Shown here: positions 1-64,000 of the stretch, one piece after another | How the letters are laid out: the number at the start of each line of letters is the position of its first letter | Numbering within the stretch: position 1 is the first letter of the stretch | Source of the DNA: Mayamaea pseudoterrestris | Lineage: Eukaryota > Bacillariophyta > Bacillariophyceae > Sellaphorales > Sellaphoraceae | DNA: 64,000 bases | Reading direction: 5' to 3' | NCBI GenBank assembly: GCA_027923505.1 | Contig: BROI01000008.1 | Coordinates: 682,001-746,000 of the forward strand | The notes under the pieces: generated by a model | The model's database searches: none | The model's input: only the letters and a program-made list of their open reading frames with translations | Told to the model about the DNA's origin: nothing | Program-made: the position numbers and the translations under genes

Positions 1-1
1 T

Positions 2-668
2 ACTCTAGAGAAGCTAGACAAGGCGCTGACTAACTTTGGGATGCCCGTTGGACCAATTACCCTTGCCGATGAAGTTGGAATCGATGTCACATCGCACGTA
101 GCTACATTTCTTTCCAACGCAGACCTTGGCGCACGTATGAGTGGTGGCGACGTCAGCTTGATGAGACACATGGTAGAGAAAGGATGGTTGGGCAAAAAGA
201 CTGGCCAGGGATTCTACACCCACAAGGGTAAGAAGAAGGAGATCAATAGCGAGGTGCAAGCCTTCGTGAAATCTTTTGTTGCACAGGATCGCAAGCTCGA
301 TGAGAAAGAAATTCAAGACCGCATCATATCACGGTGAGTTTATTGAATATCTCAGCATGTTGCTTTGACGGTTTGCTAATTCCCGCCTCGTTCATTGCGC
401 TCTCCCACTCGTTAGCTTTGTAAACGAGGCGGTCAAATGTCTCGAGGACGAGATTATTGAAGATCCAGTGGTTGGTGACATAGGATTGGTTTTTGGAACT
501 GGGTTTGCTCCATTCCGAGGTGGTCCTTTTAGATATTTGGACCAAGTCGGCGTTGCAGGCTACGTCGAAATGATGATGCGCTTCACGGACAGGTACGGCG
601 CACAATTCGAGCCTTGTGACATGATGAAGGATTATGCGCGTTCAAACAAGAAGTTTCACAGCAAATAA
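2..668 (+). CDS. HADHA: Trifunctional enzyme alpha subunit (hydratase/3-hydroxyacyl-CoA dehydrogenase), C-terminal part
   Basis: This is the 3' end of a gene cut by the window edge; two exons, 2..333 and 416..668, give the last 194 residues. The intron 334..415 begins GTGAGT and ends TTAG, and joining restores Arg before FVNEAVKCLEDEII. Visible family signatures are FGMPVGPITLADEVGIDV near the start (first 3-hydroxyacyl-CoA dehydrogenase C-terminal domain) and GDIGLVFGTGFAPFRGGPFR (second such domain). The last residues, KKFHSK, resemble mitochondrial HADHA ends and give no clear SKL peroxisomal signal. By family knowledge the enzyme hydrates enoyl-CoA and oxidises 3-hydroxyacyl-CoA in fatty-acid beta-oxidation. 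The hydratase and NAD-binding parts lie outside the window, so a bifunctional peroxisomal form cannot be excluded. Confidence 0.9.
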
Positions 669-696
669 AAAGGAGTAATTAATATATTACGTTTCA

Positions 697-2892
697 TTAG
701 AGGCCAGTGTACGGCCATTCTTTTCTAGGAACTCGTCTAGACCAATTCGCATCGAAATCTACCGACACCAAGCGACTTTTTCCAAGTGCATTGATCACTC
801 CCTGGGATACAGCGCCAGCGGTTTTGCATCGGTCAAACACTGAGGCCAACAGTCTTTCCTTTTGGTGTTCTCTGGCTTGCTTCATAATGACAAGTACGAG
901 GAGCGAATAGCTTATGTGATTATATTCACCAAACTCCTGCATACGAAACATTTTTAGCGCTTTGGTCAACGAATAATGCTTCTCTCTGTCCGTCTCGCGA
1001 GTTTGCAAGCAAGCTTTCATGAGAACAGAAAACGTAAATTGGTCCGGTTTTAACTTAGCCTCCCCTGCTCGGTATCGCTTTAACATTTCTTCCAGCAATT
1101 TAGATACTCCCTGCAATGAATCTGGACGTTGACTTCGTGACCATGCGTCCATTGCGATTGTAAACGAAAGCCTATCTGGCTTTACTGACGAACGTTCTGG
1201 CCGCTCCGCCAGGTCGTCCATTCTTGTCAGCAAACTTTCGGCATCTTCAGGACGGCAGCATCGCGCGAGAGAACTTAGTACTGTGTTGTATTCAATGACA
1301 GAAGGAACGAGAGGGCTCTCTGTATCCCCGACATTTTCAATCGTCTCGAGCAGTGCCAATGCTTGATCAGCCATTCCCTTCTTCTGCAAAGCATCCAACA
1401 GAGCAGAGTAACCTATCATGTCTATGTTGCAAAACGATTTCATTCTTCGCAGTGCCAAAAAAGCCTTCTCAACTGAATCGGGACGACGAGTCGCTCTGGC
1501 CCAAGCCGAGACTACCGCATTACCGCAATATGTATCGGGCTTAAAATCCGCATCGCCTGTTTCATTGTATAATTTGATCAAACGCCGCAATAGAATTTCC
1601 GCTCGTTCCGGAGCGTCATTTTGCTGGGTATTGGCCCATGCCGCGATACAATTTGTAAATGCGAGTATGTTTGGTTTGATCGTACTTCCATCCTGGTATA
1701 GACGTAGCATTTGGTTTAAGATCGATTCAGCGCGTCGTGCCGCATCTCCGGTTCGCTCAATTTTTTCGCATTGCGCCCATGCACTTAGTACCATTGTGTA
1801 TGTCCGAGTATTTGGAGCGATTTTGGCAAATGTAGCCTTCTCATTCATCATTGTCATCGTGCGGAGAATTCCTTCTGCATTAGTTGCAGCCTCGCGACCT
1901 CGGCTACTGCGAGACCATGCGGCAATGCACGTGTTAAAAGCAGCAGCATCCAGTCGTATATGCGTAAACCGGCCATCTTGCAAGCGTTTGGATTCGACAA
2001 CCTCATTCAACAATTTGGTAGCTCGTTCCGGCGCATGTGCATGTCGACTTTGGCTCCATGCATCTAATACACCAGTCAATGTGCGTTCCGTCGGAGGCCA
2101 ACCTCGAAAGGAGAACTGTTTATTTTTTAGCCTCCGAAAACTACAATAAGAACGCCAATCCACCATTTTCCTAAACAATCTCTCGGCCATCTTTCCCGCA
2201 TCTACATCACAGCTCTTGGCCCAGCAGTTGATTGCAATGTTCCAACTCTTTGTGCTTGGTTCGCATGGGCGCATGACAAAACCCTCAGAATGTTGAGTAA
2301 ACTCTTGACATAGTATTAGCATACGCCCCAAAATTCTTTCCGCAGCCTCGGCAGCTTCTTTTCGGCCGCCACATACGGCGTACGCCTGGAGAACAACGTC
2401 ATAGTATGATGCATGAGGAACAAGAACCGTCCTTCGTTGACCCTTGAGATTCTTCTCCAGTGCGGAAAGCAGTCGCTCTGCATGTTGGGCAGCGTCAATT
2501 GTTTTTCGCTGCTCCGAGATTCGAATCCAGGCTTCTAATGTATGATAGTAGTCCTCGGCTCTCCTATTTTGTGAAGAGCTAGCCATTTTCAGATCCTTGA
2601 TCAACTGGTCCGTCTTGCGTAACAGGTCGTCGTAGCGCATCCCGTGAGTTGGACAGCCGCATAAGGATGCTCGCTTGTTACTTTTTGCAGGACTTGAAGC
2701 AGCAACGCATGAGTATTTCGCTTGAGTATTTGTCATGGCCGGCTTTTGCCCACGGCCATGAGTGTTAAGTGGATTGAATGCACTAGTTGATGCTGAGGTA
2801 ATGCTGCTATAGCCGCTTAAATTGATATGTCGAGGCGGCGGAACATGATGAGGTCGTGTCTGAGAGATAATACTTCTTTTCAGTATCCTCAT
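697..2892 (-). CDS. Pentatricopeptide repeat (PPR) protein
   Basis: An intronless reading frame of 731 residues. From about residue 85 to 640 it is built of repeated helical hairpins with PPR spacing; repeats carry patterns such as TYTMVLSAWAQC, AFTNCIAAWAN, EYNTVLSSLARC and SFTIAMDAWSRS, each followed by an amphipathic helix ending in AEsILxxM-type residues. The N-terminus is basic and Ser/Thr-rich with few acids, compatible with an organelle transit peptide. PPR proteins bind organellar RNA and act in its processing, stability or translation; the target cannot be read from the sequence. No editing or SMR-type C-terminal domain is evident. It converges on the upstream trifunctional-enzyme gene with only 28 bp between stop codons and shares a 226-bp divergent promoter with condensin H2. 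Confidence 0.88.
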   Translation of the reverse strand: MRILKRSIISQTRPHHVPPPRHINLSGYSSITSASTSAFNPLNTHGRGQKPAMTNTQAKYSCVAASSPAKSNKRASLCGCPTHGMRYDDLLRKTDQLIKDLKMASSSQNRRAEDYYHTLEAWIRISEQRKTIDAAQHAERLLSALEKNLKGQRRTVLVPHASYYDVVLQAYAVCGGRKEAAEAAERILGRMLILCQEFTQHSEGFVMRPCEPSTKSWNIAINCWAKSCDVDAGKMAERLFRKMVDWRSYCSFRRLKNKQFSFRGWPPTERTLTGVLDAWSQSRHAHAPERATKLLNEVVESKRLQDGRFTHIRLDAAAFNTCIAAWSRSSRGREAATNAEGILRTMTMMNEKATFAKIAPNTRTYTMVLSAWAQCEKIERTGDAARRAESILNQMLRLYQDGSTIKPNILAFTNCIAAWANTQQNDAPERAEILLRRLIKLYNETGDADFKPDTYCGNAVVSAWARATRRPDSVEKAFLALRRMKSFCNIDMIGYSALLDALQKKGMADQALALLETIENVGDTESPLVPSVIEYNTVLSSLARCCRPEDAESLLTRMDDLAERPERSSVKPDRLSFTIAMDAWSRSQRPDSLQGVSKLLEEMLKRYRAGEAKLKPDQFTFSVLMKACLQTRETDREKHYSLTKALKMFRMQEFGEYNHISYSLLVLVIMKQAREHQKERLLASVFDRCKTAGAVSQGVINALGKSRLVSVDFDANWSRRVPRKEWPYTGL

Positions 2893-3118
2893 ATTGTACC
2901 TTCTGGAACATAATTGAAGCTGCTAACGTTGCGGCCACGATGGATGTGGGATACAGCATCATCACCATGGTGATTGACGGCGACGAAGAAAAAGATGGTG
3001 AGTGTCTCACTGGTTCTTTAGGTCCTGCTGTGACACTTCATTTCCGTTGTGTTGTCCGGGTTCCGACGAGCACCATCAATATATGACGGTACGCGAAAAT
3101 CACGACACAACTTTCACC

Positions 3119-5337
3119 ATGGCGTCCCTTTCGCAGGACTCGGCGACCGGAGCCACTAACTTTTTAAGACTTTTGGAGCTACAGCCGCTGCAGAATCTTG
3201 CGAAGAATTTCGATATTGATGTCGCTTCGTGGTGAGTCAGCTCCATGGTGCTGCTACAACTGCTGCCTCGTCATTGATATTCAACATCATTAGTTGCGAT
3301 GTTGTTGGTAAATGGACCTTGGTGCTCACACAGCCATCTTCCTTCCCACAAAAAGCCTCGATGAAATTATTCATGAGCTAAAGATTGGCCATGACGAAGA
3401 TGACGTTCAGTATGATGCTGAAACGCTCAACTTTGCCCATGCAGCTCTTGCTGTGCAGGTGAGCGCACGGAGGAAAATCATTGCACCTCGCTCGTCTCTT
3501 GTTATCGCATTCTCATGCATCGTCTCCTGTGATCTTTTAGAATTCAGCGCATATTTACAGCCGCAAAGTCGACCATTTGTACTCTCTCGCCACCACGACA
3601 GCCGAAGATATTGCCGACAGCAACAAACAAAAGAAACGAGACGACCGCTCCAAGGAATTGGAAAGCATGGACGCCTTTTTTGAGCTTCATCAAGACCCAG
3701 AATTCTTGCTGCTCGATGATGTGCCCAATGACGCCAAAAAAGATATGGAAGTCAAGTCTGCGCGATTGTCCTTGTCCACCAGGTATTCCCTTTCGTCGCG
3801 GACCAGCATTAACTGGAGCAGAGACAGCATTGAAATGTCGCGCTACGAGGATCAAATGCGACATTCTAGAGTCAACGCGTCAGTCCGCGAGCTGCTACGA
3901 AATTCTGGGAGCGGGTTCTTTTCGAGTAACCAGATCAATGCTGATGGCTGTTTGTGCTTGCCTGGTTCGCGTCCACGAGAAATTGAGAGTAATGGAAAGT
4001 TGTCTCTAAATATCAGTGACCATGTTGAAGGACGTCATGTACACGAAGAGGATGGCGATTTTCCGATGCACGGTATTGATCACGATAATGATGACAACGA
4101 CGGACCAGCGTTTAATTTTCCGACCGAGGACCACGATGACGACAATATCGGATTCGCGGATGATGGACCAACGGCGGACGTTCGGAAGCACGTCTCATTC
4201 GCCCCCGCTACCATTTGTTCCGCCAAGAAAGTAGACATTTGGGAAATGCTTGATCCAAACAAAGAAACACTCAAGGGAAAGCCTCTTCGAGTCGGGAAGA
4301 CTATTGTACTCCCTCCTGGAATTGATTCCCGTCCCTCGGATGTTGTCACGGGTGCGCGCACTCGCCGCATCGCCAGTCGAGCAAAAGAGACCACTATGGC
4401 AGAAGCACCAACGTTTCGTTCGCTGACGATGGAGACGTTCCAGGCGACACTAGCTGCCCGCAAGCGAAGTCATAGCGCTTTGGTGAATGCCGATGATTCT
4501 ATTGGAATTGTTGACGCTCTCATGCCTACCGTACCCTTGCGAGGCTTTTGCTTTGGTTCAGAATTTGCGTATATCGCCAAAGCAAACACCGCACGCAGAG
4601 CGGCCGAACGCCGCGAGCGTCGAAAGGAGGAACAGTTAAAAGCAAACAGTCAGCACGAGATAAACCCTCCAGTCGAGCAGCTTGACTACGACGACGACGA
4701 CGATGATGGCGTTGGCTTTGTTTTTGGTGGAGAGGACGATCATGACAACTATGGAGGAGAACCCGACAGTCAATTTGCAAGTAATACGGGTCTCGCATCA
4801 ATGGATGACGCCTTTCAGCATCGATTGCTTGATCATGCCACGGAAGATGCAGACAATGCTCAAACTTTTGAAGAGCTATGTCGTCTCCATCTTGGTAGTT
4901 TAAAGGAAAGCAATAATAAATACATGAACCGGTCCAAGCTCGCCAAGCGCGTCAACGAATGGCAGGAGCGAATGGCTGTCGCACTGGATGCAGAGATGGA
5001 GCGGCCTGTATTTGACATTCATGAGTACGGTCAGAGCGTCATTCGGTTAGCGGAGAAGGAATCACAACGCCTAGCGTACAGTTCGAAGGATGTTGACTTG
5101 ACGGACGAGGACGCAAGCGAGTGCATTGCATTTCATGAGGTTGTTCGCCATCAGCCACAGCATGAAATTTGCCGAATGTTCCTTGCCACACTCAGTTTAT
5201 GCTGCTCTGGTAACGTGGAAGTCTTGGATAATACTGGTGGTGATGGAAGCACTCTCATGCTCAAGCTGATCAGCGCTAAGGTCGACACACCAATGGAGCA
5301 GTATGTAGCCCCAAGTGAGCTCGCAACCAGACATTGA
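3119..5337 (+). CDS. NCAPH2: Condensin-II complex subunit H2 (kleisin beta)
   Basis: Three exons (3119..3231, 3356..3458, 3541..5337) give 670 residues. The N-terminus reads LAKNFDIDVAS, then LDEIIHEL, then LNFAHAALAVQ, then NSAHIYSRKVDHLYSL, following the human NCAPH2 N-terminal domain motif for motif. The C-terminal domain is visible in AFHEVVRHQPQHEICRMFLATLSL. The middle is long, acidic and low-complexity. The second exon start is my choice: the first intron would run from GTGAGT to an acceptor ending AAAAAG, which keeps frame and alignment, whereas the more ordinary CACAG at 3333 does not. H2 is the kleisin that closes the SMC2/SMC4 ring of condensin II, acting in nuclear chromosome compaction. 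Exon 3 also contains an acidic Asp run near 4686-4710. Confidence 0.88.
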
Positions 5338-5453
5338 GCTTATTGCATCTAACTTAGTAGCGTTTAGAAGGGATAAAAGAATTAATTTGTCAATATTGCC
5401 CGCGTACCACATTGCATCTACTCAAGCACTTAAACATGTTCATGTTCTATTAT

Positions 5454-6631
5454 TTATTTTTCCGAGATAAATAGTGTTCTGTATCCATTCGTGATGGACT
5501 CAATCGAAAGCAAGATGATCATCGCGTGTGGTGCACATCTGAATCGTCATCGGGGGAGCAAAGATTAGACTTGTATCGCCAAGGCATCACTGAATGTGTC
5601 GATAAAAAACGTACCTGCCATAGTAAGCCGAGAAACCTGCAAAGAAGCCTCGAGGTCCATCTGTTTTCATAATCTTGGCGGCACAGTCTAGCACACCCTT
5701 ATAGGGATACTCGCTCGTGATGGGGTCTGGCTTTTGTGCCATCAAGCGAGACTTGATGAGGTCGAATGGCAGACTAAACAGGGCGGCGGTAAACCCAGCG
5801 GTTGCCGCCGCTCCTAGACGTGTCGGCAGACTCGGGCCGTTCGTCATTGGATCATTCAAAAGCATCGCAACCGTTTCCTTGGCCTGGTCGTAACAGGCAA
5901 GCATACCAACGTTCATGGACATTCCGCGAAGAATATTTGGAGCCAAACCTTTATATAGCGCACCAACTCCTTCCTCTTTCGTCGTGCGAATGAGTGCGTC
6001 AAAGACATTCTTGTAGTTTCGGCGCTGATCTGGCGCCGCCAGCGAGTCTGACTGCAATCTGACAAGTGCAATGTCAAATGGTGTACCAATGCAGACGGCG
6101 AGTGAGCCACTGGCCATTCCGCTCAACGTCTTCTCCAAAAAGTTTATAGGCTTTCCTTCGTTCCTTTGTACCAACATGTCGCTGAAGGTGCGATGCAAAC
6201 CGATTCGTGCAGTTCCATACACCAACTGACGTCCAATGGCAGCGTCGACTCCCTTGTAGCATGCCGAAATACCATCGGCTTTAAAAAGCTTCGTAAGGAT
6301 TTGAACAAAACTTGGAATTGGTTTTCCTGGGTTGAGTTGACCATAAATCTGCATATGAACTTGGCGATATAACGAACGAGAAGAAAGCAGTGAGTGGGGC
6401 TTTGTGTGCGGCATTTCAGCTTTATAAGCGTCAATTTCTTCATCAATTACCTTTGGCAAGGTCCAGAGGATGGATCACCACGCTTGCAAACGTGGCGCTA
6501 GCTCCGCCGCATACAAATGGCTCGCTATGGAAGAATCGAAGCGAGAATTGTGTGTGAGGCTAGTTGTAGAATGTGCGCCCTTCCATATATACCACAACTC
6601 AATAGACATACATTGTTTTAGCAATCGTCAT
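5454..6631 (-). CDS. Mitochondrial 2-oxoglutarate/malate-type carrier (SLC25 family)
   Basis: Four exons on the minus strand, 6631..6612, 6524..6451, 6359..5615 and 5538..5454, give 307 residues, the usual carrier length. Joins restore family motifs: the first exon encodes MTIAKT plus part of Ile, the second FVCGGAS...HPLDLAK, and the last CAPHAMIILLS after FSAYYGR. The three tandem repeats carry their signatures: PLDLAK in repeat 1, TPFDIALVRLQ in repeat 2 and LPFDLIKSRL in repeat 3. The repeat-2 text LVYGTARIGLHRTF and LRGMSMNVGMLACYDQ is closest in my reading to the oxoglutarate carrier SLC25A11, which exchanges 2-oxoglutarate for malate across the inner mitochondrial membrane. A dicarboxylate carrier is the main alternative. 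The gene converges on condensin H2. Confidence 0.87.
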
Positions 6632-7089
6632 TTTCAACAGAGTCCGTTTACAGATAAAATAACTTCAGGCAATGTTCGAGCAGAGCAGGAGGTTGCGCTT
6701 GTAGACAGTCAGAAAATGAGATGCCTTGCCTTGCCTGACTAGTTACGGTGTCTGTGTCAGGTGCCAACTTATAAAATTAGCAAGTTTGTTGGATTGATCG
6801 GGTAGCAACGGTTGGGAAGCAGGAATACTTTCGTCGGGAGAAGAGTAAATGGATTATGAATCAAGATGCAATAGACGACATGCCGATAAACGACGACGGA
6901 GGTGAACAAAAAAGGGAGCGCGATTTTGGCGCGCCAGAAGTGCGTACGCAAGCGAAGGGCATAGATCACGAAATCACACTACTTTGAAAACTAAAACCCC
7001 AGTATTCACAATGACTATTCTACCGTGCTCCAAATTGCTATTGTAACTTGTCCATATTGTAACTGTACAAGCCTGTACTGTACCGTACT
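6632..7089. other. Intergenic stretch between two minus-strand genes
   Basis: It holds the promoter side of the carrier and the 3' flank of the helicase-associated-domain gene. Only short chance reading frames occur and I see no repeat, RNA gene or clear regulatory motif. Confidence 0.6.
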
Positions 7090-8115
7090 TTAACGACCGC
7101 GGTAGACTTCCTTTTGTACAAAGGCATCATCCCATCGATTCCACACAAAGCCAATGGCATTCAATCGCTCCAATCGTTGTGGTGTTAGCAGAGATGGCTT
7201 TTGACTCTGCCGCTTAGTAAACTCTTTTCGTTGATTGCTGACCCAATTGGCGAGCTTTGCATTTGTAAAGGAAATAGGAACGTTAAAATCGCCAAACGTC
7301 TGGCGATAATCGAGCAGCTCATGAAACCGGAGCTCCCATTGAATGTCGTGGCGACTCATATTCCAAGTTGGATCAATCTGTTCCAACGCCTGGATTCGCT
7401 GCAACAAATCGCCATTGTCCCCCTTTATCTTTGCCTGCGCAAGCTCCTTGCGTTGCTTACCAAGCCATCGTCGCATTGTCGTTGAGAGAGGGAGTAAGCC
7501 AACTCTTGTTTGGCCTGACGCTTTTAGCAAAGACTCAAGGCATCGATAGCTCGTCCACCAGTCGCCCTCACATTCTCCATGGTGTCGCAGCTTTTGTTGC
7601 GAATTGTCGGTAGCTTCCCAGCAAAAATCGAGCTTGTTAAGAATATCAATTTGTTTTGTCGTCAAAGATGAGTCTTCGCCTAGCATGAGCTTTCGATAGT
7701 TCAGCCTTTGCTTTGATACCCATAAACCAAGATTGCCATGCCCGCGATACCGCTTCGGAACGCATGTTGTGCCATGTTCATTTAAGTAATCATTCAACTG
7801 GGCAATTCTTTCGTTCCATGAATATCTATTACGAATTGCATGAGTTTGATTGGAAGCAGCTTTTCTTGATATGCTTGGCGTCAGCGCCAAGGCATGTGTC
7901 GACGTTCGAGCGTCCACGCTGTCAGCCTCAGGATTCTCCATTGAGAAGAGACATTCTGATGGCCCTAGGGACTGATACTTTACCAGCTTATGCCGCCACT
8001 GTTTGTGCTCTACGTTTTGGAAAGCACATGTTCTTTGCAAACTTGAAGCCATCGCGAAAGCAAGAACGCAGGCTGCAGATCGGATGACAATCTTGTGCAT
8101 CGTAGTTGACGACAA
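7090..8115 (-). CDS. Helicase-associated (HA) domain repeat protein, probably plastid or secretory
   Basis: A 341-residue intronless frame with three HA-type modules of about 65-75 residues: WNERIAQLNDYLNEHGTTCV...LGLWVSKQR near residue 100, WWTSYRCLESLL...MRRWLGKQRKEL near 190, and WELRFHELLDYRQTFGDFNV...LANWVSNQRKEF near 265. Such modules, named for their position after bacterial helicases, are abundant as free-standing proteins in diatoms; their function is unknown, possibly nucleic-acid binding. No helicase motor is present. The N-terminus has a hydrophobic stretch (VLAFAMASSL) followed by TCAFQN, resembling the ASAF-type cleavage site of diatom plastid presequences. Start at 8115; the Met at 8100 is an equally good start just before the hydrophobic core. 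Confidence 0.75.
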   Translation of the reverse strand: MSSTTMHKIVIRSAACVLAFAMASSLQRTCAFQNVEHKQWRHKLVKYQSLGPSECLFSMENPEADSVDARTSTHALALTPSISRKAASNQTHAIRNRYSWNERIAQLNDYLNEHGTTCVPKRYRGHGNLGLWVSKQRLNYRKLMLGEDSSLTTKQIDILNKLDFCWEATDNSQQKLRHHGECEGDWWTSYRCLESLLKASGQTRVGLLPLSTTMRRWLGKQRKELAQAKIKGDNGDLLQRIQALEQIDPTWNMSRHDIQWELRFHELLDYRQTFGDFNVPISFTNAKLANWVSNQRKEFTKRQSQKPSLLTPQRLERLNAIGFVWNRWDDAFVQKEVYRGR

Positions 8116-8441
8116 AAGTAGCCGCTCGAATTTCAGATAATCTCAGCTATAGCATGAGATCATCGAGCACTGCCTGGCATCGAACACATCATCGGCGAGC
8201 CGTCGATACAAGTAGTCCAAGGTTCAAAGAAAGTGACTGACCGCCCGATGTGAAGTCCACATCCATGCACGCGCGAGCGTGCCTTTTGTGACGTCATTGA
8301 GTGAGTTGCGGTACGATGGAGCAACGCGAAGGACCACACCTAATCGTTTCTGTTCGAAGATGGCGTAATCCCACAAGAGCAGCAAGTGGCTAAATTTCGG
8401 CTAAATTCAACAATTCACTGCAACTTATAAATACGGAGGAA
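8116..8441. other. Divergent promoter region of the HA-domain and NFU genes
   Basis: About 326 bp between two divergent start codons. It contains a perfect CRE-type palindrome TGACGTCA (8289-8296). No reading frame or repeat is supported. Confidence 0.6.
8289..8296. promoter_or_regulatory. CRE-type palindrome TGACGTCA
   Basis: Perfect 8-bp palindrome of the kind bound by bZIP factors, 153 bp upstream of the NFU start codon. In diatoms TGACGT elements are known as CO2/cAMP-responsive sites in carbonic anhydrase promoters; a role here is inferred. Confidence 0.4.
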
Positions 8442-9306
8442 ATGTTTTCGGCAGCGTCTCGAATTATTTCATACAAGGCGCCGCAGGCAGCTCGCCACTT
8501 GTATCCTGGCAGCGCCACCAGCTCGCTCCGACAGCAAATCCGTTCCGTCTTCATTCAAACGCTCGATACTCCAAATCCAGAGTCTTTGAAATTTGTTCCG
8601 AGCGGTGTACCGGTCCTCAAATCAGACGATGAAGATATCAATGGCTTTTACGTTACGAAAAACGACCCCATTAATGAAATCCTTCGGAGTCCGCTCGCGA
8701 AGAAACTGTTTGATGTAGAAGGAGTCAAGGCTGTTTACTTAGGAGCCGATTTTGTAACGGGTACGAAAGAAAAGAAGTTTGCTGACGTTCACCAAGTGTT
8801 TATGCTCAATGATTATGTCTTTTCTACTAGTCACGAAATTTGCAGAGAAGAAATGGAAACTTTTACGGCCACAGATATTTGAGGTGCTCATGTCGTGGGC
8901 TGACACTGGCAAGCCCGCACTACTCGACAAGCCAGAAGTGACAGATACCACTATTTTGGAAGACGATGATGAAGTAGTCGCTATGATCAAGGAGCTGATT
9001 GAAGCAAGGATCCGACCAGCTGTACAGGAGGATGGGGGGGACATACGATACGTTGATTACGCCGAGGACACTGGACTGGTGACTGTCGAGCTTGCCGGCA
9101 GTTGCGTCGGATGCCCCAGCAGTTCTGTCACATTGAAACAGGGCGTAGAGAACATGCTAATGCACTACATTCCTGAGATTACTGGAGTACAGGCGCTCGA
9201 AAATGAGGAAACCCTTGATATCAACAGCGACAGCAGCTCTGGCGATGGAAGCCAAAAGTCATACGAGGCGCGACTAGCTGCAGCTGGCATTCCATTTTCG
9301 GAGTAA
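8442..9306 (+). CDS. NFU1: NFU-type iron-sulfur cluster scaffold protein, mitochondrial
   Basis: Two exons, 8442..8760 and 8846..9306, give 259 residues. The intron begins GTACGA and ends TTTGCAG; joining yields GADFVT followed by [18 protein letters not shown], matching the family. Order of parts: a Ser/Arg-rich mitochondrial presequence (about 1-35), the NFU N-terminal domain ([19 protein letters not shown] onward) and the C-terminal NifU-like domain with the cluster-binding CVGC motif inside [13 protein letters not shown]. By family knowledge NFU1 receives and delivers 4Fe-4S clusters to targets such as lipoate synthase and complex I/II subunits. The presence of the N-terminal domain separates it from plastid NFU proteins, which lack it. 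The C-terminal extension EEARL-like ([15 protein letters not shown]) is typical of this eukaryotic type. Confidence 0.93.
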
Positions 9307-9584
9307 TTTTGGAATAGTTTCTTTCTTTTAAAAACATATTCGTTACCACGTTCGCCGTTGCTCGGCCATGCTTCTCCAAGTGGTGTAAAGATCAAGCATG
9401 CAATTGAAAGATAGGTCACGTATCAAATCGGCTCGATTGCTCAGACGTTACTGTTTGACTCGTTAAAGTTCATTGGTTACTGTTGTAGCAATGGATGACT
9501 AATCGCAATGATTATTAAGGCATAGCTAACAAACTGCAACATGTACGTATCATACAAGCATAATGCGCAACATCCATCGTGCTT

Positions 9585-10905
9585 CTAAGTGCTTGTGATG
9601 GCTTTGGCAACGACATGCTGACAACCCACACCCACTCCAGCAGCTGTTACACAGTCTGGCATCTGCGTTAAAAGCTCAAAGATAAAGTTCGGTTGAGGCC
9701 TATTCGAGCTCATGACACGACTGAGTAGGCAAGGTGAAACAACTTCCTCGCGTATAATGCGCCTATTGGCCTTGTTCATTGACAGGTATATGCCAATTTT
9801 CTTCCAAACCACAGAGTCTTCTGATTGCCTGATAAGCGATCCAAGACCTTTTAAAACGGAATGAATAAACATGTTCTCTCGAACCGCTTCAAGGAGTTCC
9901 GTAGCGCATTCATCCATTTTGTTACCATCAAGCAAAACATGGCGTAGTCGCCGCATGGTAGCAAGTCCCTTGCAAAACGCTACGCACCCGTCGCGAGTCA
10001 TCTTGGTCTGAGTCAAGCATAGACTGCACAAGCTTTCGTGATTTTGCAATCCATGAGCGAGGTAGCTGGCACCGTCATCGCGAATTGGGTTGTGTGATAG
10101 TTTCAGTCACAAGCGTCTGATTTTTCTGCAGGCCATGTGCAAGCAATACCCTAATAGCTTTGCCATCCAGCTTGTTTCGACGCAAAGAGAGGGTTTCTAC
10201 GGTCGCGTTGCAAGCAAGCATTCGAGCTAGACCCCTCGCGTCGACGGACCTGAGGTCCATGTCGTCAATGACTAGCGACATAATGGAGGCATTCTCCCTC
10301 AGTGCACGCAGGAGCGTTGGCTTTGTTTCCATTTCTAAATCGATTCTTCGTAAATTCAACGTGCGCAGAGTGCAGGTGTTCTTCAATCCAGCACAAATGT
10401 CTGCCATTCCTTTGGTCGAAACAACAATTTTGACGAGACTGAGCGATGCCAGAGACGACGCTTTTAGAGCGAGCATGCTGCCAAGCAAAGCGCATCCCAT
10501 GTCGTCCAAGAGGCATTTTGAAATATTCAATTCCATCAATTGCTTGTTTCCAAATAAAGTATGGGGTATCGCCATGGGGTTGTCATTGAAACGAAGGTCC
10601 GTGAGCGAAACAATCGTCATCGTCGAATTCTTCAAAAAAACGTCAGCGAAGGCCTTTTGTGCTTTAAGATCCAAATCAGCATTTTGAAAATAAAGCTTTC
10701 TAGCAATGTTATTTCCCGCCAGTGCATTTAGCAGCAAAATAGCAGCTGATTCTCTGACGCTGCAATCAAGATATCCCGATCCGTCAAAGCAGAGAGGCGT
10801 TTCGGGATGCCACTCGTTCTGTTTCAAAAGTTTGAGAGCATTCACCAACGATGCCAAATCTCCCACTGTATAGCCACGGCCGTGCCAGGAAGGGTGTCGC
10901 GTCAT
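9585..10905 (-). CDS. Leucine-rich repeat (ribonuclease-inhibitor-like) protein with a frame break
   Basis: Two reading frames, 10905..10075 (276 residues) and 10049..9585 (154 residues), form one LRR solenoid. Repeats such as LRTLNLRRIDLE, METLSLRRNKLDGKAI and LRHVLLDGNKMD show the ribonuclease-inhibitor class. Reading through 10075-10110, the expected repeat LKLSHNPIRDDGASYLAHGLQ appears only after a change of frame near 10,100-10,110, and no intron with correct phase fits the gap. The simplest reading is a two-base loss (CT lost from a CTCT) or a sequencing error. LRR proteins of this class are protein-binding scaffolds; no partner domain (NACHT, kinase, F-box) is present. It lies divergently from ZSWIM7 with TACCGGTA sites between them. 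Confidence 0.6.
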
Positions 10906-10942
10906 GGTCGTAGCTAGCTTGTTTAGAGAAATTGATTGATTC

Positions 10943-10950
10943 TACCGGTA
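10943..10950. promoter_or_regulatory. TACCGGTA palindrome, LRR/ZSWIM7 divergent promoter (first)
   Basis: Perfect 8-bp palindrome 38 bp upstream of the LRR start codon. One of a set of such octamers found only in 5' intergenic DNA of this window. Confidence 0.4.
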
Positions 10951-11000
10951 GCAGCCGATGCGAAATGCGCATGGAATCGTGCATGTTGGTCAGACCTGAG

Positions 11001-11008
11001 TACCGGTA
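11001..11008. promoter_or_regulatory. TACCGGTA palindrome, LRR/ZSWIM7 divergent promoter (second)
   Basis: Lies within an 18-base string, tgagtaccggtacgacga (10997-11014), that occurs again at 29847-29864 in the transporter/PUS3 divergent promoter. Confidence 0.45.
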
Positions 11009-11141
11009 CGACGACGTTCTCATCAGTCATCGCTCATTACAGCTGCCTACTGTTTGACCATGGCGCCACCACAGGCCGTTCTGCTGTGTCAACTTTTCTT
11101 CACTCGCTACACAGATCTTTAAAGCACTCTACACATTCGCG

Positions 11142-11696
11142 ATGGAAGCTTTAGATGGCAAAGCGTCGTCATTCAATATTGACAATACTATGGTCGCCTC
11201 CTCAGCGCCATCGCCGCTCCATGTGCTTCAATGCTACCTTGCGTCAGTAACACCTTGTGATAAGGAAGACAATCATGCGATTCAGCAAGAAACACATGAT
11301 CAATTGTTGAGAGTAGCCGACTTTTTATATAACAGTTGCATGGAAGGAGCGCTCAGCATTCTCGACCATGAACCGCCATTGATTACGCAGGTTGTTTCGG
11401 CAGCTTCGCAGCGTTCTTTGTATCTGGTCCAAGGTTCCAGTCACAAGAGCAGATCTAGCAACGAAACATATTTGTGCTACACGTCACCTGACGTCAATGA
11501 TTCCCTTTCGATGCATCATTGCTCTTGTCGTTCATTTTGGGAGCGAAGTCGAAACAGTGGGTCTGCGACACTTTGCAAACATTTGCTTGCCCTGCATCTT
11601 CTTCCAGGTTTAAACGGCAAGTTCCATACCTTGCAGATTGCGTCAGATGAAGAATTTGCTAATATTGTGTTGAGCCGTCTCCGGATCAATTACTGA
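11142..11696 (+). CDS. ZSWIM7: SWIM-type zinc-finger protein ZSWIM7/SWS1
   Basis: A 184-residue intronless frame of the length expected for ZSWIM7. The core text, HCSCRSFWERSRNSGSATLCKHLLALHL at about residues 125-152, is a SWIM zinc finger (CxC...CxH) and resembles the human protein closely, including the preceding ALSILD and LYLVQGSS strands. By family knowledge SWS1 pairs with SWSAP1 or other RAD51 paralogues in the Shu complex, which helps load RAD51 on single-stranded DNA in homologous recombination. It should act in the nucleus. A transposase-derived SWIM protein is the alternative but those are much longer. The start was chosen as the first ATG in frame after an intergenic stop. Confidence 0.85.
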   Translation: MEALDGKASSFNIDNTMVASSAPSPLHVLQCYLASVTPCDKEDNHAIQQETHDQLLRVADFLYNSCMEGALSILDHEPPLITQVVSAASQRSLYLVQGSSHKSRSSNETYLCYTSPDVNDSLSMHHCSCRSFWERSRNSGSATLCKHLLALHLLPGLNGKFHTLQIASDEEFANIVLSRLRINY

Positions 11697-11872
11697 CGCA
11701 TGTATAGAGCTTTGCCGTTTTCTCCTCGGTCGTTTCGACTGGGTCACACCTATTGCAACCTTCTTTTCTGGTGTAATCAATTCGTATAGGTGATAGCCCG
11801 TACTATTAAAGATAGATAACATTACTAATAGATAAAAATGAGGGACAATCGGGGATTGCTTTTGATTCATCG

Positions 11873-13627
11873 TTACAGTAAACTTTTTTGGCGCATTTCC
11901 TCGCGGGTCTGCAGAGTTTGTCGCTTCATTCCAGCTCTTGATGATTGTACGTGGCTGGGCGATATCAAGTCTCGCACAATCTCCTCCGTTGTCATTCCAT
12001 TGGTCGTTTCGCTGGCAGAGTACCCTTCGCTCGGGTGCTTTGCCTCCAGATCAGACAGCACGGCATGTACACGGCTCTTCGTTGCGCGACCAGTTGGAGG
12101 TGGTGGAGGCGGCGGTGGTGGCACTATGGGCTGAATGTACTGAGGAATTGGATGAAACGGACTTAAGGGCCCACGTTCGATGATTTGTTGCATGTGTTGA
12201 GTCTCCCTCTGTTGCTCATATCGTTCGTGCTCCGCCTTTTCACGAAGCTCGTGTAGTTGCTGCTTTAGACTAATTATTTGTTGCTTTGCTTGTCCTATGA
12301 GTTGATCTTGTTTGGTCAAAACTTCATCCTTTCTTTGATTTGTGACTTCCATGAGGCTGAGCGAATCGTTCAAGGCATTCAACGTTGCTTCAAGGTTCTG
12401 CTGCTCCTTCGTGACGCCGTGATAATCGTCCTGAGCTTGTTCCAAAGCAGCTGTAAAACTAGTTGCAAAGAGAAGGCTATCAATGCGAGATACGTGCTCG
12501 TTGCCTTGCTTGCTGTTGCTCAGATACTCATCGACCGCACCTCGAACCGAAAACTCGCTCCAACCATACTCCCTTACCACAGTACGAGCACAACGGTGGC
12601 ATAGAGATACGAGCTGGCTCCAATTTCTGCCAACGTTGTCGTCAGCACTGAGACTCTTGACCAAGGTTGTGAATCCAATGGCTGCTTCGGATGACATGTA
12701 AGGCATTACCAATGAGTCTGTCAGCTCCAGCAGGGCGTGTGCTGATAATTCGCCTGCATTCTTTTCAAAGAATCGGCAAACGATGTCACTCAGGAAAATA
12801 CTCAACTCCTTATTATCGCCATCGAAGGACTCTAGCGCTTTGACAATTACGCGGAAAAGAGAGAACGGTAGCTTAAGCAATGCTTTGACGTCGAGTTGCT
12901 CGAAATTTTCCGCGCACAGATTTTGTGCCGATGCAATGATACGGTCATCCCGATATTCCCAACCTTTGGCGAGGTAGAATGGACCAGTTGTAACGTTTAG
13001 GTCTCGTTGAATGAACTTGTTGACAGCGCCCACAAAGGAATCAACCTCAAAAGTCTTGGCGAGAAAACGCAATGACATTGCATTCTCTGTGGTGATCATT
13101 TCATCTCCTTGTACGATATCGCTCTCGTCGCTTGATGCCAGGTGAAGAGAGGACAAACCTGTCACAGTTGATGCGGCGGTGAGCATCGTATCATGTGACG
13201 CGTTGCGAAAAGAGGCGGCAGTGTATATGTAATCGAGCAGGATCGGAAAATAATCAGCATCTTTTTGATCGAGCTCGATCTTGGTTGATGGCATGGCCTC
13301 AATGTTTCGTCGGCGATGCTTCGTCTTGCCCTTCTTTGCTGAGTCTTGACTTAACATGATCTTAGCAAAGTAACGACTCAGTCTGGGTCCAAAGCAAATC
13401 ACGCTTCTATGGACATGGTAGGTTGCCGTTTTCAGCTCGTTTGTAACGACTATAATTGTCCAATCCGAGTCAGTGACAACTGGGTCGCCTCGCCATGTCA
13501 TGTTTTCGTCGAGCGACATGGTTGGATGGAGATGCGTCTGGATGCTATCAAGCTCGAAGGTATCACCGCTTCCACATTTTGACAAGTGCTGCCTCATTAT
13601 GTCCTCTTCATAAAGGTGTCTAGACAT
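11873..13627 (-). CDS. BTB/POZ-domain protein with coiled coil and proline run
   Basis: A 584-residue intronless frame. Residues about 48-150 form a BTB fold: DWTIIVV...YHVHRSVICFGPRLSRYFAK followed by KIELDQKDADYFPILLDYIYTA. A helical BACK-like region follows to about 370. Residues about 400-480 are a coiled coil (LEATLNALNDSLSLMEVTNQ and KQQLHELREKAEHERYEQQR). Then comes a run of nine prolines (encoded near 12,098-12,124) and a basic tail with EEIVRDLIS. BTB proteins often serve as substrate adaptors for Cullin-3 ubiquitin ligases or as dimerising scaffolds; neither is provable here. No kelch or ankyrin repeats are present. It is transcribed away from the 42-bp tandem repeat upstream. Confidence 0.8.
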   Translation of the reverse strand: MSRHLYEEDIMRQHLSKCGSGDTFELDSIQTHLHPTMSLDENMTWRGDPVVTDSDWTIIVVTNELKTATYHVHRSVICFGPRLSRYFAKIMLSQDSAKKGKTKHRRRNIEAMPSTKIELDQKDADYFPILLDYIYTAASFRNASHDTMLTAASTVTGLSSLHLASSDESDIVQGDEMITTENAMSLRFLAKTFEVDSFVGAVNKFIQRDLNVTTGPFYLAKGWEYRDDRIIASAQNLCAENFEQLDVKALLKLPFSLFRVIVKALESFDGDNKELSIFLSDIVCRFFEKNAGELSAHALLELTDSLVMPYMSSEAAIGFTTLVKSLSADDNVGRNWSQLVSLCHRCARTVVREYGWSEFSVRGAVDEYLSNSKQGNEHVSRIDSLLFATSFTAALEQAQDDYHGVTKEQQNLEATLNALNDSLSLMEVTNQRKDEVLTKQDQLIGQAKQQIISLKQQLHELREKAEHERYEQQRETQHMQQIIERGPLSPFHPIPQYIQPIVPPPPPPPPPTGRATKSRVHAVLSDLEAKHPSEGYSASETTNGMTTEEIVRDLISPSHVQSSRAGMKRQTLQTREEMRQKSLL

Positions 13628-13895
13628 GGTTATATGCCAATATTTAGCCTGGACGGTATACGTTCCCTTTTACTACTTGCATGCATGGGATGGGATGGAG
13701 GTGCGCTTGGAACTTGGAACGATGGGTCGGAACTTGCAGTCGCCAAAATGTGGAGTGACAAAGCGAAAGGTATCCTTGCAGGCGGGCACGCTCACCTTGA
13801 AAATGATTACTGTACAGTAATAGAGTCACCGCGACTGAAAACTGAAACGTGATAAACAGTGAGTTCCAAGGATCAGCGTTAACTTGACAGTGGAA

Positions 13896-14071
13896 TGACG
13901 TAATTGACACTGGCACTCGTTCCGTATTATTGCCTTATGACGTAATTGACATTGGCACTCGTTGCGCAATAAAGCCTTGTGGCATTATTGACACTGGCAC
14001 TCGTTTCGTACTATGGCCTTATGACGTAATTGACACTGGCACTCGTTTCATACTATTGCCTTATGACGTAC
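13896..14071. repeat. 42-bp tandem repeat, four units plus a partial, carrying TGACGTAA
   Basis: Units at 13896-13937, 13938-13979, 13980-14021 and 14022-14063, then an 8-base partial. Consensus parts are TGACGTAATTGACACTGGCA and CTCGTTTCGTACTATTGCCTTA-like text. Three full units and the partial begin TGACGTA; unit 3 begins TGGCATTA. Each unit therefore offers a potential bZIP half-site (TGACGT) at a regular 42-bp spacing, four helical turns of DNA. The array ends 139 bp before the aldo-keto reductase ATG. Confidence 0.85.
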
Positions 14072-14124
14072 AAAAGGAATGGCGTACTCTAGAAGTTGAG
14101 GTTTGAGATCATCGTGCACATACA

Positions 14125-14132
14125 TACCGGTA
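14125..14132. promoter_or_regulatory. TACCGGTA palindrome upstream of the aldo-keto reductase
   Basis: Perfect octamer (ATACCGGTAT in context), 78 bp upstream of the ATG at 14210 and just after the 42-bp array. Confidence 0.4.
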
Positions 14133-14209
14133 TAGCAAGCTTCTTTCAGCTGCAGGTCGTAATCACTTGATCGGAATTGCATTGCGTAGGTTCAGGCCAG
14201 AATTTGTTC

Positions 14210-15412
14210 ATGTCCGAATTGGAGAAAATCCCGACGCGAGAATTGCTATCCAAGCCAGTTTCAATCATTGGCCTCGGCTGCAGTTCCTTCTCGGCCTTCT
14301 TCGACAAGGATGCAGACGATGGATCGTTAAACGTTGAGACGCTATCCCGAGACAATGAAAAAGTGATCGGATGGATAGAGACGATTCACTACGCCATAAA
14401 TGTAGCAGGCATTACTTTATTGGATACTGCACCCTGGTACGGACATGGCATTTCGGAGGTTGTCGTTGGATGGGCCTTGCATGACTTGCGGTTGACTGAG
14501 CAACGGCGTGGAATGCTCCAGATTCAAACCAAGGTTGGTCGATACGCGGCAGATCCTATAAAGCAGTTTGATTTCTCTTATGACGCAACAATTCGGTCGG
14601 TCCAGCGATCCCTCGAGCGTCTCCACTGCAGCTACATCGATTGTGTCCAGATACATGATCCAGAGTTCGCCCCAAGTCTTGCTCAAGTAATGGCTACTTT
14701 GGAGGGTTTACGTTTCGCCAAAAGGCAAGGCTGGTGCCTATCCATTGGCTTGACAGGCTATCCACTGGCGGTGCAACATCAGATATTGGAGATTAGTCGC
14801 AAGCGCTTCAATTGCAACCTCTTTGATAGATCGCTTACGTACTCGCACTATAATTTACACGATACCAGCCTTTTTCTACATCCATTGCCGTCAATTGAAA
14901 AATCCTTTTTTGAGTATTGTGCAGCGCAAAAGATTGCGGTGTTGGCAGCTGCTCCGCTGTCCATGGGTCTGCTCACCAAGCAAGGCCCACCACGCTGGCA
15001 TCCAGCAAGCGCCGAGCTTAAAAAGGCTTGCCGAGAAGCTGCTAAGATATGCGACTCGCATGGACTTGATATTTCCATTCTAGCATTAATGTTTGCGCTG
15101 GCAAGTCCCCAGCTGCCATGCACCATTTTAGGAATGAAGAGTGTGGAGGAAGTCAAGCTAGCTCAGAACGTGGCGAATCGGTTTCAGAACATCGACCCAT
15201 CGCTTATGTTCACACAAGACCGAGTGCTAAAGCATGTGTTCACAGAGAAAGAGAAGTTATGTTTCATTGCTGTTCGAGATCCTATCTCTGGTCCCTTTGC
15301 CACCTTATGGAACAACGGTGATTTTCGGTGGGATGGTGTACAATCTGCTACAGCCTTCTGGGCTCAGGCCGAGAACGCTTCCATTCCCGATTGGCAAACG
15401 AAAGATAGATAG
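14210..15412 (+). CDS. Aldo-keto reductase, L-galactose-dehydrogenase-like
   Basis: An intronless frame of 400 residues from the ATG at 14210 (MSELEKIPTRELL); an in-frame ATG at 14177 adds 11 residues. The protein is a TIM-barrel aldo-keto reductase: GLGCSSFSAFF at the start, LLDTAPWYGHG with catalytic Asp and Tyr, QTKVGRY with catalytic Lys, and VQIHDPEF with catalytic His. The stretch APLSMGLLTKQGPPRWHPAS is nearly the plant L-galactose dehydrogenase sequence. That enzyme oxidises L-galactose to L-galactono-1,4-lactone in ascorbate synthesis, using NAD. Similar bacterial D-threo-aldose dehydrogenases are the alternative. There is no targeting signal, so it is probably cytosolic. Its promoter bears the 42-bp array of TGACGTAA units, hinting at bZIP control. 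Confidence 0.85.
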   Translation: MSELEKIPTRELLSKPVSIIGLGCSSFSAFFDKDADDGSLNVETLSRDNEKVIGWIETIHYAINVAGITLLDTAPWYGHGISEVVVGWALHDLRLTEQRRGMLQIQTKVGRYAADPIKQFDFSYDATIRSVQRSLERLHCSYIDCVQIHDPEFAPSLAQVMATLEGLRFAKRQGWCLSIGLTGYPLAVQHQILEISRKRFNCNLFDRSLTYSHYNLHDTSLFLHPLPSIEKSFFEYCAAQKIAVLAAAPLSMGLLTKQGPPRWHPASAELKKACREAAKICDSHGLDISILALMFALASPQLPCTILGMKSVEEVKLAQNVANRFQNIDPSLMFTQDRVLKHVFTEKEKLCFIAVRDPISGPFATLWNNGDFRWDGVQSATAFWAQAENASIPDWQTKDR

Positions 15413-15481
15413 TGATTAAGGCTACAAAATGAGTGCATATCCACTTAAATAAAATAAACCACACACTAGCGACACCGGCGC

Positions 15482-17835
15482 TCAATCGACTTCTTCAACG
15501 CTAGGGCCGCCCATGCCTTCGCCATCTAAATCCTCTGGCAAAAAGCTGTCCTCTTGCCCTGCGCCATCCGCACCACCTGATGCTGACTCATACGCTCGTT
15601 TTAAAATAGGATTGGCTATCTTTTCGACTTCCTTCTGCTTTTCTTCGTTCTCGATTTTGTCAGCTGCAGGATGGTCTTCCAGCCATATAAGAGCGTCGTC
15701 GACTGCTTTTGAAAGTGCCGTCTTGTCTTCGTCGTCCAATTTGGCGGACAGAGTATCGCTGACAGAGTTTTTCAAATTATAAAGATACGATTCCAATTCA
15801 TTCCTTGTCTGGATCTTTTCCTTCTCCAACTTGTCTTGTTCGGCAAAGTCTTCTGCTTCCTTGACCATTTTTTCAATTTCTTGTTCCGACAGCCGACCCT
15901 TTTCGCTAGTGATCGTCAACGACTGCGTCTTGCCAGTTCCTTTGTCTGCCGCGGCAATACTTAAAATGCCATTGGCATCCACGTCAAAGCTGACTTCAAT
16001 TTGCGGCACACCACGAGGCGCTGGAGGAATGCCACCAAGCTCAAACGATCCCAAGAGCCGATTAGACTTGGTCATGGCGCGCTCTCCCTCGTACACTTGA
16101 ATATTCACAGCAGGCTGGTTATCGGCAAACGTGGAAAAGACTTGCGACTTCTTGACGGGTATGGTGGTCCCCCGCTTGATCAGCGGCGTCATGACGCCGC
16201 CGGCAGTCTCAATGCCGAGTGATAGTGGTGCTACGTCAAGCAGAAGAACATCTTTCGTCGCTTCAGCCGCGTCGCCACTCAAAATTCCTCCCTGAACTGC
16301 CGCTCCGTAAGCCTGCGCGAGACAAAATGTGTTCGGTGAGATGGTGCGAAAGGAAGCGACAACCGTAAAACAGTTCTTGTGTGCTTCAGTCGGTTTGTAA
16401 CATTCACATCAGGAAATGACAAGCGGTAAGACCCGATAACTACTCCGGCCGCCAGCAATTCATCAGAAGCCAAGCGTTACAATGATATCGTCACGAGCAC
16501 ACACGACTATGCACATAGTGCACAATATCATGAACGTACCACTGCTTCATCTGGATTTATGCTTCTGCACAGTTCCTTGCCTCCAAAAAAATCAGAGAGC
16601 ATTTCCTGGACCTTTGGAATTCGCGTGGAGCCACCGACAAGAATGATCGTGTTAACATCACTCTTGCCCATACCAGCATCCTTTAAAACCTGAGTCACAG
16701 GCGCCATAGTCTTTTTGAACAGATCCTGGTTCAGTTCTTCAAACTTGGCTCGCGAGATTGTGGTGGAGAAGTCGATGCCATTCGCCAACGCTTCGCAGTC
16801 GATTGTAGCCGACGTTTGTTGCGAAAGAGTACGCTTCGCCATTTCACACTGCTTGCGCAACCGCTGTATCGCTCGCTTATCGCCCGTGATATCGATACCG
16901 GTCTTTCGCTTGAACTGATTAATGCAGTACTCAATCATACGATAGTCGAAATCTTGTCCTCCTAAATGAGTGTTCCCTGAAGTCGCCCTCACTTCGAACA
17001 CACCATGGTCAATACTGAGCAGAGTCACATCGAAGGTCCCTCCTCCCAAATCAAAGACGAGAATATTCTCCTCTCGGTCCTGCTTGTCAAGTCCGTAAGC
17101 TATCGCAGCTGCGGTCGGTTCGTTAATGACTCGCTCCACCTTGAGACCAGCAATGGTACCGGCATCCTTGGTGGCTTGTCGTTGGGCGTCTGTGAAGTAG
17201 GCGGGGACTGTCACGACTGCATGCTTGACTTCGCATCCCAAATATGTTTCTGCAATCTCTTTCATTTTGCGAAGAATCATTCCGCTGATTTCTTCTGGCG
17301 TGAAACTATCCTTTGATTGCTTAGATGCGATTTCAGGATCGAGTCGAAGAATGGGCTTTCCATTCGCGTCTTGGTCGATGGCATATGGAAGTAGCGTCTT
17401 GTCGGTCTGCACGGTTTGATCAGTAAATTTTCGCCCAATGAGTCGTTTAACGTCAAAGAATGTTCCAGTTGGATTGCTTGGAGCTTGATTTTTGGCAGCG
17501 TCTCCAATGAGGCGCGAACCGTCGTTGCAAAACGCCACGTAACTGGGAGTGATGCGGTTTCCTTGTTCATTGGGACAAACATCGACTCGATTATTCTTCC
17601 ATACAGCGACGCACGAATATGTGGTTCCCAAGTCGATTCCAATGCAAGGGCCTTGAATCTTATTGTTAGGATCAGAAGCACCGCCTCGCAGAGTCGAGAT
17701 GCGAGAGAAGGCTTCGGCCGAAGTGCGTTTCAATGACGATCGAGCTGAAGTCCGCACGCCGAATAGCGATGCCGCTGATAACGTACATTGGCATACGAGC
17801 GCCGCGACTACGGGTAATAAAGACCTTTTCGCCAT
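15482..17835 (-). CDS. Hsp70 with secretory/transit presequence and C-terminal EEVD, probably periplastidal
   Basis: Two exons, 17835..16540 and 16312..15482, give 708 residues. The intron (227 bp) begins GTACGT and ends GCGCAG; joining restores [15 protein letters not shown]. The nucleotide-binding domain shows [29 protein letters not shown] and [13 protein letters not shown]; the substrate domain begins [17 protein letters not shown]. The N-terminus (1-60) has a hydrophobic signal-like core ([17 protein letters not shown]) followed by a Ser/Arg-rich, Phe-poor segment, [17 protein letters not shown]. The protein ends SVEEVD, the cytosolic-Hsp70 tail that binds TPR cochaperones, and has no KDEL-like retention signal. 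This combination fits the symbiont-derived Hsp70 described for the periplastidal compartment of diatoms and cryptophytes rather than BiP. The location is inferred. Confidence 0.88.
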
Positions 17836-18097
17836 GTTTTCCGAGTCTGCTTATATGGGAGGGTCGATCTTTGTGCGATGGATAAACAGGAAGTAAATGG
17901 ATTTGTGTTGATGGTCCTCGGTCGAGATCAATCTCGCCCGATTCTTCGCAAAGCCACGTGTCGAACAAACAAGAATGTCTCACCGCAATCGCACTACGTG
18001 TCGTTCCGGTATTCAAGATGGGCGTTGGCGACGCATTATTTCTTGGATGATGTTCACATGCTGTAGGGAGTACAAGTTACTCATTACAACCAAGAAG

Positions 18098-19152
18098 ATG
18101 CTGGGTGCGACACGGATCGCTCCAAAACTGTTGTGGCGTGGACGATTTCACGGATCGTTTCGGTCAGTCGGCCAACTATCTAAATCTTTGGCTGAAGTGC
18201 TTCGTGACGTCCATGAACGAAACGTAAATCCTCACGAGGCAGAAGAACTCATCATGTCCTTGTTGCCGACAAGTAATGAAAACAACTCACAAAACAACGA
18301 CGAAGTACTTCGCCAATATGCTAATATAGATCATGCACGTTCCCTTCGAACTGGATTTCCAGAGGCTGTATTTGCACAAGGAAAATCGCCCGAACAGGTT
18401 GCCAGGATTCTGGACGACATGGCTCGGCATGCAAATGAGAATGCTCCCAGCGATAATCAACCGATCAATCCAATCTTAGCAACCAGGTAAGTGGATGAAT
18501 TTGGTAAGGCCTTGAACTGCCGATGAATTTCGTAGACCTTGCCATGTCGTTGTCGCACCTCATCTCTCACATCCAGCTGGTCATCGCTTGCACTTCCGCA
18601 ACTAGAGTATCGTTGGAAATGTATAAAGAAGTGTCAGCCATTTCTTTCAGCCATGGCGCCATAAAGTACCACGAGACGGCTCGCATTATATCCATGACGA
18701 CATCAAGTGGCGACACTAGCACACCAAATTCTTCGCCACCACCGGCAAAAGCTCGTCGTCGGGTCGTCGTGGTCACTGCAGGGACTACGGACATTTTTGT
18801 TGCAGAGGAAGCTGCTGTTACATTGGAAGCCGCTGGGTGTGTCATTGAGCGCGTCTATGACTGTGGCGTTGCTGGGTTGCACCGCATTGTCCAGGCTACT
18901 CCTCGTTTGCGGCATAAGGATGTTGCGGCAGTCATTGTCTGCGCCGGCATGGATGGCGCCTTACCCAGCGTGGTAGGAGGCCTTGTGGATGTTCCTGTCA
19001 TTGCCGTGCCTACCAGCATTGGCTATGGTGCATCATTTGGAGGGGTGAGTGCCATGCTTACCATGCTCAATACTTGCAGTCCTGGCGTTGCAACTGTCAA
19101 CATTGACAATGGCTTTGGAGCCGCTGCAATTGTTTACAAAATGATAAAGTAA
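18098..19152 (+). CDS. larB: LarB-type (PurE-fold) nicotinate dinucleotide carboxylase/hydrolase
   Basis: Two exons, 18098..18486 and 18606..19152, give 311 residues. The intron starts GTAAGT and ends ACTAG; joining gives PILATR then VSLEMYKEV, matching the bacterial LATRVSPEQ. The N-terminal LarB-specific segment reads [24 protein letters not shown], and the PurE-like domain reads [56 protein letters not shown] and [10 protein letters not shown]. LarB carboxylates and hydrolyses nicotinic acid adenine dinucleotide, the first step toward the nickel-pincer cofactor of lactate racemase in bacteria. True purE (AIR carboxylase) lacks the N-terminal segment. The first 30 residues are basic and hydroxylated, suggesting mitochondrial or plastid import. 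The intron argues for a resident nuclear gene, not contamination. Confidence 0.88.
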
Positions 19153-19543
19153 ATTATGTTTGATCTAGAGTTTCACTATCTAAAGTCGTGTACAGAACTG
19201 TGAAATGAAAGTTAGCTATTGGTTCAGTATTCAAAGCTGGGATGGAAATGCCATTAAGCTTCACCTCGCCTGACTCAGCAGCCGAAGATGTTGAACTTCC
19301 AAGCCAATGACGCACGCACGTCCTAGCTGGCTAAGCTATTAACTGAATTGCCTCCTCTGGCGTGTTGTCATAAAAAAGTATATGCCACCTGTCACCAAGC
19401 CAATCAAATCTAATCGTGTGCATCACTTATCGACCAGTGACCAATAAAAGTCATCCAATTTGGAAGGGGCTTAAGGAATTTGCGACGATGTCGCCCATGA
19501 CGCCACCAACAAAGATTCCCGAGGGCTCGAGGGAACGCAAGCC
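19153..19543. other. Intergenic region before heat-shock factor 1
   Basis: 391 bp between two plus-strand genes. It contains TGACTCAGCA at 19271-19280, a bZIP/Maf-type site; otherwise no repeat or gene is apparent. Confidence 0.5.
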
Positions 19544-21524
19544 ATGGAATCGCACAATCCAACCGTGGCAGCTCTGCCGAAGGAAGTCGAATCACTCGAA
19601 GAACAAGCAGTGATTGAGAGAAGGTGTTCCTCAAGAAGCTTCCATCAGACCATGATCCCTCTCCCAACTAACGCTTCGCATTTACAACCTGATGCACTCG
19701 ACCATGGGAATAGCGACAGCGCTGGACCAAGCGTCAATGAAGGCTTGCCGCTGGCGGAGAAACTGGAGGATGCAGGGGCAGCGCCAGGTGCCAGCAACCC
19801 TAATTTTCCGCCGCAGGTGCCAGGCGCGTCCGATGATGCGGACGAGGATCAAGAGCTCATGAATGAGCTCGACTCAGAAATGGGAGGCGATCGCAATGGA
19901 CATCAACCAGTCGCAGAATTTCTTTATCAGCTCACCAAAATGCTTACGGATGATAACACGGAGGTCATCGAGTGGAGTGACTCTCGCATCAAGGTGCACG
20001 ATCCTCAAAAGCTAGAAGGCGATATTCTCCACAAATACTTTCGTCACTCCAAGTTTGCGTCGTTCCAAAGGCAATTGAACTACTTTGGATTTCGTAAAAT
20101 TGCGGGAAAGGGAAAGATGAGTCCATGGTAAGTTGCTCGAGGCTTGGTATTATATAAATTATAGCGTGACCCTGGGATTTGCTCATCGTTCAATGATTCT
20201 CTTGTTCAGCTCATATGTCAACGATGGAGCCACGACGGATATTCGCAGCTTGCTCCTTATTAAGCGCAAGACAAATGGATCGGCGGCGCGAAAGGCTGCC
20301 ATTCAGCAGCGCTCAATGAATCCCTTGCTTGGCTTGAACCTGCAGACCCTCGCTGCTGCCGGACAGCAAATGAATCTTGCCAATCTCGGCGGTCAAGCCT
20401 TTGGAAACATGGGCGGCCCTTCGCTTGCGAATGCAATGGCGCTGTTATCGGAGAATGCTCTTCGAGCTGGACTAGAGCAAATGCAGAGTGGAAACGGTTT
20501 GACTGGACAGCAGCTTGGGTTACTCGCACTTCAGCAGCAACAGCAACAATATCATCAGTTGCAACAGCAGCAGCAGTTGTTGCAGCATAATCACCAGCAG
20601 CCGCAACAGAGTCAGCAGACGCAGTTGCACCAGCATTTGTTGCAGTTGCAGCAAAGTCAACAACAACAGCAAAACATGCAACAGCCGACTCCGCAGCCGC
20701 AAGTTAGCAGCAACCTCGACCAGATGCGGCAAGGACTAGTGGGGCGAAAAGGTTTGTTGCAATCAAACTCTCTTGATCAGCTGGCACAGTTGACTGCTCA
20801 GCTTCACGAGGCGCAACAGCAGCAGAACAATAATGTTTCTTCTGGGGATTCACCAAGCACATCCACTACGAACATTCATGCTGCAGCGACGAGTATGCAG
20901 TCGCTTCAGAACAATCTAAACATGATTCTAAGTAACCAAAGTGCATCTGGGGCTGCTTCTTCCGCAATGAATCCGGCGTCTGCCGCCTTGTTGGCACAGC
21001 AGAGGGCCATGGGCAATCCTGCTTCGGCCGCACTCCAGGCGATGGATGGTGCGTCGGGTGGAGCGACGGCTGCCGCCGCCAACAGCAACAATTTGTTCGA
21101 ATCGGCCTTGAATTTAAAGTCGTTGCTGCAGGAGCACCAGGAATCCGCGGCCAGGAACCAAGCCGCCAACGGTGGAGGTAACAACATCAGTAGTAATCAG
21201 GGTGTTTCGTCTCGGTTGAACCAACATCGCCTTGGGTCGAGCAATGCTATGTTTCCTGACAACATGAGCACCCTTTCGCTGGGCAATTTGCTCGGAAGTT
21301 CAAATCGCCTCAATTCGTTGTTGAGCCTGAACAGTCTCATGGGGTCTCGGGAACCATCCTTGGCTGATTTCGCCGCCTTGAATGGAATGCATCAGTTTCC
21401 CTACCACGCGCAGTTTCCTCCGCCCGGAGCGACGACTAGTGCTGGAAATGGAGGAGCGGTGGCGAATGCGCCCATGAGTGCTGCAGATTTGGCACAGCGT
21501 TTGCGACAAGCCAATTACTCGTAG
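19544..21524 (+). CDS. HSF: Heat-shock transcription factor (HSF), glutamine-rich
   Basis: Two exons, 19544..20127 and 20210..21524, give 632 residues. The 82-bp intron (GTAAGT...TTCAG) splits a Cys codon between KMSP and SYVND. The HSF DNA-binding domain occupies about 122-215: [52 protein letters not shown] (recognition helix) and [13 protein letters not shown] glutamine-rich region near residues 330-385 (CAG/CAA repeats about 20,530-20,700) and Asn/Ser/Ala-rich text follow, typical of activation domains. No heptad HR-A/B trimerisation domain is obvious by eye. HSF families are greatly expanded in diatoms; targets are unknown. An acidic N-terminal extension of 120 residues precedes the DNA-binding domain. 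Confidence 0.9.
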
Positions 21525-21827
21525 CCATTTTTCTCAAGGATATATATTTGTGGTTGTTGGAACATTTTTGTCTTGGCACTAACGTACATTAACAATTTTC
21601 GCTCGGACAACTTAACAAAACCCAATTACTGACAATGAGTACGTTCTTGCATCAAAGCTGCCCGCATGTTTACGTCGTACGACTACTCGTAGCCAAACAA
21701 TGCCGGAGCGACACTTATAAAGAAAATCGCATCCGGTCTGCGACCGCAACATGCCACATCCATGATGATGAGGGAAGCCTTCTGCATATGCGACTACCGT
21801 AGCTAGCGAGCCAACCATTAACTTACC
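21525..21827. other. Intergenic region before the methyltransferase-GEF fusion
   Basis: 303 bp between two genes on the same strand. I see no repeat, RNA gene or regulatory motif that I can defend. Confidence 0.5.
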
Positions 21828-23147
21828 ATGCCAAGCGAATCTGCTTTGGCTAAATCACTTTTGGATCTTGGCGACCCATCAGGCCGTCAAGATGGACAGT
21901 ACTGGGACGAATGGTTTCGTCTGGTTTGTTGCGAAAGCAGTAATAGTCATCGGCCATTCGAGTGGTATACGAGTCCTGAGCAAGTGAAGCGAGTGATCTC
22001 CTTTCACATGAAAGAGATGTCGCAGTCTCTGGCAATGGTGGATCAAGTCGGGAGAGACATGCTGCCGCGACAAATGATCCATCCTGGATCGGGAACATCG
22101 TTGGTGCCGCTCGCTTTATCGGAGGAATACCCAGAGCACCGGCATGTGGTGGTTGAGGTATCTCCAGTGGCAATCCAAGAGATGAAGGAGTTCCACGAAA
22201 AACAGATTCTCGAAAGTCGCCTATCGCATCAAGTTTGTCTCATTGACTACGTCCTAGCCGACTTGCTTGACGCGTCAACACCACTCGACCTGCCGCCTCT
22301 GTCTTTCGATGCGTGGATTGACAAGGGGCTGATTGACGCTGTCTTTTCCAACAAAGATCATGATAGAAATCGTGTTCAAGCCAAATACCTGTTCCAACAA
22401 GCTCATTATCTGTTGACTGATTTTGGTATCATGCTGATTGTCAGTGTGGCGGAACGGCATAGCCTTGAACTTGTGCTTGAAAACTGGATGACCACGGCGG
22501 AAAATGGAGATCTCTTATGGGCAACTTTGCATATCTGGGAGATGGAACCAGTATCTGGCGAAATGCTGCCGTTTGGATTCGTGCTAATCAAATCATCGTT
22601 ATCATCAACGATGGAACACTCCGCGTCAGGATCGGCACGTGTTGTTATTCATCCAATGCATGGGATGGCATCAGCATTGTTAGTGACTACAGAAAATGCA
22701 ATTGAAACGGTCGTTGGCTACATCGCCTGTGCAAGAGAAGCATATATTAAGACAACCCGCGCTTCAAAAGACAAGAGACTAATGCTAACGACGCTCGATC
22801 TTAAGCCTTACGATGCCGAAACAGATCTTGTAGCACTTAGTGAGCGAATTCGCACCATGCAGTGGCAAGCCGAGGGACCTGATGGTCTACAAAAACTCAG
22901 GCCTGTGTGGCAAACCTTTTATAAGGATGGCGTTGAGCAATTAGAAGAGATTATTCCTATTGCTTTTGGAATATCCAAGCTTCGCTTACAATGTATTATA
23001 CGTGCGGACGATCTTGAACTTTTAGTTTCGGCTATAAATGATTGGGAAGGCGATGATATCATGGAAGGAGTGCAGTCAGTTGATGTTGACTGGGAAACGA
23101 GCGCCGCGATAGCCGATGTTGCCGCTTTTGTAAAAGACAGGCGATGA
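21828..23147 (+). CDS. Fusion of METTL13/CSKMT-type methyltransferase with eEF1B (EF-1 beta/delta) GEF domain
   Basis: One uninterrupted frame of 439 residues. Residues about 22-255 are a seven-beta-strand methyltransferase of the METTL12/METTL13 type: YWDEWF...FEWYTSPEQV at the start, MIHPGSGTSLVPLALSEE as the SAM-binding motif, VVVEVSP as the acidic strand end, FDAWIDKGLIDAVF as the hallmark DKGxxDA motif, and MLPFGFVLIK at the end. Residues about 316-425 are the elongation factor 1 guanine-exchange domain: LTTLDLKPYDAETDLVALSERIR, then IIPIAFGISKLRLQCIIRADDL and VQSVDVDW, matching the eEF1B pattern DVKPWDDETD / VPVGYGIKKLQIQCVV / VQSMDVAAF. Known relatives of the first half methylate eEF1A or citrate synthase; the second half loads GTP on eEF1A. 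The shared partner suggests eEF1A as substrate, which is inference. There is no targeting signal. Confidence 0.88.
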   Translation: MPSESALAKSLLDLGDPSGRQDGQYWDEWFRLVCCESSNSHRPFEWYTSPEQVKRVISFHMKEMSQSLAMVDQVGRDMLPRQMIHPGSGTSLVPLALSEEYPEHRHVVVEVSPVAIQEMKEFHEKQILESRLSHQVCLIDYVLADLLDASTPLDLPPLSFDAWIDKGLIDAVFSNKDHDRNRVQAKYLFQQAHYLLTDFGIMLIVSVAERHSLELVLENWMTTAENGDLLWATLHIWEMEPVSGEMLPFGFVLIKSSLSSTMEHSASGSARVVIHPMHGMASALLVTTENAIETVVGYIACAREAYIKTTRASKDKRLMLTTLDLKPYDAETDLVALSERIRTMQWQAEGPDGLQKLRPVWQTFYKDGVEQLEEIIPIAFGISKLRLQCIIRADDLELLVSAINDWEGDDIMEGVQSVDVDWETSAAIADVAAFVKDRR

Positions 23148-23226
23148 GACGCTCAGTAGCGCATGGAAGCGTAGCAATTTGTTACTTTTCACGTATAACT
23201 GTTTAACGCTAAATGCTAAATAAATA

Positions 23227-24601
23227 TTAAAAATGGAGTGAATCGTCCGTCTCGTTACTGCCGTTGATAGGATTGCCGTCATTGCTCCTTTGAACGTTGG
23301 GAAAGTCGACAAAACTCATACCTGACCCACCTGCCGTTACATTCCATGCCTCTCCTTCTTCATCCACTTCCGGAATCATGGCCAAATCAATAAGCGACGA
23401 GTTCCGACTCAAGAAGCCGTAGGTAGGGCGTGATCCTGTACCCTCCAGCGACGTCAAGTCAGACTCGCTCGAGCTGCTGTCAAAAACTTCGTTCACGCAA
23501 TTTGCATAATTTCGCTCCAACTGCGAAAGTGGTTGGTCAGTAGTGGAGTCATCCGACAATGAGCTACTTGCCGCCGATGATGCACTTGGTTCCGTTTCAA
23601 TCATGTAGTTGCTGTCCGCAACAAAATTGCTACTCAATGACCATCCATGGCGTATCCCTCTTCCCGCAGCGCTACGCGCGAGCGCTTGTTGGTGATTCTC
23701 CGTGAGACTTACTGACGAAGGTGGCAAGGAAGGGTCAACGACGACCGTGTTGCCCCTCGTCAGCCTGCCGTTTGCCCGCGCAGCGTTAACCGCAGAGGAA
23801 GCCTTCCTTCTACCACCGATTGGCTTCTCAACTGGGTCTGGTCCCGAAACACTGCCCTTGCGCTGTGTAAGAAAGTCATACGTAGACAGGTGAGGACGAT
23901 GATGTTCTCCTTACCACAACGCATCCTTCAAACCGTTTAAACCTCCAGCCCGCTAGCTAACTTACCTTGATGTATATCAGGCTGCCAAGTTCTCCTTTAG
24001 CAGCTTCGTTCACGTATGAACAAGGTGCCATCTTTCCTTTTCCGGCAAGCTTGCGAAACCCAAAGTAGTTGAGCTGTCTCTGCAACGAGGCAAACTTAGA
24101 GTGTCGAAAGTACTTGTGCAGAACCTCCGTTTCCAGTCGATGCGGATTGTGCACCTCGATGCGGCCAGCTGTACAAGAAAGTGGTGGCAAAGTAAGTACC
24201 TATTCCGCCCAGCTTTCATATAAAAAATAACGAAAAGCAGCGGGTCAATGCGTACCATTATTCCACTCGATAACATCCGAATTTTCGTCCGCCAACATCT
24301 TGGTCAATTGGTACAAGAAGTCAGGTATTGAATGAGGCGAAGTATTGGCTATGTGCGTGTAACTTGGTCGCGTGAAGGTTGGCAGCTTGACCTCGTGTTT
24401 AAAGGGTCGTTGCTGCATCTGCTGCTCTCTCTTGTCAGACGCATCAGAACTCTTGCCGGTAAACGTTGGGAGTTCGTCGGCCGCTGGCAGACCCATGATG
24501 AAGCTGTCGAGGGACGACTCGGAGCTTACGGCGTTAAAAGATCCTCCTTGTTTGATGGTTGCTGATGATAGACTTTTCTCATGGTCGTTCTCTGTGTACA
24601 T
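23227..24601 (-). CDS. Second heat-shock-factor-type protein
   Basis: Three exons, 24601..24256, 24168..23966 and 23862..23227, give 394 residues; the introns begin GTACGC and GTAAGT and end GTACAG and ACACAG, and phases fit. The DNA-binding domain (about 92-185) reads [59 protein letters not shown] and [21 protein letters not shown]. The wing segment ELGSLIYIK differs from the [11 protein letters not shown] of the neighbouring HSF. The C-terminal half is Ser/Asp-rich without recognisable domains. It shares the [11 protein letters not shown] and RHSKFAS core with the HSF 3 kb away on the other strand, but the exon structures differ, so I would not call them a fresh local duplication. The first intron interrupts the domain at a position not used in the neighbour. 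Confidence 0.85.
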
Positions 24602-25408
24602 AATATCGCTTCAGGAACTTCTCATGAACGCTATGGCGTACGTGAATCAATTTTTTCTTCTGTCTCGTCGGTCGACCTCCGCTTGCTTGGCAGGACTGAT
24701 GGCTTGGACTGACAGTGAGGGTCTGGTTAAATGGGAAGCCACAAAAGAGTGTAACAGCAGCGCTATGAACTACCTTGTTCACTACGCTTGCTCACAACAA
24801 TTAATTATATGGCAACTACTGCTCCACCACGCAAGTCAACAGTTGCTGTTCGTTTGTTCTGCATCGCGTACGAACGCTTGTCTGATGAGCTGTTCCTGTT
24901 TTATAATCCTGGGCCAAGGCAATAGGGCAAGTCATTCGAGTCTTCCTAGTGGCCGATTGTGGATCGACCGACTGCGTCGACTGAGGTGTCGGTCGTATTA
25001 AAAAGCACAGTGTGTGAAAGAGTACAATGACTCATTCATTGATCGAACACGTCATTGACGAACGCATTCCAATGAGTCATTTCTAAACGTGATTATGTCT
25101 TAGTGGTAGTGTGGTGGCGCGGGCAGGCGCGGCGCGAGAAACGCAGAGCATGCACCTCGCGAACGAACTCGCTCGACGAGCTTCCTTTGCGATCCAACCA
25201 TTCCGTGATCAGCCATCCTGGGTAGTAGTGAATGCCCACTACTTCGTGAGGTCTTGCGCAACGGAGGCGGTGAAGAGATTGGCGAAAGGATATGCTCAGC
25301 TGTCAAACTGTTATTGGTACAAGAAGCAACACACTCCTCAAGTTGAATTGGATTTGCTTCCTTCTTTTCTACCTGTTGACGCCGGTCGTCGACTCGTTTC
25401 AGCTGGCA
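24602..25408. other. Divergent promoter region of HSF-2 and glutamate-cysteine ligase
   Basis: About 800 bp between start codons, the longest gene-free stretch in the window. It holds a mirrored pair of AP-1-type sites. Frames of 101 codons (25111-25416) and 209 codons (24372-25001) exist but have no recognisable product, and the first ends inside the ligase's start exon, so I treat them as leader or chance. Confidence 0.55.
25027..25080. promoter_or_regulatory. Inverted pair of AP-1/GCN4-type bZIP sites upstream of glutamate-cysteine ligase
   Basis: ATGACTCAT at 25027-25035 and its reverse complement ATGAGTCAT at 25072-25080, with CGTCATTGACG (25050-25060, a near palindrome of two TGACG half-sites) between them. 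They lie 330-380 bp before the ligase start. In yeast and animals the corresponding ligase gene is controlled by bZIP factors (Yap1, Nrf2/AP-1), so the placement is suggestive. Confidence 0.45.
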
Positions 25409-28400
25409 ATGGGTGAGTTTTCTTTTGATATCGGCAAACTGTCGGAATTGTGGAAATAGCTATAGTTAAGGAATTTGACTGACTAGAACGTTTTCCTTCT
25501 CTTTCGTGGCATATTCAATTTGCAGGCCTCCTAAAGGTTGGAAACCCCAAGAGTTGGGACGATTCCAAGAAGGATCTCAAGTATATAAGAAGGGCTGGAG
25601 TCAGACAGTTTATCAATACTTACAAGCGTGTCGAGCATTTGCAAGGTGATGAACTTCTCTGGGGTGATGAGATTGAATATGGAGTTTTTGTGCTGGATCA
25701 TGAGCAACGAAAGGTTCGCTTGTCCTTAAGAGCCAAGCAGGTACGTCGTAGAAAGAATGGGTTGGACATGATAAGTACATGAAGCATCTCTCTTATCTCA
25801 TGCGTGACTTCTTTGATTATCCGTTTAGATTATGGATGAATTAAACGACAAGGAGTCATCGTCATCGCAAATGATGGAAGGCTGCACCTTTGTTCCAGAG
25901 TACGGGGCTTGGATGGTCGAAGCAACGCCGAATCGACCGTACACGGGCTACTCGAGCGACCTGCTCCGCGTCGAACGCAATATGCGTCTTCGTCGCAAGC
26001 GCATATTAACCGTGTTGGGTGAAGACGAATGCGCACCAACTATTTCGGCTCCGTTTATGCTTGGTGCGCAGGGCAACGATGGCACAGTGCCGCCCACTGA
26101 CGTCGGAGGCCCTCGTACCTTGAGTGATTATGTTGGCGATGCCATTATCAATCCACATCCACGTTTCGGTACGCTCACGGCAAATATTCGTCAGCGACGA
26201 GGATCCAAGGTTAACATTCGAGTGCCGCTCTTTCGTGACGCTGATACACCAGAGTACTTTAATTATCCAGCCCAGCGAGGCGGAGTGGATGGGTGCTGCG
26301 GAAGTGATGCCCAGCAGTTGTGGCGGTACGGGAAAGGTGATGCCAGTTTGGAGGAGTATGGAAACGATAGTGTTGTTGTTGGTTGCTCAAAATCGCCCAA
26401 CGATGAAGCCTATGACGAGCAGGCTGTGGAGCAAGGGAGAGCTTTACAAAAGTGGCTTGTCGATGTCAAGTGCGACGGATGTCGAGGTTTGTTCTATAGA
26501 AGAGCACCCGGTGAGATTGTACCAGATGCGGATTGGCCACGCAATGGAGACATTGTGCTTGGATATGAACTCCAGGAACATCCTGGATGGGTTCGTTTGC
26601 AGAATGGTTACTATCTTCCGATGAAAAGTGACGATGGACTCATTCCATTTTTGCACAAGGTATCCTCGCGAGCTGAAGCATCGAATTCGGAGATGAAACG
26701 TATCGGATCCAGTACACCCTTGTTTCGCGCCCGTGACTTTGAGAAGGAGAGTTTATCAATGCTGTTAGAAGGCGACGTTTTAGTGAGCACTAGCGGTGCC
26801 ACGGCTGTGCTGACTGCTGCACCCGATATCGTACCAAACGGCAGCGATCCGCGAGTAGGTAATGATTCAGTCCGCGCCGCAATTCACATGGATGCCATGG
26901 CATTTGGAATGGGCTGTTGTTGCTTGCAGATTACTTTCCAGGCGAAGGATATGGACGAAAGTCGCTTTATGTACGACCAGCTCGCAGTCATGGCGCCCAT
27001 TATGATGGCATTGACTGCGTCGACTCCAATTTTAAAGGGACGGCTAGCCGACACAGATTGTCGATGGGGTATCATCAGCGAGTCGGTCGACTGTCGCACA
27101 CTTGCGGAGCGCGGCAGGGACGATCCTAATGCGCCATACCCGGAGTACAACACGAACGGAGTGCGACGCATTTACAAGAGTCGCTATGACAGTATCAGTA
27201 CATACATATACCAAGGAGCAACGACGACAGGAGATAAGCAGCCGAGTGGACTAGCGGATCGCGTCTTGAACATGTACAATGATATTCCAGTGGCTGTCGA
27301 GGAGGAAAGTTACATGCAACTGCGCGAGGCTGGTGTTGATCCTGCGCTGTCACAGCATGTTGCTCACCTGTTCATTCGCGATCCCGTCGTTGTCTTTGAC
27401 GGTGGGGTTGAGGAAGTGGACGATGAAACCCAAACGGATCACTTTGAGAGCATTCAAAGTACTAACTGGTAAGTGTTGACATGTCATGAACGCTTGTGCC
27501 GTGTCGATTTTGTCAACCGCGATTGACATGATTCATGACTTGCTTGCACAGGCAAACGGTCCGATGGAAGCCACCTCCACCACGCAACAGCCCGAATGAC
27601 CCTCACATTGGGTGGCGCACTGAATTTCGAAGTATGGAAATTCAGCTTACCGATTTCGAGAATGCAGCATTTGCGACATTCATTTTGCTCTTGACCCGAG
27701 TCATTTTGACGTTTGATTTGAACCTGTACATTCCTCTCAGTCGCGTCGACGCCAACATGCAGCGAGCGCACAGTCGCAACGCATCCGCCAAGGGCAAGTT
27801 TTTCTTTCGAAGGCACTTGGCTCCACTGGAAGAAGGTGATGATGGATATGGTGTGAAGTATCAGTCCATGTTTTCTAGAACTGTAAATGGCGACAGTGAT
27901 ACATACTTGTCCACCTTTTCAAACTCAACTAATGACGACGATGAATTTGATGGTCACGGGGTCAGTCGGCGTCGAAGACAAGCTCCGTACGCTCCTGGAA
28001 GTGCGGAGGAGAACTCATACGAGGAGATGTCCATGGCTGACATCATGTGCGGTAAGGGTGGTTACTACCCTGGTTTAATTCCACTTGTGCATGTATATTT
28101 GGATCACATCAACTGCGACTCAATTACGAGGCAGCGGCTGAACCAGTATTTAGATTTTATTGAAGATCGGGCTATGGGCGACTTGATCACGCCAGCCTCG
28201 TGGATGCGAAACTTTGTACGAAGCCATCCATCGTACAAAAACGACTCTATTGTCACGGACGAGATTGGATATGACCTAATGAAGGCTTGCAGAGATATTG
28301 GTGAAGGTAAGCTGCATGTTCCAGAGCTTCTCGGTAAAGTGAGAATTGATCCGATAACAACTGAAGGTGCCTATGAAGTCAAGCTGGAGTCATCAAGGGC

Positions 28401-28470
28401 GCAAAACGATCGGGTATTGCACCTTCTTAAACGCTACACGAGCCGAAGGTCGTTTGGTAACCTCACTTAA
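25409..28470 (+). CDS. GCLC: Glutamate-cysteine ligase catalytic subunit with large internal insertion
   Basis: Four exons, 25409..25412, 25526..25740, 25829..27468 and 27552..28470, give 925 residues. The first exon is only ATGG: joined at GTGAGT...TTGCAG it yields MGLLKVGNPKSW, matching the animal MGLLSQGSPLSW start. Core motifs include LLWGDEIEYGVFVLDHE, PEYGAWMVEATPNRPY, NPHPRFGTLT, HMDAMAFGMGCCCLQITFQ, DCRWGIISESVD, SRYDSISTYI and QSTNWQTVRWKPPPP. The enzyme joins glutamate and cysteine with ATP, the limiting step of glutathione synthesis. Compared with the human enzyme (637 residues) there is an extra block of about 200 residues (26252-26880) holding an SH3-like module, VLGYELQEHPGWVRLQNGYYLPM. 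No targeting signal is seen, so it is probably cytosolic. Confidence 0.93.
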
Positions 28471-28520
28471 ATCAAACTAAGTTTTCTTGGATATTTATTG
28501 CGTTTGTGGCCATAAATGAC

Positions 28521-29789
28521 CTATTTCCTGGATTTGATAGTGGTAGGAAGCACCGATTTGCGCCGCTTCTTAGACTCTGGTGCCGAGTACATGACCGTTG
28601 CAGTCACAACTAGCGAGGCTCCGACGAGAAAGGAGAGCGAGGGATGAAAGTCAAAAAGAAAGGCCGATAGAATGCAGCTGGCGACAATGCTAAACGAAGT
28701 GGCAAAGACTTTTAGCACATTGTCAGCGTATCGAACGACGACTGCAACAATTAACCCTCCGACAGCTTGCACAATGACAACCGTCCAAACAATGGTCGAG
28801 TATCCGCCCAGAAACCCAATCTGTGAAATCTCTTTCGAGTCCTTGAAGAAAACAGTCAAGTACGCAATGATAGTCGACGGCAATCCCATCTGAACGTTTC
28901 GCATCCACAGACTGGTCGTAGATCCCTTAAGAATTTTTTCAAAGTAGACGCCACTGAACCCAGATGTACACGCGGCGCACAAGACGGCAACTAAACCAAT
29001 CGTTCGATTTTTGCTGGCATCTTCCGAGCTTTGGGAGTGGTGATCGCCGCTGCCGGAGACTTGCACGACGGCCACGCCAAGTGTGAGAATGACGAGCGAC
29101 AACCACTTCTGCGGACTAAATTTGCGGCCAAGCAGTATCGCACTAAAAAGCGCCGTGGTCAAAATCTTGAGTTGGTACACAACTTGATAAGTACTTGCGT
29201 CTAGATTCGTGAGAGCAAGATAGAGTAGATTGTTCTGTATCGTATAGAGAAAGGATGGAACACAAAGCTTGACAATTTCCATGGGACTTTGAAGAATGTG
29301 CACCTTGAGCTCATAGAAAAGCGATCCTTGCGATTGAATAGCGATGACCAAGAGACATATAACTAGTTTCATGACTTCCATGATAAAGACGGCAGTGGAA
29401 GCAACGTAGAGTGGTTGATCAGGATCCTTGTGCGTGCGCGAAAATCGCATGAGCAAAACAAGACCAACCATTTGCGCAACAAGTAGAAAGAGCGCGGCAT
29501 ACTTAATGAATGCGTTCGATTTGTGCTCATCATCGTGAAACTGAGGCTTGCGTTTCTTTTTGAGCGTAGTAGGAGTAGAGCTGGAGGATTTCTTTGATCC
29601 TCGAAGCTTGGTGGATTGTTCATTATCAGCGCCCGTAGGAAGGAGGAGCGCTTCAACCTCGTCGCTGCGATTATCCATGCGATCCGTCATCTCCATGTCG
29701 TCCATGACTTCTGATTCCTTTTCTACTGGAGCCATCTTGCTGTCGTTTGGCCAGTTTACATTGGCACATGCAGGCGTCCTTGGCGGCAT
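28521..29789 (-). CDS. Nucleotide-sugar transporter, SLC35A family
   Basis: The frame is open from 29921, but the Met at 29789 (MPPRTPACANVNW) is the better start because upstream residues overlap the divergent PUS3 gene; this gives 422 residues. After a polar N-terminus of about 90 residues come roughly ten membrane helices: YAALFLLVAQMVGLVLLMRFSR, then ASTAVFIMEVMKLVICLLVI, and further on VPSFLYTIQNNLLYLALTNL, STYQVVYQLKILTTALFSAILLGR, GFSGVYFEKILKGS and VFATSFSIVASCILSAFLF. These are signatures of the UDP-galactose/UDP-GlcNAc/CMP-sialate transporter family of the Golgi or ER. The exact sugar cannot be told. The C-terminus is short and lysine/arginine-rich. It is not part of the duplicated segment: the breakpoint lies 170 bp beyond its start codon. 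Confidence 0.9.
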   Translation of the reverse strand: MPPRTPACANVNWPNDSKMAPVEKESEVMDDMEMTDRMDNRSDEVEALLLPTGADNEQSTKLRGSKKSSSSTPTTLKKKRKPQFHDDEHKSNAFIKYAALFLLVAQMVGLVLLMRFSRTHKDPDQPLYVASTAVFIMEVMKLVICLLVIAIQSQGSLFYELKVHILQSPMEIVKLCVPSFLYTIQNNLLYLALTNLDASTYQVVYQLKILTTALFSAILLGRKFSPQKWLSLVILTLGVAVVQVSGSGDHHSQSSEDASKNRTIGLVAVLCAACTSGFSGVYFEKILKGSTTSLWMRNVQMGLPSTIIAYLTVFFKDSKEISQIGFLGGYSTIVWTVVIVQAVGGLIVAVVVRYADNVLKVFATSFSIVASCILSAFLFDFHPSLSFLVGASLVVTATVMYSAPESKKRRKSVLPTTIKSRK

Positions 29790-29850
29790 TTTGTACTCAT
29801 GGTCCTCGCTCTCGCCCAAGCAAAACGTTGTCGCACCGATTATAATTGAG

Positions 29851-29858
29851 TACCGGTA
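29851..29858. promoter_or_regulatory. TACCGGTA palindrome between the transporter and PUS3
   Basis: Sits in a 97-bp divergent intergenic gap, 36 bp before the PUS3 ATG, inside the 18-base string shared with 10997-11014. Confidence 0.45.
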
Positions 29859-29886
29859 CGACGAAAATAGTGCGACGGAACAAACC

Positions 29887-31575
29887 ATGGCCATCAACAG
29901 CCAAAAATCATTCATCACCATGGCGTCTCCTCCGACCTATTCACCGATTTTAATTGAGCTAGGACTCGCCACCACGACTCATAACGACCTTTACAAACGA
30001 CTAAATGCGGTAGACATCCTGCAACGACTTTTAGAAACGAACATTCTGACAGAGGATGTCCTTCGATCGGCGCATGATGCTTTGGCCAATTCTCTTCAGC
30101 AGGCACAGCAATTCACGACGAAACAGAAAGAAGAGAAGAGGTCTGAGACTACCCGTAAGAAGGAGTTGAAGATAGATTTGAGCAACTTACGGACAAGGCA
30201 TGTTGCCTTGCGTATTTACTACGATGGCGGAGCCTACTCTGGTCTTGCAGAAAACGTTGGTCAAGCGTCGGACCAATCGGTGGAAAGGGCTTTGTTTCAA
30301 GCACTCCAAAAGGCTCAATTCATTGAATCGCGTGAAACTTGCGGATACTCTAGGTGCGGAAGGACTGATCGGGGAGTGAGCGCGGCTGGACAAGTGGTAG
30401 CGCTTCGAGTCAAGTCCGCTTTTGGAATGGATGCCTCGTTCGACTCAAACGGTGAGAATCTTATCCAAGACGCGGATCTACCAAGCAACGCGCACGATAT
30501 GATCCAAGTTCATGTGCCGGCTCGGAAAAAGAATAGCAATGAACATGCTGACGGTCAACCTACGGTTCGAACGCAGCGATTGCTATCAGAGTATCCATAC
30601 GACCGAGTGCTTAACAATTTGCTACCCAAGGATGTCCGTGTCGTAGGTTGGTGCCCAGTATCTGATGAATTTTCGGCTCGCTTCTCTGCCGCAACGCGAA
30701 CATATCGGTATTTCTTCTACAAGCGGCACATGAATTTGGGGTTAATGGATCAAGCCTTGCAGTTGCTCGTTGGAAATCACGACTTTCGCAACTTCTGCAA
30801 AATGGACGTGGAGAAGGTTTACAACTTTGAACGTGTCATTTATAGCGCGAGCATTGTAGAGCAGGAGACTGGAGTATGCTACATGATGATTCATGGCCAA
30901 GCCTTCTTGTGGCACCAAATTCGTTGCATTGCCGAGATTCTATTCTTGGTGGGACGAGAGAAGGAGTCGCCCAGCATCGTATTGGACTTGTTAAACATCA
31001 ACAAGCATCCCAGAAAACCAAGCTATCCGTTGGCTGATGAGCGGCCCCTGGTACTTCATGATTGTGGCTACAAGAAGCTACAAATACAGTACTCTGTACA
31101 AAACTTGTGGGCAGTCACGTGCCTGCAGGAAAAGCAGTGGGAGGACTTGATGTTGACGGCCGCAAGAATTCGCAATAGTCTCAATAGCTTGAAAGATAAT
31201 GCAAGTGTTTTAGGCGGCGATTTAGAGGCTTTTGCCGGCCGCGTCGCTGATGCCCGTAAGAAGCGCAAGTCGATTACGCCGACTAACGGACAAGTATTTC
31301 CCTTCAAAGGAACTCAGCATGTCGCGTGGAGCGATGCGCTCCAGTGGATTCATGATAGTCTCGGTATATGGCCTGGGCCAAACAATGAAAAAGAGTTGGC
31401 ATATGCACCACTTATGAGTCGATCCAAGGGAACGACCTACGAAGAAAAGGTGGAGGCTGCTATGAAATCCGCTAGACGAAACGAGCGTTATGTAATGAAT
31501 GTTGTCAAAAAGCGTAAGTCGAAAGAAGAAGACATTGCATTCTACAAACATATGGCTAATCAAGGAAATTTTTAA
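29887..31575 (+). CDS. PUS3: tRNA pseudouridine synthase Pus3/Deg1, copy A (complete)
   Basis: An intronless frame; the ATG at 29887 (MAINSQKSF) gives 562 residues and the one at 29920 (MASPPTYSP) 551. The TruA fold is shown by RHVALRIYYDGGAYSGLAENVGQ, by CGYSRCGRTDRGVSAAGQV with the catalytic Asp at 30367-30369, by FSARFSAATRTYRYFFYKR, and by GNHDFRNFCKMDV and QAFLWHQIRCIAEILFLVG. The text NFCKMDV and the LNINKHPRKPSYPLADERPLVLHDC stretch match Pus3/Deg1, which makes pseudouridine at tRNA positions 38 and 39. The C-terminal 120 residues are basic (KKRKS repeats). The duplication breakpoint falls at codon 25 (Leu in LIELGLAT), inside this coding region. Confidence 0.92.
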   Translation: MAINSQKSFITMASPPTYSPILIELGLATTTHNDLYKRLNAVDILQRLLETNILTEDVLRSAHDALANSLQQAQQFTTKQKEEKRSETTRKKELKIDLSNLRTRHVALRIYYDGGAYSGLAENVGQASDQSVERALFQALQKAQFIESRETCGYSRCGRTDRGVSAAGQVVALRVKSAFGMDASFDSNGENLIQDADLPSNAHDMIQVHVPARKKNSNEHADGQPTVRTQRLLSEYPYDRVLNNLLPKDVRVVGWCPVSDEFSARFSAATRTYRYFFYKRHMNLGLMDQALQLLVGNHDFRNFCKMDVEKVYNFERVIYSASIVEQETGVCYMMIHGQAFLWHQIRCIAEILFLVGREKESPSIVLDLLNINKHPRKPSYPLADERPLVLHDCGYKKLQIQYSVQNLWAVTCLQEKQWEDLMLTAARIRNSLNSLKDNASVLGGDLEAFAGRVADARKKRKSITPTNGQVFPFKGTQHVAWSDALQWIHDSLGIWPGPNNEKELAYAPLMSRSKGTTYEEKVEAAMKSARRNERYVMNVVKKRKSKEEDIAFYKHMANQGNF

Positions 31576-31621
31576 CCGTGTGAACTACCTTGCAATTACA
31601 ACTAATACTCTAAACTCGTAA

Positions 31622-33296
31622 TCACTGGGATGGTCGATAATCCGCTGGCATTTCACCGCAGTCCGAAATAACGACATCCACCTCCGGCTTGTCCGAGGCT
31701 CCGACCTTCGTATTCTCAATTTTGCGGATCACATCCATGCCTTCCACCACATGGCCAAACACGACATGCTTGTTATCCAGATGCTGCAGATGAAAAAGAA
31801 TAACGAAATTGATGTCAGATCTGACATCACAGTGTTTGTAAGCAAATTCGCGTGGCATAAACTTACCGGCGTAGCCTTGGCAGTCACAAAAAACTGACTA
31901 CCATTTGTTCCTTTGCCAGCGTTGGCCATTGATAGCTGGCCTTCCTTCGTGTGTTTGATCTTGAAGTTCTCGTCTTCGAATTTCTCGCCTGTATTGCATT
32001 GTGAGATTTTAAAAAGGACGATAAGAAACGCGACACGTAAATTTGTGAAGGTAGCAGAAAACCCCATTTTCACTCACCATAAATACTAGCGCCGCCAGTG
32101 CCGTCTCCATTTGTAAAGTCTCCGCCTTGAATCATGAAGTCCTTAATCACACGATGAAAGATGCTGCCTTTGTAGTGCAATGGCTTGCCAGATTGACCAA
32201 TACCCTTCTCCCCAGTGCACAACGCTCTAAAATTTTCTGCCGTCTTGGGCACAATATCCTTGTATAGCTGCATGACCACACGTCCAAGGTTCTCGTCGCC
32301 CTGCTTGATATCAAAATAGACATGGGGATTGTCGCCCTTGGCATTAGGCAGGAAGAGACCTTCCTTGTCGTCGTACATGCTAACTTTGCCAAAAATGCCA
32401 CCAAATGCTTGCTTCTCCTTCTGCTTGGCCAGCGCGTGTGCGTCCTTCAGCTGTTTCATTGCCTTGAGCACATCCTTGTTGCCATTGTCAAGGTTGTAAG
32501 CTGCCATTAGATCTTCCTTTGCCTCCTTGAGCAATCCAAGGTGCAACTTGGCCAGACCCCGTCTGTACAAGGCCTTAATGTTCGAGGTCCTTTCCGACGC
32601 AAGTCCAAGAACCTTGTCGCAGGCTCGTTTCGCTGCCGCCCAATCCTTCGTCTTGATGTAGCACATGGCAGCGTTGGACCAGCAACTCACGTAAAACTGT
32701 CGCTCCTCGTCCGGAATTTCGTCTCCAGAAACATCATCATCATCGACAATGTAGTCGGCCGCATTCTCGTACTTCTGCGACGCTTCCGCATAACTTTGGC
32801 TTTGAAAAAGTTCCGTTCCTTCCGTCTTGAGTTTCTTGGCGACGTCGCTTCGCTCATCCAAAGTCATTTCCCACTTCTCCTTTTGTTTTTCATAGAAATC
32901 CAACAGTTCCACTTCGAAATGAAGGACCGCATGGGGAGGAATTTTTGGAGGGCTACCAGATGGGCCGTAGCCATAATCTGGTTGGATCTCGAGGATCGCT
33001 CTCTCGCCCACCTTCATCGAAGCGAACCCTTCATCCCATCCCCGAATGACTTGGCCATGACCAATGGAGAACTCAAAGGGTTTGCCGCGATCCAAACTTG
33101 AATCAAACTTGCTTCCATCGCTGGCCAACGTTCCAGTGTAGTGAGCCTTGATTTGAACTCCGTCAGGTGGCGGACCCTTGGCGTCGGAAGGTGCTTCTTT
33201 GATAATCTTCTTGCGAACGCCGCCATCTTGCGCAATGGAAACGTCAACCCACTCAGTGTCGGGCATGGTTTCAGTGGTGGAAGGTTCGTCAGTCAT
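31622..33296 (-). CDS. FKBP-TPR-cyclophilin dual-family immunophilin, copy A
   Basis: Three exons, 33296..32078, 31988..31867 and 31783..31622 (donors GTGAGT and GTAAGT), give 500 residues. Residues about 20-134 are an FKBP domain with a complete ligand pocket ([37 protein letters not shown]). Residues about 150-290 hold three TPR repeats ([47 protein letters not shown]); the usual clamp Asn of repeat 1 is Thr, the others are present. Residues about 322-500 are a cyclophilin: [43 protein letters not shown]. The tryptophan that anchors cyclosporin in human CypA is His here. Both ends are proline isomerases; the TPR part could dock Hsp90/Hsp70. This domain order matches the FCBP protein described in Toxoplasma. 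Confidence 0.92.
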
Positions 33297-33531
33297 AATG
33301 CGCGCAAGTGAATAGGAGTAGTAGCTTTTGTGAAATTGTGAGATGATGTTGTGTCGTCCATCATGGTTGGGATGATCGAGGTTCCACGTGTCGTCTGTTT
33401 TGCTCGAAACGGTTCATGGTGCGACATTAATCTCATCTCACAACCATGCATCACTTCGTTCGTCTCGACATGCATCACTTCATCGTCTCGCCTCGATTAT
33501 TTGAAAGCAACCAAGTATTTTCGTCGGAATC

Positions 33532-34483
33532 ATGAGATATCTTCCACTCTACAATTTATGCTATTTGCTATTTATCCTGGGCTGTCATATCGAGACAAAC
33601 CATGCGTTTGTCATTCAGCAACCAACGACCACTTCAATCTCAATCATTTCGAAGCCACAATGTCGTCTACATGCATCTGGTCCATTGTACGCCGGTGGTT
33701 TTGAATGGAACGATCCAACTGAAGCCTTCGACCAAGGTGTGGAAAATCCTTACAAAAATCCTGCGCTAATGCAGGGAGAGGAAGGCATCAAAATCGATCC
33801 AGCAAGATTGCTTTCGCCACGATTGGCGGGCGTCAATTTGTACTTTGTCGGAATGATGGGCAGTGGGAAGAGTCGAATCGGAGACAAGGTTGCAAGACGT
33901 GAGTGAACTGACAGGTATGCATGAGGTATTGTAAGTTGTTTTTGCCTTAACCGATGTTCCATTCGTCAACGCAGGGATGGGGACATACAATTTTCTAGAT
34001 ACTGATCAAATCATTGAAAAGGCATCCGGCATGACGATACCCCAAATATTCGCAGCGGAAGGTGAGGAGGGATTTCGAAAATTAGAGTCACAAGTCTTGG
34101 ACTCGGTGCACCCTTACGTGCGATGCGTGATTTCGACCGGCGGTGGAATCGTTTGCCAGCGAGAGAACTGGAGCAAACTTCACACTGGCTTGACAGTTTG
34201 GCTAGATGTCTTACCCGAGATCATCATTAAGCGTATTGAAAACTCTGATAGACCACTTCTGCAAATTGACAATCCACTGGAGACATTACGACGACTATTA
34301 GATGAGCGACAGGAATCATACGGCCAAGCGGATGTGCGAGTCAGTATCTTGGAGGATTTGGATGAGGACGAAGTGACAGACTTGGTGATTCGGCACCTTC
34401 ATGACTTTATTGACGAGAATCCTCCGGCCTGGAAAGTTGCCAAGGCCAAGGCTCAGGCAGAAGGTCTCGACTGGGTAAAGTAG
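33532..34483 (+). CDS. Shikimate kinase, plastid-targeted, copy A
   Basis: Two exons, 33532..33898 and 33975..34483, give 291 residues; the 76-bp intron (GTGAGT...ACGCAG) splits an Arg codon in KVARRMGTYNFLD. The kinase has the P-loop GMMGSGKSRIG, the shikimate-binding FLDTDQIIEKASG, the ISTGGGIV strand and the lid ENSDRPLLQ. It phosphorylates shikimate at O3 in the chorismate pathway toward aromatic amino acids. The N-terminus has a signal-peptide core (LYNLCYLLFILGC), then NHAFVIQ, an ASAF-like cleavage site with Phe, and a Ser/Thr-rich transit region, so import into the complex plastid is likely. The first 95 residues before the kinase also contain an acidic FEWNDPTEAFDQ segment of unknown role. 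Confidence 0.92.
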
Positions 34484-34525
34484 TTGGTGCAAAGACTCTA
34501 ATAGGAATTTAACAGCTCTACGCCT

Positions 34526-34978
34526 CTACCCAGCAGTCCACGTCATGAGAGGCTTTGAGTTAGGGCCTACCAATGGTGTATCTTTGGAAGGTTTCTTCTT
34601 CTTTGGCGGATAAGCGCCTTGCTTTTTTAATCTTAGCTCGGCAGCTGCCGCTCGTTCTGCACGTTGTTGCTCTTGTTCCTCCATTGTCAGATTCAGATCG
34701 CCCTTGTGTATTGGCGCAGGTTCTAGTGATGCGGACACTTCGTTCTTCCTTGCATTTGAAACATCGGCATCGTGGTATCGCTCGCTTTTCGCTCCTAGAC
34801 GTTGACCCTGATGGAGAATCGAAAGTGCACAACGCATGCATGAGAAGATTTCGTTGTTGCCAAGACGAACCAAGCGTCAATTTGACCACCACCTACTTTG
34901 AAGCACTATACGTACCTCCCCCTTGAAGGCATTCTGGTCGACGGCAAGAGAATCGTCACAACCGCAACAGTTCCCCAT
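34526..34978 (-). CDS. SVIP-like p97/VCP-interacting small protein, copy A
   Basis: Two exons, 34978..34916 and 34807..34526, give 114 residues; the intron begins GTACGT and ends TCCATCAG, phase 0. Exon 1 begins MGNCCGCDDSL, a strong N-myristoylation plus palmitoylation signature. Residues 70-80 (RAERAAAAELR) fit the VCP-interacting motif R-x5-A-A-x2-R exactly. The tail is lysine-rich (PPKKKKPSK) and ends LMTWTAG, like the LRWTVS end of human SVIP. SVIP is a membrane-anchored protein that binds p97 and inhibits ER-associated degradation. The exon-1 model is mine; the exon-2 frame alone also opens at 34873 with a meaningless N-terminus. The two genes on either side are shikimate kinase (convergent) and the MFS transporter (divergent). 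Confidence 0.72.
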
Positions 34979-35023
34979 CGTCGAATTTCTGTGTGCAAAA
35001 CAGTTTCGTCACACTTTGAATCC

Positions 35024-35031
35024 TACCGGTA
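35024..35031. promoter_or_regulatory. TACCGGTA palindrome between SVIP-like and MFS genes, copy A
   Basis: Perfect octamer 46 bp before the SVIP-like start codon in a 267-bp divergent promoter; repeated at 55024-55031 in copy B. Confidence 0.4.
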
Positions 35032-35245
35032 CTCATCTCTTGTTTGGCAGAACAAGCGCCGCGCCATCACCATGGAAAACATGGAATGAAGGAACTTTAA
35101 GCAGCAGATCGCACCGATTGTCGCTCATCGATTCGGGCAAGTATCAAACCCTGTTGGAAGCTCTTCTCATTATAGGTGAAATCGGTGGAATAGCTGCTAA
35201 TCGATTGCCTGGGGCGACTACCGTAGCTCGAAGGAAAGTTAGAGT

Positions 35246-36865
35246 ATGGAAACCACAGCTGCCAGCCGATCGTCCAGGATTAGAAGGCATCCATACCAGG
35301 CAGTGAGCCCTGCACCTTCATCGGAAGCTTACTTCGATGAGACCTCTGATGAAGTTCATGAAAGTCAAGACGACACACGCGTCCACATCGACCCAAATGA
35401 CACAGCAGAACATGCAGCAATAACAATCGATGAGGCCATTGAACGACTCACCATGGGTCGCTTCCAGTACACAATACTATGCGCAAGTGGCCTTTGCTTT
35501 GCCGCCGACGCCATGCAGGTTATACTTTTGAGTTTTGTTTCGCTCGTCATGCAGCGAGAGTGGAATCTGGACAATCATCAGACAGCCCTGCTGACGTCCA
35601 TGCTCTTTGCAGGGGCCATGGTTGGCACTCTCTGTCTGGGACCATTGGCAGATCGAATTGGTCGCCGACCCGTGTTTCTGATTGCTGCATCCATCATTTG
35701 TTTCTTTGGAATGCTTCTGGCGGCGTGTGCAAGTTACTTGTCTGCTCTCTGCACCATTCTTGGAATTGGCTTTGGTGTCGGTGGCTTGACGATCCCCTTT
35801 GATACACTCGCCGAATTTTTGCCGGCAAAGGGTCGTGGCACCAATCTGCTACTCATTGAATACTTTTGGACTGTGGGATGCCTCTATGTTGTTGCTGCGG
35901 CGTATTGCACATTACAAGGAGCAGATGCGCAATGGCAAAAGTTGGTGCTTCTTTGCAATCTGCCATGCGTCGCAGCCCTCATCATTGGATACGTGTGCGT
36001 GCCTGAGAGTCCAAGGTGGCTGGTCTCTCGAGGCAGATGCGATGAAGCGCTGCACGTGCTGCGAAAGGTGGCAAAAATAAATGGACTTGATGCCCAAACT
36101 GTCTTTCCCCAAGGCCTTGAACTTGCGCAGGAGGAACATGGGCCGGAAGCGACAATCGCTGATCTTTTGCAACCAGAATGGAGGGCGATAACATTGTGTT
36201 TGTGGGGCACCTGGTGTGGATTTGCATTTGGTTACTACGGTGCCATCTTGACAATTACCAAGGTGTTCAAATCCAGTGATAGTTCACCATCGACAACAAG
36301 TCCCTATTCATTTGACTACTCGGCCATTTTTGTAAGTAGCTCGGCCGAAATTCTCGGGACAACTCTTGCTATTCTTGCCATTGATCGGCTCGGGCGTATT
36401 CCGTCTCAGGTCGCCTCTTACGTGGCAGCTGGCATCTCAATTTGTCTTCTGGGTATACTGTCCGAGGAGCACGCTTCTCGCAATATCTTGGTCGCACTTG
36501 GCTTCTTAACACGAGTATTTGAAATGTGTGGAACATGCTCCACATGGGTTGGGACGGCTGAGATCCTCACGACCGAAGTTCGCACCACTGGACATAGTGC
36601 CGCCAACGCCGTTGCTCGGATCGGTGCCTTTGTATCTCCGTTTGTGATTGCCGACAACAGCCCGCGGAACATTGGACTCGTCATGTTGCTCGTGCATTTG
36701 TTCACGGCAGCATGCGTCTCCAAGCTCCCCGAAACGAAAGGCAAATCATTAGGTGCTTCTAATCCAAGCGTCGAGGATGGAAATGACGTTTTGCTGGATC
36801 AAAACAATGCCGACATTTTTCACGCTGATGAGTGCACTATCGAGGGCACGTCAGCTTTAACGTAA
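35246..36865 (+). CDS. Major facilitator superfamily transporter, SVOP/SV2-like, copy A
   Basis: A 539-residue intronless frame with about twelve membrane helices. After a polar N-terminus of about 70 residues the first helix reads FQYTILCASGLCFAADAMQV. The loop between helices 2 and 3 carries the MFS signature GPLADRIGRRPVFL, and the second half has the matching AIDRLGRIPSQV. Further marks are VPESPRWLVSRGRCDEALHVL, typical of the sugar-porter and SVOP branch, and an acidic C-terminal tail. The substrate cannot be assigned; SVOP-like proteins include organic cation and niacin-type transporters. The start at 35246 (METTAASRSSR) is the first ATG of the open frame. It contains the only difference seen between the two duplicate copies: the third base of a Thr codon at 35377. 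Confidence 0.87.
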   Translation: METTAASRSSRIRRHPYQAVSPAPSSEAYFDETSDEVHESQDDTRVHIDPNDTAEHAAITIDEAIERLTMGRFQYTILCASGLCFAADAMQVILLSFVSLVMQREWNLDNHQTALLTSMLFAGAMVGTLCLGPLADRIGRRPVFLIAASIICFFGMLLAACASYLSALCTILGIGFGVGGLTIPFDTLAEFLPAKGRGTNLLLIEYFWTVGCLYVVAAAYCTLQGADAQWQKLVLLCNLPCVAALIIGYVCVPESPRWLVSRGRCDEALHVLRKVAKINGLDAQTVFPQGLELAQEEHGPEATIADLLQPEWRAITLCLWGTWCGFAFGYYGAILTITKVFKSSDSSPSTTSPYSFDYSAIFVSSSAEILGTTLAILAIDRLGRIPSQVASYVAAGISICLLGILSEEHASRNILVALGFLTRVFEMCGTCSTWVGTAEILTTEVRTTGHSAANAVARIGAFVSPFVIADNSPRNIGLVMLLVHLFTAACVSKLPETKGKSLGASNPSVEDGNDVLLDQNNADIFHADECTIEGTSALT

Positions 36866-37239
36866 CATTTTGGGACAAAATAAATCAACCGATACATTCT
36901 TTTGCTTTAACATCAAGCATTACCCGGCTTGGTTTTGCTCAGTAACTTAATTATGAGCACTATGATGAGCTTGGCTTGACAGACTGTTTCCGCTTGGTTG
37001 CTACCCTAGGAATTTTCACAAGGGACTCACATTTGACACATTGGGTTCGGTGGTTCAGCTCTGTGCTTTCTTTTCATGATGGCAGTCATTCACAGTCACT
37101 ACCGATACAGCATGGGCCATGGGCAATGGTCGCAAGTTGTGGCTCCGGTTTGACAACACTAATCGCTTGACTCTCTGTCTCCTTCATGTTTAATATAATC
37201 TACATTGCCTTGACCATCACTGGAACGTTTCCTCTTCGA
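36866..37239. other. Intergenic region between MFS and plastid-protein genes (same in copy B, 56866-57239)
   Basis: 374 bp between two plus-strand genes. I see no repeat, RNA gene or motif to report; an in-frame upstream ATG at 37186 could extend the next protein by 18 residues. Confidence 0.5.
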
Positions 37240-37806
37240 ATGTCAACGTTTCTTCTTTGTCTCGCAGCGCTTCAAATGATGCATTTCAGCTCGCGCGCAT
37301 CCGCATTCATCCTGCGTCCTTCCTACAAGGCTCAGAAGTTATCATCGCAGAGATACCGAAGCTTGCCGTTATCCTCGGGGAATGCTTTAGTATCATCATC
37401 TGGCTACTCCGACGCGGAGGTCGGCGAGATGGAGTCACTGATTCTGAACCTGTCCAACCTGCCGACTGACGAATCAAGGCGGACGAAAGTCGCTCAGATA
37501 TTCAACGAGACCTTTTCTGCTTCTGCAGATGGTTTAAACAAGTCCAAACGGTTCTGTGAATTATTTGATATAATCTTGATTCGTGTTGGGGATCAGGTGC
37601 GAAGGGAAGCGGCAGAGCCGATGGGCGTTGCTGCGAGCGACTCGGATGCCACTGCCTCTGAAGTAGCTGCTATTAACCCAAAAGTTGAGCGCACCAAGAC
37701 CAAGGAGGAACTTCAATTATGGGCGCTAGTTGACATGATGGTGCAATCTAAAACGCTCGTCAAGCGGGCGACTGGAGAACTCGGCAAGGATGGTGCTTTT
37801 GGATAG
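37240..37806 (+). CDS. Plastid-targeted protein of unknown function, copy A
   Basis: 188 residues from the ATG at 37240, which places the hydrophobic core (TFLLCLAALQMM) right at the N-terminus. It is followed by FSSRASAFILRPS, an exact ASAF motif of the diatom plastid presequence, then a Ser/Arg/Lys-rich transit segment. The mature part is helical: VGEMESLILNLSNLPTDESRRTKVAQIFNETF, then LFDIILIRVGDQVRREA and KEELQLWALVDMMVQSKTLVKRATGEL. I recognise no domain. The hydrophilic composition and small size suggest a stromal or lumen-side soluble protein. An in-frame ATG at 37186 adds 18 hydrophobic residues and would blur the signal peptide. Confidence 0.7.
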   Translation: MSTFLLCLAALQMMHFSSRASAFILRPSYKAQKLSSQRYRSLPLSSGNALVSSSGYSDAEVGEMESLILNLSNLPTDESRRTKVAQIFNETFSASADGLNKSKRFCELFDIILIRVGDQVRREAAEPMGVAASDSDATASEVAAINPKVERTKTKEELQLWALVDMMVQSKTLVKRATGELGKDGAFG

Positions 37807-38096
37807 AGTAAAGCTTGTAAAATTTGCTTCTAGACACTTCATTTATTTAAATCTTACTCATTGTTTAAATGCTTATACCTACCAGTAGTTCCGTAAGCCT
37901 TCTTACACGCTGTCCTGGAGAAACTAACTTTGGCATTCGTACGATAGCTAGCGTTAACTTTAACTCCATTGTGTGTGCGAGAAAAACGGTTGAACGGTCA
38001 TGCAGCATGGTGCCCATGTTCCCGATGTTCAAGGTGACGAGCGAGCGGCACGGTGAGAAGATTCTATAGTAGCAACAAGGAACGATCAATTGCGCC

Positions 38097-39944
38097 ATGA
38101 ACAGCAATCCCTTTGGTGTTCCACCGCCAGCCCCTGTTCATACGGGTGTTACGTCTCCATCGTCAGCCATGGTGAATCCGTTTGATCCACTCGCTCCGCC
38201 TTTAGCCGATCCGTTTGGACAAGCGCCACCGATGCAGCCGACTCCCACGAGTGCCAGTGGTGGCGGAGCCAATCCATTTGCGTCTCCAGTTTCGACGGTG
38301 ACAGCATCGGCTTCCTATGCATCTCCATTTCAGCCAGCGGCGTCTGCTCCGACTCCTCCAGTTCAGCAGCTGCAGCAGCAGCAGCAACCGTCACCAGCCT
38401 CCTACGACACGGCACTGGTTCCTTCGCAATATCAGTCCAATCCTTACGGAGGAATGGTAATGTTGGGTGGCCAATCGGCTCCTCCGGCGCAAAGTCAAGC
38501 AACCAACAATTACCAGTGGGGATTGGATGCGGGCGCGGCTCCGTCTGCGTACGGACAGCAAGGAGGGTCATTTTCCAATGAGCAGCAGGCATTTGATTAC
38601 TCGGCGCAGGCTCCATCGCCGACAAATTATCAACAGCATCAGCAGTTGCAACCGACATTGACGGAGTCGCAGCGTCCGCCGAGTCCACCGAAGCAACATG
38701 ACCCATCGTCGCCATCAACGGCCATGACAAACTACCAGAAACCGAAATCAGTCGACGTTCCCATTGAATCCAAAGAAATTCGCCCAACTGCCTATGAGTA
38801 CGGTCAGCGCGAAGTACCTTCGGACGAACACCGTCGCGAGGATGAATTTAAAAACTATGTCAATCCCTACAGGGGCGACTTGGCGCGCGAAGCACCCATG
38901 GGGTCGAGTCCCTTGCCCAAGCCAGACTTGGTTCGCAAAAAGGGTTACGTCTTGTCGAGAATCTCATTTAGAACCATTGTTATGAAGAAGTGGAAGCAGT
39001 CGTTTTGGGTTCAGTAAGTAGATTGCGTTACTTTTAATGTCATATTACGGCATTCAACTAACCTGCATTCACTAACGTTGACGTCAGGTACGGTCCTCAT
39101 ACGATGCTTTGGTTCCGCAACGAATCCGACTTTTCCGACTGGCTAAACAATCCCTACCACGACCAGGCAACTCGCAATTTTTTAATCAAACTTGCAGTCA
39201 ACTTTGTCCACGACTTGTACAAGCCAAATGTTCGGGGATATCAAGTGACGCAATGTCGCACCAAGGCGTATGGAAACAAGATGGTGCGTCAGTTCAAATT
39301 GGAGCGATGGATGGATTATGGGCCGACAATTGCGGCGGCATTTGGTTCATATGACCCAAAGGAAGTGGACGAGCTGAGATCTGCCATTGTCGAGTGCATG
39401 CGCAACACTCCGCTCAATTCTGGCATTCGGGCGACGGGAGCAGTTCGTCAGAACCGACCGGATGGTGAAGAGGAAGCAAGTCATGATAGACATGATGATG
39501 ACCGTCGCGGTTACGCCAGTAATTCAGGTGATGGTGAGCGCTTGTCGTCGCAGGAGAATTTGAAATCGGCTCCATCCGCGGAAGAGTCGGTCGAGGCGGT
39601 GGAAGAGGATTTGATGGATGTTAACAATTGGGATGACGTTCCTACTGGTACGCAACATCCGTCGATGGGATATGGCCAGCAGCAACAACAGCCGCCAGTG
39701 AACGCTGCCTATGGTGTGCCTCTTCCTACATATCCGTATGCGCAACCTCCACCACCGCCGCCTCACCAGTACGCGCAACAACAATCACCACCGCAGCAGC
39801 ATCAGAGTGTTTACCAGCAACAAGGCGCCATGGTTCCATTTGCTGGTGCACCTAGTCCCTATCCCGGTGCGCCTCCGCCGCCGCAGCAACAACAATACGT
39901 CGCAGACCCCTGGGCAGGCCAGGCCCAACCGTATCCAGCGCAGC

Positions 39945-39975
<31 letters not shown>

Positions 39976-40024
39976 GCAGAGTTATGGTCCGCCGCCTCCG
40001 CAGTACAATAGGCCGGCGTACTAG
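38097..40024 (+). CDS. NPF-motif, poly-Q protein with PH-like domain, copy A
   Basis: Two exons, 38097..39013 and 39088..40024, give 617 residues; the 74-bp intron (GTAAGT...GTCAG) splits the Gln codon of FWVQYGPH. The N-terminal 200 residues are Pro/Ala/Gln-rich with repeated NPF and DPF motifs (NPFGV, NPFDP, DPFG, NPFAS), which in endocytic proteins bind EH domains and AP-2. Residues about 285-415 form a compact domain that looks PH-like: KKGYVLSRISFRTIVMKKWKQSFWVQ, then HTMLWFRNESDFSDWL, then KMVRQFKLERWMDYG and KEVDELRSAIVECM. The C-terminal part is Gln/Pro-rich, with an uninterrupted run of more than ten Gln encoded by CAA repeats (39,944-39,980). A role in membrane trafficking is inferred, not shown. 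Confidence 0.75.
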
Positions 40025-40072
40025 TCAGTGGTGTATACGTGTAGAAAGTGTTTCTTGACTCGTGTGTACTTT

Positions 40073-41170
40073 TTATTTATGCCTTCTCTTATGATGCAAC
40101 GTTACATGCAAGTCTCGAATCGACTGTATGACTTCTCTTGTCACTGGTACCAATTTCGCTTCAGCTGTAGCAGCGCATGCGGTCGGCATGTCCGCGGGCT
40201 GAAGAGAAAACACATATGTGCATGCGTCATGAACGGGAAAGCTCCTGCGATCCAACGCCTTTCGTGGTATGTATGGGTGTAGAAGGCAACGATCAAGTAC
40301 AATGCGGCCTACATGATGGTATACATTGCCGTTGGCGTCCTCTAGCTCACGAGCCACATCTTCAATCCGCCATTGATTGAAAGGAGGCTATGTAAATATA
40401 CAAAGAAAACTGTCAGTGACAAGCAGGTTGCAACAAATGCAGGCCGAAGCTGCAGCACACGGCATGGTTCTTACCTTTGTCTTGTGGTTCATGTGGATTT
40501 GACAGCGAGGCGATGCAAAGCTAGCAGCACTTTTTAGAAACCTCCTGACAAGGTCCTTATTCAACTCCATTTCCTTGTTTTGACCATCTTGCCCTTTGCA
40601 AATTGCCGAGCACGGGAAATTCCAGATAATTCTATCAAACTTGACATTGCTATCGCTAGAAAGAGGTAGGGTGCTGGCAAGATTTGTCGCGTCAACTTGA
40701 AAGAAGATGGAAACTCCAAGACTCTCAAGTTCTTTCAGCGTCTTCTCAATGTGAGGATACACGGTCTCCACTGTTCTGCGACTTTCGTAACTGGTAGCCG
40801 TGAGCGTCACGCCAAGTCGAGCCAGCGCCAAGCTAAAGGAAAAGTCGCCGTCGCCAACCGTGAGTACCTTCAAACCAGGTCCGTATCCGAGAATTTCTGT
40901 ATAGGCGTCATAAGAGTTTCTATTCGATCTTGGACAAAGTTCCGGTCGTTGGTTGGGTACGATTCGGCAAAACTCCTCGTCCAAGGCAACGTCAAAGCAG
41001 CAAATCTTGTAAGCGCATGGAACGCATCGTTGCGACGAGGCACAATTCAACGTTCGATCCGACACCCATAGATTGCGGCAGTCTCGCGTCGGAAAACTTG
41101 CATTTTTGTTAGACGATGCCTTGTGCTCCAACCTAGCTCGCTTTGCTGTGCAATGCTGATGATCTGACAT
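40073..41170 (-). CDS. BMT5-like Rossmann methyltransferase (25S rRNA m3U type), copy A
   Basis: Two exons, 41170..40475 and 40387..40073, give 336 residues from MSDHQHC; the intron begins GTAAGA and ends TACATAG, joining HMNHKTK to PPFNQWRIEDVA. The family (DUF2431) marks are VLTVGDGDFSFSLALARLG as the SAM motif, LTATSYESR, VYPHIEKTLKELESLGV, FQVDATNL, FDRIIWNFPC and the substrate-side NKDLVRRFLKSA. The yeast relative Bmt5 methylates uridine 2634 of 25S rRNA at N3 in the nucleolus. The substrate here is unknown. The residues before 75 include a Cys-rich stretch, CVPCAYKICC, that could be a small metal site. It ends 48 bp from the stop of the convergent NPF gene. An in-frame ATG at 41260 would add 30 residues. 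Confidence 0.85.
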
Positions 41171-41272
41171 GAGTATAATGCAACTCGTTTGGGTATTTAT
41201 GGTTGAGAACAAAGTCATGTCATGGTACAAGTTACAAGTAAGCGGTGGAGGGACGAGCACGCATCCCTATCG

Positions 41273-41280
41273 TACCGGTT
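41273..41280. promoter_or_regulatory. TACCGGTT near-match between BMT5-like and MRG genes, copy A
   Basis: Seven of eight bases of the TACCGGTA octamer, in the 245-bp divergent promoter; repeated at 61273-61280. Confidence 0.3.
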
Positions 41281-41415
41281 TTAAAAATGTGTCGCTGTGC
41301 GACATCTTGCATGCACCGCGCCCGCGTCCAGCAGCCCGTGGCATGACCATTATCTCAGAAAACCACCATTTGCCTCCACGATTAATCGAATTAGATGTAA
41401 AAAAGCCTTGGACCC

Positions 41416-42885
41416 ATGCAGCACGAGATTCCATCGCAAGAATTTGCGCAATTGAAGAAAGATTCGATGTCTGAAGACGTGGAAGCGACAGGTACTAATG
41501 AAGATTTGCCAGTGAGCAGTAACGTCGACGAGCCACCACAAAAGAACGTCGCCAATGATAGAACAGAAAATGGTCGTCCTCCAGCGGAGTTTAAAATCGG
41601 TGAGGTGGTTTACGCGGCTGATGAAAACGATTTGATTTACGAGGCGACGATTCGTCGCAAACTCTACGGAGTCAACTACCAGAAAAAAGTGGTTGCCGGC
41701 ATGGTAACATCAGTCGAGGAAGCTAACGCGCTTCTGGCTCAACAAGAACTTCCGGTATGGCATTACTTTGTGCATTACCATGGCTGGAGCGTCAAATGGG
41801 ATCGGTGGACTTCAGCTTCTAAAATTTTTGTTCATTCAGATGCGTCCAAGGCGCTTGCTAAACGGCTGCAGGAGGAATATCGCAAGGTTAGGGATGAGCT
41901 TTCTGGTTTAGCCAAAGGAAAGAGACCACGAAAAGTGACTGCAGAGGAACTTTTGCCAGTGTGGAAGTCATCGATGTTAAAGATATACAGGGCCTTTGAG
42001 CTGCGCCAAAATCAGACGGAAGAGGAGCAAGCGGAAGCAGCGAACGATGGCATTGCCATACCCAATGTAGTTACTGCGCCACACATAGAGCTTCCCGTTT
42101 TCACCAACAATACCAATCAGTGTAAAGGAGAAGATATCCGCGATGCTGCGCTGCATACTGAACTGGCATTTCGGAAGAAAGGCCTCACGAGCTTGCACAT
42201 TTACGGCGCCTTCATACCTCTTCCAGTTACGCTTAAGCGAATTCTTGTCGACGCATGGGAAAATATCACCCAGTGCAGCTCAGTTCCAATTCTTCCAGCG
42301 AAAGTTAGCGTCAAAGATGCTCTAAACCTTTACATACAACGCAAGGGAGTTGAGCTCGAGTGCGCCACAGTTGATGCTGAGCTAAATGACGCGAACGCGT
42401 CCGCTTCCGCTGCTAGCCTTCACGATATAAATGCGAACAAGCAGCAATGGATTGACATGATAGATGGCATTTGCCAGTATTTTGACGAGACACTTCCTTG
42501 TCACCTCTTGTATGCGGAGGAATTGGCCCAACTTCACACCATGTGCGCGGACGATGAAACAAACATCGAATCCTATTCGGAAATTTACGGGTGTGAACAT
42601 TTACTTCGACTGTTGACGAGGTTGCCGGCGCTACTCCTCGACAATGCCGCCGAGCAGGAGCTGCGTCCGATCCTTGCCAAGGTGAATGACTTTGTTCGCT
42701 TCATGCACAAGAGTGATTCGCTGTGGGCGTTGAGCTACCGACCATTAAATGACGCGGAGCTTGGTGAGAAGATAAAGTTGGAAAAGATGAAAGATACAAA
42801 AAGAAAGCGCGATACCAAGTCTGATGCTATGGGAGATTTTTCTTCTGAAATGGGAGGCAAGCGACAGATGACTGTGCCGGATTAG
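41416..42885 (+). CDS. MRG15/EAF3-type chromodomain protein, copy A
   Basis: A 489-residue intronless frame. Residues about 58-140 form a chromo barrel: FKIGEVVYAADENDLIYEATI, then WHYFVHYHGWSVKWDRWTSASKIF, with the aromatic-cage residues Tyr/Trp typical of MRG proteins. Residues about 220-445 are the MRG domain: KRILVDAWENITQ, LPAKVSVKDALNLYIQRK, DGICQYFDETLPCHLLYAEE, YGCEHLLRLLTRLPALL and VNDFVRFMHKSDSLWA. MRG15 reads methylated H3K36 and serves in the NuA4 acetyltransferase and Sin3/Rpd3 deacetylase complexes. The C-terminal tail after the MRG domain is lysine-rich (KRKRDTKSD), likely nuclear targeting. Starts at 41416 and 41470 (MSEDVEATG) are both plausible. Confidence 0.92.
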   Translation: MQHEIPSQEFAQLKKDSMSEDVEATGTNEDLPVSSNVDEPPQKNVANDRTENGRPPAEFKIGEVVYAADENDLIYEATIRRKLYGVNYQKKVVAGMVTSVEEANALLAQQELPVWHYFVHYHGWSVKWDRWTSASKIFVHSDASKALAKRLQEEYRKVRDELSGLAKGKRPRKVTAEELLPVWKSSMLKIYRAFELRQNQTEEEQAEAANDGIAIPNVVTAPHIELPVFTNNTNQCKGEDIRDAALHTELAFRKKGLTSLHIYGAFIPLPVTLKRILVDAWENITQCSSVPILPAKVSVKDALNLYIQRKGVELECATVDAELNDANASASAASLHDINANKQQWIDMIDGICQYFDETLPCHLLYAEELAQLHTMCADDETNIESYSEIYGCEHLLRLLTRLPALLLDNAAEQELRPILAKVNDFVRFMHKSDSLWALSYRPLNDAELGEKIKLEKMKDTKRKRDTKSDAMGDFSSEMGGKRQMTVPD

Positions 42886-43204
42886 ACACACCTCCTGTTT
42901 GATCTGTGCTTCCACTAATCTGGTATCAGGTCGGTGCCATATAAAAGTGTAGTCTATTACAATCTTCTGCTGGTATGTACAGAGTTTGAATTATTTACCG
43001 CACATAACTTACATCGTCTATGTACTGGGACGATGGGAAAAGGTGTGTCGCGGCAGGTCGTTCTTATCCCGTTGTGACACTTTCGGCATCTTCCTCGACG
43101 AAGACGCTCTTCATTTTCACGAAGTAACTTCATTACACGCTGTTTTTAATCCGATTGCTGTAAGGAACTAACTGTTGAATTGGGGTGAACTTTAAAAGGG
43201 AATC
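42886..43204. other. Intergenic region between MRG and proteasome beta1 (same in copy B, 62886-63204)
   Basis: 319 bp. A TATAAAA-like stretch (CATATAAAAG, 42938-42947) lies about 260 bp before the beta1 start codon; a short frame at 42986-43171 has no recognisable product. Confidence 0.45.
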
Positions 43205-43963
43205 ATGGCATATGAAAAACGATGGAACGCTCATTCGTTGATCGCCAGCCAGATCTTTCTGTCAGGCATTTTCGCGCTGCTTCGGTTATGTCACACAGCC
43301 GCACATGGACCAGTTCCCATTGACCTAGGAACAACTTTGATTGCACTCAAATACAAAGATGGTGTCGTTGTCGCCGCTGACACTCGAACTTCCATGTCAA
43401 GCTACGTGAGTCACCGATCGGCCGACAAGATTGTTCCAGTCTCCTCGCATTGTCTTGTTGCTCGGTCAGGCAGTGCGGCTGACACACAGATGTTGGCGCA
43501 CGTTACAACGCAACATATTCTAGAACGCTTTTATAAACATGGAATGGTTTCTACAGTTTCGCAAAGTGCAAGGCTGATGGAAAATCTGGTGGGGTCGTCC
43601 TCGAACGAGTTGGGTGTGAGTTTACTAATCGCTGGCTACGACAAGGAGAGCTGTGCTAGTAAAATTTACAGCTTAGCAGCCAGTGGAGCGCTGTTGGAAG
43701 AAGGAACTTTTGCTATTGCAGGCTCTGGGTCGTCTTTTATCTCGGGATACATGGATACGCATGCCGTCGGAGGCTCAGAAATCTTGGACGAAGCGGCAGC
43801 GATTCGAGTATGTCAACACGCGATGCAGCTGGCCATGACGCGAGATGCTTCCTCGGGAGGCTTTATTCGCATCTTCGTATGTAATGATAAGGGATGTCGG
43901 CAGGAAACCAATCGTCCCGCGTCATTGCAAGTTGATGCAGGTGCAGATCGCAGAGTTTCATGA
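43205..43963 (+). CDS. PSMB6: 20S proteasome subunit beta1 (caspase-like), copy A
   Basis: A 252-residue intronless frame. The propeptide of 42 residues ends in DLG, and the mature protein starts with catalytic Thr43 in TTLIALKYKDGVVVAADTRTS. Further marks are the beta1-type RSGSAADTQMLAHVTTQ, GYDKESCASKIYSLAASGALLE, AGSGSSFISGYMD and MTRDASSGGFIRI. The enzyme cleaves after acidic residues inside the 20S proteasome ring. An unusual point is the hydrophobic propeptide (SLIASQIFLSGIFALLRLC), resembling a membrane or signal segment, although beta1 propeptides in animals are also short and variable. Its stop codon is 39 bp from that of the large minus-strand gene. Confidence 0.92.
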   Translation: MAYEKRWNAHSLIASQIFLSGIFALLRLCHTAAHGPVPIDLGTTLIALKYKDGVVVAADTRTSMSSYVSHRSADKIVPVSSHCLVARSGSAADTQMLAHVTTQHILERFYKHGMVSTVSQSARLMENLVGSSSNELGVSLLIAGYDKESCASKIYSLAASGALLEEGTFAIAGSGSSFISGYMDTHAVGGSEILDEAAAIRVCQHAMQLAMTRDASSGGFIRIFVCNDKGCRQETNRPASLQVDAGADRRVS

Positions 43964-44002
43964 CGGCTGGATTAGTTTTGATCAAGCACAAAAGAATAGC
44001 CT

Positions 44003-47000
44003 CTATGTAATACTTTTCTTTGCGTCACTAGTGTTATCCATTTGTGGATCTTTGATAGCACCCGGCAAACAAAAACGCATTATTGCTGGGACAGGATCAG
44101 GGACTGTCAAACGAACTTTCCTACCTTGGCCATCGACCTCAACGGTTACAACAAATGAGTCTCCCGTCTTCGATCCCTCCGGCACTTTTATATCAAACGA
44201 CTTATCCATGCTGATATCCGAAGCTTTCCGCTTCCGCTTTTGAATTGGCTTTCTCGAATAGTAATTACCAGATAGGTTCGGGAAGAGCTTCTTACTGTGA
44301 TTTAGTGACGAGCGGAGCAGGGACGTCTGGCGAGAGTCGCCATTCCAGTCTGCTAGCTGGTCATGGATCAGTGGACCATTGCTAAATTGCGCATATGTCT
44401 CGATTAAAGAAAGGGCGACGGCCTTGATTGGGTCGAACATATGGTGAATCGTCCATAAGCGGAAGCATTTCGCGAGAGCTTCTTCCGAGCAGTTGAGGCG
44501 GAGGAAGCATGAATAAGCAGTTTTAAGACTTCTTTCTTTAGCGAATTCTGATAATAGCTTGCCTGCTTGAACGTCTTGTACTATGAGTTGAGCAAGACAA
44601 CCATTAGCATGCCGTTTAACAGTCGTCAGAAAGAAATGCGACGACAGCGACCGGGTCGGCAATAAACGATCACTGGAATGGTGCACCTGGGGAGCACCTC
44701 CTTGTGCCTTGGCACTTGCTGCGAAGAAAGAAGGCAGATCGCGGCCAGCCCCATAGAAAAATTTCATGAGCGTCTCGATGTCGTCTCGACGACTGCATAG
44801 TCGCAACAGGTTTAAGTATGCCAATATATATTTTCCTCGGAGACGATCGTATTTCCGGACTGTCTGATTTAGTACAGCAAATGGCGATGCGGAGCCCGTC
44901 GTTACCCAAACCGCGCAAAGTTGAGGCCGCCGCTTTTCAAAGAGAACGCTTAGAACCGTTGCTGCACTTGAATACGCGTTCGACGAGTTAAACCCTCGAA
45001 GCTTGGCCGCCTTTGACGCCGACACAGTACCAGCGCTGCCGCGACACCACTGGTCGATAGGGTTGTCCAATACAGGTGCCCACAAAAGCGCCTGAGCATG
45101 TCGATACACTGAACGGTGAAAATAAGAGAAGTCAAGTCTACATCTGGCAAGCGCATCGACAACGTCTGTGAGGACCGTCCAAACCCTTTCACGGACGCCC
45201 GACTGCCGATGCACAGGATCAGAGTAGAAATTCATTTCCGTGAGTCGAAGTGCCTCGGTTTCGGCCAAATACCGTTCGCCTTCCTGGTGGTTCACACCAT
45301 AAATGAGGCATTTCAGACGCAACGCATGCAAGCGATAAAGTACCTCGGCAGAACCGTGATCGCTTCCTCCGTTCTGTTCCGCATTAAGCAATCCTCCCTT
45401 TTCGACTGCCAAAGAGACTTCTAGGGAATACGCGTATTCAAGTAATGCAGTCTTCATATGAACTTCATATCTTCGAATGGTGTCTGGGCCGCTTATTGTC
45501 CCACTAAAGGATTCATTCCGAAATGTGTTCGCAATCTTCTCGTGGCACTTTCCTTGCATAAATCGAAGGCCGTACTTGTGCAGCCTAATGTCACCATCAT
45601 GTGTCAGAGCAGCGTCGGCCCTCGCAAAACACTCCAACGCGACTTCTGCAAGATCACGTTTACGCTTACTTGTAAGAGCACTCATGGGACACCCATAGCG
45701 CTGACACCCTGAGAGTTCCGAGTACATCACGACACCCAAACATTCCATACATTCAGAAAGCATTTGCTTCGACTCATTATTTGAAACATCTGTGTCTTGA
45801 GCAAGAATGTAGAGAGCAAGACATATGCATCGGGTAGCGATTATACGTAAGGAGGCGACGAACAAACCTCCCCATGTCTGTTGCCAGTTACTGACGTCCT
45901 CATTTTCTATACACGATAGTTTCAAGCATAGTAAGCGCTCATTTGTTTCATTGTCATCAATGCAGGGGTCGCGATAGAATGCTGCAGCTTCGGCGGAACA
46001 TGCTTGCAGTGAAGCGAATGAAGACCAGATATATCTTGTGTAAAGGGAGAGGTTCGCGCCAATTGAGCTTACCCAACCTTCACCTTTATAATTCGACTCG
46101 TTTTCATGCTCCTGCAGTAGCTCCGGCAGTCTGCGGCGACGCCCCAATGCCACTGGACGCTCAGGGACTGTAAAGCAACTGTTGTGATTGTCACTGCGAC
46201 TAGGGCCAATTCGATCAGCAATGAGATTTGCCTTCTCCACGATGCATTGCGCGGCTTTGTACCAGCCACGAAAATCGCTTGCATCTCCAAGCCAAAGACT
46301 TTCAAGAATAGCATTGAATTTTTTGGACAACTCCTCCTCGATTCTTATTGATTCGGCCCTATCGCAGTCGTTTGCCTGCTCTGGTAGCGCTCCTTGCGCA
46401 AGTAGTTGCGAAATTCCACGCCGAACAATACTTGTTGCTTCGTCCTCGCTTTCTCGCGTGCCATTTTTATTAAAAACATTTCTTACTTTTGTAAATGGTA
46501 GCTCCCAATACTCACTGCGATTAATAATAGCACGTACTTCTGAGAGGGGATTACATGATTGTCGCGAGAATAGATACGTCTGTATATCGTCCCGCTGAGC
46601 CCCATCCTCCGAGGAGAGCGGTGGGAGCGCATCCAGAATAACATCCAGAGCTGCCTTGGGTGGTGACTTCCTTCCTTGGGAGTAAGCTCGCATGATGCAT
46701 CGATATAGCGCTATAGCTGCATTGAGATTCTCAGGCTTGTACTGATGTACCTTCAAAGGACTACAACTCGGCGCTACTACGTCCTTTATTTCGTTGTTGT
46801 TAGTGAGGATGACGCGATGGAGACACTTGTACGCTTTATAAAGTAGCCTGTCCAGCAACGCGCCTATCGTTCTGGTACCAAATGGATAGTCGTTCCAGAT
46901 TGCTTTTTGGCGGGTAGAATCGTCGCCGTCAGCAAACGCAATGAGAAGCTTGTCGGCGATCCAATTAAGAACGCGCGCGACCACAAGAGGCAGCAATGGG

Positions 47001-49757
47001 CCATTTTTAGTTGTAGACCCTTCATAATGCTTAATAGACACTGCTTCTTCTTCGTCGATGGCCGAGAAAACGCCATTGATAGCTTGTACCATCTGACCGA
47101 GTAGACAAAGAAGGTTTTTTCCTTGCCTTGCCGCCACTATTTCAGCGTCGGCACTGCTAGTCTCGCTTATTAACTGTGCTGCGCTAGTATCTGAGTCAAA
47201 AATATCTGTAGCTGAAGTTGCAGCATGAGTGTTTGACGCCCGTGCGCCACTGTCACCCGAGAAGCCGCACAATCCAACTATAGCGGTTGCCACCGGTACC
47301 ATAAGCCTTGCTTTCAAGTTTAACTCGTTTATTAAGGCAGTCTCCCATAAACACAAGAGACTTTCGCATACTTCTGCGAGCATCGTACTCAAGGAATCAT
47401 GGTCGTTTAAGACGTCAGGGTCAAAGGAACCAGATTTTGTCACAATTATGTCAGACAATTCCTGCCCAAGCATACAACATGCTTTAGCGAGCAACGTTGC
47501 TCTCGACTTCCCAAGCCTTTGTCGAAGAAATTGGCCTGTGGGGCCCTGTTCATGGTTAACGATGGCACGCAGGACGGATGTTTGTTTAATAATTATGTTC
47601 GCAGCTCCTCGTACAACCGATTGACGAAGTGTGCCTAATAACTGGGGATGGAGTTGGATCGTTTTTAAAAAAGTCATGACAGAATTTAAAAGGTCGACGT
47701 CATCTTGAGGACCGTCAACCGCATAAGGAGGCTGATTAAGAGAATACACGAACCAATCAGCGCAGAGACACAACGAAAGTTGAACCATGTGAATGCAGAT
47801 CTCCGACGCAACAAACGTAAAGAAAAGTTGCTCATTCTCTTCCGTTATTGCAATTGCGTGTATCTTTCCCAAAAGAAGTTGGAGAAGCGTCATGTGCTTC
47901 CTTAAACCTTCGGTGACTGAGGAAAAGCTCGTTCCTGCGCTCTTGTTAAAAGACTCATCGTCAGTATCATCCAATGAAATTTTTTTGCAATTCGACCGCC
48001 CTTGCGATAGTTTCGACCGACAATAAATGCAGATGGCAATAATGAGACGACTATATAGCTTCAGCAATGCAGATGTCTCCTTCTGTGCTACCAAACAACA
48101 GCTCATGATACTGAGGATAGATATTGACGCGCAACTGGACAAGCCCTGAAGTACTGTTGAGTCGACGGAACTCGAAAGCACCAACGAATCGAACCAATCT
48201 TTCAACGAGATTATGTCCGTCAATTCCATTCGACTTCGGATAAGTGTGTTGCCATGAAGCCGCAAAAAGTCATCGACTATTTCGTGAAGCTTTTCGTCCA
48301 AAACTTCACCAGTTCCATGATAACGTTCAAGTAGAGCCTGCCCGACGTCTAAAAACACACGCGCACTGTCACTGCCCGACAGATTGTTGCGTATTATATT
48401 CGAAATTGCTTCCAAACACGCCTCTTGTGTTGACAAAATTACCGATGATGCCGTAATTTCATTGTAGAACACTTCGAGAGATTGCGCCGTCAGAACTTTG
48501 CAGTAGCTGGCCTCGGCTTCAGACTCCAAGTGTGGTGTCGCAACTTCTCCGACCATGTCAAGTATCTCAATTGTAAATTTTAAGTATTTTAAGGCTTCCC
48601 CTTCGGCAGATCTTGATTCGGACACGTTTCGCGTTGACCTACACTTCCAAAGTAAGTATCGAGTGGTCATCCAGTAAATTCGAACCTTCAAGCTTGAAAC
48701 GTGTTGTGTGCCACTTTGCAACATTAAGTCGGTATTTTGGAGCGATTGACATAGCGTTGACACAAGAAGGGAAAGTTTGCTTGGTTCAGAATCGAAGCTA
48801 AAGCTCTGTGTCTCTAGGCGCTTTTCCACTCGCGTCAAAAGCTGCTCGCCATGCAAGAGGTCGATCGCAACTTTTTCCAAAAAACTTAAATTAGCGTCTG
48901 CAGGAGCTTTAAGATCACCTCTTGACCAGCTTGGTACAAGTGCAACATGACAGTGGGATTGGCGAAGAAGTAACTCGATACCTGCGAGAATCGGGTGGAG
49001 AAATGAGCGTGTTTTGAAAAGTATCAGACGACAGCACTTGATGGGGAAACAACTTACATTCATTTAAAGACGACGAGAGAGTCTGCGACGAACCTCTATC
49101 ACTTGCAAAAATTTCTCCAATGTGAAGACTGATGTGTGACGCGAAACGGAACAACAAGCCGAGCGCAGAGATAGGCCAGTCGATGGTAAGAAATGCTGCA
49201 AGGGTCGAGTCACTCAGCCGCTCTTTAGTCTCTTCACGCACTCGACTAGCACTGGCTGCAGGTATTCGAGTAGTGATTCCGCTGAAACGATCAAGACTCA
49301 CGGCCCGTGGAGGTAGTAAGCTGTCACAATCCAACGTCGTTTCGTTGAGAGCGCTCGTCTCGCCATTGCATCGCAACATAAGCGCTCGCAAGCAATACGC
49401 AACAGATTGTCGCCGCTTCAAACGCTCTGCGCGTTTTCCTTCCGTTATTACCTGTGTCCGAAGCCGCTTTGAAACGCGATTGATTGGAGTCGTTGGGTCG
49501 TCGATCGTTGGCTTGTCCGTCTTGCTTTCGGGCGATTCTACCAATTCTAAGATCTTAAAGTCTTCCTGTAACAGCGATTCATCTTTTCTAGCGATAGTTT
49601 TTAGATGATCCACGGTGGCTCGAGTTGAAACGACCGAAAGCGATAAATCTTTGCAGGTACACTCTAATGAGTGTTGATCGATTGCAGACAAGTAGGAACA
49701 CACGATTCCCACAATGCCACACGGCAGTCTAAGAATCGGCGCCAAATCTAACTCCAC
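44003..49757 (-). CDS. Large HIR3/CABIN1-like helical-repeat protein with F-box-like N-terminus
   Basis: Two exons, 49757..49058 and 48981..44003, give 1892 residues; the intron begins GTAAGT and ends CTCGCAG, joining SLNE with IELLLRQS through a split Cys codon. The first 40 residues, LPCGIVGIVCSYLSAIDQHSLECTCKDLS, fit an F-box pattern. The rest is helical and TPR-like. The segment around residues 1290-1385, FMQGKCHEKI...YEVHMKTALLEYAYSLE...AEVLYRLHALRLKCLI, has the look of the HIR3/CABIN1 family, a subunit of the HIRA/HIR histone chaperone complex. The C-terminal 60 residues carry a separate small motif, DIKVPEGSKTGDSFVVTVEV, then RKVRLTVPDPVP, resembling a repeat found in several stramenopile proteins. 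The identity is a hypothesis. Only copy A is in the window; copy B should start beyond it. Confidence 0.6.
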
Positions 49758-49958
49758 AACAGTTGATATACCAGCTATTTCCTGCTGTACAGTAGCCTTC
49801 CAGTGTTGATGAGTTGCATGTGGACCTCCGCCACGAACGATACGAAGCAGAGTTCTGGCAAGTGTCGACCAAGAATTGTATCTCGAAATGACAATCCTCG
49901 TTCTCGTAACAAAGAATGGTTGTCTTATTAAAGAGGCATAGCCCGAAGGATTTTCTTC

Positions 49959-51575
49959 CTAGGACTCGCCACCACGACTCATAACGACCTTTACAAACGA
50001 CTAAATGCGGTAGACATCCTGCAACGACTTTTAGAAACGAACATTCTGACAGAGGATGTCCTTCGATCGGCGCATGATGCTTTGGCCAATTCTCTTCAGC
50101 AGGCACAGCAATTCACGACGAAACAGAAAGAAGAGAAGAGGTCTGAGACTACCCGTAAGAAGGAGTTGAAGATAGATTTGAGCAACTTACGGACAAGGCA
50201 TGTTGCCTTGCGTATTTACTACGATGGCGGAGCCTACTCTGGTCTTGCAGAAAACGTTGGTCAAGCGTCGGACCAATCGGTGGAAAGGGCTTTGTTTCAA
50301 GCACTCCAAAAGGCTCAATTCATTGAATCGCGTGAAACTTGCGGATACTCTAGGTGCGGAAGGACTGATCGGGGAGTGAGCGCGGCTGGACAAGTGGTAG
50401 CGCTTCGAGTCAAGTCCGCTTTTGGAATGGATGCCTCGTTCGACTCAAACGGTGAGAATCTTATCCAAGACGCGGATCTACCAAGCAACGCGCACGATAT
50501 GATCCAAGTTCATGTGCCGGCTCGGAAAAAGAATAGCAATGAACATGCTGACGGTCAACCTACGGTTCGAACGCAGCGATTGCTATCAGAGTATCCATAC
50601 GACCGAGTGCTTAACAATTTGCTACCCAAGGATGTCCGTGTCGTAGGTTGGTGCCCAGTATCTGATGAATTTTCGGCTCGCTTCTCTGCCGCAACGCGAA
50701 CATATCGGTATTTCTTCTACAAGCGGCACATGAATTTGGGGTTAATGGATCAAGCCTTGCAGTTGCTCGTTGGAAATCACGACTTTCGCAACTTCTGCAA
50801 AATGGACGTGGAGAAGGTTTACAACTTTGAACGTGTCATTTATAGCGCGAGCATTGTAGAGCAGGAGACTGGAGTATGCTACATGATGATTCATGGCCAA
50901 GCCTTCTTGTGGCACCAAATTCGTTGCATTGCCGAGATTCTATTCTTGGTGGGACGAGAGAAGGAGTCGCCCAGCATCGTATTGGACTTGTTAAACATCA
51001 ACAAGCATCCCAGAAAACCAAGCTATCCGTTGGCTGATGAGCGGCCCCTGGTACTTCATGATTGTGGCTACAAGAAGCTACAAATACAGTACTCTGTACA
51101 AAACTTGTGGGCAGTCACGTGCCTGCAGGAAAAGCAGTGGGAGGACTTGATGTTGACGGCCGCAAGAATTCGCAATAGTCTCAATAGCTTGAAAGATAAT
51201 GCAAGTGTTTTAGGCGGCGATTTAGAGGCTTTTGCCGGCCGCGTCGCTGATGCCCGTAAGAAGCGCAAGTCGATTACGCCGACTAACGGACAAGTATTTC
51301 CCTTCAAAGGAACTCAGCATGTCGCGTGGAGCGATGCGCTCCAGTGGATTCATGATAGTCTCGGTATATGGCCTGGGCCAAACAATGAAAAAGAGTTGGC
51401 ATATGCACCACTTATGAGTCGATCCAAGGGAACGACCTACGAAGAAAAGGTGGAGGCTGCTATGAAATCCGCTAGACGAAACGAGCGTTATGTAATGAAT
51501 GTTGTCAAAAAGCGTAAGTCGAAAGAAGAAGACATTGCATTCTACAAACATATGGCTAATCAAGGAAATTTTTAA
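49959..51575 (+). pseudogene. PUS3: PUS3, copy B, 5'-truncated by the duplication junction
   Basis: The coding sequence from codon 25 of copy A onward is preserved without change, but the upstream DNA is now the 5' flank of the large minus-strand gene. Reading back in frame there is no ATG before a TAA at 49929-49931. The first in-frame ATG downstream is 50427 (GMDASF), which lies past the catalytic RTDRG motif. A protein from this copy would therefore lack the catalytic Asp, unless a non-ATG start (for example the TTG at 50082) or a fused transcript is used. Called a truncated duplicate, conditional on the duplication being real. Confidence 0.8.
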
Positions 51576-51621
51576 CCGTGTGAACTACCTTGCAATTACA
51601 ACTAATACTCTAAACTCGTAA

Positions 51622-53296
51622 TCACTGGGATGGTCGATAATCCGCTGGCATTTCACCGCAGTCCGAAATAACGACATCCACCTCCGGCTTGTCCGAGGCT
51701 CCGACCTTCGTATTCTCAATTTTGCGGATCACATCCATGCCTTCCACCACATGGCCAAACACGACATGCTTGTTATCCAGATGCTGCAGATGAAAAAGAA
51801 TAACGAAATTGATGTCAGATCTGACATCACAGTGTTTGTAAGCAAATTCGCGTGGCATAAACTTACCGGCGTAGCCTTGGCAGTCACAAAAAACTGACTA
51901 CCATTTGTTCCTTTGCCAGCGTTGGCCATTGATAGCTGGCCTTCCTTCGTGTGTTTGATCTTGAAGTTCTCGTCTTCGAATTTCTCGCCTGTATTGCATT
52001 GTGAGATTTTAAAAAGGACGATAAGAAACGCGACACGTAAATTTGTGAAGGTAGCAGAAAACCCCATTTTCACTCACCATAAATACTAGCGCCGCCAGTG
52101 CCGTCTCCATTTGTAAAGTCTCCGCCTTGAATCATGAAGTCCTTAATCACACGATGAAAGATGCTGCCTTTGTAGTGCAATGGCTTGCCAGATTGACCAA
52201 TACCCTTCTCCCCAGTGCACAACGCTCTAAAATTTTCTGCCGTCTTGGGCACAATATCCTTGTATAGCTGCATGACCACACGTCCAAGGTTCTCGTCGCC
52301 CTGCTTGATATCAAAATAGACATGGGGATTGTCGCCCTTGGCATTAGGCAGGAAGAGACCTTCCTTGTCGTCGTACATGCTAACTTTGCCAAAAATGCCA
52401 CCAAATGCTTGCTTCTCCTTCTGCTTGGCCAGCGCGTGTGCGTCCTTCAGCTGTTTCATTGCCTTGAGCACATCCTTGTTGCCATTGTCAAGGTTGTAAG
52501 CTGCCATTAGATCTTCCTTTGCCTCCTTGAGCAATCCAAGGTGCAACTTGGCCAGACCCCGTCTGTACAAGGCCTTAATGTTCGAGGTCCTTTCCGACGC
52601 AAGTCCAAGAACCTTGTCGCAGGCTCGTTTCGCTGCCGCCCAATCCTTCGTCTTGATGTAGCACATGGCAGCGTTGGACCAGCAACTCACGTAAAACTGT
52701 CGCTCCTCGTCCGGAATTTCGTCTCCAGAAACATCATCATCATCGACAATGTAGTCGGCCGCATTCTCGTACTTCTGCGACGCTTCCGCATAACTTTGGC
52801 TTTGAAAAAGTTCCGTTCCTTCCGTCTTGAGTTTCTTGGCGACGTCGCTTCGCTCATCCAAAGTCATTTCCCACTTCTCCTTTTGTTTTTCATAGAAATC
52901 CAACAGTTCCACTTCGAAATGAAGGACCGCATGGGGAGGAATTTTTGGAGGGCTACCAGATGGGCCGTAGCCATAATCTGGTTGGATCTCGAGGATCGCT
53001 CTCTCGCCCACCTTCATCGAAGCGAACCCTTCATCCCATCCCCGAATGACTTGGCCATGACCAATGGAGAACTCAAAGGGTTTGCCGCGATCCAAACTTG
53101 AATCAAACTTGCTTCCATCGCTGGCCAACGTTCCAGTGTAGTGAGCCTTGATTTGAACTCCGTCAGGTGGCGGACCCTTGGCGTCGGAAGGTGCTTCTTT
53201 GATAATCTTCTTGCGAACGCCGCCATCTTGCGCAATGGAAACGTCAACCCACTCAGTGTCGGGCATGGTTTCAGTGGTGGAAGGTTCGTCAGTCAT
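51622..53296 (-). CDS. FKBP-TPR-cyclophilin immunophilin, copy B
   Basis: Exons 53296..52078, 51988..51867 and 51783..51622; the same 500-residue protein as at 31622-33296, no difference seen by eye. Confidence 0.9.
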
Positions 53297-53531
53297 AATG
53301 CGCGCAAGTGAATAGGAGTAGTAGCTTTTGTGAAATTGTGAGATGATGTTGTGTCGTCCATCATGGTTGGGATGATCGAGGTTCCACGTGTCGTCTGTTT
53401 TGCTCGAAACGGTTCATGGTGCGACATTAATCTCATCTCACAACCATGCATCACTTCGTTCGTCTCGACATGCATCACTTCATCGTCTCGCCTCGATTAT
53501 TTGAAAGCAACCAAGTATTTTCGTCGGAATC

Positions 53532-54483
53532 ATGAGATATCTTCCACTCTACAATTTATGCTATTTGCTATTTATCCTGGGCTGTCATATCGAGACAAAC
53601 CATGCGTTTGTCATTCAGCAACCAACGACCACTTCAATCTCAATCATTTCGAAGCCACAATGTCGTCTACATGCATCTGGTCCATTGTACGCCGGTGGTT
53701 TTGAATGGAACGATCCAACTGAAGCCTTCGACCAAGGTGTGGAAAATCCTTACAAAAATCCTGCGCTAATGCAGGGAGAGGAAGGCATCAAAATCGATCC
53801 AGCAAGATTGCTTTCGCCACGATTGGCGGGCGTCAATTTGTACTTTGTCGGAATGATGGGCAGTGGGAAGAGTCGAATCGGAGACAAGGTTGCAAGACGT
53901 GAGTGAACTGACAGGTATGCATGAGGTATTGTAAGTTGTTTTTGCCTTAACCGATGTTCCATTCGTCAACGCAGGGATGGGGACATACAATTTTCTAGAT
54001 ACTGATCAAATCATTGAAAAGGCATCCGGCATGACGATACCCCAAATATTCGCAGCGGAAGGTGAGGAGGGATTTCGAAAATTAGAGTCACAAGTCTTGG
54101 ACTCGGTGCACCCTTACGTGCGATGCGTGATTTCGACCGGCGGTGGAATCGTTTGCCAGCGAGAGAACTGGAGCAAACTTCACACTGGCTTGACAGTTTG
54201 GCTAGATGTCTTACCCGAGATCATCATTAAGCGTATTGAAAACTCTGATAGACCACTTCTGCAAATTGACAATCCACTGGAGACATTACGACGACTATTA
54301 GATGAGCGACAGGAATCATACGGCCAAGCGGATGTGCGAGTCAGTATCTTGGAGGATTTGGATGAGGACGAAGTGACAGACTTGGTGATTCGGCACCTTC
54401 ATGACTTTATTGACGAGAATCCTCCGGCCTGGAAAGTTGCCAAGGCCAAGGCTCAGGCAGAAGGTCTCGACTGGGTAAAGTAG
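53532..54483 (+). CDS. Shikimate kinase, copy B
   Basis: Exons 53532..53898 and 53975..54483; identical protein to copy A including the plastid presequence. Confidence 0.9.
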
Positions 54484-54525
54484 TTGGTGCAAAGACTCTA
54501 ATAGGAATTTAACAGCTCTACGCCT

Positions 54526-54978
54526 CTACCCAGCAGTCCACGTCATGAGAGGCTTTGAGTTAGGGCCTACCAATGGTGTATCTTTGGAAGGTTTCTTCTT
54601 CTTTGGCGGATAAGCGCCTTGCTTTTTTAATCTTAGCTCGGCAGCTGCCGCTCGTTCTGCACGTTGTTGCTCTTGTTCCTCCATTGTCAGATTCAGATCG
54701 CCCTTGTGTATTGGCGCAGGTTCTAGTGATGCGGACACTTCGTTCTTCCTTGCATTTGAAACATCGGCATCGTGGTATCGCTCGCTTTTCGCTCCTAGAC
54801 GTTGACCCTGATGGAGAATCGAAAGTGCACAACGCATGCATGAGAAGATTTCGTTGTTGCCAAGACGAACCAAGCGTCAATTTGACCACCACCTACTTTG
54901 AAGCACTATACGTACCTCCCCCTTGAAGGCATTCTGGTCGACGGCAAGAGAATCGTCACAACCGCAACAGTTCCCCAT
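54526..54978 (-). CDS. SVIP-like p97-interacting protein, copy B
   Basis: Exons 54978..54916 and 54807..54526; identical to copy A, with MGNCCGC start and the VCP-interacting motif. Confidence 0.7.
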
Positions 54979-55023
54979 CGTCGAATTTCTGTGTGCAAAA
55001 CAGTTTCGTCACACTTTGAATCC

Positions 55024-55031
55024 TACCGGTA
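55024..55031. promoter_or_regulatory. TACCGGTA palindrome, copy B
   Basis: Duplicate of the site at 35024-35031; not an independent occurrence. Confidence 0.4.
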
Positions 55032-55245
55032 CTCATCTCTTGTTTGGCAGAACAAGCGCCGCGCCATCACCATGGAAAACATGGAATGAAGGAACTTTAA
55101 GCAGCAGATCGCACCGATTGTCGCTCATCGATTCGGGCAAGTATCAAACCCTGTTGGAAGCTCTTCTCATTATAGGTGAAATCGGTGGAATAGCTGCTAA
55201 TCGATTGCCTGGGGCGACTACCGTAGCTCGAAGGAAAGTTAGAGT

Positions 55246-56865
55246 ATGGAAACCACAGCTGCCAGCCGATCGTCCAGGATTAGAAGGCATCCATACCAGG
55301 CAGTGAGCCCTGCACCTTCATCGGAAGCTTACTTCGATGAGACCTCTGATGAAGTTCATGAAAGTCAAGACGACACTCGCGTCCACATCGACCCAAATGA
55401 CACAGCAGAACATGCAGCAATAACAATCGATGAGGCCATTGAACGACTCACCATGGGTCGCTTCCAGTACACAATACTATGCGCAAGTGGCCTTTGCTTT
55501 GCCGCCGACGCCATGCAGGTTATACTTTTGAGTTTTGTTTCGCTCGTCATGCAGCGAGAGTGGAATCTGGACAATCATCAGACAGCCCTGCTGACGTCCA
55601 TGCTCTTTGCAGGGGCCATGGTTGGCACTCTCTGTCTGGGACCATTGGCAGATCGAATTGGTCGCCGACCCGTGTTTCTGATTGCTGCATCCATCATTTG
55701 TTTCTTTGGAATGCTTCTGGCGGCGTGTGCAAGTTACTTGTCTGCTCTCTGCACCATTCTTGGAATTGGCTTTGGTGTCGGTGGCTTGACGATCCCCTTT
55801 GATACACTCGCCGAATTTTTGCCGGCAAAGGGTCGTGGCACCAATCTGCTACTCATTGAATACTTTTGGACTGTGGGATGCCTCTATGTTGTTGCTGCGG
55901 CGTATTGCACATTACAAGGAGCAGATGCGCAATGGCAAAAGTTGGTGCTTCTTTGCAATCTGCCATGCGTCGCAGCCCTCATCATTGGATACGTGTGCGT
56001 GCCTGAGAGTCCAAGGTGGCTGGTCTCTCGAGGCAGATGCGATGAAGCGCTGCACGTGCTGCGAAAGGTGGCAAAAATAAATGGACTTGATGCCCAAACT
56101 GTCTTTCCCCAAGGCCTTGAACTTGCGCAGGAGGAACATGGGCCGGAAGCGACAATCGCTGATCTTTTGCAACCAGAATGGAGGGCGATAACATTGTGTT
56201 TGTGGGGCACCTGGTGTGGATTTGCATTTGGTTACTACGGTGCCATCTTGACAATTACCAAGGTGTTCAAATCCAGTGATAGTTCACCATCGACAACAAG
56301 TCCCTATTCATTTGACTACTCGGCCATTTTTGTAAGTAGCTCGGCCGAAATTCTCGGGACAACTCTTGCTATTCTTGCCATTGATCGGCTCGGGCGTATT
56401 CCGTCTCAGGTCGCCTCTTACGTGGCAGCTGGCATCTCAATTTGTCTTCTGGGTATACTGTCCGAGGAGCACGCTTCTCGCAATATCTTGGTCGCACTTG
56501 GCTTCTTAACACGAGTATTTGAAATGTGTGGAACATGCTCCACATGGGTTGGGACGGCTGAGATCCTCACGACCGAAGTTCGCACCACTGGACATAGTGC
56601 CGCCAACGCCGTTGCTCGGATCGGTGCCTTTGTATCTCCGTTTGTGATTGCCGACAACAGCCCGCGGAACATTGGACTCGTCATGTTGCTCGTGCATTTG
56701 TTCACGGCAGCATGCGTCTCCAAGCTCCCCGAAACGAAAGGCAAATCATTAGGTGCTTCTAATCCAAGCGTCGAGGATGGAAATGACGTTTTGCTGGATC
56801 AAAACAATGCCGACATTTTTCACGCTGATGAGTGCACTATCGAGGGCACGTCAGCTTTAACGTAA
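55246..56865 (+). CDS. MFS transporter, SVOP-like, copy B
   Basis: Same 539-residue protein as copy A; differs at the DNA level by ACT in place of ACA for one Thr codon (55377). Confidence 0.87.
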   Translation: METTAASRSSRIRRHPYQAVSPAPSSEAYFDETSDEVHESQDDTRVHIDPNDTAEHAAITIDEAIERLTMGRFQYTILCASGLCFAADAMQVILLSFVSLVMQREWNLDNHQTALLTSMLFAGAMVGTLCLGPLADRIGRRPVFLIAASIICFFGMLLAACASYLSALCTILGIGFGVGGLTIPFDTLAEFLPAKGRGTNLLLIEYFWTVGCLYVVAAAYCTLQGADAQWQKLVLLCNLPCVAALIIGYVCVPESPRWLVSRGRCDEALHVLRKVAKINGLDAQTVFPQGLELAQEEHGPEATIADLLQPEWRAITLCLWGTWCGFAFGYYGAILTITKVFKSSDSSPSTTSPYSFDYSAIFVSSSAEILGTTLAILAIDRLGRIPSQVASYVAAGISICLLGILSEEHASRNILVALGFLTRVFEMCGTCSTWVGTAEILTTEVRTTGHSAANAVARIGAFVSPFVIADNSPRNIGLVMLLVHLFTAACVSKLPETKGKSLGASNPSVEDGNDVLLDQNNADIFHADECTIEGTSALT

Positions 56866-57239
56866 CATTTTGGGACAAAATAAATCAACCGATACATTCT
56901 TTTGCTTTAACATCAAGCATTACCCGGCTTGGTTTTGCTCAGTAACTTAATTATGAGCACTATGATGAGCTTGGCTTGACAGACTGTTTCCGCTTGGTTG
57001 CTACCCTAGGAATTTTCACAAGGGACTCACATTTGACACATTGGGTTCGGTGGTTCAGCTCTGTGCTTTCTTTTCATGATGGCAGTCATTCACAGTCACT
57101 ACCGATACAGCATGGGCCATGGGCAATGGTCGCAAGTTGTGGCTCCGGTTTGACAACACTAATCGCTTGACTCTCTGTCTCCTTCATGTTTAATATAATC
57201 TACATTGCCTTGACCATCACTGGAACGTTTCCTCTTCGA

Positions 57240-57806
57240 ATGTCAACGTTTCTTCTTTGTCTCGCAGCGCTTCAAATGATGCATTTCAGCTCGCGCGCAT
57301 CCGCATTCATCCTGCGTCCTTCCTACAAGGCTCAGAAGTTATCATCGCAGAGATACCGAAGCTTGCCGTTATCCTCGGGGAATGCTTTAGTATCATCATC
57401 TGGCTACTCCGACGCGGAGGTCGGCGAGATGGAGTCACTGATTCTGAACCTGTCCAACCTGCCGACTGACGAATCAAGGCGGACGAAAGTCGCTCAGATA
57501 TTCAACGAGACCTTTTCTGCTTCTGCAGATGGTTTAAACAAGTCCAAACGGTTCTGTGAATTATTTGATATAATCTTGATTCGTGTTGGGGATCAGGTGC
57601 GAAGGGAAGCGGCAGAGCCGATGGGCGTTGCTGCGAGCGACTCGGATGCCACTGCCTCTGAAGTAGCTGCTATTAACCCAAAAGTTGAGCGCACCAAGAC
57701 CAAGGAGGAACTTCAATTATGGGCGCTAGTTGACATGATGGTGCAATCTAAAACGCTCGTCAAGCGGGCGACTGGAGAACTCGGCAAGGATGGTGCTTTT
57801 GGATAG
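57240..57806 (+). CDS. Plastid-targeted unknown protein, copy B
   Basis: Identical to the copy at 37240-37806, ASAF motif included. Confidence 0.7.
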   Translation: MSTFLLCLAALQMMHFSSRASAFILRPSYKAQKLSSQRYRSLPLSSGNALVSSSGYSDAEVGEMESLILNLSNLPTDESRRTKVAQIFNETFSASADGLNKSKRFCELFDIILIRVGDQVRREAAEPMGVAASDSDATASEVAAINPKVERTKTKEELQLWALVDMMVQSKTLVKRATGELGKDGAFG

Positions 57807-58096
57807 AGTAAAGCTTGTAAAATTTGCTTCTAGACACTTCATTTATTTAAATCTTACTCATTGTTTAAATGCTTATACCTACCAGTAGTTCCGTAAGCCT
57901 TCTTACACGCTGTCCTGGAGAAACTAACTTTGGCATTCGTACGATAGCTAGCGTTAACTTTAACTCCATTGTGTGTGCGAGAAAAACGGTTGAACGGTCA
58001 TGCAGCATGGTGCCCATGTTCCCGATGTTCAAGGTGACGAGCGAGCGGCACGGTGAGAAGATTCTATAGTAGCAACAAGGAACGATCAATTGCGCC

Positions 58097-59944
58097 ATGA
58101 ACAGCAATCCCTTTGGTGTTCCACCGCCAGCCCCTGTTCATACGGGTGTTACGTCTCCATCGTCAGCCATGGTGAATCCGTTTGATCCACTCGCTCCGCC
58201 TTTAGCCGATCCGTTTGGACAAGCGCCACCGATGCAGCCGACTCCCACGAGTGCCAGTGGTGGCGGAGCCAATCCATTTGCGTCTCCAGTTTCGACGGTG
58301 ACAGCATCGGCTTCCTATGCATCTCCATTTCAGCCAGCGGCGTCTGCTCCGACTCCTCCAGTTCAGCAGCTGCAGCAGCAGCAGCAACCGTCACCAGCCT
58401 CCTACGACACGGCACTGGTTCCTTCGCAATATCAGTCCAATCCTTACGGAGGAATGGTAATGTTGGGTGGCCAATCGGCTCCTCCGGCGCAAAGTCAAGC
58501 AACCAACAATTACCAGTGGGGATTGGATGCGGGCGCGGCTCCGTCTGCGTACGGACAGCAAGGAGGGTCATTTTCCAATGAGCAGCAGGCATTTGATTAC
58601 TCGGCGCAGGCTCCATCGCCGACAAATTATCAACAGCATCAGCAGTTGCAACCGACATTGACGGAGTCGCAGCGTCCGCCGAGTCCACCGAAGCAACATG
58701 ACCCATCGTCGCCATCAACGGCCATGACAAACTACCAGAAACCGAAATCAGTCGACGTTCCCATTGAATCCAAAGAAATTCGCCCAACTGCCTATGAGTA
58801 CGGTCAGCGCGAAGTACCTTCGGACGAACACCGTCGCGAGGATGAATTTAAAAACTATGTCAATCCCTACAGGGGCGACTTGGCGCGCGAAGCACCCATG
58901 GGGTCGAGTCCCTTGCCCAAGCCAGACTTGGTTCGCAAAAAGGGTTACGTCTTGTCGAGAATCTCATTTAGAACCATTGTTATGAAGAAGTGGAAGCAGT
59001 CGTTTTGGGTTCAGTAAGTAGATTGCGTTACTTTTAATGTCATATTACGGCATTCAACTAACCTGCATTCACTAACGTTGACGTCAGGTACGGTCCTCAT
59101 ACGATGCTTTGGTTCCGCAACGAATCCGACTTTTCCGACTGGCTAAACAATCCCTACCACGACCAGGCAACTCGCAATTTTTTAATCAAACTTGCAGTCA
59201 ACTTTGTCCACGACTTGTACAAGCCAAATGTTCGGGGATATCAAGTGACGCAATGTCGCACCAAGGCGTATGGAAACAAGATGGTGCGTCAGTTCAAATT
59301 GGAGCGATGGATGGATTATGGGCCGACAATTGCGGCGGCATTTGGTTCATATGACCCAAAGGAAGTGGACGAGCTGAGATCTGCCATTGTCGAGTGCATG
59401 CGCAACACTCCGCTCAATTCTGGCATTCGGGCGACGGGAGCAGTTCGTCAGAACCGACCGGATGGTGAAGAGGAAGCAAGTCATGATAGACATGATGATG
59501 ACCGTCGCGGTTACGCCAGTAATTCAGGTGATGGTGAGCGCTTGTCGTCGCAGGAGAATTTGAAATCGGCTCCATCCGCGGAAGAGTCGGTCGAGGCGGT
59601 GGAAGAGGATTTGATGGATGTTAACAATTGGGATGACGTTCCTACTGGTACGCAACATCCGTCGATGGGATATGGCCAGCAGCAACAACAGCCGCCAGTG
59701 AACGCTGCCTATGGTGTGCCTCTTCCTACATATCCGTATGCGCAACCTCCACCACCGCCGCCTCACCAGTACGCGCAACAACAATCACCACCGCAGCAGC
59801 ATCAGAGTGTTTACCAGCAACAAGGCGCCATGGTTCCATTTGCTGGTGCACCTAGTCCCTATCCCGGTGCGCCTCCGCCGCCGCAGCAACAACAATACGT
59901 CGCAGACCCCTGGGCAGGCCAGGCCCAACCGTATCCAGCGCAGC

Positions 59945-59975
<31 letters not shown>

Positions 59976-60024
59976 GCAGAGTTATGGTCCGCCGCCTCCG
60001 CAGTACAATAGGCCGGCGTACTAG
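58097..60024 (+). CDS. NPF-motif, poly-Q PH-like protein, copy B
   Basis: Exons 58097..59013 and 59088..60024. The CAA run encoding poly-Q has exactly the same length as in copy A, notable for a microsatellite. Confidence 0.75.
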
Positions 60025-60072
60025 TCAGTGGTGTATACGTGTAGAAAGTGTTTCTTGACTCGTGTGTACTTT

Positions 60073-61170
60073 TTATTTATGCCTTCTCTTATGATGCAAC
60101 GTTACATGCAAGTCTCGAATCGACTGTATGACTTCTCTTGTCACTGGTACCAATTTCGCTTCAGCTGTAGCAGCGCATGCGGTCGGCATGTCCGCGGGCT
60201 GAAGAGAAAACACATATGTGCATGCGTCATGAACGGGAAAGCTCCTGCGATCCAACGCCTTTCGTGGTATGTATGGGTGTAGAAGGCAACGATCAAGTAC
60301 AATGCGGCCTACATGATGGTATACATTGCCGTTGGCGTCCTCTAGCTCACGAGCCACATCTTCAATCCGCCATTGATTGAAAGGAGGCTATGTAAATATA
60401 CAAAGAAAACTGTCAGTGACAAGCAGGTTGCAACAAATGCAGGCCGAAGCTGCAGCACACGGCATGGTTCTTACCTTTGTCTTGTGGTTCATGTGGATTT
60501 GACAGCGAGGCGATGCAAAGCTAGCAGCACTTTTTAGAAACCTCCTGACAAGGTCCTTATTCAACTCCATTTCCTTGTTTTGACCATCTTGCCCTTTGCA
60601 AATTGCCGAGCACGGGAAATTCCAGATAATTCTATCAAACTTGACATTGCTATCGCTAGAAAGAGGTAGGGTGCTGGCAAGATTTGTCGCGTCAACTTGA
60701 AAGAAGATGGAAACTCCAAGACTCTCAAGTTCTTTCAGCGTCTTCTCAATGTGAGGATACACGGTCTCCACTGTTCTGCGACTTTCGTAACTGGTAGCCG
60801 TGAGCGTCACGCCAAGTCGAGCCAGCGCCAAGCTAAAGGAAAAGTCGCCGTCGCCAACCGTGAGTACCTTCAAACCAGGTCCGTATCCGAGAATTTCTGT
60901 ATAGGCGTCATAAGAGTTTCTATTCGATCTTGGACAAAGTTCCGGTCGTTGGTTGGGTACGATTCGGCAAAACTCCTCGTCCAAGGCAACGTCAAAGCAG
61001 CAAATCTTGTAAGCGCATGGAACGCATCGTTGCGACGAGGCACAATTCAACGTTCGATCCGACACCCATAGATTGCGGCAGTCTCGCGTCGGAAAACTTG
61101 CATTTTTGTTAGACGATGCCTTGTGCTCCAACCTAGCTCGCTTTGCTGTGCAATGCTGATGATCTGACAT
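60073..61170 (-). CDS. BMT5-like methyltransferase, copy B
   Basis: Exons 61170..60475 and 60387..60073; identical to copy A. Confidence 0.85.
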
Positions 61171-61415
61171 GAGTATAATGCAACTCGTTTGGGTATTTAT
61201 GGTTGAGAACAAAGTCATGTCATGGTACAAGTTACAAGTAAGCGGTGGAGGGACGAGCACGCATCCCTATCGTACCGGTTTTAAAAATGTGTCGCTGTGC
61301 GACATCTTGCATGCACCGCGCCCGCGTCCAGCAGCCCGTGGCATGACCATTATCTCAGAAAACCACCATTTGCCTCCACGATTAATCGAATTAGATGTAA
61401 AAAAGCCTTGGACCC

Positions 61416-62885
61416 ATGCAGCACGAGATTCCATCGCAAGAATTTGCGCAATTGAAGAAAGATTCGATGTCTGAAGACGTGGAAGCGACAGGTACTAATG
61501 AAGATTTGCCAGTGAGCAGTAACGTCGACGAGCCACCACAAAAGAACGTCGCCAATGATAGAACAGAAAATGGTCGTCCTCCAGCGGAGTTTAAAATCGG
61601 TGAGGTGGTTTACGCGGCTGATGAAAACGATTTGATTTACGAGGCGACGATTCGTCGCAAACTCTACGGAGTCAACTACCAGAAAAAAGTGGTTGCCGGC
61701 ATGGTAACATCAGTCGAGGAAGCTAACGCGCTTCTGGCTCAACAAGAACTTCCGGTATGGCATTACTTTGTGCATTACCATGGCTGGAGCGTCAAATGGG
61801 ATCGGTGGACTTCAGCTTCTAAAATTTTTGTTCATTCAGATGCGTCCAAGGCGCTTGCTAAACGGCTGCAGGAGGAATATCGCAAGGTTAGGGATGAGCT
61901 TTCTGGTTTAGCCAAAGGAAAGAGACCACGAAAAGTGACTGCAGAGGAACTTTTGCCAGTGTGGAAGTCATCGATGTTAAAGATATACAGGGCCTTTGAG
62001 CTGCGCCAAAATCAGACGGAAGAGGAGCAAGCGGAAGCAGCGAACGATGGCATTGCCATACCCAATGTAGTTACTGCGCCACACATAGAGCTTCCCGTTT
62101 TCACCAACAATACCAATCAGTGTAAAGGAGAAGATATCCGCGATGCTGCGCTGCATACTGAACTGGCATTTCGGAAGAAAGGCCTCACGAGCTTGCACAT
62201 TTACGGCGCCTTCATACCTCTTCCAGTTACGCTTAAGCGAATTCTTGTCGACGCATGGGAAAATATCACCCAGTGCAGCTCAGTTCCAATTCTTCCAGCG
62301 AAAGTTAGCGTCAAAGATGCTCTAAACCTTTACATACAACGCAAGGGAGTTGAGCTCGAGTGCGCCACAGTTGATGCTGAGCTAAATGACGCGAACGCGT
62401 CCGCTTCCGCTGCTAGCCTTCACGATATAAATGCGAACAAGCAGCAATGGATTGACATGATAGATGGCATTTGCCAGTATTTTGACGAGACACTTCCTTG
62501 TCACCTCTTGTATGCGGAGGAATTGGCCCAACTTCACACCATGTGCGCGGACGATGAAACAAACATCGAATCCTATTCGGAAATTTACGGGTGTGAACAT
62601 TTACTTCGACTGTTGACGAGGTTGCCGGCGCTACTCCTCGACAATGCCGCCGAGCAGGAGCTGCGTCCGATCCTTGCCAAGGTGAATGACTTTGTTCGCT
62701 TCATGCACAAGAGTGATTCGCTGTGGGCGTTGAGCTACCGACCATTAAATGACGCGGAGCTTGGTGAGAAGATAAAGTTGGAAAAGATGAAAGATACAAA
62801 AAGAAAGCGCGATACCAAGTCTGATGCTATGGGAGATTTTTCTTCTGAAATGGGAGGCAAGCGACAGATGACTGTGCCGGATTAG
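61416..62885 (+). CDS. MRG15/EAF3-type chromodomain protein, copy B
   Basis: Identical 489-residue protein to copy A. A second full-length copy would change the dosage of a chromatin-complex subunit. Confidence 0.9.
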   Translation: MQHEIPSQEFAQLKKDSMSEDVEATGTNEDLPVSSNVDEPPQKNVANDRTENGRPPAEFKIGEVVYAADENDLIYEATIRRKLYGVNYQKKVVAGMVTSVEEANALLAQQELPVWHYFVHYHGWSVKWDRWTSASKIFVHSDASKALAKRLQEEYRKVRDELSGLAKGKRPRKVTAEELLPVWKSSMLKIYRAFELRQNQTEEEQAEAANDGIAIPNVVTAPHIELPVFTNNTNQCKGEDIRDAALHTELAFRKKGLTSLHIYGAFIPLPVTLKRILVDAWENITQCSSVPILPAKVSVKDALNLYIQRKGVELECATVDAELNDANASASAASLHDINANKQQWIDMIDGICQYFDETLPCHLLYAEELAQLHTMCADDETNIESYSEIYGCEHLLRLLTRLPALLLDNAAEQELRPILAKVNDFVRFMHKSDSLWALSYRPLNDAELGEKIKLEKMKDTKRKRDTKSDAMGDFSSEMGGKRQMTVPD

Positions 62886-63204
62886 ACACACCTCCTGTTT
62901 GATCTGTGCTTCCACTAATCTGGTATCAGGTCGGTGCCATATAAAAGTGTAGTCTATTACAATCTTCTGCTGGTATGTACAGAGTTTGAATTATTTACCG
63001 CACATAACTTACATCGTCTATGTACTGGGACGATGGGAAAAGGTGTGTCGCGGCAGGTCGTTCTTATCCCGTTGTGACACTTTCGGCATCTTCCTCGACG
63101 AAGACGCTCTTCATTTTCACGAAGTAACTTCATTACACGCTGTTTTTAATCCGATTGCTGTAAGGAACTAACTGTTGAATTGGGGTGAACTTTAAAAGGG
63201 AATC

Positions 63205-63963
63205 ATGGCATATGAAAAACGATGGAACGCTCATTCGTTGATCGCCAGCCAGATCTTTCTGTCAGGCATTTTCGCGCTGCTTCGGTTATGTCACACAGCC
63301 GCACATGGACCAGTTCCCATTGACCTAGGAACAACTTTGATTGCACTCAAATACAAAGATGGTGTCGTTGTCGCCGCTGACACTCGAACTTCCATGTCAA
63401 GCTACGTGAGTCACCGATCGGCCGACAAGATTGTTCCAGTCTCCTCGCATTGTCTTGTTGCTCGGTCAGGCAGTGCGGCTGACACACAGATGTTGGCGCA
63501 CGTTACAACGCAACATATTCTAGAACGCTTTTATAAACATGGAATGGTTTCTACAGTTTCGCAAAGTGCAAGGCTGATGGAAAATCTGGTGGGGTCGTCC
63601 TCGAACGAGTTGGGTGTGAGTTTACTAATCGCTGGCTACGACAAGGAGAGCTGTGCTAGTAAAATTTACAGCTTAGCAGCCAGTGGAGCGCTGTTGGAAG
63701 AAGGAACTTTTGCTATTGCAGGCTCTGGGTCGTCTTTTATCTCGGGATACATGGATACGCATGCCGTCGGAGGCTCAGAAATCTTGGACGAAGCGGCAGC
63801 GATTCGAGTATGTCAACACGCGATGCAGCTGGCCATGACGCGAGATGCTTCCTCGGGAGGCTTTATTCGCATCTTCGTATGTAATGATAAGGGATGTCGG
63901 CAGGAAACCAATCGTCCCGCGTCATTGCAAGTTGATGCAGGTGCAGATCGCAGAGTTTCATGA
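63205..63963 (+). CDS. PSMB6: 20S proteasome subunit beta1, copy B
   Basis: Identical to copy A. The 37 bases after its stop also match copy A up to the window end. Confidence 0.9.
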   Translation: MAYEKRWNAHSLIASQIFLSGIFALLRLCHTAAHGPVPIDLGTTLIALKYKDGVVVAADTRTSMSSYVSHRSADKIVPVSSHCLVARSGSAADTQMLAHVTTQHILERFYKHGMVSTVSQSARLMENLVGSSSNELGVSLLIAGYDKESCASKIYSLAASGALLEEGTFAIAGSGSSFISGYMDTHAVGGSEILDEAAAIRVCQHAMQLAMTRDASSGGFIRIFVCNDKGCRQETNRPASLQVDAGADRRVS

Positions 63964-64000
63964 CGGCTGGATTAGTTTTGATCAAGCACAAAAGAATAGC

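Follow-up and report, generated by a model that had tools for sequence, protein, structure and literature searches.

Reading frame and surroundings of the fusion gene

In the 64,000-nucleotide stretch of Mayamaea pseudoterrestris DNA that was analysed (the window), an open reading frame specifying 439 amino acids (441 codons when measured from stop to stop) extends from an ATG to a stop codon without any internal stop, and comprises a predicted methyltransferase (MT) half, a linker and a predicted eEF1B-type exchange (GEF) half, whose positions and recognizable motifs are collected in Table 1. The chance expectation for such an open frame, at the local base composition, is approximately 1e-6 per 64 kb, and a search of the 30.6-Mb genome retrieved the fusion ORF as a single copy. 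The proposal of the initial annotation that one frame joins both domains is therefore real, and the possibility that two adjacent genes had been misread as one was ruled out, since there is no stop or frame change between the halves.

Table 1 Features of the fusion gene (positions refer to the window; residues to the 439-residue protein)
Feature	Residues	Positions	Strand	Basis or remark
MT-GEF fusion gene, one open frame	1-439	21828..23147	+	no stop or frame change within
METTL13/EEF1AKMT4-like seven-beta-strand methyltransferase domain (putative)	1-258	21828..22601	+	profile, tree
YWDEW...FEWY	25-47	21900..21968	+	compare L019 YWE..FEW, L036 YWED..YEW, 2PXX YW..YDW
Motif I GSGTS, AdoMet-binding loop	87-91	22086..22100	+	alignment
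E110, acidic, occupying the Post I position	110	22155..22157	+	alignment
Post II WIDKGLIDAVF, with D165 at the Post II aspartate place	163-173	22314..22346	+	alignment
Linker	259-311	22602..22760	+	families sought over 22602-22766, none above cut-off
Divergent EF1_GNE (eEF1B exchange) domain with basic lead-in ASKDKR	312-439	22761..23144	+	Pfam, alignment
F380, at the place of the eEF1B-alpha phenylalanine of yeast (F163)	380	22965..22967	+	alignment
VAAFVK, possibly equivalent to the IAAMQK end of yeast, which contains K205	431-436	23118..23135	+	by eye
AATAAA, possible polyadenylation signal		23219..23224	+	begins 72 bases past the last stop-codon base

The gene is flanked by two open frames, 19544-20131 (+) and 24245-24601 (-), both of which presumably encode heat-shock-factor DNA-binding domains, to judge from their appearance. 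A two-copy tandem repeat, outside of which the fusion ORF is located, occupies the window from about 29959 to 64000 and runs on to about G000:C8:751959; its copies are offset by exactly 20,000 bases, differ by one mismatch (35377), and stem either from a duplication of very recent date or from faulty assembly.

Codon scoring, performed with a reference of six ORFs only, ranked the true frame above the other five frames in both the MT and the GEF part. The linker, scored over 22599-22781 (residues 258-318), returned -0.150 per codon versus -0.017 and 0.081 in the MT and GEF parts, respectively, and one antisense frame scored higher there (-0.026) but holds two stops. The GC content of the linker by codon position is 0.475, 0.508 and 0.361, and third-position GC amounts to 0.51 in the MT part and 0.38 in the GEF part. 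Because of this weaker coding signal a small in-frame intron is possible in the linker, which would leave both domains in one protein, and we infer that the MT and GEF halves are translated as a single chain. The internal in-frame ATGs (22563, 22611, 22656, 22665 and 22782) could point to two products, MT-only and GEF-only, being generated from one locus through alternative transcripts; this is very improbable, considering that, with no stop between the halves, an MT-only product could arise only through a further exon or stopless polyadenylation, and that the sole GTRAG donor-like site of the ORF (22840) sits within the GEF core.

Relatives of the fusion were sought in a viral and a prokaryotic collection, a search which has no bearing on other algae, and none was confirmed either among the viral sequences (pattern stretches: 2 for the whole protein, 34 for profile A1 and 5 for the GEF half) or among the prokaryotic ones (6 for the whole protein and 224 for profile A2), so that a lineage-specific accident is possible. 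The whole protein had no match in NCBIfam, its own genome yielded no close unfused counterpart of either half, and nothing on an MT-GEF architecture was encountered in the open-access literature at the level of titles and abstract openings; the fusion may be a new combination of known domains. Stramenopile domain fusions have been reported, 21 of them common to an oomycete and two diatoms, in a paper whose main text contains neither ‘elongation factor’ nor ‘methyltransferase’ (PMC2705460). AlphaFold, run on single sequences, returned unusable models for the whole protein and for its last 126 residues (mean pLDDT of 37.1 and 41.5, respectively), most likely because there are too few relatives.

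Such an accident would mean either that a methyltransferase gene had picked up a duplicated eEF1B tail, the fusion decaying or at any rate having no selected joint function, or that the assembly had been wrongly joined. It would be consistent with a fusion known from one genome, with the weak codon signal and unusual GC content of the linker, with the difference in third-position GC between the halves, and with the presence on the same contig of the 20-kb near-identical tandem repeat, itself perhaps an assembly fault. Yet both halves are free of stops in one frame and have kept family residues despite deep divergence, which would suggest long selection, while the ORF lies outside the repeat and close unfused copies of either half are lacking from the genome searched; an origin by chance or decay is accordingly given a slim probability.

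A divergent methyltransferase half

The Pfam model Methyltransf_31 matched the whole protein with an E value of 0.0037 (17.4 bits) and the N-terminal part with an E value of 0.0011 (19.1 bits), which stays below its cut-off of 27 bits, and no other Pfam methyltransferase model exceeded its cut-off for the MT half. The domain search by which the initial annotation had proposed to verify both halves was consequently successful for EF1_GNE, above its cut-off, but not for the methyltransferase models, and Pfam by itself would have missed the MT half. These models are generic and not specific to the METTL13/EEF1AKMT4-like group; the paralogues L021 (contig C3), L019 (C25) and L036 (C5) each exceed at least one of the generic methyltransferase cut-offs. 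The MT half alone matched no PDB chain at E values of up to 10.

A METTL13-type profile from which the fusion had been left out, and which was composed of L019, L008 (C5), L021 and the letters of the human PDB chain 2PXX, assigned the MT half 47.3 bits (E = 1.6e-13), as compared with a maximum of 5.3 bits for 2000 shuffles. Twenty other methyltransferases of the genome were considered as controls, of which 16 were valid following removal of L028 and L039 (wrong frame, with lengths of 125 and 203 instead of 291 and 332), L040 (the same gene as L019, which had been used for training) and L036 (a member of the group); on the same profile the top two of these 16, some of which are near copies (L022 and L023 score alike, and L025 and L026 almost coincide in the tree), reached 34.4 and 33.6 bits, so that the margin of the fusion, 47 versus 34 bits, is modest. 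When the fusion was included in the profile (A1), the top PDB match was 2PXX, at 5.5e-12; this chain, with the record name MGC2408, is taken here to be human EEF1AKMT4.

In a 14-row tree with eight outgroup rows drawn from the 16 valid controls, the METTL13/EEF1AKMT4-like group, with the fusion included, was recovered at 95/91, and the fusion paired with L021 at 91/88, the exact position of the fusion being unsure on account of its long branch. L021 is the nearest relative of the MT half (32% identity over 135 residues, E = 0.0046; 31% in another comparison). As judged from the leave-one-out profile and the tree group, the MT half is a divergent putative member of the METTL13/EEF1AKMT4-like group, and the family (METTL13/CSKMT-like) had been named correctly beforehand.

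The residues of the group that are retained in the MT half are G87, G89, E110, D165, K166 and D170. In this fold the corresponding motif positions are tied to AdoMet binding and to Post II, as described in the accessible part of a study of METTL13, whose residues are those of the METTL13 C-terminal domain and are transferred to the fusion by motif (PMC6109062). Presence of the YWDEW...FEWY segment suggests that nothing is missing from the N end of the domain, the match of residues 25-47 alone to 2PXX being insignificant (0.3 bits). The MT half thus resembles the METTL13 N-terminal domain and EEF1AKMT4 in its predicted seven-beta-strand core, its GxGxS motif I, its acidic Post I residue, its DKG.(L/I)DA Post II and its YW..FEW-like N-terminus. 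It differs from METTL13 in carrying a GEF domain where METTL13, in the accounts available, bears a second methyltransferase (PMC6109062, PMC10238732).

A divergent exchange domain with a rebuilt end

The Pfam EF1_GNE model, with a cut-off of 20.8 bits, matched the whole protein at E = 5.5e-9 (36.5 bits) and the part from 22602 onwards at E = 6.2e-10 (39.5 bits). The match falls in two stretches, the best of which spans profile positions 37-82 of 88, and the final six profile positions lack a match; the initial annotation, which had announced a full EF-1 beta/delta GEF domain, was therefore right as to the family but not as to the word ‘full’. Five PDB matches were obtained at E values of up to 1, all of them eEF1B/EF-1-beta/delta chains, with 1b64 at the top (5e-5). 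A GEF profile composed of both eEF1Bs of the same genome and of yeast and human chains, but without the fusion, assigned the latter (residues 304-439 being the piece used in alignments) 37.6 bits, with 2000 shuffles peaking at 9.3 bits.

Identity of the GEF half amounts to 28-37% over aligned columns. Like the eEF1B exchange domain (EF1_GNE, PF00736), it retains the start LDLKPYD..TDL, the core PIAFGI.KL (here PIAFGISKL), a residue equivalent to F163 and the VQSVD near the end, and it shares with the eEF1Bs of its own genome an ASK(D/E)K directly ahead of the domain; unlike in those eEF1Bs, where an acidic stretch precedes the domain, a methyltransferase does so in the fusion. Four small insertions, totalling 19 residues, are located N-terminal of PIAFGI, and one of five residues occurs later. 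These insertions were judged by inspection to be too short for unspliced introns, and this explanation was rejected. From the alignments the GEF half is a divergent domain of the predicted EF1_GNE type, with small insertions and a rebuilt C-terminus.

Two positions are relevant to the contact of this domain with eEF1A. The yeast phenylalanine aligned with F380 is taken to be F163, and a tyrosine occupies its place in the eEF1Bs of the same genome and in the human chains. Between VQSVD and VAAFVKDRR the fusion has 11 residues, VDWETSAAIAD, the yeast counterpart being IAAMQ, and a pairing of K436 with yeast K205 is attractive but was made by eye; it requires an 11-residue insertion and places VAAFVK where neither alignment does. 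Shuffling the 22-residue tail 200,000 times produced the pattern (I/V/L)AA(F/M)xK, which was picked after it had been seen, in 122 cases, and an equal number of sequences drawn from the composition of the protein produced it in 10. The two ordinary eEF1Bs (L002:1492-2121, - strand, and L003:1492-2094, - strand) both have ISMSVL as their last residues, so that the C-terminal lysine corresponding to K205 is missing, and K205 is therefore no reliable guide in this lineage.

In the published yeast complex, as far as the accessible portions of the two reports describe it, eEF1B-alpha sits on eEF1A domains 1 and 2, with F163 directed to a pocket of domain 2 and K205 to the Mg2+ site (PMC10844748, PMC5806593), and mutation of K205 is lethal (PMC5806593). 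A true bifunctional enzyme, with GDP release by the GEF half and methylation by the MT half within one encounter, so that the mark would be coupled to the GTPase cycle as the initial annotation had proposed, is conceivable in view of the retained F163 equivalent, of a VAAFVK tail that resembles the K205 end, and of the influence of nucleotide state on this enzyme family, as indicated by the GTP effects on K36 and K55 methylation in the available text of PMC10238732. Such an enzyme is nevertheless unlikely, because the pairing of K436 was made by eye at the cost of the 11-residue insertion, several further insertions are present, and exchange is already served by two normal eEF1Bs, themselves without the terminal lysine.

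Translation components of the same genome and the proposed role

The two ordinary eEF1Bs are encoded on C1 and C5 (70.6 and 68.9 bits), for which reason the fusion is unlikely to be the main exchange factor. One canonical eEF1A was found, on C2, with a short first and a long second exon; its N-terminus reads GKEKVH, and K36 and K55 (numbered by eye) are retained. Besides eEF1A, PF22594 had two matches, on C11 and C12, which look like eRF3- and HBS1-type factors, an identification that we assume. L036 matched 2PXX at 5.7e-33 and is a predicted stand-alone EEF1AKMT4-like enzyme, so that K36 is probably served already. As a single copy beside the ordinary eEF1Bs, eEF1A and this stand-alone enzyme, the fusion would seem to be an additional protein with a specialised role.

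The human eEF1A-KMT group, to which METTL13 and EEF1AKMT4 belong, has as its fourth member CS-KMT, the citrate synthase enzyme. It comprises four lysine methyltransferases, and eEF1A is the substrate of three, according to the part of PMC10238732 available. In a related case, that of the eEF1A methyltransferase Efm4/eEF1A-KMT2 (METTL10), a beta-hairpin occupies the pocket of eEF1A used by eEF1B-alpha, and eEF1B-alpha inhibits this separate methyltransferase (PMC10844748, in the portion consulted). GEF and methyltransferase thus compete for the pocket in that case, whereas in the fusion both belong to one chain, with the GEF half as the proposed dock. Variant or chimeric eEF1B subunits are likewise represented by eEF1B-delta-L and by eEF1B-gamma, a GST fusion, for which, unlike for the present protein, no methyltransferase is mentioned in the available parts of the respective papers (PMC7841112, PMC5851275).

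The reading favoured here, to which a probability of about one half is assigned, is that of a METTL13/EEF1AKMT4-type eEF1A methyltransferase which docks through a tethered eEF1B-type GEF module. The GEF module would most likely serve as a docking arm that clasps domains 1 and 2 of eEF1A, F380 taking the position in the domain 2 pocket that F163 has in yeast. It would hold the MT half beside the G domain, near the known sites of the family (K36, K55 and the N-terminus), so that eEF1A may receive its methyl group while GDP is leaving or directly thereafter. The covalent link would in this manner turn the competition between GEF and methyltransferase into cooperation, the MT half reaching a lysine left uncovered by docking. 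Methylation of K36 requires GTP and that of K55 is slightly diminished by it (PMC10238732, available text), which would favour K55 over K36 if the nucleotide-free or GDP state is bound, and structural data reportedly suggest that K55 and the N-terminus are uninvolved in eEF1B-alpha contacts (PMC6109062, accessible part). It is from sequence that we infer eEF1A as the substrate, docking by means of the GEF half, the position to be methylated and whatever exchange activity may be left.

The docking reading is favoured by the EF1_GNE and MT profiles, the tree, the motif residues, the F163 equivalent and an eEF1A with K36, K55 and the GKEKVH N-terminus. It is weakened by an MT half that on its own matches no PDB chain at E values of up to 10 and no Pfam model above cut-off, by the modest MT margin and the long branch, by the failure to confirm a relative in the viral and prokaryotic collections, and also by the unusable structure models, the divergence of the GEF half, the presence of L036 and the inhibitory effect of GEF binding in the published case (PMC10844748, as available). 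Alternatively, the MT half could act elsewhere, on an eEF1 subunit, on a tRNA synthetase in the complex or on a protein unrelated to translation, the GEF half only locating it in the eEF1 complex; the divergence of the MT half, the human group member that is not directed to eEF1A (PMC10238732, available text) and the sister L021, in which Pfam detected no GEF domain at E values of up to 0.01, would agree with this, but a GEF domain would be an odd address tag unless the target is eEF1A or its partners, and another substrate is regarded as quite unlikely.

A bolder reading, judged unlikely, would make the fusion a self-targeting eEF1A writer, in which an exchange factor and a lysine methyltransferase have evolved into a single enzyme whose marking of eEF1A is confined to the recharging step and ties the methyl mark to elongation-cycle flux. 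The function of eEF1A methyl marks is largely open, and how eEF1A methyltransferases select their residues is described as poorly understood in the available text of PMC10844748. A natural fusion of writer and exchange factor would offer a hint as to the moment of the GTPase cycle at which marking occurs, as well as a tractable construct, and would, if the reading holds, add a further mode of eEF1A targeting to the linear-motif recognition and beta-hairpin docking described there (PMC10844748).

Of the paralogues, L021 (1372-2427, + strand) has a Post II reading DKSTLDC and, besides lacking a GEF domain, an approximately 100-residue C-terminal tail without a match (Pfam, E values of up to 0.01). 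L019 and L008 were found through the pattern DKGxxDA, which occurs at 16 sites in the whole genome, one of them being the fusion, and were kept as METTL13-like methyltransferases; L021 and L036 emerged from different searches. L010 reads as another protein and was rejected, the motif of L007 and L009 fell in no 80-codon open frame, and a site on C28 was left out of the follow-up. The remaining sites, nine of the 16, represent one identical 20-mer (L005, L006, L011, L012 and L014-L018) and were set aside as a repeated element that is perhaps, as a guess from its appearance, a retrotransposon.
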